From assembly GCA_018334555.1 (NCBI GenBank), contig JAGXLR010000003.1:1-50730 (forward strand): DNA of 50,730 nucleotides, written 5' to 3'. The DNA is from Desulfobacterales bacterium (GTDB taxonomy: Bacteria; Desulfobacterota; Desulfobacteria; Desulfobacterales; Desulfosalsimonadaceae). Below are positions 1-50,730 of this stretch, piece after piece. A model generated the notes under the pieces. The model had not been told where the DNA came from. It ran no database searches and was given only the letters and a program-made list of their open reading frames with translations. The position numbers and the translations under genes were made by a program. Numbering within the stretch: the stretch's first letter is position 1; each line of letters begins with the position of its first letter.

Positions 1-18
1 GGGGGGGGGGGGGGGGGG
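1..18. other. poly-G run at window edge
   Basis: The window opens with 18 consecutive G residues followed by AT-rich sequence. A run like this at a sequence end is often a read or assembly artefact, so the true left boundary may be a contig end. No gene is visible before the first CDS. Confidence 0.6.
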
Positions 19-81
19 TTAAGCGTTTAATTTTAATTGATTTCTTTGTCTATTAGGGGTAATTAAGGGATAATTGTAAGT

Positions 82-120
82 AACCCCCGGACCAAGGCCC
101 GGGACCGCGCCTAAAAGTAA
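82..120 (+). repeat. degenerate copy of GC-rich hairpin repeat
   Basis: The stretch carries CCCCCGG, then GGCCCGGGACCG, then CTAAAAGTAA. The same order of blocks occurs at 42883-42984, where the second 29-nt repeat is followed by CTTAAAAGTAA. This looks like a decayed third copy of that element, here just upstream of the first gene. Confidence 0.45.
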
Positions 121-147
121 TGTTTAGTGTACGCTTGGGGGATAGCC

Positions 148-1125
148 GTGGAAAAGGACGCAAAAAAGAAAAGTAAAGGGTATTGGGGGCGGCGGGCGGC
201 CTATGGTCTGCTCAAGAACATGAACTGTGCGCTGACCACCCATGAAATCTGTCAGGATATGATCGGCAGCCGGGAGGATCAACTTTTAAAAGCCCTTACC
301 GGGCTCGAGGGCGGGGTGGTGGCAAGCGGCTCCACCTGCGGGGTCGTAACCGGCGGCGCCCTCTCGCTGGCGCTGATGCATCGAGACGATATCTCGCGAA
401 AGGGGGCCTTGGCGGAGAGAGCCGTGCTTGAGCGGGTAACGGATTATACTGACTGGTTCCGAGATACCTATGGCACGCTCCTGTGCAGGGAACGAATGGG
501 GGTGGATTTCTATCGGGTCCGGGGGCAGCTTCGCTACCTGTTGCCGGGCGATAGGGTGGGAAAGTGCATCTGGCATCTTCGGGGGGCCACGCGATACTTA
601 TACGAGGCCTCAAAAAATCCCCTATCGATTACGGCCTCGCGCTCCCCGATGGGAGACAAGCCGCCGCTCCATTGTGCGAGCGCCGTTCTTGCGGGTATCC
701 GGGAAAAAACCGGGGTCGGCGATCCGTTGCTGGAAAAAATGGCTTTCGTCTTTGACGGCGGGGTTGGCTTCAACGGCGGTATTTGCGGGGCGCTTGCCGG
801 TGCGATCATGGGGATCAATCAGGTGATGGGCATGGACCTTAGGAACATCTCCTACTGGAAAAACATGAAGAGTTTTCTCAGGGGCCATACGAACCTCCTG
901 GTCCGGTCGCCCAAAACGCTGGATGAACCGTTTGCCGCGGGCCGCAGAGTGGTGGAGCGTTTCAGACAGGCCGCCGGATCCACTGAATGTCGGGCGCTTA
1001 CCGGCCAGGGCTTCAGCGATTGGGATGAATTCCAGGAATTTATCTCCAATTCCGCAGCATGTAACGGCTTATTCGAGCTGGCAATTAATGAGGCCTCCGC
1101 AGTGATATTAAATGCTTCCCAGTAG
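148..1125 (+). CDS. C_GCAxxG_C_C family-like cysteine-rich protein
   Basis: The product resembles the C_GCAxxG_C_C family of putative redox-active or metal-binding proteins, whose exact chemistry is not established. The family signature is a glycine-rich stretch followed by CGAxxGA. It is clear at residues 204-218 (GGVGFNGGICGALAG) and a second degenerate version lies near residue 64 (TCGVVTGGA), so the protein looks like an internal duplication, consistent with its large size of about 325 residues. Several more cysteines are scattered through the chain. There is no signal peptide, so it is probably cytoplasmic. A GTG at 127 is also open, but the GTG at 148 has a GGGGG ribosome site six bases upstream and is preferred. 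It stands alone, followed by a family A repeat. Confidence 0.6.
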   Translation: MEKDAKKKSKGYWGRRAAYGLLKNMNCALTTHEICQDMIGSREDQLLKALTGLEGGVVASGSTCGVVTGGALSLALMHRDDISRKGALAERAVLERVTDYTDWFRDTYGTLLCRERMGVDFYRVRGQLRYLLPGDRVGKCIWHLRGATRYLYEASKNPLSITASRSPMGDKPPLHCASAVLAGIREKTGVGDPLLEKMAFVFDGGVGFNGGICGALAGAIMGINQVMGMDLRNISYWKNMKSFLRGHTNLLVRSPKTLDEPFAAGRRVVERFRQAAGSTECRALTGQGFSDWDEFQEFISNSAACNGLFELAINEASAVILNASQ

Positions 1126-1210
1126 TGATGGTCGGATAAAACTGTGGGCCATTTGGCGCGTATCGGCCGGCGCCATGGAAATGACAAGCGGCATTCACCG
1201 CACAAATGGT

Positions 1211-1363
1211 GACAGTCTCGTAAAAAGTCGATTTTGGGAGGGCAAAGTAAAAAGTTCAAGATCAAGGCGTCGCAAATCCCGAGGAATGCAGCGTACTTAG
1301 CTGTACGTGAAATTCCGAGGGATGGAAGCGCAACACAGATATTGGACTTTTTACGAAGCCATC
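1211..1363 (+). repeat. family A palindromic repeat, copy 1
   Basis: An element of about 153 bp with outer ends CTCGTAAAAAGTCGATTTT and GGACTTTTTACGAAGCC. The two halves are imperfect inverted repeats around a centre GTACTTAGCTGTAC, so the whole unit can fold into one long hairpin. Related copies lie at 19293-19446 and 37834-37985 (opposite orientation) and at 44842-45030 (same orientation, more divergent). It fills most of the 286-bp gap between the first gene and larA. No ORF of its own is credible. Confidence 0.85.
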
Positions 1364-1411
1364 AAATGGTAAAAGAGCCGGTGTTCGGATGGGCTCTTTT
1401 GGAGGTTGACG

Positions 1412-2725
1412 ATGGAAATTCAATTGCCCTGGGGCAAAGATATTCTGACGGCTTCCCTGCCGGAAGCCTGGCGGGTTCATCTGCCGGAGCGGGCGGACAT
1501 CTCCCGCCCTGTGGACAAAAGCGGGGCGGATATCGTTCAGGCGGCCCTTGATGCCCCGATCCATGCGGCGCCAATCCCACGAAGGGCGCTTGCCGGCAGG
1601 CGGATCCTGATTGTTGTTGACGATAATACCCGCCCCACGCCCGCCCATCAGTTCTTTCACCTCATTCTGGATGGATTGTTAGCGTCGGGGGCTCATCCTG
1701 ACCGCATCCATGTGATGCCGGCACCCGGTATCCATACCGCCATGACAGAGGATGAAATGGCCGAAAAAATCGGGGCCGAGAATCTGGCGCGGGTTTCCTG
1801 GTCCAATCACGATGCTTTTGACGCAGAGGCCCAGCATCAATTCGGCACCACATCCCGAGGTACCCCCCTGGTACTCAACAAAAGGCTGGCAAAAAGCGAT
1901 TTGATCATTGTGGTGGGGATGATTGAACCCCACCTGTGGGCCGGCTTCGGCGGGGGGTTGAAAAATATTTTTCCCGGCATGGCGTCGGCCATGGCGATCG
2001 GCCATCATCATGGCATGATCGCCGAACCGCCGTATCTGTTTAACCGGGTGGGGCTGATGCCGGATGAGAATTTGTTCAGGAAGGATCTGGAGGAAGTCCG
2101 GCGGTTTGTTGCGGCCGATATTTTTTGTATCAATGTGATGCTTGATGAAAAACGCGAGATCACCGCCGCCTTTGCGGGAGACCCTGTTGCGGCCCACCGG
2201 CAGGGTGTCGACTATTGTATGAAAACTGCTGGTATACGGCTGGATCAGCCGGTGGATGCCGTGCTCGTCAACTCCTATCCCATGGAGATCAATTTCAAAC
2301 AGAGCATGAAATGCGTGGGCAACGCCCTTCCGGCGCTAAAGCCCGGCGGCGTGGTGATGGCATTTCTTCGGGCGGAGCGGGGGCTGGATGATATCCCGCT
2401 TCCGGACAAGCCGCCCCCGCTGTCGGTATTAAGAACCATCCTCCGGGTGATCGGAAAATCCAATGTCATGAGGTTTTTAAATCTCGTCAAAAAGGACTTG
2501 AATGTTGAGGAACGGTTTCTTGCCTATTACTCCATGCGCCTGATTCGGGAATATCACTTGTTCTGTTATGTGCCGAGCCTCTCAGAATCGGAAATCCGGC
2601 ATCTCGGTTTTTTTCATCACTGTGAATCCCCGCAGTCGGTTATTGAAAACGGCGCCCGGAAGTTGAAAAAAAACGCCCGGGTGGCGGTGTTTCCGGATGG
2701 CGGGGCCACGTTCCCGCTGATATGA
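1412..2725 (+). CDS. larA: LarA-family nickel-dependent racemase (DUF2088)
   Basis: The 437-residue protein belongs to the lactate racemase LarA family, which uses a nickel-pincer nucleotide to racemise or epimerise 2-hydroxy acids. The family motif DDNTRPTP is at residues 70-77. Residues corresponding to the Lactobacillus plantarum pincer and catalytic set are all present: His108 (PGIH), His174 (IEPH), Lys184 (GGLKNI) and His200 (GHHH), and they fall at the same numbers as I recall for that enzyme. The ATG at 1412 follows a GGAGG site six bases upstream, so the upstream in-frame TTG is not used. No cofactor genes larB, larC or larE are in the window. The family includes enzymes for other hydroxy acids, so the substrate is open. 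The zinc dehydrogenase gene follows 136 bp downstream. Confidence 0.85.
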   Translation: MEIQLPWGKDILTASLPEAWRVHLPERADISRPVDKSGADIVQAALDAPIHAAPIPRRALAGRRILIVVDDNTRPTPAHQFFHLILDGLLASGAHPDRIHVMPAPGIHTAMTEDEMAEKIGAENLARVSWSNHDAFDAEAQHQFGTTSRGTPLVLNKRLAKSDLIIVVGMIEPHLWAGFGGGLKNIFPGMASAMAIGHHHGMIAEPPYLFNRVGLMPDENLFRKDLEEVRRFVAADIFCINVMLDEKREITAAFAGDPVAAHRQGVDYCMKTAGIRLDQPVDAVLVNSYPMEINFKQSMKCVGNALPALKPGGVVMAFLRAERGLDDIPLPDKPPPLSVLRTILRVIGKSNVMRFLNLVKKDLNVEERFLAYYSMRLIREYHLFCYVPSLSESEIRHLGFFHHCESPQSVIENGARKLKKNARVAVFPDGGATFPLI

Positions 2726-2861
2726 TGAGTCCCTGGGTTTTAAGTATCCTCTTAAAATTTTACGGCCGCCGGGTTCGCGCCATAACGACCCGATCTATTT
2801 CTACCAGATGACGGACTGACGGGTCTCAAACGTCATACTTAACATTCAACGGGTTATAGCA

Positions 2862-3890
2862 ATGAAAGCGGTTAGATTCCAAAACCAGAAGATCGTTATG
2901 GCCGATGTCCCCCCGCCGGATATTTCCGGGGCTGATGCGCTTGTCAAGGTTTTGATGGCGGGTATTTGCGCCACTGATATCGAATTGTACAAAGGCTATC
3001 AGAATTTTCAGGGGATACCGGGCCATGAGTTCGTCGGCCGGGTTGAAGAGGCGCCGCAGGCGCCGGAGCTTGTCGGAAAACGGGTGACCGTCGATATTAA
3101 TATCGGATGCGGCAAGTGCCTGAGGTGCCAAATCGGTGATGCCCGGCATTGTCCTTTGCGAAGGGCCCTCGGGATTCGGGATAAAGACGGGGGCTTTGCC
3201 GATTATTGTGCCGTCCCGATAGAGAACCTCAGGGTGCTGCCGGAAGGCCTTGAAACCATTGATGCGGTGTTTGCCGAACCTTTGGCGGCCGCCCTTCAAA
3301 TCGCCCAACAGGTTCATATCCGGCATAACACAAAGATTGCCGTCATGGGAGACGGTAAAATGGGGCTGTTGTGTGCGTTGGCGCTTAATCACTATACTTC
3401 CGATTTGACGCTTCTGGGCCGGCATCCGGAGAAGCTTGGCATTGCTGCCGGAGAGAACATAAGCACCATAAACGTCTCCGAAGTTTCTCCGGAAGCGCTA
3501 AAACAGCGGTTGAGAGGCGCTTTTGACGTGGTGGTGGAGGCCACCGGCAACCCGGAGGCCGTCAATCAGGCCGCTAAGCTGGTAGCCCCGGAGGGGACCA
3601 TTGTGGCTAAGACGACTTCTCATCGGCCGTCAGAGATCAATCTGGCCGAACTCGTGGTAGACGAGATAACGCTTTTGGGATCCCGATGCGGGGATATCGG
3701 ATTTGCCGTTAAGTGCCTGGCCAACCGGTGGATCCATGCGGCCCCGCTGGTGGAAAGCGTTTATCCGTTTGCCGATTTTGCCCGGGCTTTTGAACACGCC
3801 ATGACGCCCGGAAGCCTGAAAATACTGGTGGCATTTGAATCCGGCGGCGGGCTGCACCCCCTCCAACAGGCCTTGGATGGGGGCTCGTAG
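2862..3890 (+). CDS. zinc-dependent MDR alcohol/polyol dehydrogenase
   Basis: A 342-residue medium-chain dehydrogenase/reductase that oxidises an alcohol or polyol with NAD(P). Catalytic zinc ligands are seen in GICATD and GHEFVG. The structural zinc loop is intact at about residues 86-97 (CGKCLRCQIGDARHC). The nucleotide-binding domain follows, with VMGDGKMGLL as the glycine-rich turn. The length is typical of the family. No strong ribosome site precedes the ATG at 2862. The gene lies 136 bp downstream of larA on the same strand, so the pair could handle one hydroxy acid or alcohol, but this is inferred from position only. It converges on the RND gene with a six-base gap. Confidence 0.8.
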   Translation: MKAVRFQNQKIVMADVPPPDISGADALVKVLMAGICATDIELYKGYQNFQGIPGHEFVGRVEEAPQAPELVGKRVTVDINIGCGKCLRCQIGDARHCPLRRALGIRDKDGGFADYCAVPIENLRVLPEGLETIDAVFAEPLAAALQIAQQVHIRHNTKIAVMGDGKMGLLCALALNHYTSDLTLLGRHPEKLGIAAGENISTINVSEVSPEALKQRLRGAFDVVVEATGNPEAVNQAAKLVAPEGTIVAKTTSHRPSEINLAELVVDEITLLGSRCGDIGFAVKCLANRWIHAAPLVESVYPFADFARAFEHAMTPGSLKILVAFESGGGLHPLQQALDGGS

Positions 3891-3896
3891 CGGCTT

Positions 3897-6800
3897 CTAC
3901 TTCTGCTGGCTGTAGAGGGCATAGTAGGCAACCGGAACCACCAGGAGGGTGAAGAGCGTGGAGGCGATTAACCCAAAGATAAGCGCCCACGCGAGACCCG
4001 AAAAAATCGGATCCAGGGTAATCGGCCAGGCGCCCAGGGCGGTTGTCAGGGCGGTAAGCACAATGGGGCGCATGCGGATGGCGCCGCTCTGAAGGATGGC
4101 CTCCTTGAGGGGGAGTTCGTTTTTTAAGGCGTCCTGAATGAATTCAATGAGCACAATGGCGTTTCGGATCACGATGCCGCCAAGGGCGATCATTCCGATC
4201 ATGCTGGTGGCAGTAAAGAAAACCAGATCGCTGTAGCCGCCGACTATCCCGCCGGAGACCCAATTTAACAGCCAGAAGCCCGGCATGATGCCGATGAGCG
4301 TAAGGGGAATCGCCATCATGATGAGGATCGGCATGAAAAAGGAGCTGGTCTGCAGGGTCATCAGGATGTAGATGCCGATAAGGGCCGCAGCGAATGCAAT
4401 GCCCATATCCCGGAATACCCGCAGCGTAATCTGCCACTCCCCCTCCCCGGCCCATTCAGCCTGAATGCCGGAGGGGAGCGGATTCTCCGAGAGCTCCCCC
4501 TGCATGCCGAGGATGGCCTCAGCCGGCGCCCGGCCGGCGACCTCGGCGAGCACATAGACCACCCGATCCAGGTTCTTGTGATAAATCGTCTGGGCATTGG
4601 GGGTGCGCTCGATGTCTACCAGCTCGGCCAGGGGGACCATTTTGCCGTTTGCCGTGGCCATGGGAATCTGCGTGAGGCTTGACATATCGCTTCGGCTTTC
4701 TCGGGGCAGTATCAGCTTCGCCTGCAGGGGCTGCCGTTCATTGGGAAAATGCACCGTCGCGGGTGTCTCCCCGCCCACGGCAATTTTAAGGGCGCTGATA
4801 ATGGCCTGGGTGGAGACGCCGTGAAGCGCCGCCTTTTCGCGGTCCACCACGAAATCAATCTGGTCGTGCGGCACCTCGGTCATGTCATCGATATCCACCA
4901 CATTGGGCTCCCGTCTCATGAGCGTTTTGATGTGTTCCGCGGCCTGTATCAGTTCGCCGTAGGATTTATCCGGCGCTCCATAGATCTCCGTCACAATTGT
5001 GGCCAGAACCGGCGGCCCCGGCGGCATTTCTACAATTTGAATCCTCGCATTGTTTTTCTCGGCGATATCCATCAGGTCGTTTCTCAGTCGCAGCACGATG
5101 GCATGGCTCTGCTGCTGCCGCCGGCCCTTTACCGCCAGATCCACACGGATATCGGCCAGATGTTCCCCCTTCCGAAGATAGTAATGCCGTACCATACCGT
5201 TGAAGTCCATGGGCGATGGTGCGCCCACGTATGATGTGAAGTTCTCGACCTCCCTGATACGGCGCAGGTAATCCTCGAAATCGCGGACCACCGCGTCTGT
5301 CGTCTCAAGCGTCGTGCCTTCCGGCATATCAATGACCACCTGGAATTCATTCTTGTTATCAAAGGGGAGCATTTTAAGCGGTACCACACGCAAAAGCACC
5401 AAGGAGATTGAGAGCCCCAGCAGCAGAAGAATGCCTGTCAAAAGCAGGTATCGTTTGGCCCGGGAATCCAGGAAGGGGGTGACCAGTTTCCGGTAGGCGT
5501 TAAAAATCCATTGCGGTGTGCCTTTTTGTGCGTTTTGCGGCGACGGGCCCTCGGCAGCCGGATGTTTTTTTAGCAGCGCATAGGTCATCCAGGGAACAAT
5601 GGTCAGCGCACAGAGCGTTGAAAAGATAACCGTCAATGGCACGTTGGCAGACATGGGTGCCATGTAGGGGCCCATCATACCGGTAATGAAAAAAAGCGGG
5701 GCAAAGGAGATAATGATGGCAATGGTTGACATGATCACCGGCGGCAGTACCTCCTGAACGGCAAAAAGCGTCGCAGCAAAGGGCTTTTTGCGGCCCATGA
5801 AAATATGCCGCTGAATATTGTCCACATTGGTGATCGGATCGTCCACCACCAGTCCCAGGGAGAGGATCAGGGCAAACAGGGTCACCCGGTTGATGGTGTA
5901 GCCCAGCAGATAGTTTACGAAAAGCGCCAGGCTGAAGCTCACTGGTACGGCCACCGCCACCACCAATGCCTCGCGCCAGCCCAGGGTAAGGGCCAGAAGC
6001 ACCACCACTGTCAGTACGGCAAAGCCCAGAGAGCTCAACAGGTCGTTTACCTTCTCCTGTGCGGTATATCCGTAGTTACGGGTGACCGCCACTTCCACAT
6101 CCGCCGGTATGACCGTTTGTTTGAGCCGCTCGAGCTTGGCCAGGATATTTTTGGACACATCCACGGCATTGGTGCCGGGCTTCTTCGCCAAAGAAAGCGT
6201 TACTGCCGGAAATTCCAGGGGCTGCTCCTGCATCTGGTGGGCCCGGCGGTGCCTGTAGGAATGCCCAATGCGGGTATAGCTTTCCGCTTCGGCGGGGCCG
6301 TCGCTTATCTTTGCCAGGTCACGCAGGTAAACCGGCCGATCCTGATGGACCCCGATAACCAGGTTTTCCACCTCACCGACTGACTGGAGGAATGAATTGG
6401 TGTTAACCATGAAGTTCTGGTCGAACCGGTTGATACGGCCGGCGGTGATTGCTGCGTCCGCCCCCTTCAGGGCCCGACGGACCTGAAGGGGGGAGATGTT
6501 ATACCCATTCATCCGTTCGGGTAGGAGTTCCACCCGAACCTCCCGCGCCCGCCCCCCGGTTATGGATGTTCGGGAGATATCTTCAAGCTGGGAGAGTCGC
6601 CAACAAACCTCTTCGCCGATGCGACGCAGGTGGTGATCGTCGTAGCGCTCCGAATAGAGGGTCAGGTTGACGATGGGCACATCGTCGATTTCTATGGGCT
6701 TGATAACCCAGCTGCGCACAAGGGGCGGCACCTGGTCGATGTGCATGGTAATCTGGTTGTGCAGTTTGACAAGGGATTTTTCGCGATCCTCGCCCACGTA

Positions 6801-7118
6801 AAACCTTACGGTCACGATGGCCTGGCCCTTATGAGACATGGAATAGACGTATTCAACCCCGTCGATTTGCCATAAGAGGCGTTCCAGGGGCGTCGCAACC
6901 AGTTTCTCGACTTCTTTCGGTGAGGCGCCGGGGGCCTTGACATAAATATCGGCCAGGGGGACAACGATCTGGGGGTCCTCCTCGCGGGGCGTGATCATAA
7001 TGGCGGCAGCCCCCATGCAGAGGGCGACAATCAGCAGGAGGATGGCGGGCCTGCCGTAAAGGAAGGGCCTGACAATGCCGGGGATCAGACCGCTTGGCGC
7101 ATCACCGTTATCTGCCAT
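3897..7118 (-). CDS. RND efflux transporter permease (AcrB/HAE type)
   Basis: The inner-membrane, proton-driven pump of a tripartite efflux system, 1073 residues, which is full length for the superfamily. It shows one N-terminal membrane segment, a first large periplasmic loop, a cluster of membrane helices that includes LSLGLVVDDPITNVDN with the paired aspartates used for proton relay, a second periplasmic loop, and a C-terminal helix cluster (for example MIALGGIVIRNAIVLIEF). The sequence fits hydrophobic/amphiphilic efflux pumps better than metal pumps, but the substrate cannot be read. The start codon overlaps the end of the adaptor gene by 11 bp, so the two are co-translated. It is the last gene of the cfa-to-RND run. 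Confidence 0.9.
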   Translation of the reverse strand: MADNGDAPSGLIPGIVRPFLYGRPAILLLIVALCMGAAAIMITPREEDPQIVVPLADIYVKAPGASPKEVEKLVATPLERLLWQIDGVEYVYSMSHKGQAIVTVRFYVGEDREKSLVKLHNQITMHIDQVPPLVRSWVIKPIEIDDVPIVNLTLYSERYDDHHLRRIGEEVCWRLSQLEDISRTSITGGRAREVRVELLPERMNGYNISPLQVRRALKGADAAITAGRINRFDQNFMVNTNSFLQSVGEVENLVIGVHQDRPVYLRDLAKISDGPAEAESYTRIGHSYRHRRAHQMQEQPLEFPAVTLSLAKKPGTNAVDVSKNILAKLERLKQTVIPADVEVAVTRNYGYTAQEKVNDLLSSLGFAVLTVVVLLALTLGWREALVVAVAVPVSFSLALFVNYLLGYTINRVTLFALILSLGLVVDDPITNVDNIQRHIFMGRKKPFAATLFAVQEVLPPVIMSTIAIIISFAPLFFITGMMGPYMAPMSANVPLTVIFSTLCALTIVPWMTYALLKKHPAAEGPSPQNAQKGTPQWIFNAYRKLVTPFLDSRAKRYLLLTGILLLLGLSISLVLLRVVPLKMLPFDNKNEFQVVIDMPEGTTLETTDAVVRDFEDYLRRIREVENFTSYVGAPSPMDFNGMVRHYYLRKGEHLADIRVDLAVKGRRQQQSHAIVLRLRNDLMDIAEKNNARIQIVEMPPGPPVLATIVTEIYGAPDKSYGELIQAAEHIKTLMRREPNVVDIDDMTEVPHDQIDFVVDREKAALHGVSTQAIISALKIAVGGETPATVHFPNERQPLQAKLILPRESRSDMSSLTQIPMATANGKMVPLAELVDIERTPNAQTIYHKNLDRVVYVLAEVAGRAPAEAILGMQGELSENPLPSGIQAEWAGEGEWQITLRVFRDMGIAFAAALIGIYILMTLQTSSFFMPILIMMAIPLTLIGIMPGFWLLNWVSGGIVGGYSDLVFFTATSMIGMIALGGIVIRNAIVLIEFIQDALKNELPLKEAILQSGAIRMRPIVLTALTTALGAWPITLDPIFSGLAWALIFGLIASTLFTLLVVPVAYYALYSQQK

Positions 7119-8265
7119 TGGCCGATCCTTTTAACTTCAATATTTCACCGCCTGAAAGACCGGACAACACCTCTATTTTTTCCCCGTAAATGCTGCCGGT
7201 CTTGATGTAGCGACGCTTCCAGCCGTCGGCGGTTTTTACCATGACGAGCTCCAGTTGGCCGACTTCATCAATCGCCGATCGTGGAATCAGGACGAGTTCA
7301 ACCTGTTTGTAGGGGATCAGCAGTTTGCCATACATACCGGGATACAGGCCGGCCGTGTTCGGGAGGCTGCTTTTGACCAGAAAAGTCCGGGTCTGGGGGT
7401 CGGCATAGGGGATTAATTCCTCGACCCGCGAGTCAACTGTTTGCTGCAGGGTCGTCAATTCCACGCGAAGCCTGGCCCCGGGCTTAACCCGTTGGATAAG
7501 GCTCTCCCGCACATAGGATTCCAGCTGCAGACCGCCCGCTGTTTTAAGGAGCAAGAGGGGCTTTCCGGGCATGGCCAGATCGCCGGGATCCACCAGCCGT
7601 TTTAACACCTCGCCTTTGGCCGGTGCCTTGATTTCGGTATAGCCCAAGCCGATCTTTGCCTCCTGAACCATTTCTTCGGCCATCCGAACACCGGCCGAAG
7701 CCCCTGAAAGTCCATTTCTGGCCCGTTTTAACGCGGCCCTGGCCTGAAGATAACGGGATCGGGCCTGCTCCAGATCCTGTTCGGTAGCGGCATCTGCATC
7801 GAAAAATTTTTTTATCCGATGATAGGCGGATTTCGCCTCCGCAAAAGCGGCTTCAGCCGCATTGATCGCCTGTCTGGCCTGTTCTTTCTGAGACACTGCC
7901 GTTTTTAAAGACTGGGCCGCCTGCGAATATCGGGCCTTTAACTGTCGGCCATCAAGAGAAACCAGCGGCTGCCCTTTTTTTACCCTATCACCGGCATTGA
8001 CCCGCACTGCCATCACCTGTCCGGACACCTGCGCCTCGATTCGCGCCTGGGTGCGGGGTTGTACCGTGCCCACCGCCCCATACCATTCGGTGACCGTTTC
8101 AAGCTCGGCCTTTACTGTTTCGGCCCCCTGCGCCGCAGGGGGGGTATCCGGTCCAAGCATGCCGGGGGAAATTTCGTCCCTGGAAAAAAACCAGAGGACT
8201 AGCAGGGCGGTCCCAATAACCAGGCATACGAGCAGGGGGAGGAGGACTCGTTTTTTATTTCTCAT
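7108..8265 (-). CDS. RND periplasmic adaptor (membrane fusion protein)
   Basis: A 385-residue HlyD/AcrA-type adaptor that links the RND pump to the outer-membrane channel. An N-terminal membrane anchor lies at about residues 8-26. The first lipoyl half is VQPRTQARIEAQVSGQV at about 66-82, followed by a long alanine-rich coiled-coil hairpin (about 100-200), the second lipoyl half (IKAPAKGEVLKR) and a beta-barrel and membrane-proximal region. It overlaps the pump gene by 11 bp and starts 8 bp after the outer-membrane factor ends, a standard OMF-adaptor-pump order. Confidence 0.9.
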   Translation of the reverse strand: MRNKKRVLLPLLVCLVIGTALLVLWFFSRDEISPGMLGPDTPPAAQGAETVKAELETVTEWYGAVGTVQPRTQARIEAQVSGQVMAVRVNAGDRVKKGQPLVSLDGRQLKARYSQAAQSLKTAVSQKEQARQAINAAEAAFAEAKSAYHRIKKFFDADAATEQDLEQARSRYLQARAALKRARNGLSGASAGVRMAEEMVQEAKIGLGYTEIKAPAKGEVLKRLVDPGDLAMPGKPLLLLKTAGGLQLESYVRESLIQRVKPGARLRVELTTLQQTVDSRVEELIPYADPQTRTFLVKSSLPNTAGLYPGMYGKLLIPYKQVELVLIPRSAIDEVGQLELVMVKTADGWKRRYIKTGSIYGEKIEVLSGLSGGEILKLKGSANGR

Positions 8266-8273
8266 GGCGATCG

Positions 8274-9803
8274 CTATCTTTCAAAAGGTTGTGGACTGCG
8301 CACGGCCCATTTGCCGATCGCGCGGGCCAGGTCGGCGTTTGCCTTTATCTTGTCATAGAACGCGGCTGCTGCCCGTATGCGGGCCCGGTTCCGGTCTAAT
8401 TCGGCTTCCAGATAGCGTGTGATGGTGACCGAGCCGCCATCATAGTGCTGCTTTACCAGCCGATAGGATTCTTCGGCGCTTTCTACGCTGCTTGCCGCCA
8501 CTTTATATTTCGCACGGGCCGCTTCAAGGTTAAGATAGGCGTTTTTTACATCCAGCTTAACGTCAAGGGTCGCCTGCCGATCGGCGGCCAGCATTTCTTT
8601 TACAATGGCATCGGCTTTATCGACACGGGCTTTTCTGGAAAACCCCGCAAACAAATCCCAGTTAAACATGACTGCGGCCGTCCAGTTATCCTTGTTCCAA
8701 TCGTAGTCCATGGCCGGGTCATCGACATAGTATTTGCCCATCAGATCCACGCGGGGAAGATACCCGGTTTTTGCCGCGTCCATGCCCATCCGGGATTTGA
8801 TCAGTTGCTCCCTGACTTTTTTCAGTTCGGGTCGGTTGGAGAGCGCCTGAACGATGCCATCCCTGTAAGTGTCCGGTACCTCAATGGGCGCTTCGCCGGT
8901 TTTGGTCAGAAAATCCCGTCTGCAAGAGAATTCGTCGGGATCCAGCCCCATAAGATTGGCAAGGGCCGCCTTGGCCAGTTGAAATCGGTTGCGGCTCTTC
9001 ACCAGGGACTCCTTTGTCCGGGCCAACCGGACTTTCAATGAGAGCATGTCGGATTTAAGCGCGCCGCCGCCCTCGTATTGGACCCGGATGACGCGGAGCT
9101 GCTCGGAGACGGTAGCCACGGCTTCTTCTGCGATATCAACAAACTCCCGGGCGGCCAGGACCTCGTAAAAGGCGGAGATGACCCGGGCGGTCAGGCTATT
9201 TACGATGGACTGCCGGTCCAGCCGGGAAATATCAATTGCCTGCCCGGCCATTTTGCGCCCCAAATAGTCCTTTCCCCCGTTGAACAGGTTCATGCGCGCC
9301 TCTAAGCCGGTCTCATAGTTCTCAAACCATCCGGGATCATTAAAATCGTCAGGGGCATTGAAGTCTTCTGGCCGGACATTTCTTCCATCCATCTTTTTAT
9401 ACCAAAAGGCTGAAGGCGTATCCCCCTGCATATATTCGGTATAAAGCCCCACGAACGGCCAGAAAGCCGAATCCGCCAGGTCCTTCATGGCTTTGGCCTG
9501 GGAGATGCGATGCACGGCCTGTTGCAGATTTGGATTGTTTGAAATGGTGATATCAATGACCCGGGAAAGGGTGAGAGGGAAGTCCAACCCGGCTTCCGTG
9601 CTATCTGGCGGCCGGTCCCTGCGGTTTTTGCCGGGGGATACTTGTTTCGCCGGCACGGGCGACGCCTCTTCATATTCCGCCCGGATCTGCGGGACCGTAT
9701 ATTTTTTCGGGCTGCCGCAGCCTGTCAGGAGCAGCGCCGTTGCAGCCAGTACAATCCACAAGTTGCCGTTTATGCGGACAAAAAAGTTTGACCTGTTTTC
9801 CAT
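8274..9803 (-). CDS. TolC-family outer-membrane factor lipoprotein
   Basis: The outer-membrane channel of the efflux system, about 509 residues. The chosen ATG at 9803 gives a clean lipoprotein signal: basic start, hydrophobic stretch and lipobox LLTGC. Translation from the upstream in-frame ATG would put 15 unrelated residues before it. Two tandem outer-membrane-efflux repeats follow, with alternating helices rich in alanine, glutamate and arginine and the usual NLMGLDPDE and DLFAGFSRKARVDKAD segments. The gene begins 7 bp after the YIP1 gene ends, so it is transcribed with the upstream membrane gene and the downstream adaptor. Confidence 0.88.
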   Translation of the reverse strand: MENRSNFFVRINGNLWIVLAATALLLTGCGSPKKYTVPQIRAEYEEASPVPAKQVSPGKNRRDRPPDSTEAGLDFPLTLSRVIDITISNNPNLQQAVHRISQAKAMKDLADSAFWPFVGLYTEYMQGDTPSAFWYKKMDGRNVRPEDFNAPDDFNDPGWFENYETGLEARMNLFNGGKDYLGRKMAGQAIDISRLDRQSIVNSLTARVISAFYEVLAAREFVDIAEEAVATVSEQLRVIRVQYEGGGALKSDMLSLKVRLARTKESLVKSRNRFQLAKAALANLMGLDPDEFSCRRDFLTKTGEAPIEVPDTYRDGIVQALSNRPELKKVREQLIKSRMGMDAAKTGYLPRVDLMGKYYVDDPAMDYDWNKDNWTAAVMFNWDLFAGFSRKARVDKADAIVKEMLAADRQATLDVKLDVKNAYLNLEAARAKYKVAASSVESAEESYRLVKQHYDGGSVTITRYLEAELDRNRARIRAAAAFYDKIKANADLARAIGKWAVRSPQPFER

Positions 9804-9810
9804 AAAAGCT

Positions 9811-10347
9811 TTATTGCCCCGCCCCTTGAGGCCCGGCGAAGACGGCAAACATCAGACCAATGACGATTACCTGAACGATCCAGCCGATGGCGCACACGCC
9901 AACAGCCCGCCATGTGCTGGTATAATCAAGGGCCTGTCTGACGGCGATGACCATTGCAACCAGCATCCATATGCCCGCAACCAGAAACACCAATGCTTCC
10001 AAAGCCGGGATAATCCCAAGGATACGAATGATGCCGGGAGAGCTGGAGAAACCGATGGTACGGAGAAGCTCCCCCATATCGGATTTTGTCTGTGGCTCCG
10101 GGAACAGTTTGGTGCCGACCAGGTAGGTAATAAACGCCCAGATAAACCAGCCGATCAGGGCGGCGATAAGACCGTAAACAAGGCCGCTGAGGCCTGCGCG
10201 GGTTAGGGTTCCGATACCTGCGGCCAGGCTGGCAATAAGGACGACGCCCACCGCTTGTCCCAGGGCGCTTGTATCGGCCTCGACCTCTTCATAGGTTTTG
10301 ACGTCGAGCTTAGCCGCTCCGAGCATCCGTTCAATAAAACTTGACAT
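9811..10347 (-). CDS. YIP1-domain integral membrane protein
   Basis: A 178-residue protein with about five membrane segments and the YIP1-like pattern seen in many bacterial membrane proteins: a short cytoplasmic start (SFIERMLGAAKLDVKTYEEVEAD), a glycine/alanine-rich helix pair, an amphipathic loop with FPEPQTKSD, and two C-terminal helices. Bacterial members have no settled biochemical role. It sits between the FAD reductase and the efflux genes in one minus-strand run, with a 33-bp gap upstream and 7 bp downstream. Confidence 0.7.
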   Translation of the reverse strand: MSSFIERMLGAAKLDVKTYEEVEADTSALGQAVGVVLIASLAAGIGTLTRAGLSGLVYGLIAALIGWFIWAFITYLVGTKLFPEPQTKSDMGELLRTIGFSSSPGIIRILGIIPALEALVFLVAGIWMLVAMVIAVRQALDYTSTWRAVGVCAIGWIVQVIVIGLMFAVFAGPQGAGQ

Positions 10348-10380
10348 GATGGATTCCTTTCATTTGAAGAGCGTTCTATT

Positions 10381-11352
10381 CTATTTGGGGTTAAAAAAAG
10401 CCGTTATTCCGGAGCCGATAATACCCGGCCACGAGTACCCGGCCCCTTGGGGCATCCGGTAGGGCCTCTTATGAATGATGGCATCAGCCGCCCTTAGGCC
10501 GCTTCTAATGGCCGGCCCGATACCCTCGCCCATATCCACGGTGGCCAGTCCTGCGGCATCGCCGGTGAGATAGGCGTTGTCGGTTTGAAGCCGGGGCGTT
10601 CTATGCCGAATATAATAGATATGCCCTTTGGCATCAAACTCTCGGTCGATCACAAGCCCTGCGGCAGCCAATTTTTGTTCAAACCGTCTCCAGTATTCAT
10701 TGATTGTCCGGCCCTGTTTTTTTATTGCCGTCTGTTTGCCGCCGATGCCGATATTTAAATAGCCGTTACCTTTCGGCACGTACCAGGCATATCCGGGCAG
10801 CCCATCTTCAAAAAACCATAAGTAGCAATTGCTATCAATATAATCATACCGCAGTTCCGTTTCCACCGTGGCGATTCGGGATGTCTCCGGACGCGGGGAG
10901 ATACGGCTGAATAAATGGCGATAGACGGGACAATGGGTGCCGCCGGCGCCTACCAGATATTTGGCGCGATACCGGTCATCGATTATATGATGCCGGTTTT
11001 CCTTCCGAATGCTCCCCACGCGGTGCTGATCCATTGGCGCGCCGGAGCGCTCGAGCAGCCATGCATCGAACTCATAACGACGGATGGAATACTGGCGGGT
11101 CCTCACGGGGACGCGAACGCCCCGGAAATAACAGACTAGCCGGTCAAAGGCGATGATGCTGTGCGGATAGCGCTTCGGATGGAGCCCTAAAAGATTGAAG
11201 ACCTTTGGGGTCACCCATCCGGCGCATAGCTTCAGGCGGGGAAACGTTTTTTTGTCGAGAATCAGGGCGTCAACCCCGGCTTTTTTGAGCCGCCAGGCGC
11301 ACGCGGCGCCGGCCGGCCCGCCGCCGACAATAATCGCCGTTTTATCAATCAT
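10381..11352 (-). CDS. geranylgeranyl-reductase-family FAD oxidoreductase
   Basis: A 323-residue FAD-dependent oxidoreductase of the geranylgeranyl reductase type, a family that reduces isolated C=C bonds in lipids. The N-terminal dinucleotide motif is IIVGGGPAGAACAW (about residues 7-20). The second FAD-contact motif is near residue 265 (YLTGDAAGLATVDMGEGIG), followed by the characteristic alanine-rich helix. It lies 31 bp downstream of cfa on the same strand, so a lipid substrate is a reasonable inference. It is somewhat shorter than archaeal family members. Confidence 0.75.
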   Translation of the reverse strand: MIDKTAIIVGGGPAGAACAWRLKKAGVDALILDKKTFPRLKLCAGWVTPKVFNLLGLHPKRYPHSIIAFDRLVCYFRGVRVPVRTRQYSIRRYEFDAWLLERSGAPMDQHRVGSIRKENRHHIIDDRYRAKYLVGAGGTHCPVYRHLFSRISPRPETSRIATVETELRYDYIDSNCYLWFFEDGLPGYAWYVPKGNGYLNIGIGGKQTAIKKQGRTINEYWRRFEQKLAAAGLVIDREFDAKGHIYYIRHRTPRLQTDNAYLTGDAAGLATVDMGEGIGPAIRSGLRAADAIIHKRPYRMPQGAGYSWPGIIGSGITAFFNPK

Positions 11353-11383
11353 TTCGGCGCTCCATGGCTGTCCCCGGGGGCGG

Positions 11384-12502
11384 TTAAGTGAGCCGGCATT
11401 CGGGTTGGGGGGTTCCGGGCTTGGTCATGACGATCTGCCAGAGCTGGATAATCCGGGATCGGAAGGCACCGGCGGAAGAGAGCAGGTAGAAATGCCACAT
11501 GCGCCGGAATCGTTCCCCGTACTGTTCCTTAAACCGCGGCCAGTTTTTTTCAAATTTGTCATACCAGACCATCAATGTTTTATCGTAGTCCGGTCCGAAG
11601 TTGTGCCAGTCCTCCATGACAAATAAATCCTCCATGGCGCCTGCCAGCTGGGCGATTGAGGGCAGCATGCTGTTCGGGAAAATATATTGGGTGGTCCAGG
11701 GATTGCCGGCAGCCGTGCTGATATTATTGCCGATGGTATGGATAAAGGCGATGCCGTCGTCTTTTAAACAGTTGTTTGTGGTTTCCATGTAGGTGCGGTA
11801 GTTTTTAAGGCCCACATGTTCCATGATCCCGATGGAGATGACCCGGTCGTACCGGCCGGTGACATTGCGGTAGTCGTCGAGTTTGATTTCAACCGGCAGG
11901 TCCTTGCACATCCGGTTGCCCAGTTCCACCTGCTCTTTTGAAACCGTGACGCCGGTGACTTTCGCGCCGTAGTTTTCCGCCGCATATTTGGCGAACGCGC
12001 CCCACCCGCATCCCAGATCAAGCACGGCCATGCCGGGCTGGAGATCAATTTTTCTGCATACGAGGTCGAGTTTTGCCCGCTGGGCCTCATCCAGGTTTGA
12101 AGCATTTTTCCAGTATCCGCAGGTATAGGTCATTTCTTTGTCCAGCATGGCCTTGTAGAGCTCGTTGCCCACATCATAGTGCTCCTCGCCTACCTGGTAG
12201 GCCCGCCGGTTTTTCTGAAGATTGAACAGGCGGGCTTTAAGAAAATACCATAGCGTTTCACGCCGGGATTTGATCTTCTGGTCCAGCTTGGCCCGGAAAA
12301 TCCGGTCAAAAAATTGATCCAGCGCCTGGCAATCCCACCAGCCGTCCATATAAGATTCCCCGGCCGCAAGCGTCCCGCCGGCAAGGATTCGATCGTAGAC
12401 GTTGTCATTATGGACCTGAACATCATAAGGGTGGTTTCCGTTAATTTCGATACCGGCGCTGTTGAGCAATTCTTCTATGAACTGTCTGGACGGGGCGCTC
12501 AT
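11384..12502 (-). CDS. cfa: cyclopropane-fatty-acyl-phospholipid synthase
   Basis: Transfers a methylene group from S-adenosylmethionine to the double bond of unsaturated acyl chains in membrane phospholipids. The 372-residue sequence follows E. coli Cfa closely as I remember it: the YTCGYW motif with the conserved cysteine near residue 128, the SAM motif LDLGCGWG at 161-168, GIMEHVG, and the C-terminal MEDWHNFGPDYDKTLM and SAGAFRSR segments. It is the first gene of a six-gene minus-strand run that ends with the RND pump. The upstream 128 bp are strongly AT-rich and probably hold the promoter. Confidence 0.95.
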   Translation of the reverse strand: MSAPSRQFIEELLNSAGIEINGNHPYDVQVHNDNVYDRILAGGTLAAGESYMDGWWDCQALDQFFDRIFRAKLDQKIKSRRETLWYFLKARLFNLQKNRRAYQVGEEHYDVGNELYKAMLDKEMTYTCGYWKNASNLDEAQRAKLDLVCRKIDLQPGMAVLDLGCGWGAFAKYAAENYGAKVTGVTVSKEQVELGNRMCKDLPVEIKLDDYRNVTGRYDRVISIGIMEHVGLKNYRTYMETTNNCLKDDGIAFIHTIGNNISTAAGNPWTTQYIFPNSMLPSIAQLAGAMEDLFVMEDWHNFGPDYDKTLMVWYDKFEKNWPRFKEQYGERFRRMWHFYLLSSAGAFRSRIIQLWQIVMTKPGTPQPECRLT

Positions 12503-12533
12503 GTTATTTCCTCAATCTGCACATTATGTTAGA

Positions 12534-12539
12534 ATTATA
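12534..12539 (-). promoter_or_regulatory. possible -10 box for cfa operon
   Basis: TATAAT is read on the minus strand 32 bp upstream of the cfa start in an AT-rich 128-bp gap. No convincing -35 hexamer is seen at 16-18 bp, so this is a weak call. Confidence 0.3.
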
Positions 12540-12630
12540 TTTTAACTAACAAAAACAAAAAGTTAATTTATTATAAGAGTATTCCCGGATTAGTCAAGGA
12601 AAAATTTTGTCCGGAAAACTGCTCGGGTTC

Positions 12631-13977
12631 TTATAAATCTGCCATTCGCAGGGGATTATACTCCTGAATCAGCCGGTATATGGCGTTTGTGCCGAACTCC
12701 ACGGCCTCCGAAGGGATTCTTTCATCTGCGGCGTGGATCGTTTCGAAAAAACTAAAGTCCGGCGGTAGTTTCATGGGTGTAAAACCGTAGGTCTGGATGC
12801 CCAGTCTGGCGAAGTAGCGGGCGTCCGTGACGGCGGGAAGCAGCATGGGAATGGGGCGGCCGTCCGGATCCATTGTCTTTAAAATTTCTTTCAGCTGTGG
12901 AAAAAGCGTCATGTCAGGCTCGGAAATGGCCGGCACATGCTGGAGGATTTCAAACGGAATATTCGGGTCGATGGTTTGCCGCAGCTCTTGCAGCATATCC
13001 GCGGGGCTGTAGCCGGGGAGCAGTCTGCCGTCAAGCTGGAGTCGGATTTCGGAGGGGATGATGTTTATTTCCGAGCCGCCATGAACAACGGTGGGGCTCG
13101 CCGTATTATAGAGCAAAGGCCTGAATTGCCGGCTTTTCTCTCCAAGCATTTTAAGGGTGCCGCCGGTCAGCAAAGGGTTCAAGAGCTGCCTGAGGAGGAT
13201 TTTTTGGTGTAGCGGAAGTTCGGCCGCAATTGCCAGGATCATTTCCCGGGTGACGCGGGTGATATGGGGCGGCATGGCAATGGCATCCAGCTGCTTCAGC
13301 AGGCGGCCCAGTTTGGCCATAGCGCCTGCTTTAATCGGCATGGCGCCGTGACCACCCGGTCCTTGGATACAGGCCTGCATCCAGCAGGCCTGCTTTTCCG
13401 CCACCTGGATGGGATAAAATATTTTTTGGCCGATATACATGGAGGCGGCGCCGAATTCGCCGATGGCATACTTGACGCCGGTGAATTCTTCCGGATGCTG
13501 ATCGACCAAATATTTTGCCCCGTACGTGCCCCCGGCTTCCTCATCGCTTAATACGGTAAGAATAATATCGCCCGCGGGTTTGATATTTGCCGAGGCCATA
13601 CGGATTAAAGCCGAAACCATCATGGCTACGGCGCCTTTCATGTCCAGGGCGCCGCGGCCCCATATATACCCGTCAACCAGGCGGCCTTCAAACGGTGGGT
13701 ATCGCCAGACCTGATCTTTTGTTGGTACCACATCCACATGGCCGTACATGAGAAGCGGCGGCGCCTTTGCTTCGCCCGGGTAGCGGGCGATCAGGTTCGG
13801 CCGTTGGGGGTCCAGGAAAATCGTTTGTGTTGAGACCTTCGCCCGGTCCAAAAGCCCGGCAATGAAGTCAATGCATGGCTTTTCATTGCCGGGCGGGTTG
13901 GTTGTATCAAAACGGATCAGCTGTTGCAGCAGTTCAGACGGCGGCAATGCGTCGGATATTGCGGGGGTGTCGATCAT
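12631..13977 (-). CDS. M20-family metallopeptidase/deacylase
   Basis: A 448-residue di-zinc amidohydrolase of the M20 family (ArgE/DapE/CPG2/aminoacylase-like). Metal and catalytic motifs are present: MYGHVDVVP (about residues 77-85), the DMKGAVAMM aspartate about 30 residues later, and LSDEEAGGTYG with the paired glutamates. The dimerisation domain lies in the middle and a C-terminal histidine motif (ETIHAADERIP) near residue 415. The exact substrate cannot be read. The start ATG shares ATGA with the stop of the upstream phosphatase-like gene, so the pair is translationally coupled. Confidence 0.88.
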   Translation of the reverse strand: MIDTPAISDALPPSELLQQLIRFDTTNPPGNEKPCIDFIAGLLDRAKVSTQTIFLDPQRPNLIARYPGEAKAPPLLMYGHVDVVPTKDQVWRYPPFEGRLVDGYIWGRGALDMKGAVAMMVSALIRMASANIKPAGDIILTVLSDEEAGGTYGAKYLVDQHPEEFTGVKYAIGEFGAASMYIGQKIFYPIQVAEKQACWMQACIQGPGGHGAMPIKAGAMAKLGRLLKQLDAIAMPPHITRVTREMILAIAAELPLHQKILLRQLLNPLLTGGTLKMLGEKSRQFRPLLYNTASPTVVHGGSEINIIPSEIRLQLDGRLLPGYSPADMLQELRQTIDPNIPFEILQHVPAISEPDMTLFPQLKEILKTMDPDGRPIPMLLPAVTDARYFARLGIQTYGFTPMKLPPDFSFFETIHAADERIPSEAVEFGTNAIYRLIQEYNPLRMADL

Positions 13978-15080
13978 TTTCTGCCTCCGGAAATCGCCGG
14001 CAGGGTAAATTCAGCCACTACCGGCAGATGGTCGGAAATGTCCAGCGTATCAGAGCGCCGGACATGGGCGGATTTCCTTTTAACCCTATCGCTGTAAAAG
14101 ATATAGTCAATGGTCCTGTTCGGCGCTTTAATATCCGGGCGGTTGGGGAAGTGGGTAAACCATTTTTCTCGGCTGTTGCCGTCCACATCTTCTTTGCCGG
14201 GGATGGCATGAAACGCCTCAAACAGCGGTTTAATCTCTGTTTTTCGTCGGTATGCGGACCGTTGCTTCGGCGGTAGCGCTTGATAGGCATTGCCCGGCGG
14301 CAAGAGGTTAAAGTCGCCGCCGGCAATCCATGGCCGGTTTTTTCCCGAGTGTTTTTTTATTATTGATTTTACCGCGGCAATCTGTTTTTCCATGGTATCC
14401 GTTCCCTGGGCAAATGCCGAAAGATGGGTATTCATAATGATCAATTCGTGTTCGCCAAACGGTATCCGGACTTCAAGCAGGGCCCGTTTCAGATTAAACT
14501 GTTGGAATAGCCAGTTCTCGGGAATCAGGGGAAGCTGATAGCGTTTGGCCGCGGAAATCCGATACTTTGAAAGAATAACCAGCTTCATTCCCACCGCCCC
14601 CATAATATCCGGATGCGGTACAAATCCGGCTTTCCAGTAAAATGCCTCGCTCCGACAGGGATACATCCCGTCCAATCGTTCGCACAGCATTTTCAGCTGA
14701 TCCATATAATGGCTCCGTTTGGCGCCTTCATCGATTTCCTGCAGCAGTATCATATCCGGATTTTCAATCTTAATAACCCGGGCCGCATGATTCAGGGTTT
14801 GTATAACCTCGGTTTCCGTCGGCGCCTTATCTGTTCCGCCTTCATAGAAGAAACAGTGCCCTTTGCCCGCCATATACTGCACATTCCATGAAAGCACTTT
14901 GATGGTTTCTCCGCCCTTGGGAACACCCGTTTTATCCATACAGCTGACCGGCGCGGGCTGAATATCCGCCGGATGAAAGGTCAGGGTCCACACGGCAACC
15001 CCTAAAATCGTCAACACGGCGAAAATAATGCCGAAAAACAGGAGAAGGATGCTATTTGCGCGTTTGATGGTTTTTCGCAT
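13974..15080 (-). CDS. endonuclease/exonuclease/phosphatase family protein, membrane-anchored
   Basis: A 368-residue EEP-fold hydrolase. After one N-terminal membrane helix (about residues 10-33) come the metal and catalytic motifs of the fold: VLSWNVQ, ILLQEID, MNTHLSAF, GGDFNLLP and the final SDHLPVVAEF. With the catalytic domain outside the membrane it could act on lipids or phosphodiesters rather than genomic DNA, but the substrate is not determined. Its stop overlaps the start of the M20 peptidase by four bases, and it begins 7 bp after the MFS gene ends. Confidence 0.82.
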   Translation of the reverse strand: MRKTIKRANSILLLFFGIIFAVLTILGVAVWTLTFHPADIQPAPVSCMDKTGVPKGGETIKVLSWNVQYMAGKGHCFFYEGGTDKAPTETEVIQTLNHAARVIKIENPDMILLQEIDEGAKRSHYMDQLKMLCERLDGMYPCRSEAFYWKAGFVPHPDIMGAVGMKLVILSKYRISAAKRYQLPLIPENWLFQQFNLKRALLEVRIPFGEHELIIMNTHLSAFAQGTDTMEKQIAAVKSIIKKHSGKNRPWIAGGDFNLLPPGNAYQALPPKQRSAYRRKTEIKPLFEAFHAIPGKEDVDGNSREKWFTHFPNRPDIKAPNRTIDYIFYSDRVKRKSAHVRRSDTLDISDHLPVVAEFTLPAISGGRK

Positions 15081-15087
15081 TGGGCCC

Positions 15088-16317
15088 CTAACATACCGGA
15101 TTTGGCTTTAATTTCAAGTATAACGGGAGCAGGGAGCCGGCAAGGATCAGCGCACCGGTTAAGGCAAATCCGATTGAAAATGACCCCATATCCCCTGTGA
15201 GACCGATCATGGAAGGGATTATGCCGCTGCCGAAGACAAAGGCGAAGGGAATGGTAAAGGATATGGCCACATTTCGAATGTCCGCGGAAAAAAGGGAGGA
15301 GAGGGCCGTAAAGCCGGCCGGGAAATAGATGGTGGAAAGCACGGCCTGAAGAAAGACGATAACAACGACCGTCGCCTTGGATGCCGCTGCGCCAAGAAGA
15401 ATCGTCGTGAGGCCGGTTAACAGGAACGCATACATGATGGTTCTCGTTGCACCGAATCGGTCGGTCGCCCAGCCGCTGATCAGTGCAGTGCCCATGCCCG
15501 CAATGCGGGATAGGCCGATCAATGTGTTGGCAGGGCCGTGGCGGATACCGATCTCTTTTATCAGATAGAGCGGAAGCATGGTATAGACGCCCATGGTACT
15601 GCTGATGCCCAGTCCGAAAAGGATCACCATGATCCAGAAGGATTTTTTGGCAAAAACGCATTTAATGGCCGTCATTCCCGGCGGTTGACCCGGAAATTTC
15701 CCCCATCGGCTCAACCAGGCAAACAACAGCCCCGTAAGGATCGCCGTTAAACCGATGGCGGTCGGTACCGCCCGCCATGAAAACCATAATATGATGATTT
15801 CGGAGATCATCGGGGCGGCTACGAATCCAAGGTTCGGGGCGATTTCATGGATCGATACCGCCTTTCCCCAGTCCTTGGAATCCACCATATCCGTCAGTGT
15901 GGTCATTCCCGAGGCCAGATAGAGCCCGGCGGCCATACCCAGAAAAAAAACGGCGGCGCGCAGTTCGAGCAGGTTTCGGCTTGCGGCAATTACCAGAAGC
16001 GCAATGCCGACGATAACAGCCGAGCAGACAATTGTATATTTATGTGAAATTTTTGCGGCTATAAATCCGGATCCCATAAGCGCTATGAAATATCCGAGGG
16101 ATAAAAAGAAAAACATGGAGCCCGCCTGACTGTGGGAGATTTTGAGTTCGGATTCAATCGATGGCATGAGCGGGGATAAAACCACCCGGGCGATGAAAGT
16201 CAGAAAAAACAGCAGGGCCAGAAACAGGATCGGCCCAAGCCGCCGGAAAGAATAGAAGGCTGCGGGTTTTGAATGGGGGCTATTCGACATTTTCAGGGCT
16301 GTTTTGCGGTCAGGCAT
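15088..16317 (-). CDS. MFS transporter
   Basis: A 409-residue major facilitator superfamily permease with twelve predicted membrane helices. The cytoplasmic loop after helix 2 reads GFIAAKISHKY, and the equivalent loop in the second half is SGWATDRFGAT. Nothing in the sequence reveals the substrate. The ATG lies directly after the stop codon of the endonuclease V gene with no gap, so coupling of translation is likely. An internal ATG nine codons later has a weaker upstream site. Confidence 0.85.
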   Translation of the reverse strand: MPDRKTALKMSNSPHSKPAAFYSFRRLGPILFLALLFFLTFIARVVLSPLMPSIESELKISHSQAGSMFFFLSLGYFIALMGSGFIAAKISHKYTIVCSAVIVGIALLVIAASRNLLELRAAVFFLGMAAGLYLASGMTTLTDMVDSKDWGKAVSIHEIAPNLGFVAAPMISEIIILWFSWRAVPTAIGLTAILTGLLFAWLSRWGKFPGQPPGMTAIKCVFAKKSFWIMVILFGLGISSTMGVYTMLPLYLIKEIGIRHGPANTLIGLSRIAGMGTALISGWATDRFGATRTIMYAFLLTGLTTILLGAAASKATVVVIVFLQAVLSTIYFPAGFTALSSLFSADIRNVAISFTIPFAFVFGSGIIPSMIGLTGDMGSFSIGFALTGALILAGSLLPLYLKLKPNPVC

Positions 16318-17025
16318 TTACTCTAACCCGGACGGCGCCGTTTTCTTGGAAATTTTGATTTCAGAGGCCAGACGATGCGCCCAGCGAGTGGTCTCAGGAA
16401 GCCTGAATCGGGTCAAGCATCCCATGGTATAGTAAATGGCCGTTTTAAAGCTGATTTTGTGGCCGGGAGAAACATAAATCGGTTTGACCCCGCTCCGTGA
16501 CCTTAAAACGACGCCGATATATTCGCCATTATCGCGTAATTTGACGTAACTGCCCTTTTCCCTGGGCAAAGCCGTGTGCTCACCGATTAACCGGCTCTTG
16601 GCCACACCGATGGCAGGCAGCCCCGTGATGAGACCGATGTGGGAAGCAATCCCGAGCCGGCGCTGATGGGCGATCCCTTGTCCGTCGCAGAGGATCAGAT
16701 CCGGCAGCCGGTTTAGCTTTTCAATGGCCTTAAGGATGGCCGGGGCCTCCCTGAACGATAAGAGGCCGGGCACATAGGGAAAACTCGTCGGCATGCGCTC
16801 GATTGCATACGCTTCAAGCGTCAATTCGGGAAATTTCAATACCGCCACCGCGGCCCGGGTCATTTTTCCTGAGGCTTCAAATCCGGCATCCACGCCGGCC
16901 ACATAATTTACCTCGGCGAAATGGTCCGCCAAAACAACCTGATGCCGGAGTTTTCGCTGGATGGCGATCGCCTGTGCCGGCGTAACATCCCATGGGTGCG
17001 GGGGCGGTCCGAATCGGTGACTCAT
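16318..17025 (-). CDS. nfi: endonuclease V (deoxyinosine repair)
   Basis: Cleaves DNA one phosphodiester 3' of deoxyinosine and similar lesions. The 235-residue protein follows E. coli Nfi along its whole length as I recall it: VAGVDAGFE with the catalytic aspartate near 46, YVPGLLSFREAP with the glutamate near 93, CDGQGIAHQRRLGIASHIG with the aspartate near 114, GVAKSRL, and the C-terminal RLPETTRWAH. It is the first gene of the nfi-MFS-EEP-M20 run. The 129 bp to the divergent phosphatase gene should hold both promoters. Confidence 0.95.
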   Translation of the reverse strand: MSHRFGPPPHPWDVTPAQAIAIQRKLRHQVVLADHFAEVNYVAGVDAGFEASGKMTRAAVAVLKFPELTLEAYAIERMPTSFPYVPGLLSFREAPAILKAIEKLNRLPDLILCDGQGIAHQRRLGIASHIGLITGLPAIGVAKSRLIGEHTALPREKGSYVKLRDNGEYIGVVLRSRSGVKPIYVSPGHKISFKTAIYYTMGCLTRFRLPETTRWAHRLASEIKISKKTAPSGLE

Positions 17026-17175
17026 CAGATATACCGTTTTTTTTGGAGATTTCCGGGAAAATATGCTCTCGGCGCCTGTTTCTTTTATAATCTTACCGAA
17101 AAAACTTGTCCATCAATTTAGCATGATGATAAATTTTAAAACAGACTTAAACCAATGGGCTCAGACGGGGAGTCA

Positions 17176-18198
17176 ATGTCTCACGCGTTCGATTTTGCGG
17201 AAGCCACAGTAAAGCGGTTGGATCCCGATAGGGTGGAGATATGCTGGGGCAGCGGTGGCAGTCCATCACCGGCAGCCATTTATATGGGCGGGTGGCGGAA
17301 TCCATGGGTAAAAGTGGCCGGTCCGGAGCAGATGGGCGACGGCTGTATAACCATTGACGGCCTTGATCCGGATGTCCCTGCCTATTTTAAACTTGTGGCT
17401 GCTAACGGTTCGTGCCTAGTTATGGCCGAACGGCGGGTGCGGTTGGAAGGGGCGGTCAATTTCAGGGATATCGGGGGCTATCCGACAACGGATGGAAGGT
17501 TCGTTCGATGGGGGCGGGTTTTTCGATCCGATGGGTTGTCACGGCTTAAGCAGAAGGATGTGGAGCGCCTCGGGCGCCTGGGCCTTAGTTATGTCTTTGA
17601 TTTCCGTACCCCTGCCGAAGCGGCCGCCGCTCCGAATCGTCTACCGGAGACCCCGCCGGTAAAATATATCCATTTGCCGGTCTCCCATGGCGAGTTTGAT
17701 TTTGTAGAAGCCCTGAAACGAATCAAGACGGGGGATACCTCCTGGCTCACCCCTGATTTTATGGTTGATGGATACGTGGCTAATCTTGAGTATTACGGCA
17801 AGACATGGGGACGGGTCGTTCGGCATCTGGCCGGAGAAACGGAAGGGGCGACGGTTTTTCACTGTACCGGGGGAAAGGACCGCACGGGCACCTGTGCCGC
17901 TCTGATTTTACTCGCCTTGGGGGTTCCTGAAGAGAAGGTGATTGCGGATCATCAGCTATCCAACACCTACATTGCGGAGTTGCTGCCGCAGATTAATGAG
18001 ATGATTGCGGCCTGTGGCGTGGACCCGGAGGCTATTTCGCCGTACTTAATGGCCCCGCGTGAGTGTATCCTCGCCCTTATCGACCGTCTGAACTCGCAAT
18101 ACGGCTCCGCCGCCGCCTATCTCCAAGCAAAGGCGGGCGTGGATGAAGATATCCTTCATGGACTGAAGCGTAACCTTTTAGATCCCGAATGCCCCTAG
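17176..18198 (+). CDS. IphP-type tyrosine/dual-specificity phosphatase
   Basis: A 340-residue protein phosphatase. The P-loop HCTGGKDRTG (His229-Gly238) is the IphP form of the CX5R signature, with cysteine 230 as the nucleophile. VNFRDIGGYPT near residue 95 is the usual N-terminal block of this family. The first 85 residues form a separate small domain that looks like a fibronectin-III-type beta sandwich (substrate or phosphoinositide preference cannot be told). No signal peptide is seen. An ATG at 17155 is open, but the ATG at 17176 has GGGGAG six bases upstream. It is transcribed alone, divergent from nfi. Confidence 0.85.
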   Translation: MSHAFDFAEATVKRLDPDRVEICWGSGGSPSPAAIYMGGWRNPWVKVAGPEQMGDGCITIDGLDPDVPAYFKLVAANGSCLVMAERRVRLEGAVNFRDIGGYPTTDGRFVRWGRVFRSDGLSRLKQKDVERLGRLGLSYVFDFRTPAEAAAAPNRLPETPPVKYIHLPVSHGEFDFVEALKRIKTGDTSWLTPDFMVDGYVANLEYYGKTWGRVVRHLAGETEGATVFHCTGGKDRTGTCAALILLALGVPEEKVIADHQLSNTYIAELLPQINEMIAACGVDPEAISPYLMAPRECILALIDRLNSQYGSAAAYLQAKAGVDEDILHGLKRNLLDPECP

Positions 18199-18206
18199 GG
18201 ACGGCA

Positions 18207-18370
18207 GCCTCGTAAAAAGCGATTTATTACGCTGGCGCGTCATTTTTGCAGTAAGGAACTCTAAAAAACATCCGCATTGTCATTTCGAGCGGCAGTTTTT
18301 GTCATTTCGAGCGGCAGCGAGAAATCTTGAACAATCAAGATGCCTCGTCGCTTTCATTCCTCGGAATGAC
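18207..18370 (+). repeat. family B composite repeat, copy 1
   Basis: A 164-bp unit starting GCCTCGTAAAAAGC, then ATTTATT-CGCTGGCGC, then TCCGCATT and a palindromic core bounded by GTCATTTCGAGCGG and CTCGGAATGAC. The left core end GTCATTTCGAGCGGCAG occurs twice here, at 18279 and 18301. The same unit recurs in the same orientation at 19102-19244. Together they bracket the gene at 18453-19022. The unit occupies most of the 254-bp gap after the phosphatase gene. Confidence 0.85.
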
Positions 18371-18452
18371 GGTGAGATAATATACCGGGGCAACAACTTA
18401 TCTCTTTGAATTTCTTGGGGATCAGTCTCGCGTTGGCGGTTTTCTTGGGTGG

Positions 18453-19022
18453 CTATTCCTCATCTACCGGCGTAATGGAAATATCATCAATCCAGATGGT
18501 GCCTTTGGTAAGCATTACCTGGACTCGGCTCGTTTCGGCATCTGGTGGCGCCGTAGCCGTGGTCGTGAGGCGCTTCCACTCTTTAATCCCTCTCATTTCG
18601 GACATCAGGTCAATAGCCGGATGGGGATGGACGCGGGTCGGTTGGAAGTTAAAGCGAACCGCCGGGGCGATGAAATTGGGGCTGTAACCCAGATTCTGGG
18701 CTTTTATCCAGAGGCTGATTTCATAGGTCTGGCCGGGGGCAACATTGCCGATATCATTTGCCGGATACAGCAGGGCGCTGCCGCCTTTTTCGTTGAAACT
18801 GGCCCTGAAAGAAAAGTTGCCGCTGTGACTGACCTGTTCATCCAGGGCAAACTCAACCTCGGTGCCCCGGTAGACTTTGGTCTTCCAGCCCTCGGCAATC
18901 GTGTCAGCCCCCTTTTTTTCAAAACCGCCGTTGGGAACAAGGTCTTCTGGCTGACAGAAAACGCCCGATTGAAAAGATAAAACGAAAATCACTGCGAAGA
19001 GAAGGGTGATGCTTTTCTTCAT
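18453..19022 (-). CDS. secreted protein with carbohydrate-binding-like beta sandwich
   Basis: A 189-residue exported protein with an N-terminal Sec signal (about residues 1-23). The mature part begins LVPNGGFEKKG, the usual opening of CBM4/9-like or related jelly-roll domains, and continues with the family pattern of SGNFSFRASF, a tyrosine-glutamate strand (YEISLWIKA) and a final IWIDDISITPV strand. Function is not known; ligand binding at the cell surface is an inference from the fold. It is a single-gene island between two direct copies of repeat B, on the opposite strand to its neighbours, which hints at insertion or mobility. Confidence 0.7.
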   Translation of the reverse strand: MKKSITLLFAVIFVLSFQSGVFCQPEDLVPNGGFEKKGADTIAEGWKTKVYRGTEVEFALDEQVSHSGNFSFRASFNEKGGSALLYPANDIGNVAPGQTYEISLWIKAQNLGYSPNFIAPAVRFNFQPTRVHPHPAIDLMSEMRGIKEWKRLTTTATAPPDAETSRVQVMLTKGTIWIDDISITPVDEE

Positions 19023-19044
19023 GGTCTCCCCCTTTCACTAACTT

Positions 19045-19059
19045 GTGCCCATCCATAAA
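19045..19059 (+). repeat. family E half-site
   Basis: GTGCCCATCCATAAA. Near-identical 15-mers occur at 19524-19538 (inverted), 26292-26306 and 26344-26358 (inverted), and 30577-30591 (inverted). Here it precedes the second copy of repeat B. Confidence 0.55.
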
Positions 19060-19101
19060 TGGCTAATTTGCCCAATTTTCGTGTCAGGCTCAAATCTTGA
19101 T

Positions 19102-19244
19102 GGCTTCGTAAAAAGCTATTTATTGCGCTGGCGCACCATTTTTGCAGAAAGTAACTCTGAAAAGCGTCCGCATTGTCATTTCGAGCGGTAGCGAGAAATC
19201 TTTAACAATCAAGATTCCTCGTCACTTTCGTTTCTCGGAATGAC
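19102..19244 (+). repeat. family B composite repeat, copy 2
   Basis: Direct repeat of 18207-18370: GGCTTCGTAAAAAGC, ATTTATTGCGCTGGCGC, GTCCGCATT and the palindromic core from GTCATTTCGAGCGG to CTCGGAATGAC. The core is imperfectly self-complementary and can form a stem-loop of about 70 nt. It lies upstream of the secreted-protein gene. Confidence 0.85.
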
Positions 19245-19292
19245 AGCAGAGGAAGCTTCTAAGATAATATTAAATATTGTCGAGTTCCTTGG

Positions 19293-19446
19293 AAGTCCAA
19301 TATCTGTGTTGCGCTTCCGTCCCTCGGAATTTCACGTACAGCTAGATACGCTGCATTTTTCGGGATTTTGCGCGCCCCCGGATCTTAAACGGGGCTTGAA
19401 CTTTTTACTTTGCCATCCTAAAATCGACTTTTTACGAGATTGTCAA
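19293..19446 (-). repeat. family A palindromic repeat, copy 2
   Basis: Opposite orientation to copy 1. It reads AAGTCCAATATCTGTG, then the central ACGTACAGCTAGATACG, and ends AAATCGACTTTTTACGAGA. The outer CGTAAA end on the left is missing, so it is slightly truncated. It joins directly to a family D repeat. Confidence 0.85.
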
Positions 19447-19504
19447 ATCTTAATCCTTAAAATACGTCGCGTATGCCTGCGGTTAAAATTTTCGCCTTCC
19501 TTGA
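19444..19504 (-). repeat. family D repeat, copy 1
   Basis: A 61-nt block that is the reverse complement of 47136-47196 with about six mismatches by eye. Here it abuts a family A repeat; the other copy sits inside a small element with 20-bp inverted ends. This shows that repeat modules have been combined differently at different sites. Confidence 0.75.
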
Positions 19505-19874
19505 ACTCGAATAAATTATCCTGTTTATGGACGGACACGAACTTATCAAGTAAGCCAAACAAATACTTTCTCTATCCTATTACTATACCAATAAAAGCAT
19601 GGAAGCAAGTAAAAACCCACCCAAACCAGGAAAGATCTGATTTTTTATCAATCGGCAAGCGCCCGGCCTGTCATCTAAAACCCGGCAGGCAGGCATCGAA
19701 CGCTTTTATTCGAAACTATATAACCTAAATAATTATAGCAGTTAAGCCGTGCCAAGGGCCACATAAATTTTTATTGACACATTTTAAGTTATCATGTTTG
19801 ATTAATTCAAAAATTTTTGTTATCCCAAATCTATATTGCCTATAGCAAACCATATGAAAGGAAAGGAGAGATCT
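19505..19874. other. AT-rich intergenic region before lipoprotein gene
   Basis: Apart from a family E half-site at 19524-19538 and a TTGACA at 19774-19779 that lacks a good -10 partner, no feature is recognised. The ORF that runs through 19240-19728 is mostly repeat sequence and is not a credible gene. Confidence 0.5.
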
Positions 19875-20321
19875 ATGAGGACTTTTACCCGCCTGTCAAT
19901 CTTTGGACTGCCTTTGCTGATGGTAGTTCTGATGGTTGTATCCTGCGGCGAGAAGCAAAGTCAGGGTAAAGTCATCGTCACCGAAAAAGAATTCAATATC
20001 CGTCAGGATACGGATCATTCATGGGTTGTTGATGCCAAGGGGAGGGTTCAAAACGTCGGGAATGTGGACGTCAAGAAAGTCGTCGTTACCGGCTTTTGCA
20101 AATCCTGCAGCGAAGTCCTCACCAACGGTAAATGGTTTGTCTCTGATTACGAAAAAACACCGGAACAGAAGGATACCATCAGCTATCTGGCGGTCGGTGA
20201 TGAAGAAGAATTCAGTTTCCGGGGCGTCGCCTTCCTGATGGATCAGAGCGGCAAAAAGCCGCAGGAAATGCCCGAGGAGCTGAAAGTGGAGGTCATCTCT
20301 TTTGAACCCGTAAAAAAGTAA
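19875..20321 (+). CDS. small lipoprotein of unknown function
   Basis: A 148-residue predicted lipoprotein. The ATG at 19875 follows AAAGGAGAG; it opens with a basic start, a hydrophobic stretch and the lipobox VVSC at about residues 21-24. The mature domain has alternating hydrophobic strands (VIVTEKEFNI, GRVQNVGNVDVKKVVV) and a FCKSC pair of cysteines, in the style of small FxLYD-type beta-sandwich lipoproteins. I do not recognise a specific family. It is alone on the plus strand, between repeats and the convergent PaaK-like gene. Confidence 0.7.
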   Translation: MRTFTRLSIFGLPLLMVVLMVVSCGEKQSQGKVIVTEKEFNIRQDTDHSWVVDAKGRVQNVGNVDVKKVVVTGFCKSCSEVLTNGKWFVSDYEKTPEQKDTISYLAVGDEEEFSFRGVAFLMDQSGKKPQEMPEELKVEVISFEPVKK

Positions 20322-20405
20322 AACGGGTATCTTCTTAAAGTCTTGTGAAAAATCATTTCCGGAGGGTGAGATAAAACCCGCGAGAGCAGGGTGTCATGAC
20401 TTTTG

Positions 20406-21659
20406 CTACCGATCCATTTTTTCCTTGAGCCGAATATAGACCGGTACGCCCAGGTTCTCCCGGAGCTTGTTCTCCGCATGACGGATCAGCTTTTCGAGTT
20501 CCTTGATTTCGTCTGAAAAGATTTCTGTAGAAACCGGCAGCCAGACTTCCAGATATTTTTTTCCTTCAGCCTGCTGCACAAAAAAACGAACCGACGGCGG
20601 GATGTTTCCAATGGTTTTTTGAAGGTTGGCATGGACGAGTTGTCCATGAACATTGACGCCATCAATATTTAATATGTCGTCAGTCCGTTCGGCATACCAT
20701 CCGATCCGTTTCCAGGAACGCCCGCAGCTGCAGGGTGCCTTATAAAATTCGGCTTTATCGCCGGTTCTGAATCGAATCAACGGAAAGGCCCGGGTGGTCA
20801 GGGTGGTTAAAACGAGTTCGCCCGGTTTTCCCTCAGGCATAGGCGCTCCCGTTTCCGGATCTACAATCTCGGCCAGGAAGTGGTCCTCGTTGACATGAAG
20901 GCCGTCGTGGATCGGACATTCAAAGGCGATGGCCGGCCCCGGCACCTCGCTTAGCCCGTAGTGCAGCCAGACCGAGACGTGGAGGGTCTCTTCAAGGAAA
21001 CGCCGGTTGGCCGGTGATATGAGGTCGCCGGCAAGGATCAGCGTGGCAAGCTCCAGGGAATTGACATTGATGTCCTGCTCTTTGATGTAGACGGCAAGCT
21101 CCATAGCCAGTGCCGGGGGGGTCACCAGGACCGAGGTTTTGTAATCCCGGAGCAGCATCACCTTTTTTTCGATAGAGAGCGGGATATTGGGAATCACGCT
21201 GGCTTCGATTAACTCCGCGCCCCGCTTGTAATCCCGGCCCCAGTTGGCCAATCCCGGTGTGAGCGTTATCTGGAGGATGTCGTGCGGTGTCACATTAGCG
21301 GCCCGTAATCCCCGGGCCAGAATCTGTTGCCAGATATTTAAATCCTGCGGCGTATACCCGCTGACAGTCGGATTGCGGGTCGTGCCCGGCGCCGTATGGA
21401 TTCGAACGATATCCCGCAGGGGTACGGCAAATAGATCATAGGGATAGTGCTGGCTCAGATGCTCCCTCTTCATGAAGGGCAGGCGGGCAATATCGCGGAT
21501 GGATTGAATCTTTGCCGGATCCACCCCCGCCTCCGAAAATCGTTTCCGGTGGAAGGGTACGTTTCGAAATGCTCGGTTGATAGTACTTTGAAGGCGCTCA
21601 AGCTGCAGCTGATTTTTCTCATCCGCAGTCATTAATTCGATATCATCGGCGTTCTTCAT
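20406..21659 (-). CDS. divergent PaaK-like adenylate-forming protein
   Basis: A 417-residue paralogue of phenylacetate-CoA ligase, encoded downstream of livF with its start inside the livF end (17-bp overlap). It aligns with the bona fide PaaK at 26876-28177 in overall layout, for example IDGVNVHGQLVHANLQ near the C-terminal hinge. However, the A3 nucleotide motif SSGTTGKPT is changed to APGTTRNPT, and the C-terminal catalytic-lysine motif (RSQGKAARV in the partner) is absent. It may therefore be catalytically altered, regulatory or inactive. The ATG at 21659 has a GGAG site; an ATG at 21671 is also possible. The longer frame running upstream is the antisense-phase shadow of livF. Confidence 0.8.
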   Translation of the reverse strand: MKNADDIELMTADEKNQLQLERLQSTINRAFRNVPFHRKRFSEAGVDPAKIQSIRDIARLPFMKREHLSQHYPYDLFAVPLRDIVRIHTAPGTTRNPTVSGYTPQDLNIWQQILARGLRAANVTPHDILQITLTPGLANWGRDYKRGAELIEASVIPNIPLSIEKKVMLLRDYKTSVLVTPPALAMELAVYIKEQDINVNSLELATLILAGDLISPANRRFLEETLHVSVWLHYGLSEVPGPAIAFECPIHDGLHVNEDHFLAEIVDPETGAPMPEGKPGELVLTTLTTRAFPLIRFRTGDKAEFYKAPCSCGRSWKRIGWYAERTDDILNIDGVNVHGQLVHANLQKTIGNIPPSVRFFVQQAEGKKYLEVWLPVSTEIFSDEIKELEKLIRHAENKLRENLGVPVYIRLKEKMDR

Positions 21660-22395
21660 AAAAGTCTCCATAATCTTTTCCGAGAAAAGCACGCTTGACA
21701 TCCTGATCCTCCAGGAGTTCCGAGGTCTTACCCTGAAGGACGACCGAGCCGGTTTCAAAGACATAGCCGCGGTCGGCGACGTTAAGTGCGGCCCGGGCAT
21801 TCTGCTCCACCAGCAGGATGGTATATCCCTCATCCCTGAGAAATTCCAGCGTTTGAAAAATTTTTTCCACGACCTGCGGGGCAAGGCCCATGGAGGGCTC
21901 ATCAAGCAATAACAGACGGGGCCTGGCCATGAGCGCTCTTCCGATGGCCAGCATTTGCTGCTCGCCACCGGATAAAGTGCCGGCGGGCTGCTTCGCCCGT
22001 TCGCTTAATATGGGAAAAAGCGTCATGACATGGGCCAGGGTATCGGCGGCAGCGCCCCCTTTTTTCTGGCGATACAGGGTATAGGCGCCCAGTTTCAGGT
22101 TGTCCATGACCGTCAACGGGGGAAAGATGAGACGCCCCTCCGGCACCAGACTGATCCCCAGTTTGACGACGCTCGGCGGGTCCATGCCTTTAAGCGGCGT
22201 GCCTTCAAACTCGATCTCCCCCTCCCAGTTTCTCAGCAGACCGCAAACGGCTGAGAGGAGTGTGCTCTTGCCCGCTCCATTGGCGCCGATCAGGGTGATG
22301 ATGCGGCCCTCTGCGACAGAGAGGCTCACCCCCTTGATGGCCATGATCCGGCCATAGTAGCAGTTTAAATTTCGTATTCGCAGCATAGCGGTCAA
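21643..22395 (-). CDS. livF: branched-chain amino acid-type ABC transporter ATPase LivF
   Basis: A 250-residue ATPase of the high-affinity branched-chain amino acid (HAAT) transporter. Walker A is GANGAGKST (about residues 37-45), the ABC signature is LSGGEQQMLAIGRALM near 140, and Walker B is LLLLDEPSMGLAP. The LivF-specific C-terminal part, VLQGKTSELLEDQDVKRAFLG, is complete. Substrates of this family include branched-chain amino acids, amides, urea and aromatic acids. It overlaps the divergent PaaK-like gene by 17 bp. Confidence 0.92.
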   Translation of the reverse strand: MTAMLRIRNLNCYYGRIMAIKGVSLSVAEGRIITLIGANGAGKSTLLSAVCGLLRNWEGEIEFEGTPLKGMDPPSVVKLGISLVPEGRLIFPPLTVMDNLKLGAYTLYRQKKGGAAADTLAHVMTLFPILSERAKQPAGTLSGGEQQMLAIGRALMARPRLLLLDEPSMGLAPQVVEKIFQTLEFLRDEGYTILLVEQNARAALNVADRGYVFETGSVVLQGKTSELLEDQDVKRAFLGKDYGDFYEERR

Positions 22396-22418
22396 ATGAC
22401 GATGCCTGTTTAACCCGT

Positions 22419-23213
22419 CTAACCGGTTGTTCCCAGATAGGCTTTGACAACCGCTTCATCCCTCTGGACCTCCCGGGGCGGGCCCTCGGCAATTTTTACC
22501 CCCTGGTCGAGCACGATGATTTTATCGGAAACCGTCATCGTAAGACTCATATCATGCTCCACCAGCAGGATGGTAACCCCCTGTTCCCGGATTTTTTTTA
22601 TCAATTCGCCGAGCTGGGTGGTCTCCACGATATTTAGGCCGGCGGCCGGTTCATCCAGCAGCAAAAGCTTCGGCCGGGCGGCAAGCGCGCGGGCCAGTTC
22701 AAGCAGCCGCTGCCAGCCAAACGGCAAATCGCTGCTTTTCTGCGCCGCATAATCCTCAAGCCCGACGAATTCGAGAAGCGCCAGGGCATTTCGGCGGGCC
22801 TGTTGCTCTTCCCGTAAAACCCATGGGAACCGAAAAATACTGCCCCACATACCACATCGGGTCCGGCTGTGCTGGCCCACGAGAATATTTTCGAGGACGC
22901 TCATGCTTTCGAAAAGCTCGACATTCTGAAAAGTTCTGGAAATTCCGCGGCGCACCAGCTCGTGGATGCAGACTTTATGGGTGGTTTCGCCCTCATAAAT
23001 CATACGGCCGGAGTTGGCCGGAAAGAGCCCCGTGATCAGATTGAAAAGCGTCGTTTTGCCCGCCCCGTTGGGTCCGATCAGGCCGGTGATGGATTCCGGC
23101 GTCAATTGGAAGCTCACCCCCCGGACGGCATGAACGCCGCCAAATGACTTGGAAACCGCTTCCAGCTCAAGGAGCGGTCGGCTACCGGTCCGGCTGTCTC
23201 TTCGATCGCTCAT
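22419..23213 (-). CDS. livG: branched-chain amino acid-type ABC transporter ATPase LivG
   Basis: A 264-residue ATPase partner of LivF. Walker A is GPNGAGKTT, and Walker B is LLLLDEPAAGLN. The typical LivG block GISRTFQNVELFESMSVLENILVGQH is present (key part RTFQN). The signature position reads DLPFGWQRLLELARAL rather than the canonical LSxGQ/E, as in many LivG proteins (LPYGxQR). The start overlaps the end of livM by 32 bp, indicating coupled translation. Confidence 0.92.
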   Translation of the reverse strand: MSDRRDSRTGSRPLLELEAVSKSFGGVHAVRGVSFQLTPESITGLIGPNGAGKTTLFNLITGLFPANSGRMIYEGETTHKVCIHELVRRGISRTFQNVELFESMSVLENILVGQHSRTRCGMWGSIFRFPWVLREEQQARRNALALLEFVGLEDYAAQKSSDLPFGWQRLLELARALAARPKLLLLDEPAAGLNIVETTQLGELIKKIREQGVTILLVEHDMSLTMTVSDKIIVLDQGVKIAEGPPREVQRDEAVVKAYLGTTG

Positions 23214-24141
23214 AAATATCCATTAATCCGCGCGTCAGACCTTGAGGCAGAAAAATCATCACGCTCATCAGGATCAACCCGTAAACCACCATTTCGAATT
23301 CTGAAAACGAATGGAGCCATTCAGGAAGCAATGTCAACAGGGAGGCGCCGAGCAAAGCCCCCCATATACTGGCCATGCCGCCGATAACGACCATTGTAAC
23401 GATGCGGATGGACGTGATAAAGTCAAAGGTCCCCGGACTGATGAAATAGACCAAGTGGGCATAAAGAAAACCGGCCAGGGCGCTGAAGGCGGCGCTTAAT
23501 ACGAACACCTGAAGCTTTAGCTTGCCGGTATTGACGCCCACGGCTCTGGCCGCCTTTTCGCCGTCATGAATGGAGCGCAGCCCCCGGCCGAGCCGGGAGT
23601 CGATTATTCTTCGGCAGATGATCAGGCTCAACAGAACAATTGCCCACACCAGATAAAAATAATTCCTGCCGGATGAAAAGGAGACGGGGCCCAGCTCAAG
23701 GGGAGGGATCCCGATGAAGCCGGAGGCCCCTCCGGTAACACCGCTCCATTCACGGAACAGAATATGAACGATCATGCCGAAGCCCAGCGTTCCCATTCCC
23801 AGGTAATAACCGGAGAGCTTCAGTGTCGGTACCCCAACAATGTAAGCGATGGCCATAGCGATTAGAATCGCCGCCGGCAGAGCCAGCCAGGGAGAAATGG
23901 CATAATGCACGGTTAAAATGGCGGTGGTATAGGCGCCGATTCCATAAAACGCCGCATGGCCAAGGGAAATCTGCCCGGCATAGCCCATCAGCATATTGAG
24001 CCCGAGGGCCAGCAGGGTGTTAATGCCGATAAAGGTCAGCAGTTGCAGATGATAGGCATTACTGACCAGCATTCCCGTCAGGACAACGATAACTATAAGC
24101 GCCGCGTAGGCGATTCGGTGCCAGTTCGAACGGTTATCCAT
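23182..24141 (-). CDS. livM: branched-chain amino acid-type ABC permease LivM
   Basis: A 319-residue inner-membrane permease with about nine hydrophobic segments. The LivM hallmark GYAGQISLGHAAFYGIGAYT is near residues 53-72, and the cytoplasmic coupling loop is GLRSIHDGEKAARAVGVNTGKLKL. It lies between livH (3-bp gap) and livG (32-bp overlap). The C-terminus is short and basic. Confidence 0.92.
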   Translation of the reverse strand: MDNRSNWHRIAYAALIVIVVLTGMLVSNAYHLQLLTFIGINTLLALGLNMLMGYAGQISLGHAAFYGIGAYTTAILTVHYAISPWLALPAAILIAMAIAYIVGVPTLKLSGYYLGMGTLGFGMIVHILFREWSGVTGGASGFIGIPPLELGPVSFSSGRNYFYLVWAIVLLSLIICRRIIDSRLGRGLRSIHDGEKAARAVGVNTGKLKLQVFVLSAAFSALAGFLYAHLVYFISPGTFDFITSIRIVTMVVIGGMASIWGALLGASLLTLLPEWLHSFSEFEMVVYGLILMSVMIFLPQGLTRGLMDIYERSKRQPDR

Positions 24142-24144
24142 TTT

Positions 24145-25020
24145 CTAGAATCTTTCCACCTCCACAGAGCCAATGATGCCGCTTGGCCGGACATAGAGGA
24201 TAAACAGCAGCAGCAGAAAAGCGGTGGCATCCTTTAACCCGGAGGAAACCAGACCGACGCCCAGAGCTTCCAGGATTCCCAGCAGCAGCCCGCCTATCAC
24301 TGAGCCCCATAGACTGCCGAGTCCGCCCAGCATAGCGGCGCAGAATCCCTTCAAGCCGAGCATGGTCCCCATATCATAGCTGCTCATGGTTATCGGTGAG
24401 ATGATAACGCCTGCCACTGCGCCCATGCCAGTACTCAATCCGAATGCCAGAAGGACCATGAATTTTGAAGGAATCCCGGTTAGCCAGGCGGCCTTTTGGC
24501 TGATGGCGCAGGCCTCCATGGCCTTTCCCGTGAGAGTTTTTTTATAAAAAAGGTGGAGTCCGGCTACTGTAATAAAAAGGATGGCCACGATCCATAGGCT
24601 TTGGGCCAGCAGTTTGGCCCCCGCTATATCAAGCGGGGGGTGGCCGGAGAAAGGCGGCATGGTATGCGCGTCCTTTCCCCAGATCAGCATGCCGACGCCT
24701 TTTAAAAAGATAGACGCCCCCACGGTAATGATGATCAATACGATGGGGTTGGGGGTCCTCACGGTCCTAATGGCAAGCCGTTCAAAAAGCATCCCGATAA
24801 CGGCGACACCGGCAACGGATAGGATAAACGCCGGCAGAAGGGGCAGTTGGAATGGGCCGCTCAGGGTGACGAAACTCAACGCCCCCAGCATCACGAATTC
24901 ACCATGGGCAAAATTGATCAATTCCGTGGAATTATAAAGCATAGAGAAACCCACGGCTATGACTGCGTAGATCGCCCCGCTGGTAATACCCGAGAAGATG
25001 TACTGAAGAACCTCCTGCAT
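24145..25020 (-). CDS. livH: branched-chain amino acid-type ABC permease LivH
   Basis: A 291-residue permease forming the heterodimeric channel with LivM. The typical motifs are present: GAIYAVIAVGFSMLYNSTELINFAHGEFVMLGA in the first third (GFSMLYN, NFAHGE) and KAMEACAISQKAAWLTGI as the coupling loop. The gene starts 9 bp after livK ends. Confidence 0.92.
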   Translation of the reverse strand: MQEVLQYIFSGITSGAIYAVIAVGFSMLYNSTELINFAHGEFVMLGALSFVTLSGPFQLPLLPAFILSVAGVAVIGMLFERLAIRTVRTPNPIVLIIITVGASIFLKGVGMLIWGKDAHTMPPFSGHPPLDIAGAKLLAQSLWIVAILFITVAGLHLFYKKTLTGKAMEACAISQKAAWLTGIPSKFMVLLAFGLSTGMGAVAGVIISPITMSSYDMGTMLGLKGFCAAMLGGLGSLWGSVIGGLLLGILEALGVGLVSSGLKDATAFLLLLFILYVRPSGIIGSVEVERF

Positions 25021-25029
25021 GACGGGGGT

Positions 25030-26196
25030 CTATTTTACCAGCGTCCAGGTGCCGTTTTTGATCCGGACCATGACGAAGGCATCCGGATCCAGGCCGTTGT
25101 GATCGGCGGGGGTAAAATTGAAAACCCCGCTGACACCGACATGGCCTTTGATGTTTTCAAGATTTTTTCGGATCTGGCCACGGTCGCCGCCGGTGCCTTC
25201 AAGCGCTTTGGCCAAAAGGTTAACGGCGTCATATGCATAGCCGCCAAATCCCGAAACCGACGTATCGTACCGATTCTCATAGCCTTTGATATAGTCGGTC
25301 AAAACCCGCTTCTGAGGATCGCTTTCCGGCAGCAGATCGGCAACCAGGATTTTTCCGGTAGGCAGCAGGATATCCTCCGCGGCCTTGCCGGCCAGTTCGA
25401 TGAACTTGGGGGAGGCCACGCCATGGCTTTGATACAAGGGGATATCAATGCCTAACTGGTCTATGTTTTTGGCAACCACCGCCGGGCCGGGGTTGGTTCC
25501 CCAGCATATGATGGCATCGGGGCCTTCCTTTCGGATTTTGGTCAGCTGTGCGGTCATGTCCGAATCCTTGCCGCCGAATGTTTCCGAGCGGACCACCTGA
25601 AGCCCGAATTCCGGCGCCTGGTCAAGGAGCTGTTCTTTTCCGCTTTCCCCGAATGCATTTTCGACCGTGATAATGCCAAGGGCTTTCATTCCCTGATTCT
25701 TAATATGCTGATAAATCGAGGCGACCGCCAGTATATCGCTTTGTGCGGTTTTAAAGACCCAGGGCTTGACCGGCTCTACAATTTTATTGCCGGCGGCGCA
25801 GCTGATAAACGGGATTTCAGACTGCTGGACCCGGGGGATTACCGCCAGGGAGGTCGGCGTCCGGCTGGGGCCGATAATGGCGAGGACTCTATCCCTATTG
25901 ATAAGTTTGCTGACGCTCATTACGGCTTTTGACGGATCGCCCTCGGTATCATAGATCACCGCCTCTATCATGTGGCCGTCAATGCCGCCGTTATTGTTGA
26001 TTTGCTCGACCGCCATCTCCATGGATTTTTTTTCCGGGTCCCCCAGAAAGGATGCGGGCCCGGTGACAGAGAAGATGCCGCCGATTTTGTAATTTTTTTC
26101 CGCCGCGCCGCAAAACGCGGCGCTCGAAAAGACAAGGCACACGGCGGCAATAAAAACGGGCATCCAGTTTAATTTACATTTGGTGAGTGGGCGCAT
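25030..26196 (-). CDS. livK: ABC transporter substrate-binding protein, LivK type
   Basis: A 388-residue periplasmic solute-binding protein that delivers ligand to LivHMGF. The ATG at 26196 has AAGGAGGT seven bases upstream and gives a clean signal peptide (about residues 1-31, ending FCGAAEKN); the longer upstream frame is not credible. Mature features are KIGGIFSVTGPASFLGDPEKKSMEMAVEQINNNGGIDG, partly listed as GGIFSVTG and EQINNNGG, and the GPSRTPTS ligand-contact loop. Ligand identity cannot be read; the neighbouring paaK suggests an aromatic acid or amino acid. Confidence 0.9.
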   Translation of the reverse strand: MRPLTKCKLNWMPVFIAAVCLVFSSAAFCGAAEKNYKIGGIFSVTGPASFLGDPEKKSMEMAVEQINNNGGIDGHMIEAVIYDTEGDPSKAVMSVSKLINRDRVLAIIGPSRTPTSLAVIPRVQQSEIPFISCAAGNKIVEPVKPWVFKTAQSDILAVASIYQHIKNQGMKALGIITVENAFGESGKEQLLDQAPEFGLQVVRSETFGGKDSDMTAQLTKIRKEGPDAIICWGTNPGPAVVAKNIDQLGIDIPLYQSHGVASPKFIELAGKAAEDILLPTGKILVADLLPESDPQKRVLTDYIKGYENRYDTSVSGFGGYAYDAVNLLAKALEGTGGDRGQIRKNLENIKGHVGVSGVFNFTPADHNGLDPDAFVMVRIKNGTWTLVK

Positions 26197-26291
26197 GACA
26201 ATACCTCCTTTTTCGCGGGATTGAGGCGTAATAGCCGGCTGTCCGGGGCTCCGCAGGCTCGCCTGAGAGCCCCTTGATACCGCCTGAACGC

Positions 26292-26358
26292 GTGTCCGTC
26301 CATAAATGAGATAATTTGAGCCTGCCACAGAAATTATCAGCCGTTTATGGATGGGCGC
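26292..26358. repeat. family E palindrome between ACT gene and livK
   Basis: GTGTCCGTCCATAAATG on the left pairs with CGTTTATGGATGGGCGC on the right, with ATAATTT/AAATTAT extending the stem. The element lies in the 175-bp gap between the ACT gene and livK, within the operon, so it may influence read-through or mRNA processing. Half-sites occur at 19045, 19524 and 30577. Confidence 0.65.
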
Positions 26359-26371
26359 TAACCATCTTCAG

Positions 26372-26803
26372 CTACATGGTATATAGCTTGCTGCCGCTGA
26401 TGACGGTGATATTATGTTTTTCGAGCACTGAAATGGCCTGCTCGAGTTGGTCAAAACGAAAGATCATGATCGCTTTGTCGCCGCTTTGCTGGACGAACGC
26501 ATACATATATTCGACATTGATATTGGCCTGGGTCAGGGTGTCGAGGATATAATGCAGACCGCCCGGTCGGTCGTCGACTTCCACGGCGATCACATGGGTG
26601 ATGCGTACGGTGAAGCCGGCCGCCTTCATGGCTTCCTCGGCCTTTGCATTGTCGTCGACGATCAGCCTTAGCACCCCGAAATCCGTCGTATCAGCCAGTG
26701 ATAAGGCCCGGATGTTGACGCCGGCCTCAGCCAGTATCCCGGTTACCTCAGAGATTCGACCGGCCTTGTTTTCCAGAAAAATCGAAATTTGCTCGGCTTT
26801 CAT
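26372..26803 (-). CDS. tandem ACT-domain protein
   Basis: A 143-residue protein consisting of two ACT domains (about residues 3-70 and 72-140). ACT domains bind amino acids or related ligands at dimer interfaces. The first begins [19 protein letters not shown] and the second [20 protein letters not shown], each with the conserved glycine at the ligand loop (NKAGR, DRPGG). There is no catalytic or DNA-binding domain. The ATG at 26803 has TAAGGAGGG upstream. It lies between paaK and livK, an arrangement I recall from other anaerobes, so it probably senses the amino acid or aryl acid handled by the operon. Confidence 0.85.
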
Positions 26804-26875
26804 GGCTCCCTCCTTATTAAGGCCCACGATTGAAAGGTATGTCGTGTTTTATTCATCTGATTTTTAGCGTTTTGT

Positions 26876-28177
26876 CTAGAAGCTTCGATTATCAATCACC
26901 CGTGCGGCTTTTCCCTGGCTTCGTTCGATGGATTTGGGCTCTGCAAGTTTTACCTTGGCGGATATGCCCAGGTATTCCCTGATTTCTTTTTCGATGGTCT
27001 GGGCAAACTGTTGAAGGCCTTTTACTTCATCCGAAAAAGCCTCTTTACTGACTTCCACGAAAACGGTGAGGGTGTCAAGGTTCTCCTCCCGGTCGACAAT
27101 CAATTGGTAATGGGGCTCGACGCCTTCGATCTGCATGAGCACGCTTTCGATCTGAGATGGAAATACGTTCACCCCTCTGATGATCAGCATATCATCTGTC
27201 CGCCCGGAGATTTTACTCATACGATAATGCGTCCGCCCGCATATGCAGGGTTCCACATTGAGTGACGTGACATCCCGGGTCCGGTATCGAATCACCGGAA
27301 ATGCCTCTTTTGTAAGAGAGGTAATGACCAGTTCTCCGGTTTCTCCATACGGAAGCACCTCGCCGGTTTCGGGGTCGATGATTTCCGGTATAAAATGGTC
27401 TTCAAAGATATGGAGGCCATTCTGTGCCTCATGGCATTCGATGGCAACGCCAGGCCCAATGATTTCGCTTAATCCATAGACGTCAATGGCGGTCAGTCCG
27501 AGTTTGTTTTCAATCTCGTGGCGCATGTCTTCAGTCCAGGGCTCAGCGCCGAAAATGCCGCTTTTAAATTTTAAATCCCGAAAGGAAACGCCCTCCTCTT
27601 CTGCAGCTTCCGCCAGATGTAGCGCGTATGAGGGGGTGCACGTAAGAATAGTCGGCCCGAAGTCCCTCATGATGATGACCTGCCTTTTGGTGTTCCCGCC
27701 GGAAACCGGTATCACTGACGCGCCCAGTTTTTCCGCACCATAATGGGCGCCTAAGCCGCCAGTGAAAAGTCCGTATCCGTAAGCGTTATGGATGATATCG
27801 CCCCGGGAGGCGCCACCGGATGCCAGAGACCGGGCCATGAGCTCGGCCCATGTATTGATATCCCGGGCCGTGTATCCAACTACCGTAGGTTTGCCGGTAG
27901 TACCCGAGGATGCGTGGATGCGAACCACGTTTTCCATGGGCACCGCAAACATGCCGAACGGGTAATTATCCCGCAGGTCCTGTTTCATGGTAAAGGGCAG
28001 CCGCCTCAAATCATCCAGTGATTTCACATCTCCGGGCAGTACGCCGGCCTCATCAAATTTTTTCCGATAAAAGGGGACCGTCGCATAAACCCTTGATAAT
28101 GTGGTTTGAAGCCGTCTAAGCTGGATGGATTCAAGGGCCTCCCGTGGCATGGTTTCATATTCGATATCGAAGATCAT
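26876..28177 (-). CDS. paaK: phenylacetate-CoA ligase family
   Basis: A 433-residue ATP-dependent aryl-CoA ligase that activates phenylacetate or a related aryl acid (for example indoleacetate) to its CoA thioester. The A3 motif [14 protein letters not shown] is intact near residue 90, [14 protein letters not shown] is the central motif, [10 protein letters not shown] the A8 region, and [12 protein letters not shown] carries the C-terminal catalytic lysine. The length matches PaaK. The ATG at 28177 follows AGGAGG seven bases upstream. It is the first structural gene after the 275-nt leader and is followed by the ACT gene and livKHMGF. Confidence 0.9.
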
Positions 28178-28220
28178 CCTTACCCCTCCTGTCATTTTAC
28201 GGCGTTTTCATATGTGATGG

Positions 28221-28262
28221 CAAAATAAAAAAGGCTGCGGAGTTTTTTTACCCCACAGCCTT
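28221..28262 (-). terminator. intrinsic terminator T2 in paaK leader
   Basis: Read on the minus strand: AAGGCTGTGGGGT, an A-rich loop, ACTCCGCAGCCTT, then TTTTATTTTG. The stem is about 13 bp including G-U pairs. It lies 44-85 bp upstream of the paaK start, inside the leader, so it can either insulate the operon or act as an attenuator. Confidence 0.85.
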
Positions 28263-28305
28263 AAAAAATAAAACCATGGAGCCATTTGCCGTCTCCCCAT
28301 GGTTT
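28262..28305 (-). terminator. terminator-like hairpin T1 in paaK leader
   Basis: Minus strand AAACCATGGGGAG pairs with CTCCATGGTTT across an 11-nt loop and is followed by TATTTTTTAA. The left arm can alternatively pair with an upstream CTTCCCATGG at 28345-28354, giving mutually exclusive structures. Confidence 0.7.
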
Positions 28306-28324
28306 GTATGCGTGCCAAGCCCGT

Positions 28325-28381
28325 TTATATGTTTCGTCGCTGGTCCATGGGAAGACTAGTGAAAAAAGAAATAGTTCCCAT
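28325..28381 (-). CDS. possible leader peptide (18 codons) with Phe-Phe
   Basis: A short frame ATG...TAA encodes MGTISFFTSLPMDQRRNI within the paaK leader. The paired codons TTT TTC fall just before the CTTCCCATGG segment that can pair with the left arm of hairpin T1. This recalls amino acid attenuation leaders. No strong ribosome site is seen, and short frames arise by chance, so this is tentative. Confidence 0.3.
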   Translation of the reverse strand: MGTISFFTSLPMDQRRNI

Positions 28382-28459
28382 CACCAGCAAAGGAACCGCA
28401 TTGTGGATTCATATTCTAACTGTTCCCGAGTTGCACTGGAGTTTTTAAAAAATTATGGA

Positions 28460-28488
28460 TTTCTAACCAATGCCATTGGGTTTGTCAA
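28460..28488 (-). promoter_or_regulatory. sigma-70-type promoter for paaK/liv operon
   Basis: On the minus strand a consensus TTGACA (28483-28488) is followed after 17 bp by TAGAAA (28460-28465). It lies 12 bp past the stop of the enoyl-CoA hydratase gene and would give a leader of about 275 nt before paaK. Confidence 0.65.
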
Positions 28489-28500
28489 GCAAAAAATCGC

Positions 28501-29292
28501 TTATCCCTTCAAATTTCCTTTAAAATTCGGTTTGCCCTTTTCAAGAAACGCGGTCGTCCCCTCACGGGCATCTTCGCTGGCCATGCACAGCCCGAAGGCA
28601 TCGATTTCAATACTGCAGCCCGTCGCCAGATCCACATCCGCCCCTTTATTAACCGCATGCTTGGCGGCGTTTAGGGATACCTTTCCTTTTTGGGCGATAC
28701 TTTTTGCTGTCTTATTCGTTTCCTCGAGAAGGCTTGCCTGCGGGATGACTTTATTCACAACCCCAAGTCCACGAGCCTCTTCTGCAGAGATGGTCTTGCC
28801 GGTAAAAATCATCTCTTTGGCTATATTCCTGCCTACAATTCGGACCAAGCGCTGTGTCCCGCCGAATCCGGGGATGAGGCCGAGCGTGATCTCGGGAAGA
28901 CCGAATTTGGCATTTTCCGAGGCATAAATAAAATCGCAGGCAAGCGCAAGCTCGAGCCCGCCGCCCAGCGCAAATCCATTAACCGCTGCAATAACGGGTA
29001 TCGGCAGTTCCTGAAGCTTGCCCATGCAATCATGGCCCGTTTTGCTGAAATATTTGCCTTGCAGGGCGTTTAATTCAGCAAGCTCGGAAATATCGGCGCC
29101 CGCTACAAATGCCTTTTCCCCGGCGCCGGTGATGATAAGTACCCGGATACCTTCATTTTTTGAAATATCCTCGAGCAGGGGGGTTAGCTCACCAAAGACC
29201 TCCGTGTTAAGCGCATTTAAGGATTTCGGACGGTTGATAGTAATTGTGGCGATGCCTTCCGCTTCTTCAAAAATAATCGTATTGTAGGACAT
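28501..29292 (-). CDS. enoyl-CoA hydratase/crotonase family protein
   Basis: A 263-residue crotonase-fold enzyme, most likely a short-chain enoyl-CoA hydratase adding water to a 2-enoyl-CoA. The oxyanion-hole motifs FVAGADISEL and NGFALGGGLELAL are present, with the catalytic glutamates in GGGLELAL and in LPEITLGLIPGFGGTQRL. The length is typical. It is upstream of the paaK leader on the same strand, but a fresh promoter separates them. It fits butyryl/crotonyl-CoA or aryl acid beta-oxidation in an anaerobe; the substrate is not determined. Confidence 0.9.
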   Translation of the reverse strand: MSYNTIIFEEAEGIATITINRPKSLNALNTEVFGELTPLLEDISKNEGIRVLIITGAGEKAFVAGADISELAELNALQGKYFSKTGHDCMGKLQELPIPVIAAVNGFALGGGLELALACDFIYASENAKFGLPEITLGLIPGFGGTQRLVRIVGRNIAKEMIFTGKTISAEEARGLGVVNKVIPQASLLEETNKTAKSIAQKGKVSLNAAKHAVNKGADVDLATGCSIEIDAFGLCMASEDAREGTTAFLEKGKPNFKGNLKG

Positions 29293-29410
29293 AAAGGCCT
29301 CCCTGAAATAGTTTTAGGATTGTTTCGCAGGTCGCTTTCCAACCGGATGAACTCCCTTGATCCTATTTATAAAGCACTTTTAAAAATGGTAAATAATTTT
29401 TTTGTTTTTA

Positions 29411-29438
29411 TTGACTCATAATTTTTATTTATCATAAT
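29411..29438 (+). promoter_or_regulatory. possible promoter for methyltransferase gene
   Basis: TTGACT (29411-29416), a 16-bp spacer and CATAAT (29433-29438) lie in a very AT-rich divergent intergenic region, 61 bp upstream of the ATG. Confidence 0.45.
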
Positions 29439-29499
29439 GTCATTATTTTTATTTATGCAGCAAAGGGATGTATTCAGAAGATGGAGAACGGGGTTTTAG

Positions 29500-30120
29500 A
29501 TGGATGAATCATCGATTATAAATACATACAGGCGGTTTTCAGGGGCGTATGATAGAATTTTCGGCCGTATTTTTGAACAGGGCCGCAAAGAAGTGGTCGG
29601 AAGGATGAGCTGCCGCAACGGTGACCGAATACTGGAGGTGGGAATCGGCACCGGTTTGGCGCTCAACTACTATCCGTTTTTCACCCAGGTGTATGGCATC
29701 GATATTTCACCGCATATGTTGGCCGTCGCCCGGCGGCATATTGAACAGGCGGGGTTAAAAAACATTTCTCTTTCACTCATGGATGCCCAGAAAATCTGTT
29801 TCCCGGATAATTTTTTTGATAAGATTTCGGCCATGTATGTGGCAACCGTTGTTCCCGATCCCCAGGTGATGATGGATGAAATCAAACGCGTCTCTAAACC
29901 CGGGGGGGATATATTTATCCTGAATCATTTCAGCAACTCCCATCTCGTGCCGGGACTTATCGAGACCATGCTGACGCCGCTTCAAAAATACCTCGGGTTC
30001 CGTCCCCGATTTTCAAAGGATCGTTTTATTGCGGACAACGCGCTCGATATAGTGGAGTCGATGCCTGTGAACCTGCTGGGGTACTGGACGCTCATCCATG
30101 CCAAAAACTCTAAGCCCTGA
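29500..30120 (+). CDS. PmtA-like class I SAM methyltransferase
   Basis: A 206-residue methyltransferase resembling the Rhodobacter-type phosphatidylethanolamine N-methyltransferase in length and motifs. SAM motif I is ILEVGIGTGLALNYYP (about residues 43-58), followed by YGIDISPHMLAVARRH, then DAQKICFPDNFFDKI, and ATVVPDPQVMMDEIKRVSKPGG, which is characteristic of that group. If so, it would methylate PE towards phosphatidylcholine at the membrane face. A general class I methyltransferase role is secure; the lipid role is inferred from recalled resemblance. GGAG lies 16 bp before the ATG at 29500. Confidence 0.75.
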   Translation: MDESSIINTYRRFSGAYDRIFGRIFEQGRKEVVGRMSCRNGDRILEVGIGTGLALNYYPFFTQVYGIDISPHMLAVARRHIEQAGLKNISLSLMDAQKICFPDNFFDKISAMYVATVVPDPQVMMDEIKRVSKPGGDIFILNHFSNSHLVPGLIETMLTPLQKYLGFRPRFSKDRFIADNALDIVESMPVNLLGYWTLIHAKNSKP

Positions 30121-30312
30121 AAAATTATTCTGTTGGTTCGCCCGGCCCCTTTTGGCCCTGCCGTTCTGTCGCTTTTAGGTTACGAAAACTCATCGCCTTT
30201 AAATGGGGCCGTGCCTATTAGCGCCCCGGGGCCGTTTACATCTTGTTGACAATCTTGTCGATGGGGTTTGAATTATGCCTTTGTTCATGCTATATTATAA
30301 TATTATCTAAAC

Positions 30313-30388
30313 TGAGCGTTTCAATTTTTTGAAGATTTAATTTTTATTTTATTTTTAGGATATTGAATCATTTTTTAATCAAAAAATT
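30313..30388 (+). repeat. family C AT-rich repeat, copy 1
   Basis: A 76-nt AT-rich block starting TGAGCGTTTCAATTTTTTGA and ending AATCAAAAAATTT. It is the reverse complement of 37985-38060 with about three mismatches. Confidence 0.85.
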
Positions 30389-30407
30389 TGAAACCCTCCG
30401 GGATTTC

Positions 30408-30495
30408 CAATTTCACCGCATCTACTGCGTCAAATGATGTCTCGCATAGGCAACTATCGCTCGACATCATTTTCATTGTATCTGCGGTAAACTTG
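30408..30495. repeat. family F imperfect palindrome
   Basis: Two arms of 42 nt around a 4-nt centre. CACCGCATCTAC and AAATGATGTC on the left match the inverted GTATCTGCGGTAA and GACATCATTT on the right. It would form a long hairpin. No gene is seen in this 500-bp region between the methyltransferase and the tRNA. Confidence 0.6.
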
Positions 30496-30545
30496 AAAAT
30501 CGCTCAATTTAGGATTAAAAAATTGATTCGGCAGCTTTGCCCAGC

Positions 30546-30589
30546 GCCCGTCCATGATTACGCCGTGAATACGCCGTTTATGGACGGGC
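30546..30589. repeat. family E-type palindrome upstream of tRNA region
   Basis: A perfect 10-bp inverted repeat, GCCCGTCCAT and ATGGACGGGC, separated by 24 nt that contain two ACGCCGT blocks. The right arm extends to the family E half-site TTTATGGACGGGCAC. It lies just 3' of the minus-strand tRNA gene. Confidence 0.6.
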
Positions 30590-30621
30590 ACTATTTGAGG
30601 TGATTCGTATATTGATTTTAC

Positions 30622-30698
<77 letters not shown>

Positions 30699-30831
30699 AT
30701 CGCATAAACTCAAATTAATCTATTTAGCACGCTTGGCAAGTTTTGTCTATATCAAAAAACGCCCCGCGTAATCCGGGCATAGGGATAGACCGAGCGTCTT
30801 ATATATAATCCATTCGATTTAGAGTAAAATA

Positions 30832-31836
30832 ATGGCAGATACCAAAAAGAAAACCTCAAAGGAAGAGGACAACGATAAAGCGGTGGCCGAAACCCTTGAC
30901 GGGGTGCTGGAAGAAACCGAAGTGCAGCAAAAAGAGGCCAAAAATAAGGCGGCCACTGTAGAGCGCGACAAAAGCCTGGTTGAGTATGATCCCCTCCAGC
31001 GATATCTTGCTGAAATCAATCAATACCGCCTGTTAACCAGGGAGGAAGAGATCGACCTGGGCAAGCGTATCCGCGAAAATGGGGACAAAGAGGCCGCCTA
31101 TACGCTGGCAACGGCCAACCTGAGGCTGGTCGTCAAAATCGCGCTGGAGTTCCAGCGCGTATGGATGCAGAATCTGCTGGATTTAATCCAGGAAGGCAAT
31201 ATCGGGCTCATGCATGCCGTACAGAAGTTTGATCCATACAAGAATGTCAAGTTTTCATATTACGCCTCCTTTTGGATCAAGGCCTATATCCTAAAGTTCA
31301 TCATGGACAACTGGCGGCTCGTAAAGATCGGCACCACGCAGGGTCAGCGGAAGCTGTTTTTCAAGCTGAAGAAGGAGAAACAGAGTTTGATCGACCAGGG
31401 ATTTATTCCTCAGCCCAAACTGCTTTCCGATCGTCTGGGGGTGTCGGAGCAGGAAATCAACGAAATGGACCAGCGGTTGGACGGATGGGATCTTTCCCTG
31501 GATGAGCCGCTGAAGGACGATTCGGATACGGAGCGCGGCGAGTTTTTTAGCTCGAATGCGGAGTCCGTGGAAAACCAGATGGCCAAAAAAGAGGTCGAAG
31601 GCCTGCTGAAGGAAAAAGTCGCCGAGTTCAGGCAGCAGTTATCGCCGCGGGAACTCGAGATATTCGACAAGCGCATTTTTACAGATACCCCCCAGACCCT
31701 TCAGGATATCGGGGACAAATATGATATTTCCAGGGAGCGGGTCCGGCAGCTGGAAAAAAATATCGTCAAAAAGATGAGAGCCTTCTTTGAACGGGAGATA
31801 CCGGATTTCGCGTCTATGAATACGACAGACAGCTGA
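30832..31836 (+). CDS. rpoH: RNA polymerase sigma-32 family factor
   Basis: A 334-residue alternative sigma factor of the heat-shock RpoH type. After a charged 45-residue extension, region 1.2 is DPLQRYLAEINQYRLLTREEEIDL in style, region 2 includes NLRLVVKIALEFQR and LLDLIQEGNIGLMHAVQKFDP, and the RpoH-box-like sequence GTTQGQRKLFFKLKKEKQ (QRKLFFKL) follows. Region 4 is PQTLQDIGDKYDISRERVRQLEK. The N-terminal extension and the SYYASFWIKAYI segment are somewhat longer or different from E. coli, as in other deltaproteobacterial homologues. Only 18-21 bp separate it from the TPR lipoprotein gene, so the two are likely co-transcribed. A TATATAAT lies about 30 bp upstream. Confidence 0.9.
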   Translation: MADTKKKTSKEEDNDKAVAETLDGVLEETEVQQKEAKNKAATVERDKSLVEYDPLQRYLAEINQYRLLTREEEIDLGKRIRENGDKEAAYTLATANLRLVVKIALEFQRVWMQNLLDLIQEGNIGLMHAVQKFDPYKNVKFSYYASFWIKAYILKFIMDNWRLVKIGTTQGQRKLFFKLKKEKQSLIDQGFIPQPKLLSDRLGVSEQEINEMDQRLDGWDLSLDEPLKDDSDTERGEFFSSNAESVENQMAKKEVEGLLKEKVAEFRQQLSPRELEIFDKRIFTDTPQTLQDIGDKYDISRERVRQLEKNIVKKMRAFFEREIPDFASMNTTDS

Positions 31837-31857
31837 AGGCGGGGTAGAGAATAATTG

Positions 31858-33633
31858 ATGGAAGCATTAATGCAGTTAAAAACGCATCGGATAATCAGTT
31901 GGCTGGCAATGCTGGCCTTAGCGACAGGGGTATTGAGCGGCGGATGCGCCATCCAGTCGGCTGAAAAAAAGACGGCGCCGGCGCCCGAGACAGAGCCACA
32001 GGGAGAACAGCCATCCGAAGTTGAGGCTAAGCCGCCGGCAAACAGCTATTATTACTATATCGAGGCCCAGCTACAGAGGCGCCGGGGGCATATAGACGCG
32101 GCCATTGAATACCTTGAAGCGGCCGTCAGCGCCGACCCGAGCGCTGTTTATCTGAAAAAAGAGCTCGTCGTTTTATACCTGCATAAGAAAAACTATCAAA
32201 AAGCGCTTGAAATAGCGGAAAAGATCCTGGATACCGAACCCAAATCCCCGGATATCCTCATTATGAAGGCTTCTATCCTACGGGCGCTGGATTCGAAGGC
32301 GGATATCATCCCGATCTATGAAAAGGTCCTCTCCATTGATCCAAAGCGCCAGCAGGTATACAATATACTGGGCAAGCTTTACATGGATGCCGGAAAACTT
32401 GATAAGGCCGCCGAAGTTTTCCGGCAAATGCTCGAACATTTTCCGGAGGCCTATGTCGGCTATTTCTATCTTGGAAAGATTCATGCCGAAAAGGACAATT
32501 TTAAAAAGGCTGAATCCGAGTTTAAAAAAACCATTGAACTGACCCCTTCTTTGAATCAGCCGCGCTGGGAGCTGATTAAGCTCTACAAGGCCAAAAATAT
32601 GGGGCAAAAGGTTATCGCCCTCTACGAGGCGATTCTTGAGCGAAACCCCGACAATGCGGTTGCGGCCATTGAGCTGAGCCTTGCCTACTATGAACATTTC
32701 AAAACCCAGGCGGCGGACGAGCTTTTATCCGATTTGGGCCGCCGCAGTGTGGATCAGCCCGGTATAATTCGAACAGTTATCCAGCGCCTGATTTTTAAAG
32801 AAAGGTATGATGAGGCGCTGACCGTGCTTCAAGGAATGCTTGCCGGGGCGCCGAATCATCCCGGGCTCCACTATGCAAAAGGCGTTGTTTACTATAGCCT
32901 CGATAAAAACGAAAAGGCCAGGAGCGCATTCGATGCGGTGACGCCGGAATCCAGTTTTTATCCAAATGCGGCTATTCATCGGGCGATTATCTCCTATCAG
33001 CAAAAAAAGCTGGATCAGGCCGTTGATGTTTTACAGGGGGCGTTGGAAACGGTTGACGACGAGGAAAAGGTTAAAATTATTCCCTATCTGAGCTCTTTTT
33101 ACAAGGAAGAGGGGGAACTGGATGCTGCCGAGGCCCTGCTAAAGAAGGGGCTCAAAATTGAACCGAAAAATACGGAGCTCTGCTTCGAACTGGGCGTGCT
33201 CTATGATAAAAAGGGCCGGACGGATGCGGCGATCGAACAAATGAAGCGGGTAATCGAATTGGATCCGGACCATGCGGACGCTTTGAACTACCTCGGCTAT
33301 ACATATGCGGATCAGGGCATCCACCTGGAAAAAGCGGAAGAGCTGGTCAGAAAGGCTTTGAAACATAAGCCGGAAAATGGCTATATCATCGACAGCCTGG
33401 GTTGGGTCTATTACAAAAAAGGGGTGTTTGAAAAGGCGGCCGAGTATATTGAAAAGGCCGCCCGGCTGATCCCGGACGACCCCGTCGTGCTGGAGCATTT
33501 AGGGGATGTGTATGACAAGCTGGGCAAGCCTCAAAAAGCCCTTGATACCTATCAACGGGCCCTTGAAAAGAAAGCTGAAAATGCCGATTCGCTTGAAAGC
33601 AAAATCGAGGCTTTAAGGGAAAACGGATTATAA
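31858..33633 (+). CDS. TPR-repeat lipoprotein
   Basis: A 591-residue predicted lipoprotein with lipobox LSGGC near residue 30, a short acidic proline-rich linker and then about a dozen tetratricopeptide repeats. Typical repeat sequences include YLEAAVSADPSAVYLKKEL, AAEVFRQMLEHFPEAY and ALNYLGYTYADQGIHLEKAE. TPR lipoproteins of this size serve as scaffolds for envelope assembly, often at the inner face of the outer membrane. The specific partners are unknown. The ATG at 31858 follows a TTG and has only a weak ribosome site; an ATG at 31870 is possible. It is directly followed (5 bp) by the LolB-like lipoprotein gene, which supports an outer-membrane role. Confidence 0.85.
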   Translation: MEALMQLKTHRIISWLAMLALATGVLSGGCAIQSAEKKTAPAPETEPQGEQPSEVEAKPPANSYYYYIEAQLQRRRGHIDAAIEYLEAAVSADPSAVYLKKELVVLYLHKKNYQKALEIAEKILDTEPKSPDILIMKASILRALDSKADIIPIYEKVLSIDPKRQQVYNILGKLYMDAGKLDKAAEVFRQMLEHFPEAYVGYFYLGKIHAEKDNFKKAESEFKKTIELTPSLNQPRWELIKLYKAKNMGQKVIALYEAILERNPDNAVAAIELSLAYYEHFKTQAADELLSDLGRRSVDQPGIIRTVIQRLIFKERYDEALTVLQGMLAGAPNHPGLHYAKGVVYYSLDKNEKARSAFDAVTPESSFYPNAAIHRAIISYQQKKLDQAVDVLQGALETVDDEEKVKIIPYLSSFYKEEGELDAAEALLKKGLKIEPKNTELCFELGVLYDKKGRTDAAIEQMKRVIELDPDHADALNYLGYTYADQGIHLEKAEELVRKALKHKPENGYIIDSLGWVYYKKGVFEKAAEYIEKAARLIPDDPVVLEHLGDVYDKLGKPQKALDTYQRALEKKAENADSLESKIEALRENGL

Positions 33634-33638
33634 GCTGT

Positions 33639-34391
33639 ATGCGGTGCAAGGGCCTTGTCTTATTTCTGGCAGTCGTTTCTATCTATGCCTGCCATCCCAG
33701 AATCTCGCCTGATCTCGGCAAGCCGACGACCAATGCCGAACGCCTCCTTTCAAAACTATATGAGCGCAACAAGTCCCTGAAGACATTCAAAGGTATCGGC
33801 AGGATTCGTATATGGAACGCTTCCGGCTCCCAAAGTGCCCGTATGGCATGGCTCGGAGAAGTCGGCGGAAGGCTGCGGGTCGAAATACTGGGGCCATCCG
33901 GTCGTCCCCTGATGAAGTTGGCATATGATGGGGCATATCTTTACCATTATTCGATGGACGGCGAGGGGGTAGAGAAACATAAGGCCAGGAACCCGGGGCT
34001 TGGCCATGTCATCGACGTTCCCGTGAGCATCCGCGAACTGGTTTTTTTTCTGGGCGGTCGCTTCCCGGTCTATGCGCACGGCCGGGTGCAGTTACGTCAA
34101 ACCGGGCCGTCGCGCACCGATCAGTTGCTGTTGCGGAGGCCGTGGTGCGGCGTAATCGAAAAGATCGCTTTGACCCAAGACCATACGGCCGTTGAATCGG
34201 TAAGCATCTATGACTGGCGCGGGCTCTCCTATCGGGCCCGTTTGTCTGAATACCGGAAACGGGGCGATTTTTCCATACCCGGGCGAATCCTTATCAGCAA
34301 CGGCGAGTCTGCGGGATTTGAAATTCGTATCAACCGATACTGGCCGAATGTAGACGTCAAGGACCGGCAGTTTTCTATTTCGCCGGCATGA
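33639..34391 (+). CDS. LolB/DUF4292-like outer-membrane lipoprotein
   Basis: A 250-residue predicted lipoprotein (lipobox IYAC at residues 15-18). It has the pattern of the LolB/LppX-type half-barrel: the KTFKGIGRIRIWN strand, GGRLRVEILGPSGRPLMKLAYDG, and a later YLYHYSMDGEGVEKH strand. It is most like DUF4292 proteins, which may bind lipids or lipoproteins in the periplasm. It starts five bases after the TPR lipoprotein gene, so the two probably work together at the outer membrane. Function is inferred. Confidence 0.7.
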   Translation: MRCKGLVLFLAVVSIYACHPRISPDLGKPTTNAERLLSKLYERNKSLKTFKGIGRIRIWNASGSQSARMAWLGEVGGRLRVEILGPSGRPLMKLAYDGAYLYHYSMDGEGVEKHKARNPGLGHVIDVPVSIRELVFFLGGRFPVYAHGRVQLRQTGPSRTDQLLLRRPWCGVIEKIALTQDHTAVESVSIYDWRGLSYRARLSEYRKRGDFSIPGRILISNGESAGFEIRINRYWPNVDVKDRQFSISPA

Positions 34392-34511
34392 ACGGCCGTG
34401 GCAGGCCCGGCCGCCAATCGCATGGAATGGTTTTTGGGGGTATCCATCCAATGTGTTATATTCATTGCTGCTGAAGGGACCGGATATAGCCTAGTGGCTT
34501 CGGGATAACCG

Positions 34512-35345
34512 ATGGGCGATTCAAATAAAAGCATGACCGCTGTCTCCCAGGTCTCCGCGACGATTTCTGAAAAAACCGTCGTGGCGCTGGAGGCGCGTTT
34601 GAACGGCTGCCAAAACGTGGTGACCCTGGGGGTTCGGCCGAATTTTACGGACTATACCGAACAGGAGGCCGCTCTGATCCGGGAGGCGGATAAAATCTAC
34701 TATCCGTCCGCCTATTATGCGGATATGTTCCAGGCCATGGGGAAAAAAACGTTTCCCAGTATCCATACGTACCGGTTCGTTCAGGATAAAATCAAGCAGA
34801 CCACCCTGTTTCAGCTGCTAGAGGTGCCGTCGCCGCGGACGCGGTTTTTCTATGGCCGTCACAAGGCGGAAAAGATTCTTGAGCATTTCGAATACCCGTT
34901 TGTCGCCAAGATCCCGCGCGGATCCGCGCTTGGCCGGGGGGTCTACCTGGTTCGGTGCCCCGCGGAGCTCCAGTGGTACTGTGAAATTTCAAAAGTCGCC
35001 TATATTCAGGATTATCTGCCGATAGACAGGGATATTCGGGTCGTCGTGATCGGCGACCAGGTGGCGCATGCCTATTGGCGGGTTGCCGGAGCCGGAGAAT
35101 TCCGGAATAATATTGAACAGGGCGGTGAAATCCGGCTCGACGGGATCCCGGCAAAAGCCCGGGCACTGGCCTTGGAAACAGCCGGCCGATGCGGCTGGAA
35201 TGATGTGGGGCTGGATATCTGTTTTTACGACGGCAGCTATTACGTACTGGAGGCCAACATGAAATACGGCAAACAGGGATTTCAAAAAGCAGGAATCGAC
35301 TATTTGAAATTGATGGAGGCGATGATCCGGGATGGAAAAATCTGA
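34512..35345 (+). CDS. RimK-type ATP-grasp ligase
   Basis: A 277-residue ATP-grasp protein of the RimK type. After an N-terminal region of about 95 residues that includes DKIYYPSAYYADMF, the ATP-binding parts are YPFVAKIPRGSALGRGVYLV (P-loop-like hinge), YIQDYLPIDRDIRVVVIGDQVAHAYWR, and GLDICFYDGSYYVLEANMKYG with the metal-binding glutamate and asparagine. Such enzymes join an amino acid or carboxylate to an amine. The substrate is unknown. A start at 34533 is also possible. The gene overlaps the HD hydrolase gene by 14 bp. Confidence 0.8.
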   Translation: MGDSNKSMTAVSQVSATISEKTVVALEARLNGCQNVVTLGVRPNFTDYTEQEAALIREADKIYYPSAYYADMFQAMGKKTFPSIHTYRFVQDKIKQTTLFQLLEVPSPRTRFFYGRHKAEKILEHFEYPFVAKIPRGSALGRGVYLVRCPAELQWYCEISKVAYIQDYLPIDRDIRVVVIGDQVAHAYWRVAGAGEFRNNIEQGGEIRLDGIPAKARALALETAGRCGWNDVGLDICFYDGSYYVLEANMKYGKQGFQKAGIDYLKLMEAMIRDGKI

Positions 35346-36492
35346 TCTGCAGGGACTCCGACAGATTCTTGATAGGCGGGAGGCAGAGCAGCTCTCGGAA
35401 TCCGCCGTGGACAGCGCGGCCGGCGTCAGGCGGCGGAAAGAAGCGCGTCTGGCGACCGACTACCGCCAGAATTTTGCAGTGGACGTGGACCGAATTCTTC
35501 ATTCCCTGGCCTATACCCGCTATATTGATAAAACCCAGGTGTTCTACCTGATTGAAAACGACCATATCACCCACCGAATGCTTCATGTCCAGCTGGTATC
35601 GAAGGTCGCCCGCACCATTGGCCGGTTTCTCGGCTTGAATGAGGACCTTATCGAGGCCATTGCCATTGGCCATGATATCGGGCATCCGCCCTTTGGCCAC
35701 GACGGTGAGCATTGCCTGTCCGAACTGTGCAGGCAATGCCAGATCGGTGAATTCCATCATAACGTCCAGAGCGTTCATTTTTTGGACCATGTGGAAAGAA
35801 AGGGCAAGGGCTGGAATCTTTGCCTTCAGACGCTCGATGGCATTTTGTGCCATAATGGCGAGGTCCATGACCAACAGATGGCGCCGGCGAGGGGCAAGAC
35901 GTTTGCCGATCATGGGGCCGAGATGGAGCGGAAGCAGGCGGGAGAGGATGTCCCTCTTGTGCCCATGACGCTCGAGGGATGTGTGGTGCGATTTGCCGAT
36001 ACGGTCAGCTATGTCGGCCGTGATATCGAAGATGCGATCCGGCTGGGCTTGATAGACCGATCCGAATTGCCAAAGACAAGCGTGGAACAGTTGGGTGATA
36101 CCAATGGTACCATTGTCTACAGCCTGGTGACCGACATTATTCGTAACAGCCTGGACAAAGGCTGCGTCGCCTTCAGCCCGGAAGTCTCCGAGGCGCTGAG
36201 GGAGTTAAAGACATTTAACTATAAACGGATTTATATGAATCCGGCCCTTAAAAAAAATTTTGCATCAATCAAGCGGCTTTATGAAGTCCTTTTCGATCGT
36301 TTTGTCGATGATGTCTATCACCGGCGCTCAGGCTCCGCCGTATATGAAAACTTTATTGACGGGATGGCCGGTCGGTATATATCCTCACACCGGCCCGAAG
36401 AAATCGTGAGAGACTTTATCTCCGGTATGACGGACAAGTATTTTCTAAGACAGGCGCCGGAGGAACTCCATCCGGCATCGCCTTTGGCCTGA
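35332..36492 (+). CDS. HD-domain dNTP triphosphohydrolase (dGTPase-like)
   Basis: A 386-residue HD-domain enzyme of the deoxyguanosinetriphosphate triphosphohydrolase type, which splits dNTPs to nucleoside and triphosphate. The metal-binding residues are His81 (THRMLH), His114-Asp115 (GHDIGHPPFGHDGE) and the aspartate in RFADTVSYVGRDIEDA. The substrate-binding ERKGKGWNLCLQTLDGIL segment is in the middle. The length is within the family. It is translationally coupled to the ATP-grasp gene by a 14-bp overlap and followed after 11 bp by the UPF0280 gene. Confidence 0.88.
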   Translation: MEKSDLQGLRQILDRREAEQLSESAVDSAAGVRRRKEARLATDYRQNFAVDVDRILHSLAYTRYIDKTQVFYLIENDHITHRMLHVQLVSKVARTIGRFLGLNEDLIEAIAIGHDIGHPPFGHDGEHCLSELCRQCQIGEFHHNVQSVHFLDHVERKGKGWNLCLQTLDGILCHNGEVHDQQMAPARGKTFADHGAEMERKQAGEDVPLVPMTLEGCVVRFADTVSYVGRDIEDAIRLGLIDRSELPKTSVEQLGDTNGTIVYSLVTDIIRNSLDKGCVAFSPEVSEALRELKTFNYKRIYMNPALKKNFASIKRLYEVLFDRFVDDVYHRRSGSAVYENFIDGMAGRYISSHRPEEIVRDFISGMTDKYFLRQAPEELHPASPLA

Positions 36493-36503
36493 GGCAGGAC
36501 GCC

Positions 36504-37232
36504 GTGGGACAGCAACGGGTTTACCGGAAGTGTTTGGGCAACCCTCAACTGGTAGGCTATCGGGTCTGTGTCAAGGAGACCGACCTCTGGGTGCAAACCG
36601 AAAAACCGCTCGCAGCATTGGTTCGGGAATGGGTCCTAAAGTATCGGGGGTATATAGAGGCCTACATTTCCGAGAATCCTGAATTTTTAAGCGCTGTTGC
36701 GCCCCTGTCACTTTCCGGACCGGCGCCCTGGATCATTCGGGATATGGCGGATGCGGCGCGGGCCGCCGATGTCGGTCCCATGGCGGCCGTTGCCGGTGCT
36801 ATGGCTGAATATGTCGGCAAGGCGCTTTTGAAGGAGTCAAAGGAGGTAATGGTGGAAAACGGCGGCGATATTTTTGTCAAGTTAGACCAGCCTTTTACAT
36901 TGGCAATTGACGCCGGTCCGTCGTCTTTCAGCTATAAGATCGGGCTGCGGTTGGATGCGACGGCCCATCCGCTGGGCGTTTGTACTTCCTCGGCGACGAT
37001 CGGTCATTCAACCAGCTACGGCAATGCCGATGCGGTTTGCGTGACATCCGATTCATGCTCGCTTGCGGATGCTGCAGCCACTGCCATCGGCAACCGGGTG
37101 GCATCGGCCGACGATATAGACAGGGCCATTGATTTTGGCAAGCGAATCAAAGGCGTCTCAGCAATTACCATCATTTCGGGTGGGCGTATCGGTGTGTGGG
37201 GAAACACATCGCTTGTCCCGTTGAATGGGTGA
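36504..37232 (+). CDS. UPF0280 family (ApbE-like) protein
   Basis: A 242-residue member of UPF0280, a family related to the ApbE flavin transferases and found mostly in anaerobes and methanogens. Typical blocks are YRGYIEAYISENPEFLSAVAPL (key YIxxNPxF), AAVAGAMAEYVGKALL, VENGGDIF and GVCTSSATIGHSTSYGNADAV. It starts at a GTG (36504) with AGGCAGGAC upstream. Its biochemical role is not established. It is the last of three closely packed genes after the ATP-grasp and HD genes. Confidence 0.85.
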   Translation: MGQQRVYRKCLGNPQLVGYRVCVKETDLWVQTEKPLAALVREWVLKYRGYIEAYISENPEFLSAVAPLSLSGPAPWIIRDMADAARAADVGPMAAVAGAMAEYVGKALLKESKEVMVENGGDIFVKLDQPFTLAIDAGPSSFSYKIGLRLDATAHPLGVCTSSATIGHSTSYGNADAVCVTSDSCSLADAAATAIGNRVASADDIDRAIDFGKRIKGVSAITIISGGRIGVWGNTSLVPLNG

Positions 37233-37442
37233 AAACAGATGCGCATCCTATTTTTCCAGTTATTTTGCGCCGCTTGAAAAACGGTTGAGTTTTTTTTAAA
37301 AAAAAGACAGTTTAAAATTTTAAGGGATTCTGCGTATTGTTGGCGTCAGTTTGGGTACAAGACTTTGATTGTCTTAACCTATCCCCAAAACCTTATACCG
37401 GAAAATTATTAAGAGGATCCTACCAATCAAGGGGGGAGGCAA

Positions 37443-37835
37443 ATGAAAAAAGTAAAGCTGGTGTTATGGCTGGCGGTTTTGGGCTTGATTGCCCTGGTGG
37501 TTTATCAGAACCTGAAGTTCTTAATGACCCCGCAAAAAATCGAGGTAAATCTCTGGATACAACAATACAGTGCCGAGTTAAACATCGGCGTTATTCTTTT
37601 GGGTCTTTTCCTTGCCGGGCTTCTGGTTTCCTACTTTCTGAGCCTGGCCCAGCGGTTTAGGACCCGCAAGACCATTCGGAAACTGAACGAGGCGTTGGAC
37701 GCCGAGCGGAAAAAGGTGGCCGATCTGGAATCCCGGTTGGGCGGCAAAGAAGCCGGCTCCTCAACTTCTGCGCCATCCGCTCCCCCGGCATCGGCCGACG
37801 CATCCGCATCATCCGGACAAGGCCAACAAAGCTGA
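37443..37835 (+). CDS. LapA-domain (DUF1049) inner-membrane protein
   Basis: A 130-residue protein with two membrane helices (about residues 5-22 and 47-67), the compact layout of LapA/DUF1049 proteins associated with lipopolysaccharide assembly control. After the second helix comes a basic, coiled-coil segment (RTRKTIRKLNEALDAERKKVADLESRL) and a low-complexity serine/alanine/proline tail. GGGGGGAGG lies five bases upstream of the ATG. The gene ends directly at a family A repeat, which may act as its transcription terminator. The 210 bp upstream include a T8A8 tract but no clear promoter. Confidence 0.75.
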   Translation: MKKVKLVLWLAVLGLIALVVYQNLKFLMTPQKIEVNLWIQQYSAELNIGVILLGLFLAGLLVSYFLSLAQRFRTRKTIRKLNEALDAERKKVADLESRLGGKEAGSSTSAPSAPPASADASASSGQGQQS

Positions 37836-37985
37836 TGGCTTCGTAAAAAGTCCAATATCTGCGTTGCGCTGCATTTCTCGGAATTTCACGTACTCCTATG
37901 TACGCTGCATTCCTCGAAATTTGCGTCGCCTTGATCTTGAACTTTTTTCTTTGCCATCTAAAATAGACTTTTTACGAGATCGTCA
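37834..37985 (-). repeat. family A palindromic repeat, copy 3
   Basis: It begins at the lapA stop codon with GATGGCTTCGTAAAAAGTCC and ends AGACTTTTTACGAGATCGTC. The centre is ACGTACTCCTATGTACG. It is in the same orientation as copy 2 and joins directly to a family C repeat at its right end. Confidence 0.85.
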
Positions 37986-38060
37986 ATTTTTTGATTAAAA
38001 AATGATTCAATAGCCTGAAAATAAAATAAAAATTAAATTTTCAAAAAATTGAAACGCTCA
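37985..38060 (-). repeat. family C AT-rich repeat, copy 2
   Basis: The reverse complement of 30313-30388, about 73 of 76 positions matching by eye. It lies between a family A repeat and mutS; the following CTCAATTTAGGTACGAGATTGTCAA shares its first half with 30501-30512. Confidence 0.85.
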
Positions 38061-38111
38061 ATTTAGGTACGAGATTGTCAAAGCTGACTTTTGCGCACAG
38101 AGACGGCAGCC

Positions 38112-40772
38112 ATGGCACAAACCAAAATAACCCCCATGATCACTCAGTACCTGGAGATAAAAGAGCGGTATGCCGAATATATTCTGTTCTACCGCATGGG
38201 GGATTTTTATGAAATGTTCTTTGATGATGCCAAGATTGCATCCCGGGAGCTTGAGATTACGCTGACCACCCGGAACAAGCACGAAAAGGCCGCTGTCCCC
38301 ATGTGCGGGGTTCCGGTCAAGTCGGCGGAGGGCTATATCGGCCGGTTGATCGAAAAGGGCTATAAAGTGGCCATTTGTGATCAGACAGAGGATCCCGCAG
38401 AGGCCAAGGGGCTGGTCAAGCGGGATGTGGTCCGGGTGGTGACCCCCGGCATGATAATCAATGACGCCCTTTTGGACGAGAAAACCAATAATTTTGTCAT
38501 TGCCCTCTGGTTCGGGGAAAAAGTAAACGGGATTGCCAGTCTGGATGTTTCCACGGGCGCCTTTCACCTGGCGGAATCCGCCAACCAGAGCGCTGTTCTC
38601 GAGGAGGCGCTCCGGATTGCCCCGAGTGAGATCGTAATGCCCGAGGCCGCCCGGGAGAATCCTGTGTATTCAAATATTTTTCATTCCTTTGAGGGGACGG
38701 CCATTACGTTCTTGGAAGACTCGGTGTTCGACGTTAAAAACGCCCGCGATCGATTGATCGGTCAGTTTCATACGAAGAGCCTGGAAGGATTCGGCTGCGA
38801 AAGGGCATCGGCAGGGATAGGGGCGGCCGGTGCTCTGCTTTACTATCTTCGCGACACCCAAAAACAGGATATCTCCCATTTATCGGGCATTGAAACCTAT
38901 CACCTGGACCGATATCTGTTTATTGACGATATAAGCTGTCGAAACCTCGAGCTTCTGCAAAATCTTCGCACCGGCGCAAAAAAGGGGACCCTCCTCGAAG
39001 TGATTGACGCCACGATGACCGCCATGGGCGGACGCCTGCTCAGGCAATGGCTTCGCTATCCGCTGCAGGACGCGGCAGACATTCGGGCCCGCCTGGACGC
39101 GGTCGAAGAGGCGAAAAACCAGCTTTCCCTGCGGAAATCTATCCGAGACAATCTTCGATCGGTTGCCGACCTGGAACGGCTGGGCGGTAAGATCGCCATG
39201 GGGCACGCGAATGCGAGGGATCTGTTGGCGCTCAAGCGCTCCCTCACGATGCTGCCGGTCATCAACGAGGATCTGAACCCATTGACCGCGGAGCTCTATC
39301 AATGGGAGGATGCCCTGCTGGGACCGCTCGGGGAGGTCGCGGAGCTGATTGAAAATGCCATTGAAACCGATCCGCCGCCGACACTTAACGAGGGGGGGAT
39401 TATAAAGCGCGGCTATAACAGTGATCTCGATGAACTAATCCGGATCTCCACCGAGGGCAAGTCTTACCTGGCCGAACTGGCTGGCAAGGAGCGGGAGCGA
39501 ACCGGCATACAATCTTTAAAGGTCAGCTATAACAAGGTGTTCGGCTATTATATCGAGGTTTCAAAAAGCCGCTCGGAATCCGTCCCGGCCCATTATATCC
39601 GAAAACAAACGCTGGTCAATGCCGAGCGCTATATCACCGAAGAGTTGAAGGACTTTGAATCCAAAGTGCTGGGCGCCCAGGAAAAACGGGTGGCGCTTGA
39701 ATACGAGCTGTTCAGGGATATTCGGCAGCGGGTGGCCGATCGCCACGCGGCGATCGCATCGGCCGCCAGGTTCATTGCCAGGCTGGATTGCCTGCTGAAT
39801 CTCGCTGAAATCGCGGATATGAATCACTATGTCCGGCCGACGATAAATGAAGACGGGGCTATTGATATTGCAGATGGCCGCCACCCGGTCGTCGAAAAAC
39901 TGGTCGCCGGCGAAAGGTTCGTGGCCAATACCATCACCATGGATAATGAAGCGACGCAGATAATGATTATCACCGGGCCGAACATGGCGGGCAAGTCGAC
40001 CGTGCTGCGGCAGGTGGCGCTTATCGTTTTAATGGCGCATATGGGCTCTTTCGTGCCGGCCGCCTCAGCCGCTATATCGGTTACCGATCGAATTTTTACG
40101 CGGGTGGGCGCCCTGGATAACCTGGCCCAGGGACAGAGTACGTTCCTCGTGGAGATGGAGGAGACGGCCAATATTATCAATAATGCGACGCCCAAAAGCC
40201 TGGTCGTGATGGATGAGATCGGCCGGGGGACCAGCACCTATGACGGGCTGAGCATTGCCTGGGCGGTTGCCGAGCATCTCCATGACTTGCGGGGCAGAGG
40301 CGTTAAAACCCTGTTTGCCACCCATTACCACGAACTCACCGAGCTTCCCCGGATCAAACCCCGGGTAAAAAACTTCAATATTTCGGTCAAAGAGTGGAAT
40401 GACGAGATCATTTTCCTGCATAAGATTGTTGAAGGGGCCACCAATCGAAGCTATGGTATCCAGGTGGCGCGGCTTGCCGGCATCTCCGAGAAGGTCGTCC
40501 GGCGTTCGAAAAAGATCCTTTCAAACGTTGAAAACACGGGCTATCCGCTTGGAAAATCCCCGCAGGCGGATACGGATGAGCCGTCTTCAGGGGAAGGCTA
40601 TGTCCAGCTCAGCCTTTTCAGGCCGCCGGAACAGGTTATACTTGATAAATTAAGGGAAATTGATATATCCTCAATGACGCCGATGGATGCCATCAATTAT
40701 CTCCATATGCTCAAAGAGACGGCGAACCATTCGGGTGACGGGGAAAAACACGGAAAAAGCGATGTCAGGTAA
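38112..40772 (+). CDS. mutS: DNA mismatch repair protein MutS
   Basis: An 886-residue MutS that recognises mismatches and starts methyl-independent or -directed repair with MutL. The mismatch-wedge Phe-x-Glu is GDFYEMF at residues 30-36, the connector, lever and clamp domains follow, and the ATPase has Walker A GPNMAGKST near 622, Walker B VVMDEIGRGTSTYDG and the ATHYHEL histidine. The C-terminal helix-turn-helix dimerisation segment is present. The ATG at 38112 is chosen over an in-frame TTG at 38091 because MutS proteins start at this point; no strong ribosome site is seen. The upstream gap is filled by repeats A and C. Confidence 0.96.
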   Translation: MAQTKITPMITQYLEIKERYAEYILFYRMGDFYEMFFDDAKIASRELEITLTTRNKHEKAAVPMCGVPVKSAEGYIGRLIEKGYKVAICDQTEDPAEAKGLVKRDVVRVVTPGMIINDALLDEKTNNFVIALWFGEKVNGIASLDVSTGAFHLAESANQSAVLEEALRIAPSEIVMPEAARENPVYSNIFHSFEGTAITFLEDSVFDVKNARDRLIGQFHTKSLEGFGCERASAGIGAAGALLYYLRDTQKQDISHLSGIETYHLDRYLFIDDISCRNLELLQNLRTGAKKGTLLEVIDATMTAMGGRLLRQWLRYPLQDAADIRARLDAVEEAKNQLSLRKSIRDNLRSVADLERLGGKIAMGHANARDLLALKRSLTMLPVINEDLNPLTAELYQWEDALLGPLGEVAELIENAIETDPPPTLNEGGIIKRGYNSDLDELIRISTEGKSYLAELAGKERERTGIQSLKVSYNKVFGYYIEVSKSRSESVPAHYIRKQTLVNAERYITEELKDFESKVLGAQEKRVALEYELFRDIRQRVADRHAAIASAARFIARLDCLLNLAEIADMNHYVRPTINEDGAIDIADGRHPVVEKLVAGERFVANTITMDNEATQIMIITGPNMAGKSTVLRQVALIVLMAHMGSFVPAASAAISVTDRIFTRVGALDNLAQGQSTFLVEMEETANIINNATPKSLVVMDEIGRGTSTYDGLSIAWAVAEHLHDLRGRGVKTLFATHYHELTELPRIKPRVKNFNISVKEWNDEIIFLHKIVEGATNRSYGIQVARLAGISEKVVRRSKKILSNVENTGYPLGKSPQADTDEPSSGEGYVQLSLFRPPEQVILDKLREIDISSMTPMDAINYLHMLKETANHSGDGEKHGKSDVR

Positions 40773-40835
40773 CAATTGACGCATTTACAGGCTGTTAAAG
40801 TGAAAGATGGAGAAACAGGGGCTAGGGAGCAAATG

Positions 40836-42802
40836 ATGGCCCGCCTCAGATACAGTCGACCCTCAGTCATTATCAATATTCTTATCCTTGTCCTGTTATT
40901 GTCTTGCGGCCATTCGCATTCGGCCGGCGGCGACTCGCCAAAACAGCTCTATTTTAAAGGGGAGGCTTGCTACCACGAGCTTTGCGGGCACCCCTCATGG
41001 CAGAAATACCGTTCCAGATGGAAGGAATGCATTGCCAAATTTGAACGGGTCCATTCGATCAATCCGCATGGACCCTGGGCGGCTGCTGGTTTATACATGA
41101 AGGGGAAACTTTACGCGGAGCTTTATGAGCATTCCTACCGGCCGGAAGATATACGTATCGCGGAAACCATTTTTTCGCAGATTATCTCGGATTATCCGCA
41201 GAGCGAATACCGGGATCGGGCAAAAAAGCCCTTGCCCGGTTGCCGGCGGTCGAACCCGATTCCGGGGGGGCGGCCAAAAAGGCGTATTTTAAGGCGGAGG
41301 CCCGTTACAAGGCCCTTCGCCATCACTCAGACCGGCAGAAATACAGATGCTATTGGAAAGCCTGTATTGACCGCTTTGCCGCCGTTTATCGGCAATACCC
41401 CGAAAACCCCTGGGCGCCGGCGGCGATGTTTATGAGCGGACGTCTCTATGAAAAGCTCCACGCGCATTCATACAATCCGGAGGACCGAAAAAAAGCCATT
41501 GATATTTATGAACGGCTGATCGACGAGTATCCGGAAAGTGAGTACCGGGAAAAGGCCATGACGCGGATTGATCAACTCTCTGACGCCATTGAAGAGGCCA
41601 TCAACACGTCGAATGCGCCAAAAGAAACCTCTAAGCGCCGTCCTGAAGCGGATGGGGGCGAAACGGCCAAAGATTCCAAAATGGCTAGGGTCACGGGTAT
41701 TCGATACTGGTCAAACCCGGAATATACCCGCGTGGTCATTGACGCTACCAAGGAAACCAGCTTTCAGAACAATCTGTTGAACAAAGACCCCGCGATCCGT
41801 AAACCGTATCAGCGGCTCTACGTTGACCTCGAAAATACCCGTCTGGGGGAGGTTGAGAAAAAGATACCCATCAATGACAGTCTGCTCAGAACCGCGCGGG
41901 CCGGCCAATACACAGACGATGTCGTGCGGGTTGTGGTCGATATCAAATCCTTTAAGGATTACAATATATTTTCGCTTAAAAACCCCTTTCGAATTGTTAT
42001 TGATGTCAGGGGAGAGACGGAAGCACCGGCTGCCGCCTCGAAAACGGTACTCGAAGATTCGCTCGTCAAGTCTTTGGGCCTGGAGGTTGACCTGATCGTC
42101 ATTGATCCGGGCCACGGCGGAAAAGACTGTGGTGCCCCGGGCTATATCCGGGGTGTGTATGAAAAAGATGTGGTGCTATCGATTTCAAAGAAGCTGGCGA
42201 AAAGCATAAGGCAGAATACTGACTGCGAGGTCCTGTTGACCCGGCGGAAGGATGAATATCTGACCTTGGAGGAGCGCACGGCGATTGCCAATACTGAAAA
42301 GGCGGATTTGTTTATTTCGGTGCATGCCAATGCGGCCAGGACGCATCGCGCATTCGGCATTGAAACCTATTTCTTGAACCTCACCAGCGATGAAGAGGCT
42401 ATTGCCGTAGCCGCCCGCGAAAATGCCACATCCAGGAAAAATATCAGTGAGCTGGATTCAATCCTCCAGGATCTCTTAAATAACGCAAGAATTAATGAGT
42501 CCAGCCGGTTGGCGACCTACGTGCAGGGGTCATTGTGCCGCCACTTATCCGAAAAATATTCGAGAATCAATAACAAGGGCGTCAAGCAGGCGCCGTTTTA
42601 TGTGCTCTTAGGGGCGCAAATGCCGTCTATCCTGGTTGAAACCTCTTTTATCAGCAACCAGCGGGAATGCCGCCGCCTGACGGATTCGGATTATCAGTCG
42701 GATGTGTGTGACGGGATAGTCAGGGGGATTTCAAACTTTATCGACGATATGGAGCCTAAAGCGGGGTATGGCGTTCATCTGAGCGAGGGCGCAGGAAGCT
42801 GA
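40836..42802 (+). CDS. N-acetylmuramoyl-L-alanine amidase, AMIN + Amidase_3, with -1 frameshift
   Basis: A periplasmic zinc amidase that cleaves peptidoglycan between MurNAc and L-Ala. The gene is split: the start frame (ATG 40836, AGGGAG upstream; lipoprotein-like signal ending LLSC) runs to a stop at 41435, while the frame carrying the enzyme runs to 42802. The shift falls exactly at 41222-41228, A AAA AAG in the zero frame. With a -1 slip the reading continues YRDRAKKALARLPAVE and gives about 655 residues: two 95-residue tandem repeats (QKYRSRWKEC.../QKYRCYWKAC...), an AMIN domain (about 41685-42020) and Amidase_3 with DPGHGG, GVYEKD, SVHAN and LVETSF zinc and catalytic residues. It could be programmed frameshifting, a real mutation or a one-A assembly deletion. 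Confidence 0.85.
41222..41228 (+). promoter_or_regulatory. A AAA AAG slippery heptamer in amidase gene
   Basis: The zero-frame codons are GCA AAA AAG, the same phase as the dnaX-type -1 slippery site. A GC-rich stretch follows; CCTTGCCCGG (41230-41239) can pair with CCGGGGGGG (41262-41270), a possible downstream stimulator. The shift restores the amidase frame. Confidence 0.5.
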
Positions 42803-42882
42803 ACGGTCGCCAGACGGCGGCTTAAAATTTTTCTTAGCCCTAAACCCTGTTGGCTTCGTGAAAAATTAAGTTACTTAGAAGG

Positions 42883-42911
42883 GTTCCCCCCGGGCCGCGC
42901 CCGGGACCGAG
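42883..42911 (+). repeat. GC-rich hairpin repeat, unit 1
   Basis: A 29-nt unit, GTTCCCCCCGGGCCGCGCCC then GGGACCGAG. The core CCCGGGC-CGC-GCCCGGG forms a 7-bp G/C stem with a 3-nt loop. An exact second copy starts 62 bp downstream. Confidence 0.85.
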
Positions 42912-42944
42912 ATGATACCTTTGCTACCGAAATTGAAGATATGC

Positions 42945-42973
42945 GTTCCCCCCGGGCCGCGCCCGGGACCGAG
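42945..42973 (+). repeat. GC-rich hairpin repeat, unit 2
   Basis: An exact direct copy of 42883-42911, followed by CTTAAAAGTAACTTTTGTTAC, which is itself a small palindrome. A decayed copy lies at 82-120. Confidence 0.85.
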
Positions 42974-43002
42974 CTTAAAAGTAACTTTTGTTACGAGGTA
43001 AA

Positions 43003-43026
43003 GGCCCTAAGGCCCTAAGGCCCTAA
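43003..43026 (+). repeat. GGCCCTAA tandem repeat, three units
   Basis: Three perfect head-to-tail copies of the octamer GGCCCTAA, followed by a partial G. It is too short to be a CRISPR array or an iteron cluster without further copies. Confidence 0.8.
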
Positions 43027-43044
43027 GACGATTCATCCAATTTT

Positions 43045-43114
43045 GTCATTTCGAGCGGTAGCGAGAAATCTTTAACAAACAAGATTCCTCGTCGCTTTCG
43101 CTCCTCGGAATGAC
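43045..43114 (+). repeat. family B core repeat, copy 3
   Basis: GTCATTTCGAGCGGTAGCG through CTCCTCGGAATGAC, the palindromic core of repeat B without its left GGCTTCGTAAAAAGC part. The bracketing sequence TTAAGTTACTTAGAAGGG occurs at 42866-42883 and again at 43151-43168, so the whole 42866-43168 block is flanked by an 18-bp direct repeat. Confidence 0.8.
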
Positions 43115-43175
43115 AGAGAGCTAAGCTTCTGGAATATTAATATATATTTTTAAGTTACTTAGAAGGGAAACTTTA

Positions 43176-44555
43176 ATGGAAAGCATTCAGGCGATTTCGG
43201 TCCTTGACGGCCGATATTCAAAATATACGGAAGAGTTGACCGAGATTTTCTCCGAATACGGATTGATCCGCTACCGCGTATACGTAGAGATCCAGTGGCT
43301 GAAGTTTCTGCTCAAAGAATTGAACCTGGATACGGCGGATAGGGGGGCGCTGGAGAAAATCGGGGCCATAGCCGAAAATATTGACGTGGCGGCGGCAAAA
43401 GCCGTCAAGGAAACGGAAAAGATAACCAACCACGACGTCAAGGCGGTTGAATACTATATCAAGGATCGTCTCTTCGAGCTCGGGCTCGCCGATTTGAAAG
43501 AATGGGTCCATTTCGCCTGCACGTCCGATGATATCAACAATGCCGCCTATGCCTTGATGATTAAGGCCGGACGGCAGTACCTGCTCGATGAATTGGCGAA
43601 GATCTTTCAGAGGCTCGAAGCGCTGGCGGAGACGCACAAGGCGACGCCGATGATTTCAAGGACCCATGGCCAGCCGGCGACGCCGACGACTGTCGGAAAA
43701 GAGATGGCCAACTTCGCCTGGCGGCTGCGGCTTGAGAACAGCAATCTTCGCATTGCCTATATCCAGGCCAAAATGAACGGTGCGAGCGGGAATTTTTGTG
43801 CCCATCAAATAGCCTTTCCCGAAATCGACTGGATTTCCGCCTCCCAGGATTTTATCTCCCAATATCTCGGGGTTACGCCGATTCTTTTGACCACCCAGAT
43901 CAACCCAAACAGCTATATCTCCGAAATTCTGCATATTCTCGTCCGTATCGCGTCCATCCTGATTGACCTGAACCGGGATATGTGGGGGTATATCTCGCTT
44001 GGCTATTTCAAGCAGAAATCCGTGGAGGCGGAGATCGGATCCTCGACGATGCCGCATAAGGTCAACCCCATTGACTTTGAAAACAGTGAAGGCAACATGG
44101 GGATGGCCATATCGCTTATGGAGCATATGGCGGTCAAGCTTTTGAACTCCAGATTTCAGCGGGATCTTACTGACAGTACCGTAATGCGCAATCTGGGGAC
44201 AGCCTTCGGCTATCTGCTGATCGGGTTCAAAAGCACGCTGAAGGGCCTGGATAAGATAGGCGTCGATCCGTCGGCGTTGGAAAAGGATATCGATGCCAAC
44301 CCGGAGATTCTTGCCGAGGCGTTGCAGACCGTCATGCGGGCGTATAAAGAGGCGGATCCCTATGAAAAGCTGAAAAAATTGACGCGGGGGCGCTCCGTAA
44401 ACCAGGCGGATATCGAAAAGTTTATCGATTCCTTGGAAAACGTGCCGACAGAGGTCAAGCAACGCTTGCATCGATTAAGGGTCGAACAATACACCGGCCT
44501 TGCGGAAAGGCTGGTGGATTGGTATTTTTCCAAACAGGGCATTGAAAGGCATTGA
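43176..44555 (+). CDS. purB: adenylosuccinate lyase
   Basis: Catalyses two steps of purine synthesis (SAICAR to AICAR plus fumarate, and adenylosuccinate to AMP). The 459-residue protein is of the E. coli PurB type as I recall it: opening ISVLDGRYSKYTEEL, TTNHD-like ITNHDVKAVEYYIKD, FACTSDDINN, SRTHGQPATPTTVGKEMAN and the superfamily signature SSTMPHKVNPIDFENSEGN near residue 290. The ribosome site AGAAGGGAAA is upstream of the ATG; part of it comes from the 18-bp direct repeat. It is monocistronic in this window. Confidence 0.96.
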   Translation: MESIQAISVLDGRYSKYTEELTEIFSEYGLIRYRVYVEIQWLKFLLKELNLDTADRGALEKIGAIAENIDVAAAKAVKETEKITNHDVKAVEYYIKDRLFELGLADLKEWVHFACTSDDINNAAYALMIKAGRQYLLDELAKIFQRLEALAETHKATPMISRTHGQPATPTTVGKEMANFAWRLRLENSNLRIAYIQAKMNGASGNFCAHQIAFPEIDWISASQDFISQYLGVTPILLTTQINPNSYISEILHILVRIASILIDLNRDMWGYISLGYFKQKSVEAEIGSSTMPHKVNPIDFENSEGNMGMAISLMEHMAVKLLNSRFQRDLTDSTVMRNLGTAFGYLLIGFKSTLKGLDKIGVDPSALEKDIDANPEILAEALQTVMRAYKEADPYEKLKKLTRGRSVNQADIEKFIDSLENVPTEVKQRLHRLRVEQYTGLAERLVDWYFSKQGIERH

Positions 44556-44841
44556 AAGGACAGACGGGCGGATTCATTTGCCGTTTTGGGCTGGGAAAAG
44601 CAAAGGGGCGAACTATTTTTACGCTGCCCCCATAGCGATATGGCTGTTCATAAGTAGAAGATTACTCCTTGCATACAGCGCAATGTTTATGGTATTAAAA
44701 AAAAGAATTATAATGTGAAAACTGGGTGGTAATAGAATTCAGCGATCAATCTCCTTGTCGGGGCATAGGTTTTTCAAATAAAACCGGCTTATTTGGCATT
44801 TTTTTATTTGATTCGGGGGGATCTTTACGCTAATTAACTAT
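44556..44841. other. intergenic region with no recognised feature
   Basis: 286 bp downstream of purB. No RNA gene, terminator with T-tract, or credible ORF was recognised. Composition is moderately AT-rich. Confidence 0.5.
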
Positions 44842-45030
44842 GACAGTCTCGGAAAAAGTCGATTTTGGGCTGGCCAAGTAAAAAGTTCAATACCAAGCCG
44901 CGCAAATCCCGAGGTATACAGCGCAGCCAGCCGTACACGGGATTTATGGGGCCGCAAGCGCAGGACGGGGATTTGGCTTTCTGCAAAAATGCCGAGGCGA
45001 CGGTATAAACCGTTTTTTACGAAGCCAGCG
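44842..45030 (+). repeat. family A palindromic repeat, copy 4 (divergent)
   Basis: Same orientation as copy 1: GACAGTCTCGGAAAAAGTCG, then AAGTAAAAAGTTCAATACC, and the right end TTTTTTACGAAGCCAGCG. It has an extra block of about 35 nt before the right end and more substitutions than the other copies. It ends about 100 bp before the mglB-like gene. Confidence 0.75.
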
Positions 45031-45132
45031 ATGGCAGATTGGGTTTTAATGCGGCTCCCGAATTATAACCCGGACAATGGTAACCGACCCTTGAAGCACG
45101 GGGGAAATTGATATTTTAAGAGGTGAATATAG

Positions 45133-45525
45133 ATGGATTTTACGATTGAGTTTGATAAGCAGCAGATTGAATCGATCGAGAACATCCTCCAGGAGGAACT
45201 GATCGATATGGGCGTTCAGAGTGTTATCTTGATGGATCTGGCCGGCAATGTCATTGTTAATCTGGACAGCGGGGATAAGGGTCACGATGTGTTTTCGCTG
45301 GCCGCTCTGGCTGCCGGTAACTACGGGGCTGTCAGTGCGATGGCCAATATAATCGGGGAGCAGGAATTCTCGTTGCTTTTTCATAAGGGTGAAGAAGAGA
45401 GTATCCATTTCAGTAAGGTCGTTGAAGATTTATTGTTACTGACCATTTTCAATAAAGATGTGTCTCTTGGATTTTTAAGGCTTAAAGTCGCCGAGGCCAT
45501 CAAGCGAATTCAAAAATTGCTTTAA
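45133..45525 (+). CDS. mglB: MglB-like roadblock/LC7 domain protein
   Basis: A 130-residue roadblock/LC7 protein. The MglB-type features are SVILMDLAGNVIVNLDSG (strand-turn-strand near residue 28), SLAALAAGNYGAVSAMANIIGEQEFSLLFHKG and the final LGFLRLKVAEAIKRI helix. In Myxococcus MglB is the GTPase-activating partner of MglA and helps set cell polarity. The order mglB then mglA is the same as in that operon, here with a 128-bp gap. It lacks the long acidic C-terminal tail of Myxococcus MglB. AAGAGG is found upstream of the ATG. Confidence 0.8.
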   Translation: MDFTIEFDKQQIESIENILQEELIDMGVQSVILMDLAGNVIVNLDSGDKGHDVFSLAALAAGNYGAVSAMANIIGEQEFSLLFHKGEEESIHFSKVVEDLLLLTIFNKDVSLGFLRLKVAEAIKRIQKLL

Positions 45526-45653
45526 TCTGAAGCTGTTAATGCGATCCGTCCAATTGTCACATGGAAGGCAGCGCCGGCTGTTGTTAGCATACCGCCGAGA
45601 AACCGGGAGAGTTTTTCACAACTGTTAACTTATTATTTCTGGAGGAAAGCGAT

Positions 45654-46259
45654 TTGGCGTTAATAAATCCGAAGAAGAAGGAGGTTCAGGTCAAAATCGT
45701 CTATTACGGTCCAGGCCGAGGCGGGAAAACAACGAATCTTGAGTATATCAATCAGCATTTCAAAAAACGCATCCAAAATGAAATGGTCACCGTCAAAACC
45801 TATGGCGACCGAACGCTTTTTTTTGATTTTTTGCCCTTTGATATCGGAGAAATAAAAGGCCACAGCATAAAAGTCCAGTTATACACAGTGCCGGGTCAGG
45901 TTAAATACAACGCCACGCGGCGGCTGGTATTAAGAGGCGTGGACGGTTTGGTTTTTGTCGCGGACTCGATGGATTTGAGGCGGGAAATGAATATCCGGTC
46001 TTTGCAGAATCTCAAAGAGAATCTGGAGACATTCAATAAAAACATTTTCAATATACCCCTGGTGATACAATATAACAAACGGGATCTGGAGGAAGAGGGG
46101 ATTCCGATTCTATCCGTGGACACGCTAGAGAAGGATCTGAACAATCGTTTGAAGGCGCCGTATTTCGAGGCAAGTGCGGTAAAAGGCGACAATGTGGCGG
46201 CTACGATGAAGAAAATCATTGCTCTGACCGTGACGTCGTTAAGAAAAAAACTCGAATAA
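45654..46259 (+). CDS. mglA: MglA-like small Ras-family GTPase
   Basis: A 201-residue bacterial small GTPase. The P-loop is GPGRGGKT (19-26), the switch-I region carries Arg53 (TYGDRTLFFDFLP), switch II is YTVPGQ with Gln82, and the base-specificity motif is NKRD (141-144). Arg53 and Gln82 fall at the same positions as the catalytic pair I recall from MglA. In motile deltaproteobacteria MglA-GTP marks the leading pole. It starts at TTG (45654) behind GGAGGAAAG, and the next gene follows after 22 bp. No motility apparatus genes are in the window, so the effector is unknown. Confidence 0.88.
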   Translation: MALINPKKKEVQVKIVYYGPGRGGKTTNLEYINQHFKKRIQNEMVTVKTYGDRTLFFDFLPFDIGEIKGHSIKVQLYTVPGQVKYNATRRLVLRGVDGLVFVADSMDLRREMNIRSLQNLKENLETFNKNIFNIPLVIQYNKRDLEEEGIPILSVDTLEKDLNNRLKAPYFEASAVKGDNVAATMKKIIALTVTSLRKKLE

Positions 46260-46281
46260 CTACCGACAGGAGGGTTAACCA

Positions 46282-47007
46282 TTGGGTCCCAAAGATGAAG
46301 ATGACAACCTCAATGAGGAAGTATCCAGCCGATTAGATGAGTTGTTCGGAGGGGAAGGGCCGGAGGAAGTTTCGGAGGCCGATACTTCTGATACGCCATC
46401 GAGCCGTGCCTCGGATGCAAAGGCCTCCCATGCAGAAGATACCGCCTCAACACAAGCCAGGTCAGGTGAGGCCACACCGATTGATAATTTAAAAGCCTTG
46501 GTCTTCTCAATCGACTGGGAGATTAACGATGAAACCATGAAGGCGTTTTTGCAGGAGGTTAGACGATTAAAGGCCCAGTACGAGGATGACCGGATACTTC
46601 TCCTGTTCCTAAAGCTTCATGAATCCCTGGGCAAATATATCAAGGCCAAGAAAGCCAAGGCGCATCCGGATGCCATCAAGCTGGTCACATCAGTATATAA
46701 AAAATTTGAAAAAGCGCTCCTTTCTTCGGAAATGGGCGAGGCCGAAAAGAAAAAAATAATTGCCGGAGAGGTTAAAAAATATAAGAAGTTCAAGCAACGC
46801 GTACTTGCCAGGAAAGAGGTCCCGGCGACTTCCGAACCTGTTTTAGAGGCCGAAGAGCCGGCGGCTGCCGGGCAGATCGGCCAACCGCCGCCCAATTTGT
46901 CGCCGGAGTCCCGGGAGATGGCGGATTATATCCTCTCTGAAGTGAAAAAAACGCTTCAGGAGGAATTCCGGATTATGCGCCAGCTAATTAAGAATATGGG
47001 CGCCTGA
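46282..47007 (+). CDS. conserved-looking charged protein of unknown function
   Basis: A 241-residue protein that I do not recognise. It starts at TTG behind AGGAGGG. Residues 1-65 are acidic, serine/alanine-rich and probably disordered. Residues about 70-165 form a helical domain with DWEINDETMKAFLQEVRRLK and LLLFLKLHESLGKYIKAKK followed by HPDAIKLVTSVYKKFEKALL. A proline-rich linker leads to a C-terminal amphipathic helix (EVKKTLQEEFRIMRQLIKNM). It follows the GTPase gene by 22 bp, so it is a good candidate effector or regulator of that GTPase. No enzymatic motif is visible. Confidence 0.6.
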   Translation: MGPKDEDDNLNEEVSSRLDELFGGEGPEEVSEADTSDTPSSRASDAKASHAEDTASTQARSGEATPIDNLKALVFSIDWEINDETMKAFLQEVRRLKAQYEDDRILLLFLKLHESLGKYIKAKKAKAHPDAIKLVTSVYKKFEKALLSSEMGEAEKKKIIAGEVKKYKKFKQRVLARKEVPATSEPVLEAEEPAAAGQIGQPPPNLSPESREMADYILSEVKKTLQEEFRIMRQLIKNMGA

Positions 47008-47098
47008 TTGGGTTGCCATCCGCCAAAGGCGACAAGTCTTGCCAGAAGTCGATCTTCGGGATGGCAATGGAGAATTATAATTTTAAATGATTGCTGTC

Positions 47099-47245
47099 AT
47101 AGTGTCTGAACGAAAACCTGGATTTTTTGTCAAGATCAAGGAAGGCGAAAATCTTAACCGCAGATATACGCGAAGTATTTTGAGGATTAAAATTTGAGCC
47201 TGACACAGATATCGGCGAAAAAGACGGTTTTCGTTCAGACACTAT
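47099..47245. mobile_element. MITE-like element with 20-bp inverted ends
   Basis: A 147-bp unit with perfect 20-bp terminal inverted repeats, ATAGTGTCTGAACGAAAACC at 47099-47118 and its reverse complement at 47226-47245. TCA at 47097-47099 and 47245-47247 may be a short target duplication. The interior contains the family D block (47136-47196). It has no coding capacity and lies between the charged-protein gene and the winged-helix-like gene, 26 bp before the latter. Confidence 0.65.
47136..47196 (+). repeat. family D repeat, copy 2
   Basis: A 61-nt block matching the reverse complement of 19444-19504 with about six mismatches. It is followed by AGCCTGACACAGATAT, related to text at 19080 and 26317 (TGAGCCTGNCACAG). 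Confidence 0.75.
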
Positions 47246-47270
47246 CATATGCATTCGGAGGCGGATACAC

Positions 47271-47741
47271 ATGGCAGAATTTTCAGGAGATATTTCCAGG
47301 CTTGTAATGAAGCGGACCGTTCGGGCGGATCTGGGTGAAGTCTCATTGGACAGTGAAATGCTGCAGGTCCTGATGGAATTGGATGGAACCAAGAATCTTG
47401 CTCAGGTGGCCCGCTCGTTGAATGTCAATATGAAGCACCTGAGGAGTGTGCTGAACAAACTGCACAAACTCCATCTCATTGAGGTCGCAAGGGACGCGAT
47501 GCCGACGGTGGGTCGGGATTTTTTCACTGTGCTTTCAAACGAACTTTCCCGGGCAATGGGGCCGATTGCTGACGTGGTGATCGAAGATGAAATAAATGAT
47601 ATGGGCGAAGATCCGTCAAAATTCCCTGCTCATCGGGCGGCTGAGTTAGTTGACCAGTTGGCTCGTCAGATAATCCGTGAAGAGAGAAAAGTGGCCTTTC
47701 AACAATCCATGGTTAAAAAGCTCAGGGAAATCGAGACCTGA
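47271..47741 (+). CDS. winged-helix-like regulatory protein
   Basis: A 156-residue protein. The N-terminal half has a winged-helix-like pattern (MLQVLMELDGTKNLAQVARSLNVNMKHLRSVLNKLHKLHLIEVA in outline, with NMKHLRSVLNKL as the likely recognition helix). The C-terminal half has FTVLSNELSRAMGPIADVVIEDEINDMG followed by LVDQLARQIIREERKVAFQ, similar to a small helical domain I recall from the ends of kinases and cyclases (DUF8082-like, recalled, not checked). It may act as a regulatory adaptor rather than a DNA-binding factor. It lies in the middle of the MglBA-associated cluster, downstream of the MITE-like element. Confidence 0.6.
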   Translation: MAEFSGDISRLVMKRTVRADLGEVSLDSEMLQVLMELDGTKNLAQVARSLNVNMKHLRSVLNKLHKLHLIEVARDAMPTVGRDFFTVLSNELSRAMGPIADVVIEDEINDMGEDPSKFPAHRAAELVDQLARQIIREERKVAFQQSMVKKLREIET

Positions 47742-47839
47742 AATGCATCCGGGGTAATTTTAGCCCTTTTGGATTCTAAATGGAGAATTTTAAGCGTTAA
47801 TCATAGTAAAGTTGCCAATTTTGATAAGGAGGGCGAGTC

Positions 47840-49030
47840 ATGACGGTTATTTGTGAGGAATGTGGTAAGGTCTACCATCTTGACCCTGATAAGATTGAAA
47901 AGTACAGAGGGAAGAATATCCGGGTCAGATGCAGTGAATGTGGTCATGTGACCAATCTGTCAAAACTCATCGAAGAGCAGGAGCGGGAAGCCGCGGCTTC
48001 AAAACCTTTTGAAGGCGGCGCCGGAACGGAGGCTGCTGAAGAGCCTTCAAGGGAGCCTGCCGAAGAGACGCCGAGCGCGCCACCGCGTGAGGAGACCCCT
48101 CGCGCTGAGTCGGTAGCCGCTCGTCCCTCCGGATTTTTGGGATTACGGGGCAAGATGATGTTCCTGTTCCTGGTGATTCCGATTTTATTGATTGCTATCA
48201 CGGGATTTTTCTCCCAGCAGCAACTGAATAAACTGGCGTCCAGTATTACCTCCAAGAGTACCGACCTGGTGCTTGAAGAGGGTAAAGAAAAGCTGATGCA
48301 GAAGGCCCGGGACGTGGCGCTGCAATGCGAAATCTATCTGCGGGCACATCCGAATCTGGAGCGCGACGATTTCAATTATGCTCCGGAATTTGCCGGTATT
48401 GCCGTTCAAAGCGTCGGTGAAACAGGATATACCTGCCTGATTCAGCAGCCCGAACCGGAAACGGGTCAGAGCTGGACCATCTGGGCACATCCCAACCCGA
48501 ACATCGTTGGCATTGATGATATCGAGATGATCCGAAAAGCTTTGGGGCCGCACTTCGACAAATTCTACGAGGTCCTTACCGGCGCCCAGGGTATGAAAGA
48601 AACCCAGGGATTCTATAGCTGGAAAGATCCGGATGGAAAAATCAGGCAGAAGTATATGGCCGTGGCGCCGATCGAGATCAAAGGCAAACCGTTTTTCTCG
48701 ATGAGTACGGCCTACATTGACGAGTTTACCCAGAAGACGGAGAGTCTGGAAGAATCCGCCGATCAGATGGCCATGAATACCCGGAACATCAACTTCGGGA
48801 TTCTTATCGGCGCTATTATAATTATCGGCCTGTGCATCACCATCTATGGGTACCGGATCACCAGAAATATCCAGTATCTGACGGAGGCTGCGGACCGGAT
48901 CAGTGTCGGGGATCTCGAGGCCGAAATCGAGGTTAAATCCAAGGACGAAATTGGTAACCTGGCAGATGCGATCTCCCGGATGCAGGATAGCCTCAGATTC
49001 TCCATTGAGCGGTTGAGGCGTCGTCGATAG
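47840..49030 (+). CDS. MJ0042 zinc-ribbon / sensor / HAMP membrane protein
   Basis: A 396-residue protein. Residues 4-40 are a zinc ribbon of the MJ0042 type (CEECGKVYHLDPDKI ... RVRCSECG). An acidic alanine/proline linker leads to a first membrane helix (about 106-126), a periplasmic sensor region of about 190 residues with Cache-like strands (GYTCLIQQP, YSWKDPDGKIRQKYMAVAPI), a second membrane helix (about 318-340) and a HAMP domain (about 342-390). The chain then stops: there is no kinase, cyclase or methyl-accepting output domain. It probably signals through HAMP contact with another protein. GGAGGGCG is upstream of the ATG, and a strong terminator follows. Confidence 0.82.
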   Translation: MTVICEECGKVYHLDPDKIEKYRGKNIRVRCSECGHVTNLSKLIEEQEREAAASKPFEGGAGTEAAEEPSREPAEETPSAPPREETPRAESVAARPSGFLGLRGKMMFLFLVIPILLIAITGFFSQQQLNKLASSITSKSTDLVLEEGKEKLMQKARDVALQCEIYLRAHPNLERDDFNYAPEFAGIAVQSVGETGYTCLIQQPEPETGQSWTIWAHPNPNIVGIDDIEMIRKALGPHFDKFYEVLTGAQGMKETQGFYSWKDPDGKIRQKYMAVAPIEIKGKPFFSMSTAYIDEFTQKTESLEESADQMAMNTRNINFGILIGAIIIIGLCITIYGYRITRNIQYLTEAADRISVGDLEAEIEVKSKDEIGNLADAISRMQDSLRFSIERLRRRR

Positions 49031-49059
49031 GCTTTTTTGAAAGCTGGAAAAATGATTCT

Positions 49060-49100
49060 ACAAGCAATGCGGAAAAATGATCCCGCATTGCTTGTTTTGT
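49060..49100 (+). terminator. intrinsic terminator after zinc-ribbon/HAMP gene
   Basis: Perfect 13-bp stem, ACAAGCAATGCGG and CCGCATTGCTTGT, with a 10-nt loop and TTTTGT following. It marks the end of the transcript from the zinc-ribbon/HAMP gene. Confidence 0.85.
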
Positions 49101-49146
49101 CTATACCCATTTAATGTGATATTATGATTACAGGAGTCCAAATGAG

Positions 49147-50214
49147 ATGATCATTATCCCAAAGGAGAAGCCGGTTATAGAAAATCTGAACAGCTATTAC
49201 CTGAAGATTGATAAACTGCTGGAGCATTACCAGGGGGCGCTTGAAAGCGGCGGCGTTTATTTTAAGGCCCCCACAGTGGAGGCGGTCGTTTTTTTTGACG
49301 ATGAAAATATATTGAACGGGTCCTACAAGGACAAGCGGAGCCAAGTAACCGGTCAAGCCGCTATCGATCGGATTATCAAGGCGGCCTCGGAAAGCAACTG
49401 TTCGGTATCCGTATATCAGATTCAGCCGGATCGGCTCTATTACTGGGCGCGTCTGACGAGCTCCAACGCCCTGTACAGTGACCTGAGCTCAGAGTTTACA
49501 GATCTGGAAGGGCTGATAAAGAAGATGGAGAATGAAAAGCTCACCGGCTATATCGACGTGCAGCTAAACGACAATTTAGGGGGCGGGCTGCTATTTTTTT
49601 ATAATGGGGAGGTCATCGGCGGATCCTCGGCGCAGGGAAAGAGCGATGTGGATAGAAGCCGGGAATATCGGGACGATCTCATCCGAAGGTGCCGGGAGTC
49701 CAGCGGCCTATTCAATGTCTGGAAAACCGATCTGGCCAGTACGGCATCCACCAACAAGGCGGCAGCATCACCATCGCCTGCTGCTGAAAAAAAGCCTGAA
49801 AGAGCCCCCCGGAGAAAGCCTGAGAAGGCGCCGGCTGAGCAGAAATCCCCGGAGGCCAAAGCAGATCAGCAGCGGGTAATTTTGATGCTTCAAAATCTTC
49901 TTTCCTTACTGGAGAAGGTGGTTCGGGCGAATAAAAAAATCCGCACGGACTTTGAGACCATGCTGAATCGAAAATTCATGGATAAAGTGGATGAATATGA
50001 CTTTCTCGATCCGTTTGCCGGCGATTTTAAGTATTTGAACGGCCAGCTGTATTTTACCGGAAACGCCCCACAATCCCAACTGGTTAACGGGGTGGTCGAA
50101 TGCGTCAGGGAAATCGTATCAGAGCTGGGTATCGCCGGGAGTTTTCGCAAGTATTTGGCATCCTGGCATAAAGAATATATCGATGAGATCTATACATTCA
50201 ATGTGGAAATCTAG
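49147..50214 (+). CDS. PATAN/DUF4388-like domain protein of unknown function
   Basis: A 355-residue protein. Residues about 118-180 (FTDLEGLIKKMENEKLTGYIDVQL ... LLFFYNGEVIGGSSAQG) resemble the DUF4388/PATAN pattern, in which an L-x-x-L helix is followed by TG-x-L/I-x-V and F-x-x-G strands. A lysine/proline-rich linker (about 205-240) leads to a helical C-terminal domain with LQNLLSLLEKVVRANKKIRTDF. I do not know the full-length family. It follows the terminator and is followed after 36 bp by a receiver-PATAN regulator, so the two probably act together. ATG at 49142 opens a two-codon frame overlapping the start. Confidence 0.6.
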   Translation: MIIIPKEKPVIENLNSYYLKIDKLLEHYQGALESGGVYFKAPTVEAVVFFDDENILNGSYKDKRSQVTGQAAIDRIIKAASESNCSVSVYQIQPDRLYYWARLTSSNALYSDLSSEFTDLEGLIKKMENEKLTGYIDVQLNDNLGGGLLFFYNGEVIGGSSAQGKSDVDRSREYRDDLIRRCRESSGLFNVWKTDLASTASTNKAAASPSPAAEKKPERAPRRKPEKAPAEQKSPEAKADQQRVILMLQNLLSLLEKVVRANKKIRTDFETMLNRKFMDKVDEYDFLDPFAGDFKYLNGQLYFTGNAPQSQLVNGVVECVREIVSELGIAGSFRKYLASWHKEYIDEIYTFNVEI

Positions 50215-50250
50215 AGAAAAAGCGATCTTGCCGGGAGGGAAAATATATAG

Positions 50251-50730
50251 ATGGTGCCGAAAGTATTAATTGTTGATGACGACCAGTCATGGCTGAGCCT
50301 GATGCAAAAAGAGCTGGCGAGCTATGCGAAAGATTTTACAATAAGGACGGCGGATAGCGGCGACAGCGCCCTGGCCATACTTAAGCAGGAACACATCATG
50401 GTGGTCGTCTCCGACCTTCGCATGCCGGGTATGGACGGATTTGATCTATTATCGCGGATTCTGTCAGCCTACCCGGATATTCCGGTGATTATTGTTACTG
50501 CCTATGACCGGCCCAAAACGAAGGATGTGGTATTTCGAAGCGGGGCCGCCGGGTATCTGACGAAGCCGTTTTCCTCCGATATTTTGGCCGGAGAAGTCAA
50601 TAAAATACTGCGTAAAAAATCGGCGGGCGGGAATCTCCATAATGTTTCCCTGGAGACGTTTCTTCAACTGGTGGAAATGGAGCAGCAAACCTGCACGCTG
50701 CAGGTGAGCAATAAGGCCGGCAATACGGCA
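50251..50730 (+). CDS. response regulator with receiver and PATAN (DUF4388) domain, partial
   Basis: Only the first 160 residues lie in the window; the frame is open at the right edge. The receiver domain carries the acidic pair in LIVDDDQSW, the phospho-acceptor aspartate in VVSDLRMPGMDG (about residue 55), the VTAYD threonine and the LTKPF lysine. After a short linker, GNLHNVSLETFLQLVEMEQQTCTLQVSN matches the start of a PATAN/DUF4388 domain (key NVSLxxFLQL and TCTLxV). PATAN-type regulators in cyanobacteria control twitching direction, which fits the MglBA neighbours. GGGAGGG lies upstream of the ATG. Confidence 0.85.
   Translation, partial: MVPKVLIVDDDQSWLSLMQKELASYAKDFTIRTADSGDSALAILKQEHIMVVVSDLRMPGMDGFDLLSRILSAYPDIPVIIVTAYDRPKTKDVVFRSGAAGYLTKPFSSDILAGEVNKILRKKSAGGNLHNVSLETFLQLVEMEQQTCTLQVSNKAGNTA

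Follow-up and report, generated by a model that had tools for sequence, protein, structure and literature searches.

In the Phe_leader family (RF01859), which comprises the attenuators of enterobacterial pheA and pheST, a peptide with Phe codons is followed by the alternative stems 1:2, 2:3 and 3:4 and an intrinsic terminator. The leader described here, which lies before a paaK operon in a Desulfobacterales bacterium, resembles that family in its Phe-codon peptide, its alternative stems and its terminator, but it matches neither the sequence nor the covariance model of the family, stands before an aryl-CoA ligase and importer operon, and has a second covarying terminator. As in the classical trp, his and leu attenuators of Proteobacteria, the position of the ribosome on regulatory codons would select the antiterminator or the terminator; unlike those, the present attenuators occur in Desulfobacterales and their relatives. 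For amino-acid attenuator motifs, a possible origin in gamma-proteobacteria followed by only a few transfers has been suggested (PMC3766115). The rimP-leader (PMC2965389) also has tandem terminators, inverse motifs and a possible antiterminator, but it comes without a described amino-acid leader peptide and belongs to other genes and lineages. When Rfam, including its T-box and riboswitch models, was searched with the leader at gathering and permissive thresholds, there was no family match, only chance matches. The Phe_leader model gave no match above its gathering cut-off in the whole genome, and in the same search 1 of 14 control genomes exceeded the cut-off. The three best sub-threshold places in the genome were inspected and look unrelated. 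By its sequence, the leader appears to work like the enterobacterial Phe and Trp attenuators, yet it falls outside Phe_leader and every other Rfam family. We found no earlier report of these leaders in the open-access literature. Together they form a large and apparently undescribed group of attenuators for aromatic amino acids in sulfate-reducing bacteria, in which this kind of control had been considered rare.

The window is the whole stretch of 50,730 nucleotides that was analysed (contig JAGXLR010000003.1 of assembly GCA_018334555.1, positions 1 to 50,730). Between the crotonase gene (28501-29292) and paaK it holds a promoter, a short ORF and two intrinsic terminators, and all leader elements lie on the minus strand. 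The features are as follows.

28483-28488, minus strand: -35 box TTGACA of the leader promoter (sequence, and presence in homologous upstream regions)
28460-28465, minus strand: -10-like box TAGAAA, spacing 17 (sequence; 10 of 12 consensus positions)
28356-28412, minus strand: leader peptide ORF of 18 codons, MNPQCGSFAGDGNYFFFH and stop (equivalent Phe-rich ORF in relatives)
28362-28373, minus strand: regulatory codons TAT TTC TTT TTT, Tyr-Phe-Phe-Phe (sequence)
28375-28388, minus strand: segment 1, pairing with segment 2 in a putative pause or protector hairpin 1:2 (fold; moderate support, 5 counted pairs in relatives)
28345-28356, minus strand: segment 2, GTCTTCCCATGG, 5' half of the antiterminator (pairing and covariation)
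28291-28302, minus strand: segment 3, CCATGGGGAGAC, 3' half of the antiterminator and partly 5' arm of T1 (pairing and covariation)
28271-28305, minus strand: terminator T1 (segments 3:4) with a U-rich tract after it, -13.5 kcal/mol
28271-28281, minus strand: segment 4, 3' arm of T1, which can also pair with the 5' arm of T2 (folding and complementarity)
28231-28262, minus strand: terminator T2 (segments 5:6), followed by TTTTTTATTTT, -21.5 kcal/mol
28250-28281, minus strand: alternative hairpin 4:5 of 13 bp with a 5-nt loop, -14.1 kcal/mol, the proposed anti-T2 structure (function inferred)
26876-28177, minus strand: paaK, AMP-forming phenylacetate-CoA ligase family, starting at ATG 28177 as in relatives
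26372-26827, minus strand: paired-ACT-domain protein (PF19571)
20406-26328, minus strand: livK-H-M-G-F type ABC importer and second PaaK-like ligase (binding protein closest to aromatic-acid binders)

The first-pass annotation of this DNA had placed TTGACA-17-TAGAAA directly after the crotonase stop, and the sequence bears this out at 28488-28483 and 28465-28460 on the minus strand, just 3' of that stop. The promoter is conserved only upstream of the leader: an exact TTGACA occurs there in 70 of 81 homologous regions, against 3.5 expected from shuffles, and between T2 and paaK in 1 of 81. This distribution bears on the view that T1 and T2 are plain tandem terminators, or part of a small RNA gene, that end crotonase transcription while paaK has its own promoter. 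Both hairpins do look like ordinary intrinsic terminators, and there is a promoter-like site (10/12) at 28223-28194; that site, however, would start transcription about at the Shine-Dalgarno sequence, the strong, conserved promoter is located between crotonase and T1 and hardly ever downstream of T2, and neither the Phe-rich ORF nor the 2:3 covariation given below would be explained. We therefore consider this view highly improbable.

The 18-codon frame with Phe-Phe codons proposed earlier exists (MGTISFFTSLPMDQRRNI), but the frame conserved in relatives is a different one (28412-28356, minus strand, MNPQCGSFAGDGNYFFFH), which ends in the codons TAT TTC TTT TTT CAC TAG and has its Tyr-Phe-Phe-Phe codons just upstream of segment 2. 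The doubt raised in the first-pass annotation, that the order of the segments does not match the classical stall-to-antiterminate scheme, arose because the wrong frame had been chosen, and it disappears with the conserved one. The Shine-Dalgarno sequence of the leader in the window is weak. Leader peptides of the same genus include MHRHCGPFAGFGNYFFFH (L049) and MQEKCGSFAGFGDFFFFR (L052), that of Desulfatibacillum alkenivorans is MSGIFFFFFYFTRSAREMAT, and longer ones such as MRQSNEIAGFGNFFFFKKSSHGPAQ and MRFRFFYFGFFSFLGGFFFRKSIHGPAR occur in other genera, each ending at a stop codon. The DNA of segment 2 is conserved even where the stop precedes it, as in the window, which indicates that it is kept as RNA and not as peptide. 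Of the 79 leaders before paaK or livK for which an ORF was accepted, 68 have an aromatic run of at least three residues. One leader of the same genus (L003, genome G002) retains T1 and T2 with a degraded codon run (NCFLVF), possibly a decaying or altered sensor.

The three CCATGG-containing segments noted earlier are present, and the pairing of the first with the second is real, although at 12 bp (28356-28345 with 28302-28291, -20.6 kcal/mol) it is slightly longer than the 10 bp given at first. The two hairpins with T-tracts likewise correspond to T1 and T2, and the 234-nt leader of the window folds with z = -3.7. Covariation was examined in an alignment (A3) of 83 paaK/livK leaders. For the antiterminator 2:3, to which A3 was fitted, 97.2% of the cells are paired and 8 of 12 pairs are changed on both sides in some leader, with 50 such cells and 0 of 500 shuffles reaching this level, in a shuffle test that leaves the relatedness of the sequences in place; the column pair 42-178 alone appears as AU, GU, UA, GC, UG and CG. 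For T1 (3:4), to which the alignment was not fitted, 92.0% of the cells are paired and 37 are doubly changed (0 of 500 of the same shuffles). For 1:2, 65.5% are paired. The antiterminator and the intrinsic terminator T1 are mutually exclusive and both covary, and the suggestion of a conditional terminator with exclusive pairings stands; the comparison of the alternative stems across relatives, which had been proposed as a check, favours a switch.

The effect of translation was followed in a model in which the ribosome was set at each leader codon and only the RNA downstream of it was folded. In the window, for footprints of 8-13 nt, the probability of T1, P(T1), stays near 0 while the A site is at any of codons 5-14, up to Tyr14, and is 1.0 once it has reached codon 17 and up to the stop; at codons 15 (Phe15) and 16 it depends on the footprint (0 to 0.7 at codon 15). 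T1 also forms when no ribosome is present. A ribosome at the stall position leaves segment 2 free and a ribosome at the stop covers it, which is the classical stall-to-antiterminate scheme. In a set of 86 leaders of class A, P(T1) averages 0.44 in the stalled state and 0.85 at the stop; 40 of the 86 shift by more than 0.3 in the direction in which a stall lowers T1 and none in the opposite direction, and about half are without a clear switch.

On these sequence and folding data, the region is very probably a ribosome-mediated transcription attenuator of the trp/phe type, which senses charged tRNA-Phe, and perhaps tRNA-Tyr as well, and controls paaK-ACT-liv. Transcription would start at the promoter behind the crotonase gene, and the ribosome would translate MNPQCGSFAGDGNYFFFH. 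When Phe-tRNA is short, the ribosome would stall at Tyr-Phe-Phe-Phe, 2:3 would pair, T1 would not form and transcription would go on; when Phe-tRNA is ample, the ribosome would reach the stop codon and cover segment 2, and 3:4 (T1) would form and terminate. T2 would catch transcripts that escape T1. The leader peptide, the promoter, the 2:3 pairing, T1 and T2 are shown by comparison and folding, and we infer a response of the device to Phe in living cells.

The leader is widespread, and its downstream genes fit the amino acid in its peptide. A DNA search found it before paaK across the family, and a covariance model (R1) built from 19 leaders matched in 229 of 389 genomes of the order and also in further genomes of the phylum outside the order, where two inspected matches are Phe leaders before paaK. 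Named organisms that carry it include Desulfatibacillum alkenivorans DSM 16219, Desulforhabdus sp. TSK and Desulfoferrobacter suflitae. We examined 114 loci in 104 genomes. The downstream gene is paaK in 80, livK in 5 and a gene of aromatic-amino-acid biosynthesis in 28 (ADTH synthase 17, DAHP synthase of two kinds 9, pheA 1, trpE 1; gene names other than paaK and livK come from reading the translated sequences, not from a family search), and one locus ends at a contig edge; an unrelated downstream gene was found in none of the 114. Peptides before paaK contain 25.7% F, 4.7% Y and 0.4% W, and class B peptides, before ADTH or DAHP synthase, 15.1% F, 17.7% Y and 3.4% W, percentages that are somewhat inflated by an ORF picker that favoured aromatic-rich frames, which leaves the repeated, alignable motifs unaffected. 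Class C leaders are a separate, Phe-only group before another DAHP synthase. The peptide amino acid tracks the downstream gene, with Phe before paaK, Phe/Tyr/Trp before the common pathway and Trp before trpE. For example, L109, L116, L117, L127, L132, L139, L145-L147 and others have mixed Phe/Tyr/Trp codons, as in MVHNRSGRYYFYYWYFFNTGLPGVR, and such mixed leaders precede ADTH synthase/DHQ synthase II or DAHP synthase/aroB. They are apparently an undescribed attenuator class for the common aromatic pathway.

The genome of the window holds two further leaders, which serve as natural positive controls for the match between gene and amino acid. The first (L150, G000:C261:37440-37574, minus strand) is a Trp attenuator of two-terminator layout, 48 nt before trpE, whose peptide MINPYGDIAQTNNSCWWWWPQIGGSSGGCL carries WWWW, and the second (L151, G000:C105:4932-5077, minus strand) is another Phe attenuator, with the peptide MQNSLQQFRFFNCRRFFFSFRSVHPVP, before a DAHP synthase gene that adjoins the prephenate dehydratase gene. 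In the simple folding model, switching was not seen for either of these two, in which segment 2 stayed undefined.

The first-pass annotation had held a ligand-binding RNA or a protein-controlled switch to be equally possible, a judgement that these data speak against. A riboswitch that binds an aryl acid or Phe, the short ORF being fortuitous, would fit the alternative pairings and the low folding energy, but Rfam gave no match, conservation falls on the switch strands and the coding run rather than on an aptamer core, and the peptide amino acid tracks the downstream gene; this explanation is hardly credible. ACT domains often bind amino acids. A protein such as the ACT protein, binding the RNA when Phe is present, could be imagined as the switch, the more so as the paired-ACT protein is encoded beside paaK in most loci, but such control would explain neither the conserved Phe-rich frame nor why genes for trpE and DAHP synthase are preceded by an identical layout, and we consider it very unlikely. 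The link to phenylalanine that had been suggested from the operon is probable.

T2 is present in all examined leaders of every class, and in A3, which was fitted to it, its pairing 5:6 is 94.7% paired, and each of its 12 pairs is doubly changed. The 5' arm of T2 can pair with the 3' arm of T1, with a median of -15.0 kcal/mol and a value of -8 kcal/mol or better in 112 of 114 loci. We suggest tentatively, at slightly less than an even chance, a six-segment 'domino' attenuator, common to the Phe, Phe/Tyr/Trp and Trp attenuators of Desulfobacterales and relatives. In this design one stall would lead to 2:3, which frees segment 4 for 4:5 and so disarms 5:6, and without a stall 1:2, 3:4 and 5:6 would form, giving two terminators in series. 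If the tandem design works as proposed, a single stall could control two serial terminators and extend the regulatory range. The competing possibility, for which the prospects also fall just short of even, is the same attenuator with T2 as an independent second terminator and the 4:5 pairing without a role. The T1-T2 complementarity is found in every leader examined, and own arms pair better than swapped ones (-15.45 against -13.85 kcal/mol over all loci and -14.29 within class, own pairs winning in 5000 of 5000 permutations and 0 of 5000 reaching their value in each comparison), although base composition accounts for part of this signal (z -2.9 for reversed arms, -6.5 for true arms). Covariation of 4:5 is modest in A3, which was not fitted to this pairing (90.8% paired, 11 doubly changed cells, 3 of 500 shuffles with relatedness left in place). 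An uncontrolled T2 would defeat the switch. In favour of an independent T2, its stability exceeds that of the 4:5 hairpin at 110 of 114 loci. In the window with a stalled ribosome, 4:5 holds until about 10 of the 13 nt of the T2 3' arm have emerged, after which equilibrium prefers T2 (-21.5), and in full-length equilibrium folding T2 is still formed in the stalled state. Read-through of T2 therefore needs a kinetic argument, and the 4:5 coupling is the less certain for it. The chances are about equal that, in the starved state, freed segment 4 would pair with the 5' arm of T2 and delay T2 long enough for the polymerase to pass.

The controlled operon comprises paaK, the paired-ACT protein, a liv-type importer and a second PaaK-like ligase. 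PaaK of the window scores 634.8 bits over its full length against TIGR02155, below the equivalog cut-off of 646.3, and is a family member with an unproven substrate. The liv binding protein is much closer to the solved binders 3uk0 and 3ukj (E 1e-44 to 1e-43), a group that we take to bind aromatic acids, than to Leu/Ile/Val-binding proteins (E 1e-15). The ferulate-binding CouP has been modelled on the structure 3uk0 (PMC3610893). Methanogens use indolepyruvate oxidoreductase to channel aryl acids into aromatic amino acids (PMC3462420), and phenylacetate can be a source of Phe in rumen bacteria (PMC7356843). The present case resembles these routes in that phenylacetate or other aryl acids would lead to aromatic amino acids, and differs in that the link is a Phe-type attenuator on paaK-ACT-liv, known from sequence. 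It seems reasonably probable that the operon serves to take up an aryl acid and to couple it to CoA, from which indolepyruvate:ferredoxin oxidoreductase (IOR) can yield the keto acid of Phe. Control of paaK by Phe starvation suggests a biosynthetic role rather than degradation of aromatics; with Phe-tRNA as the predicted signal, it gives a probable direction, biosynthetic salvage, to an operon otherwise annotated as aromatic degradation. The genome also has prephenate dehydratase and so possesses a route to Phe besides salvage. The window's genome encodes IOR, but so do 62 of 62 genomes tested, whether or not a leader was detected in them, and its presence is therefore uninformative as a test of salvage. 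A leader before iorAB was looked for in the window's genome and was not found; the gene immediately preceding paaK resembles iorB, as read from its sequence, in Desulfofustis and some Nitrospirae. The second PaaK-like ligase (20406-21968, minus strand) lies at the end of the liv genes, and the N-terminal extension of its mechanically called ORF is probably not real. At five loci (L060, L082, L089, L107 and L108) the Phe leader stands directly before livK instead of paaK, and there the importer alone is predicted to be under Phe control.
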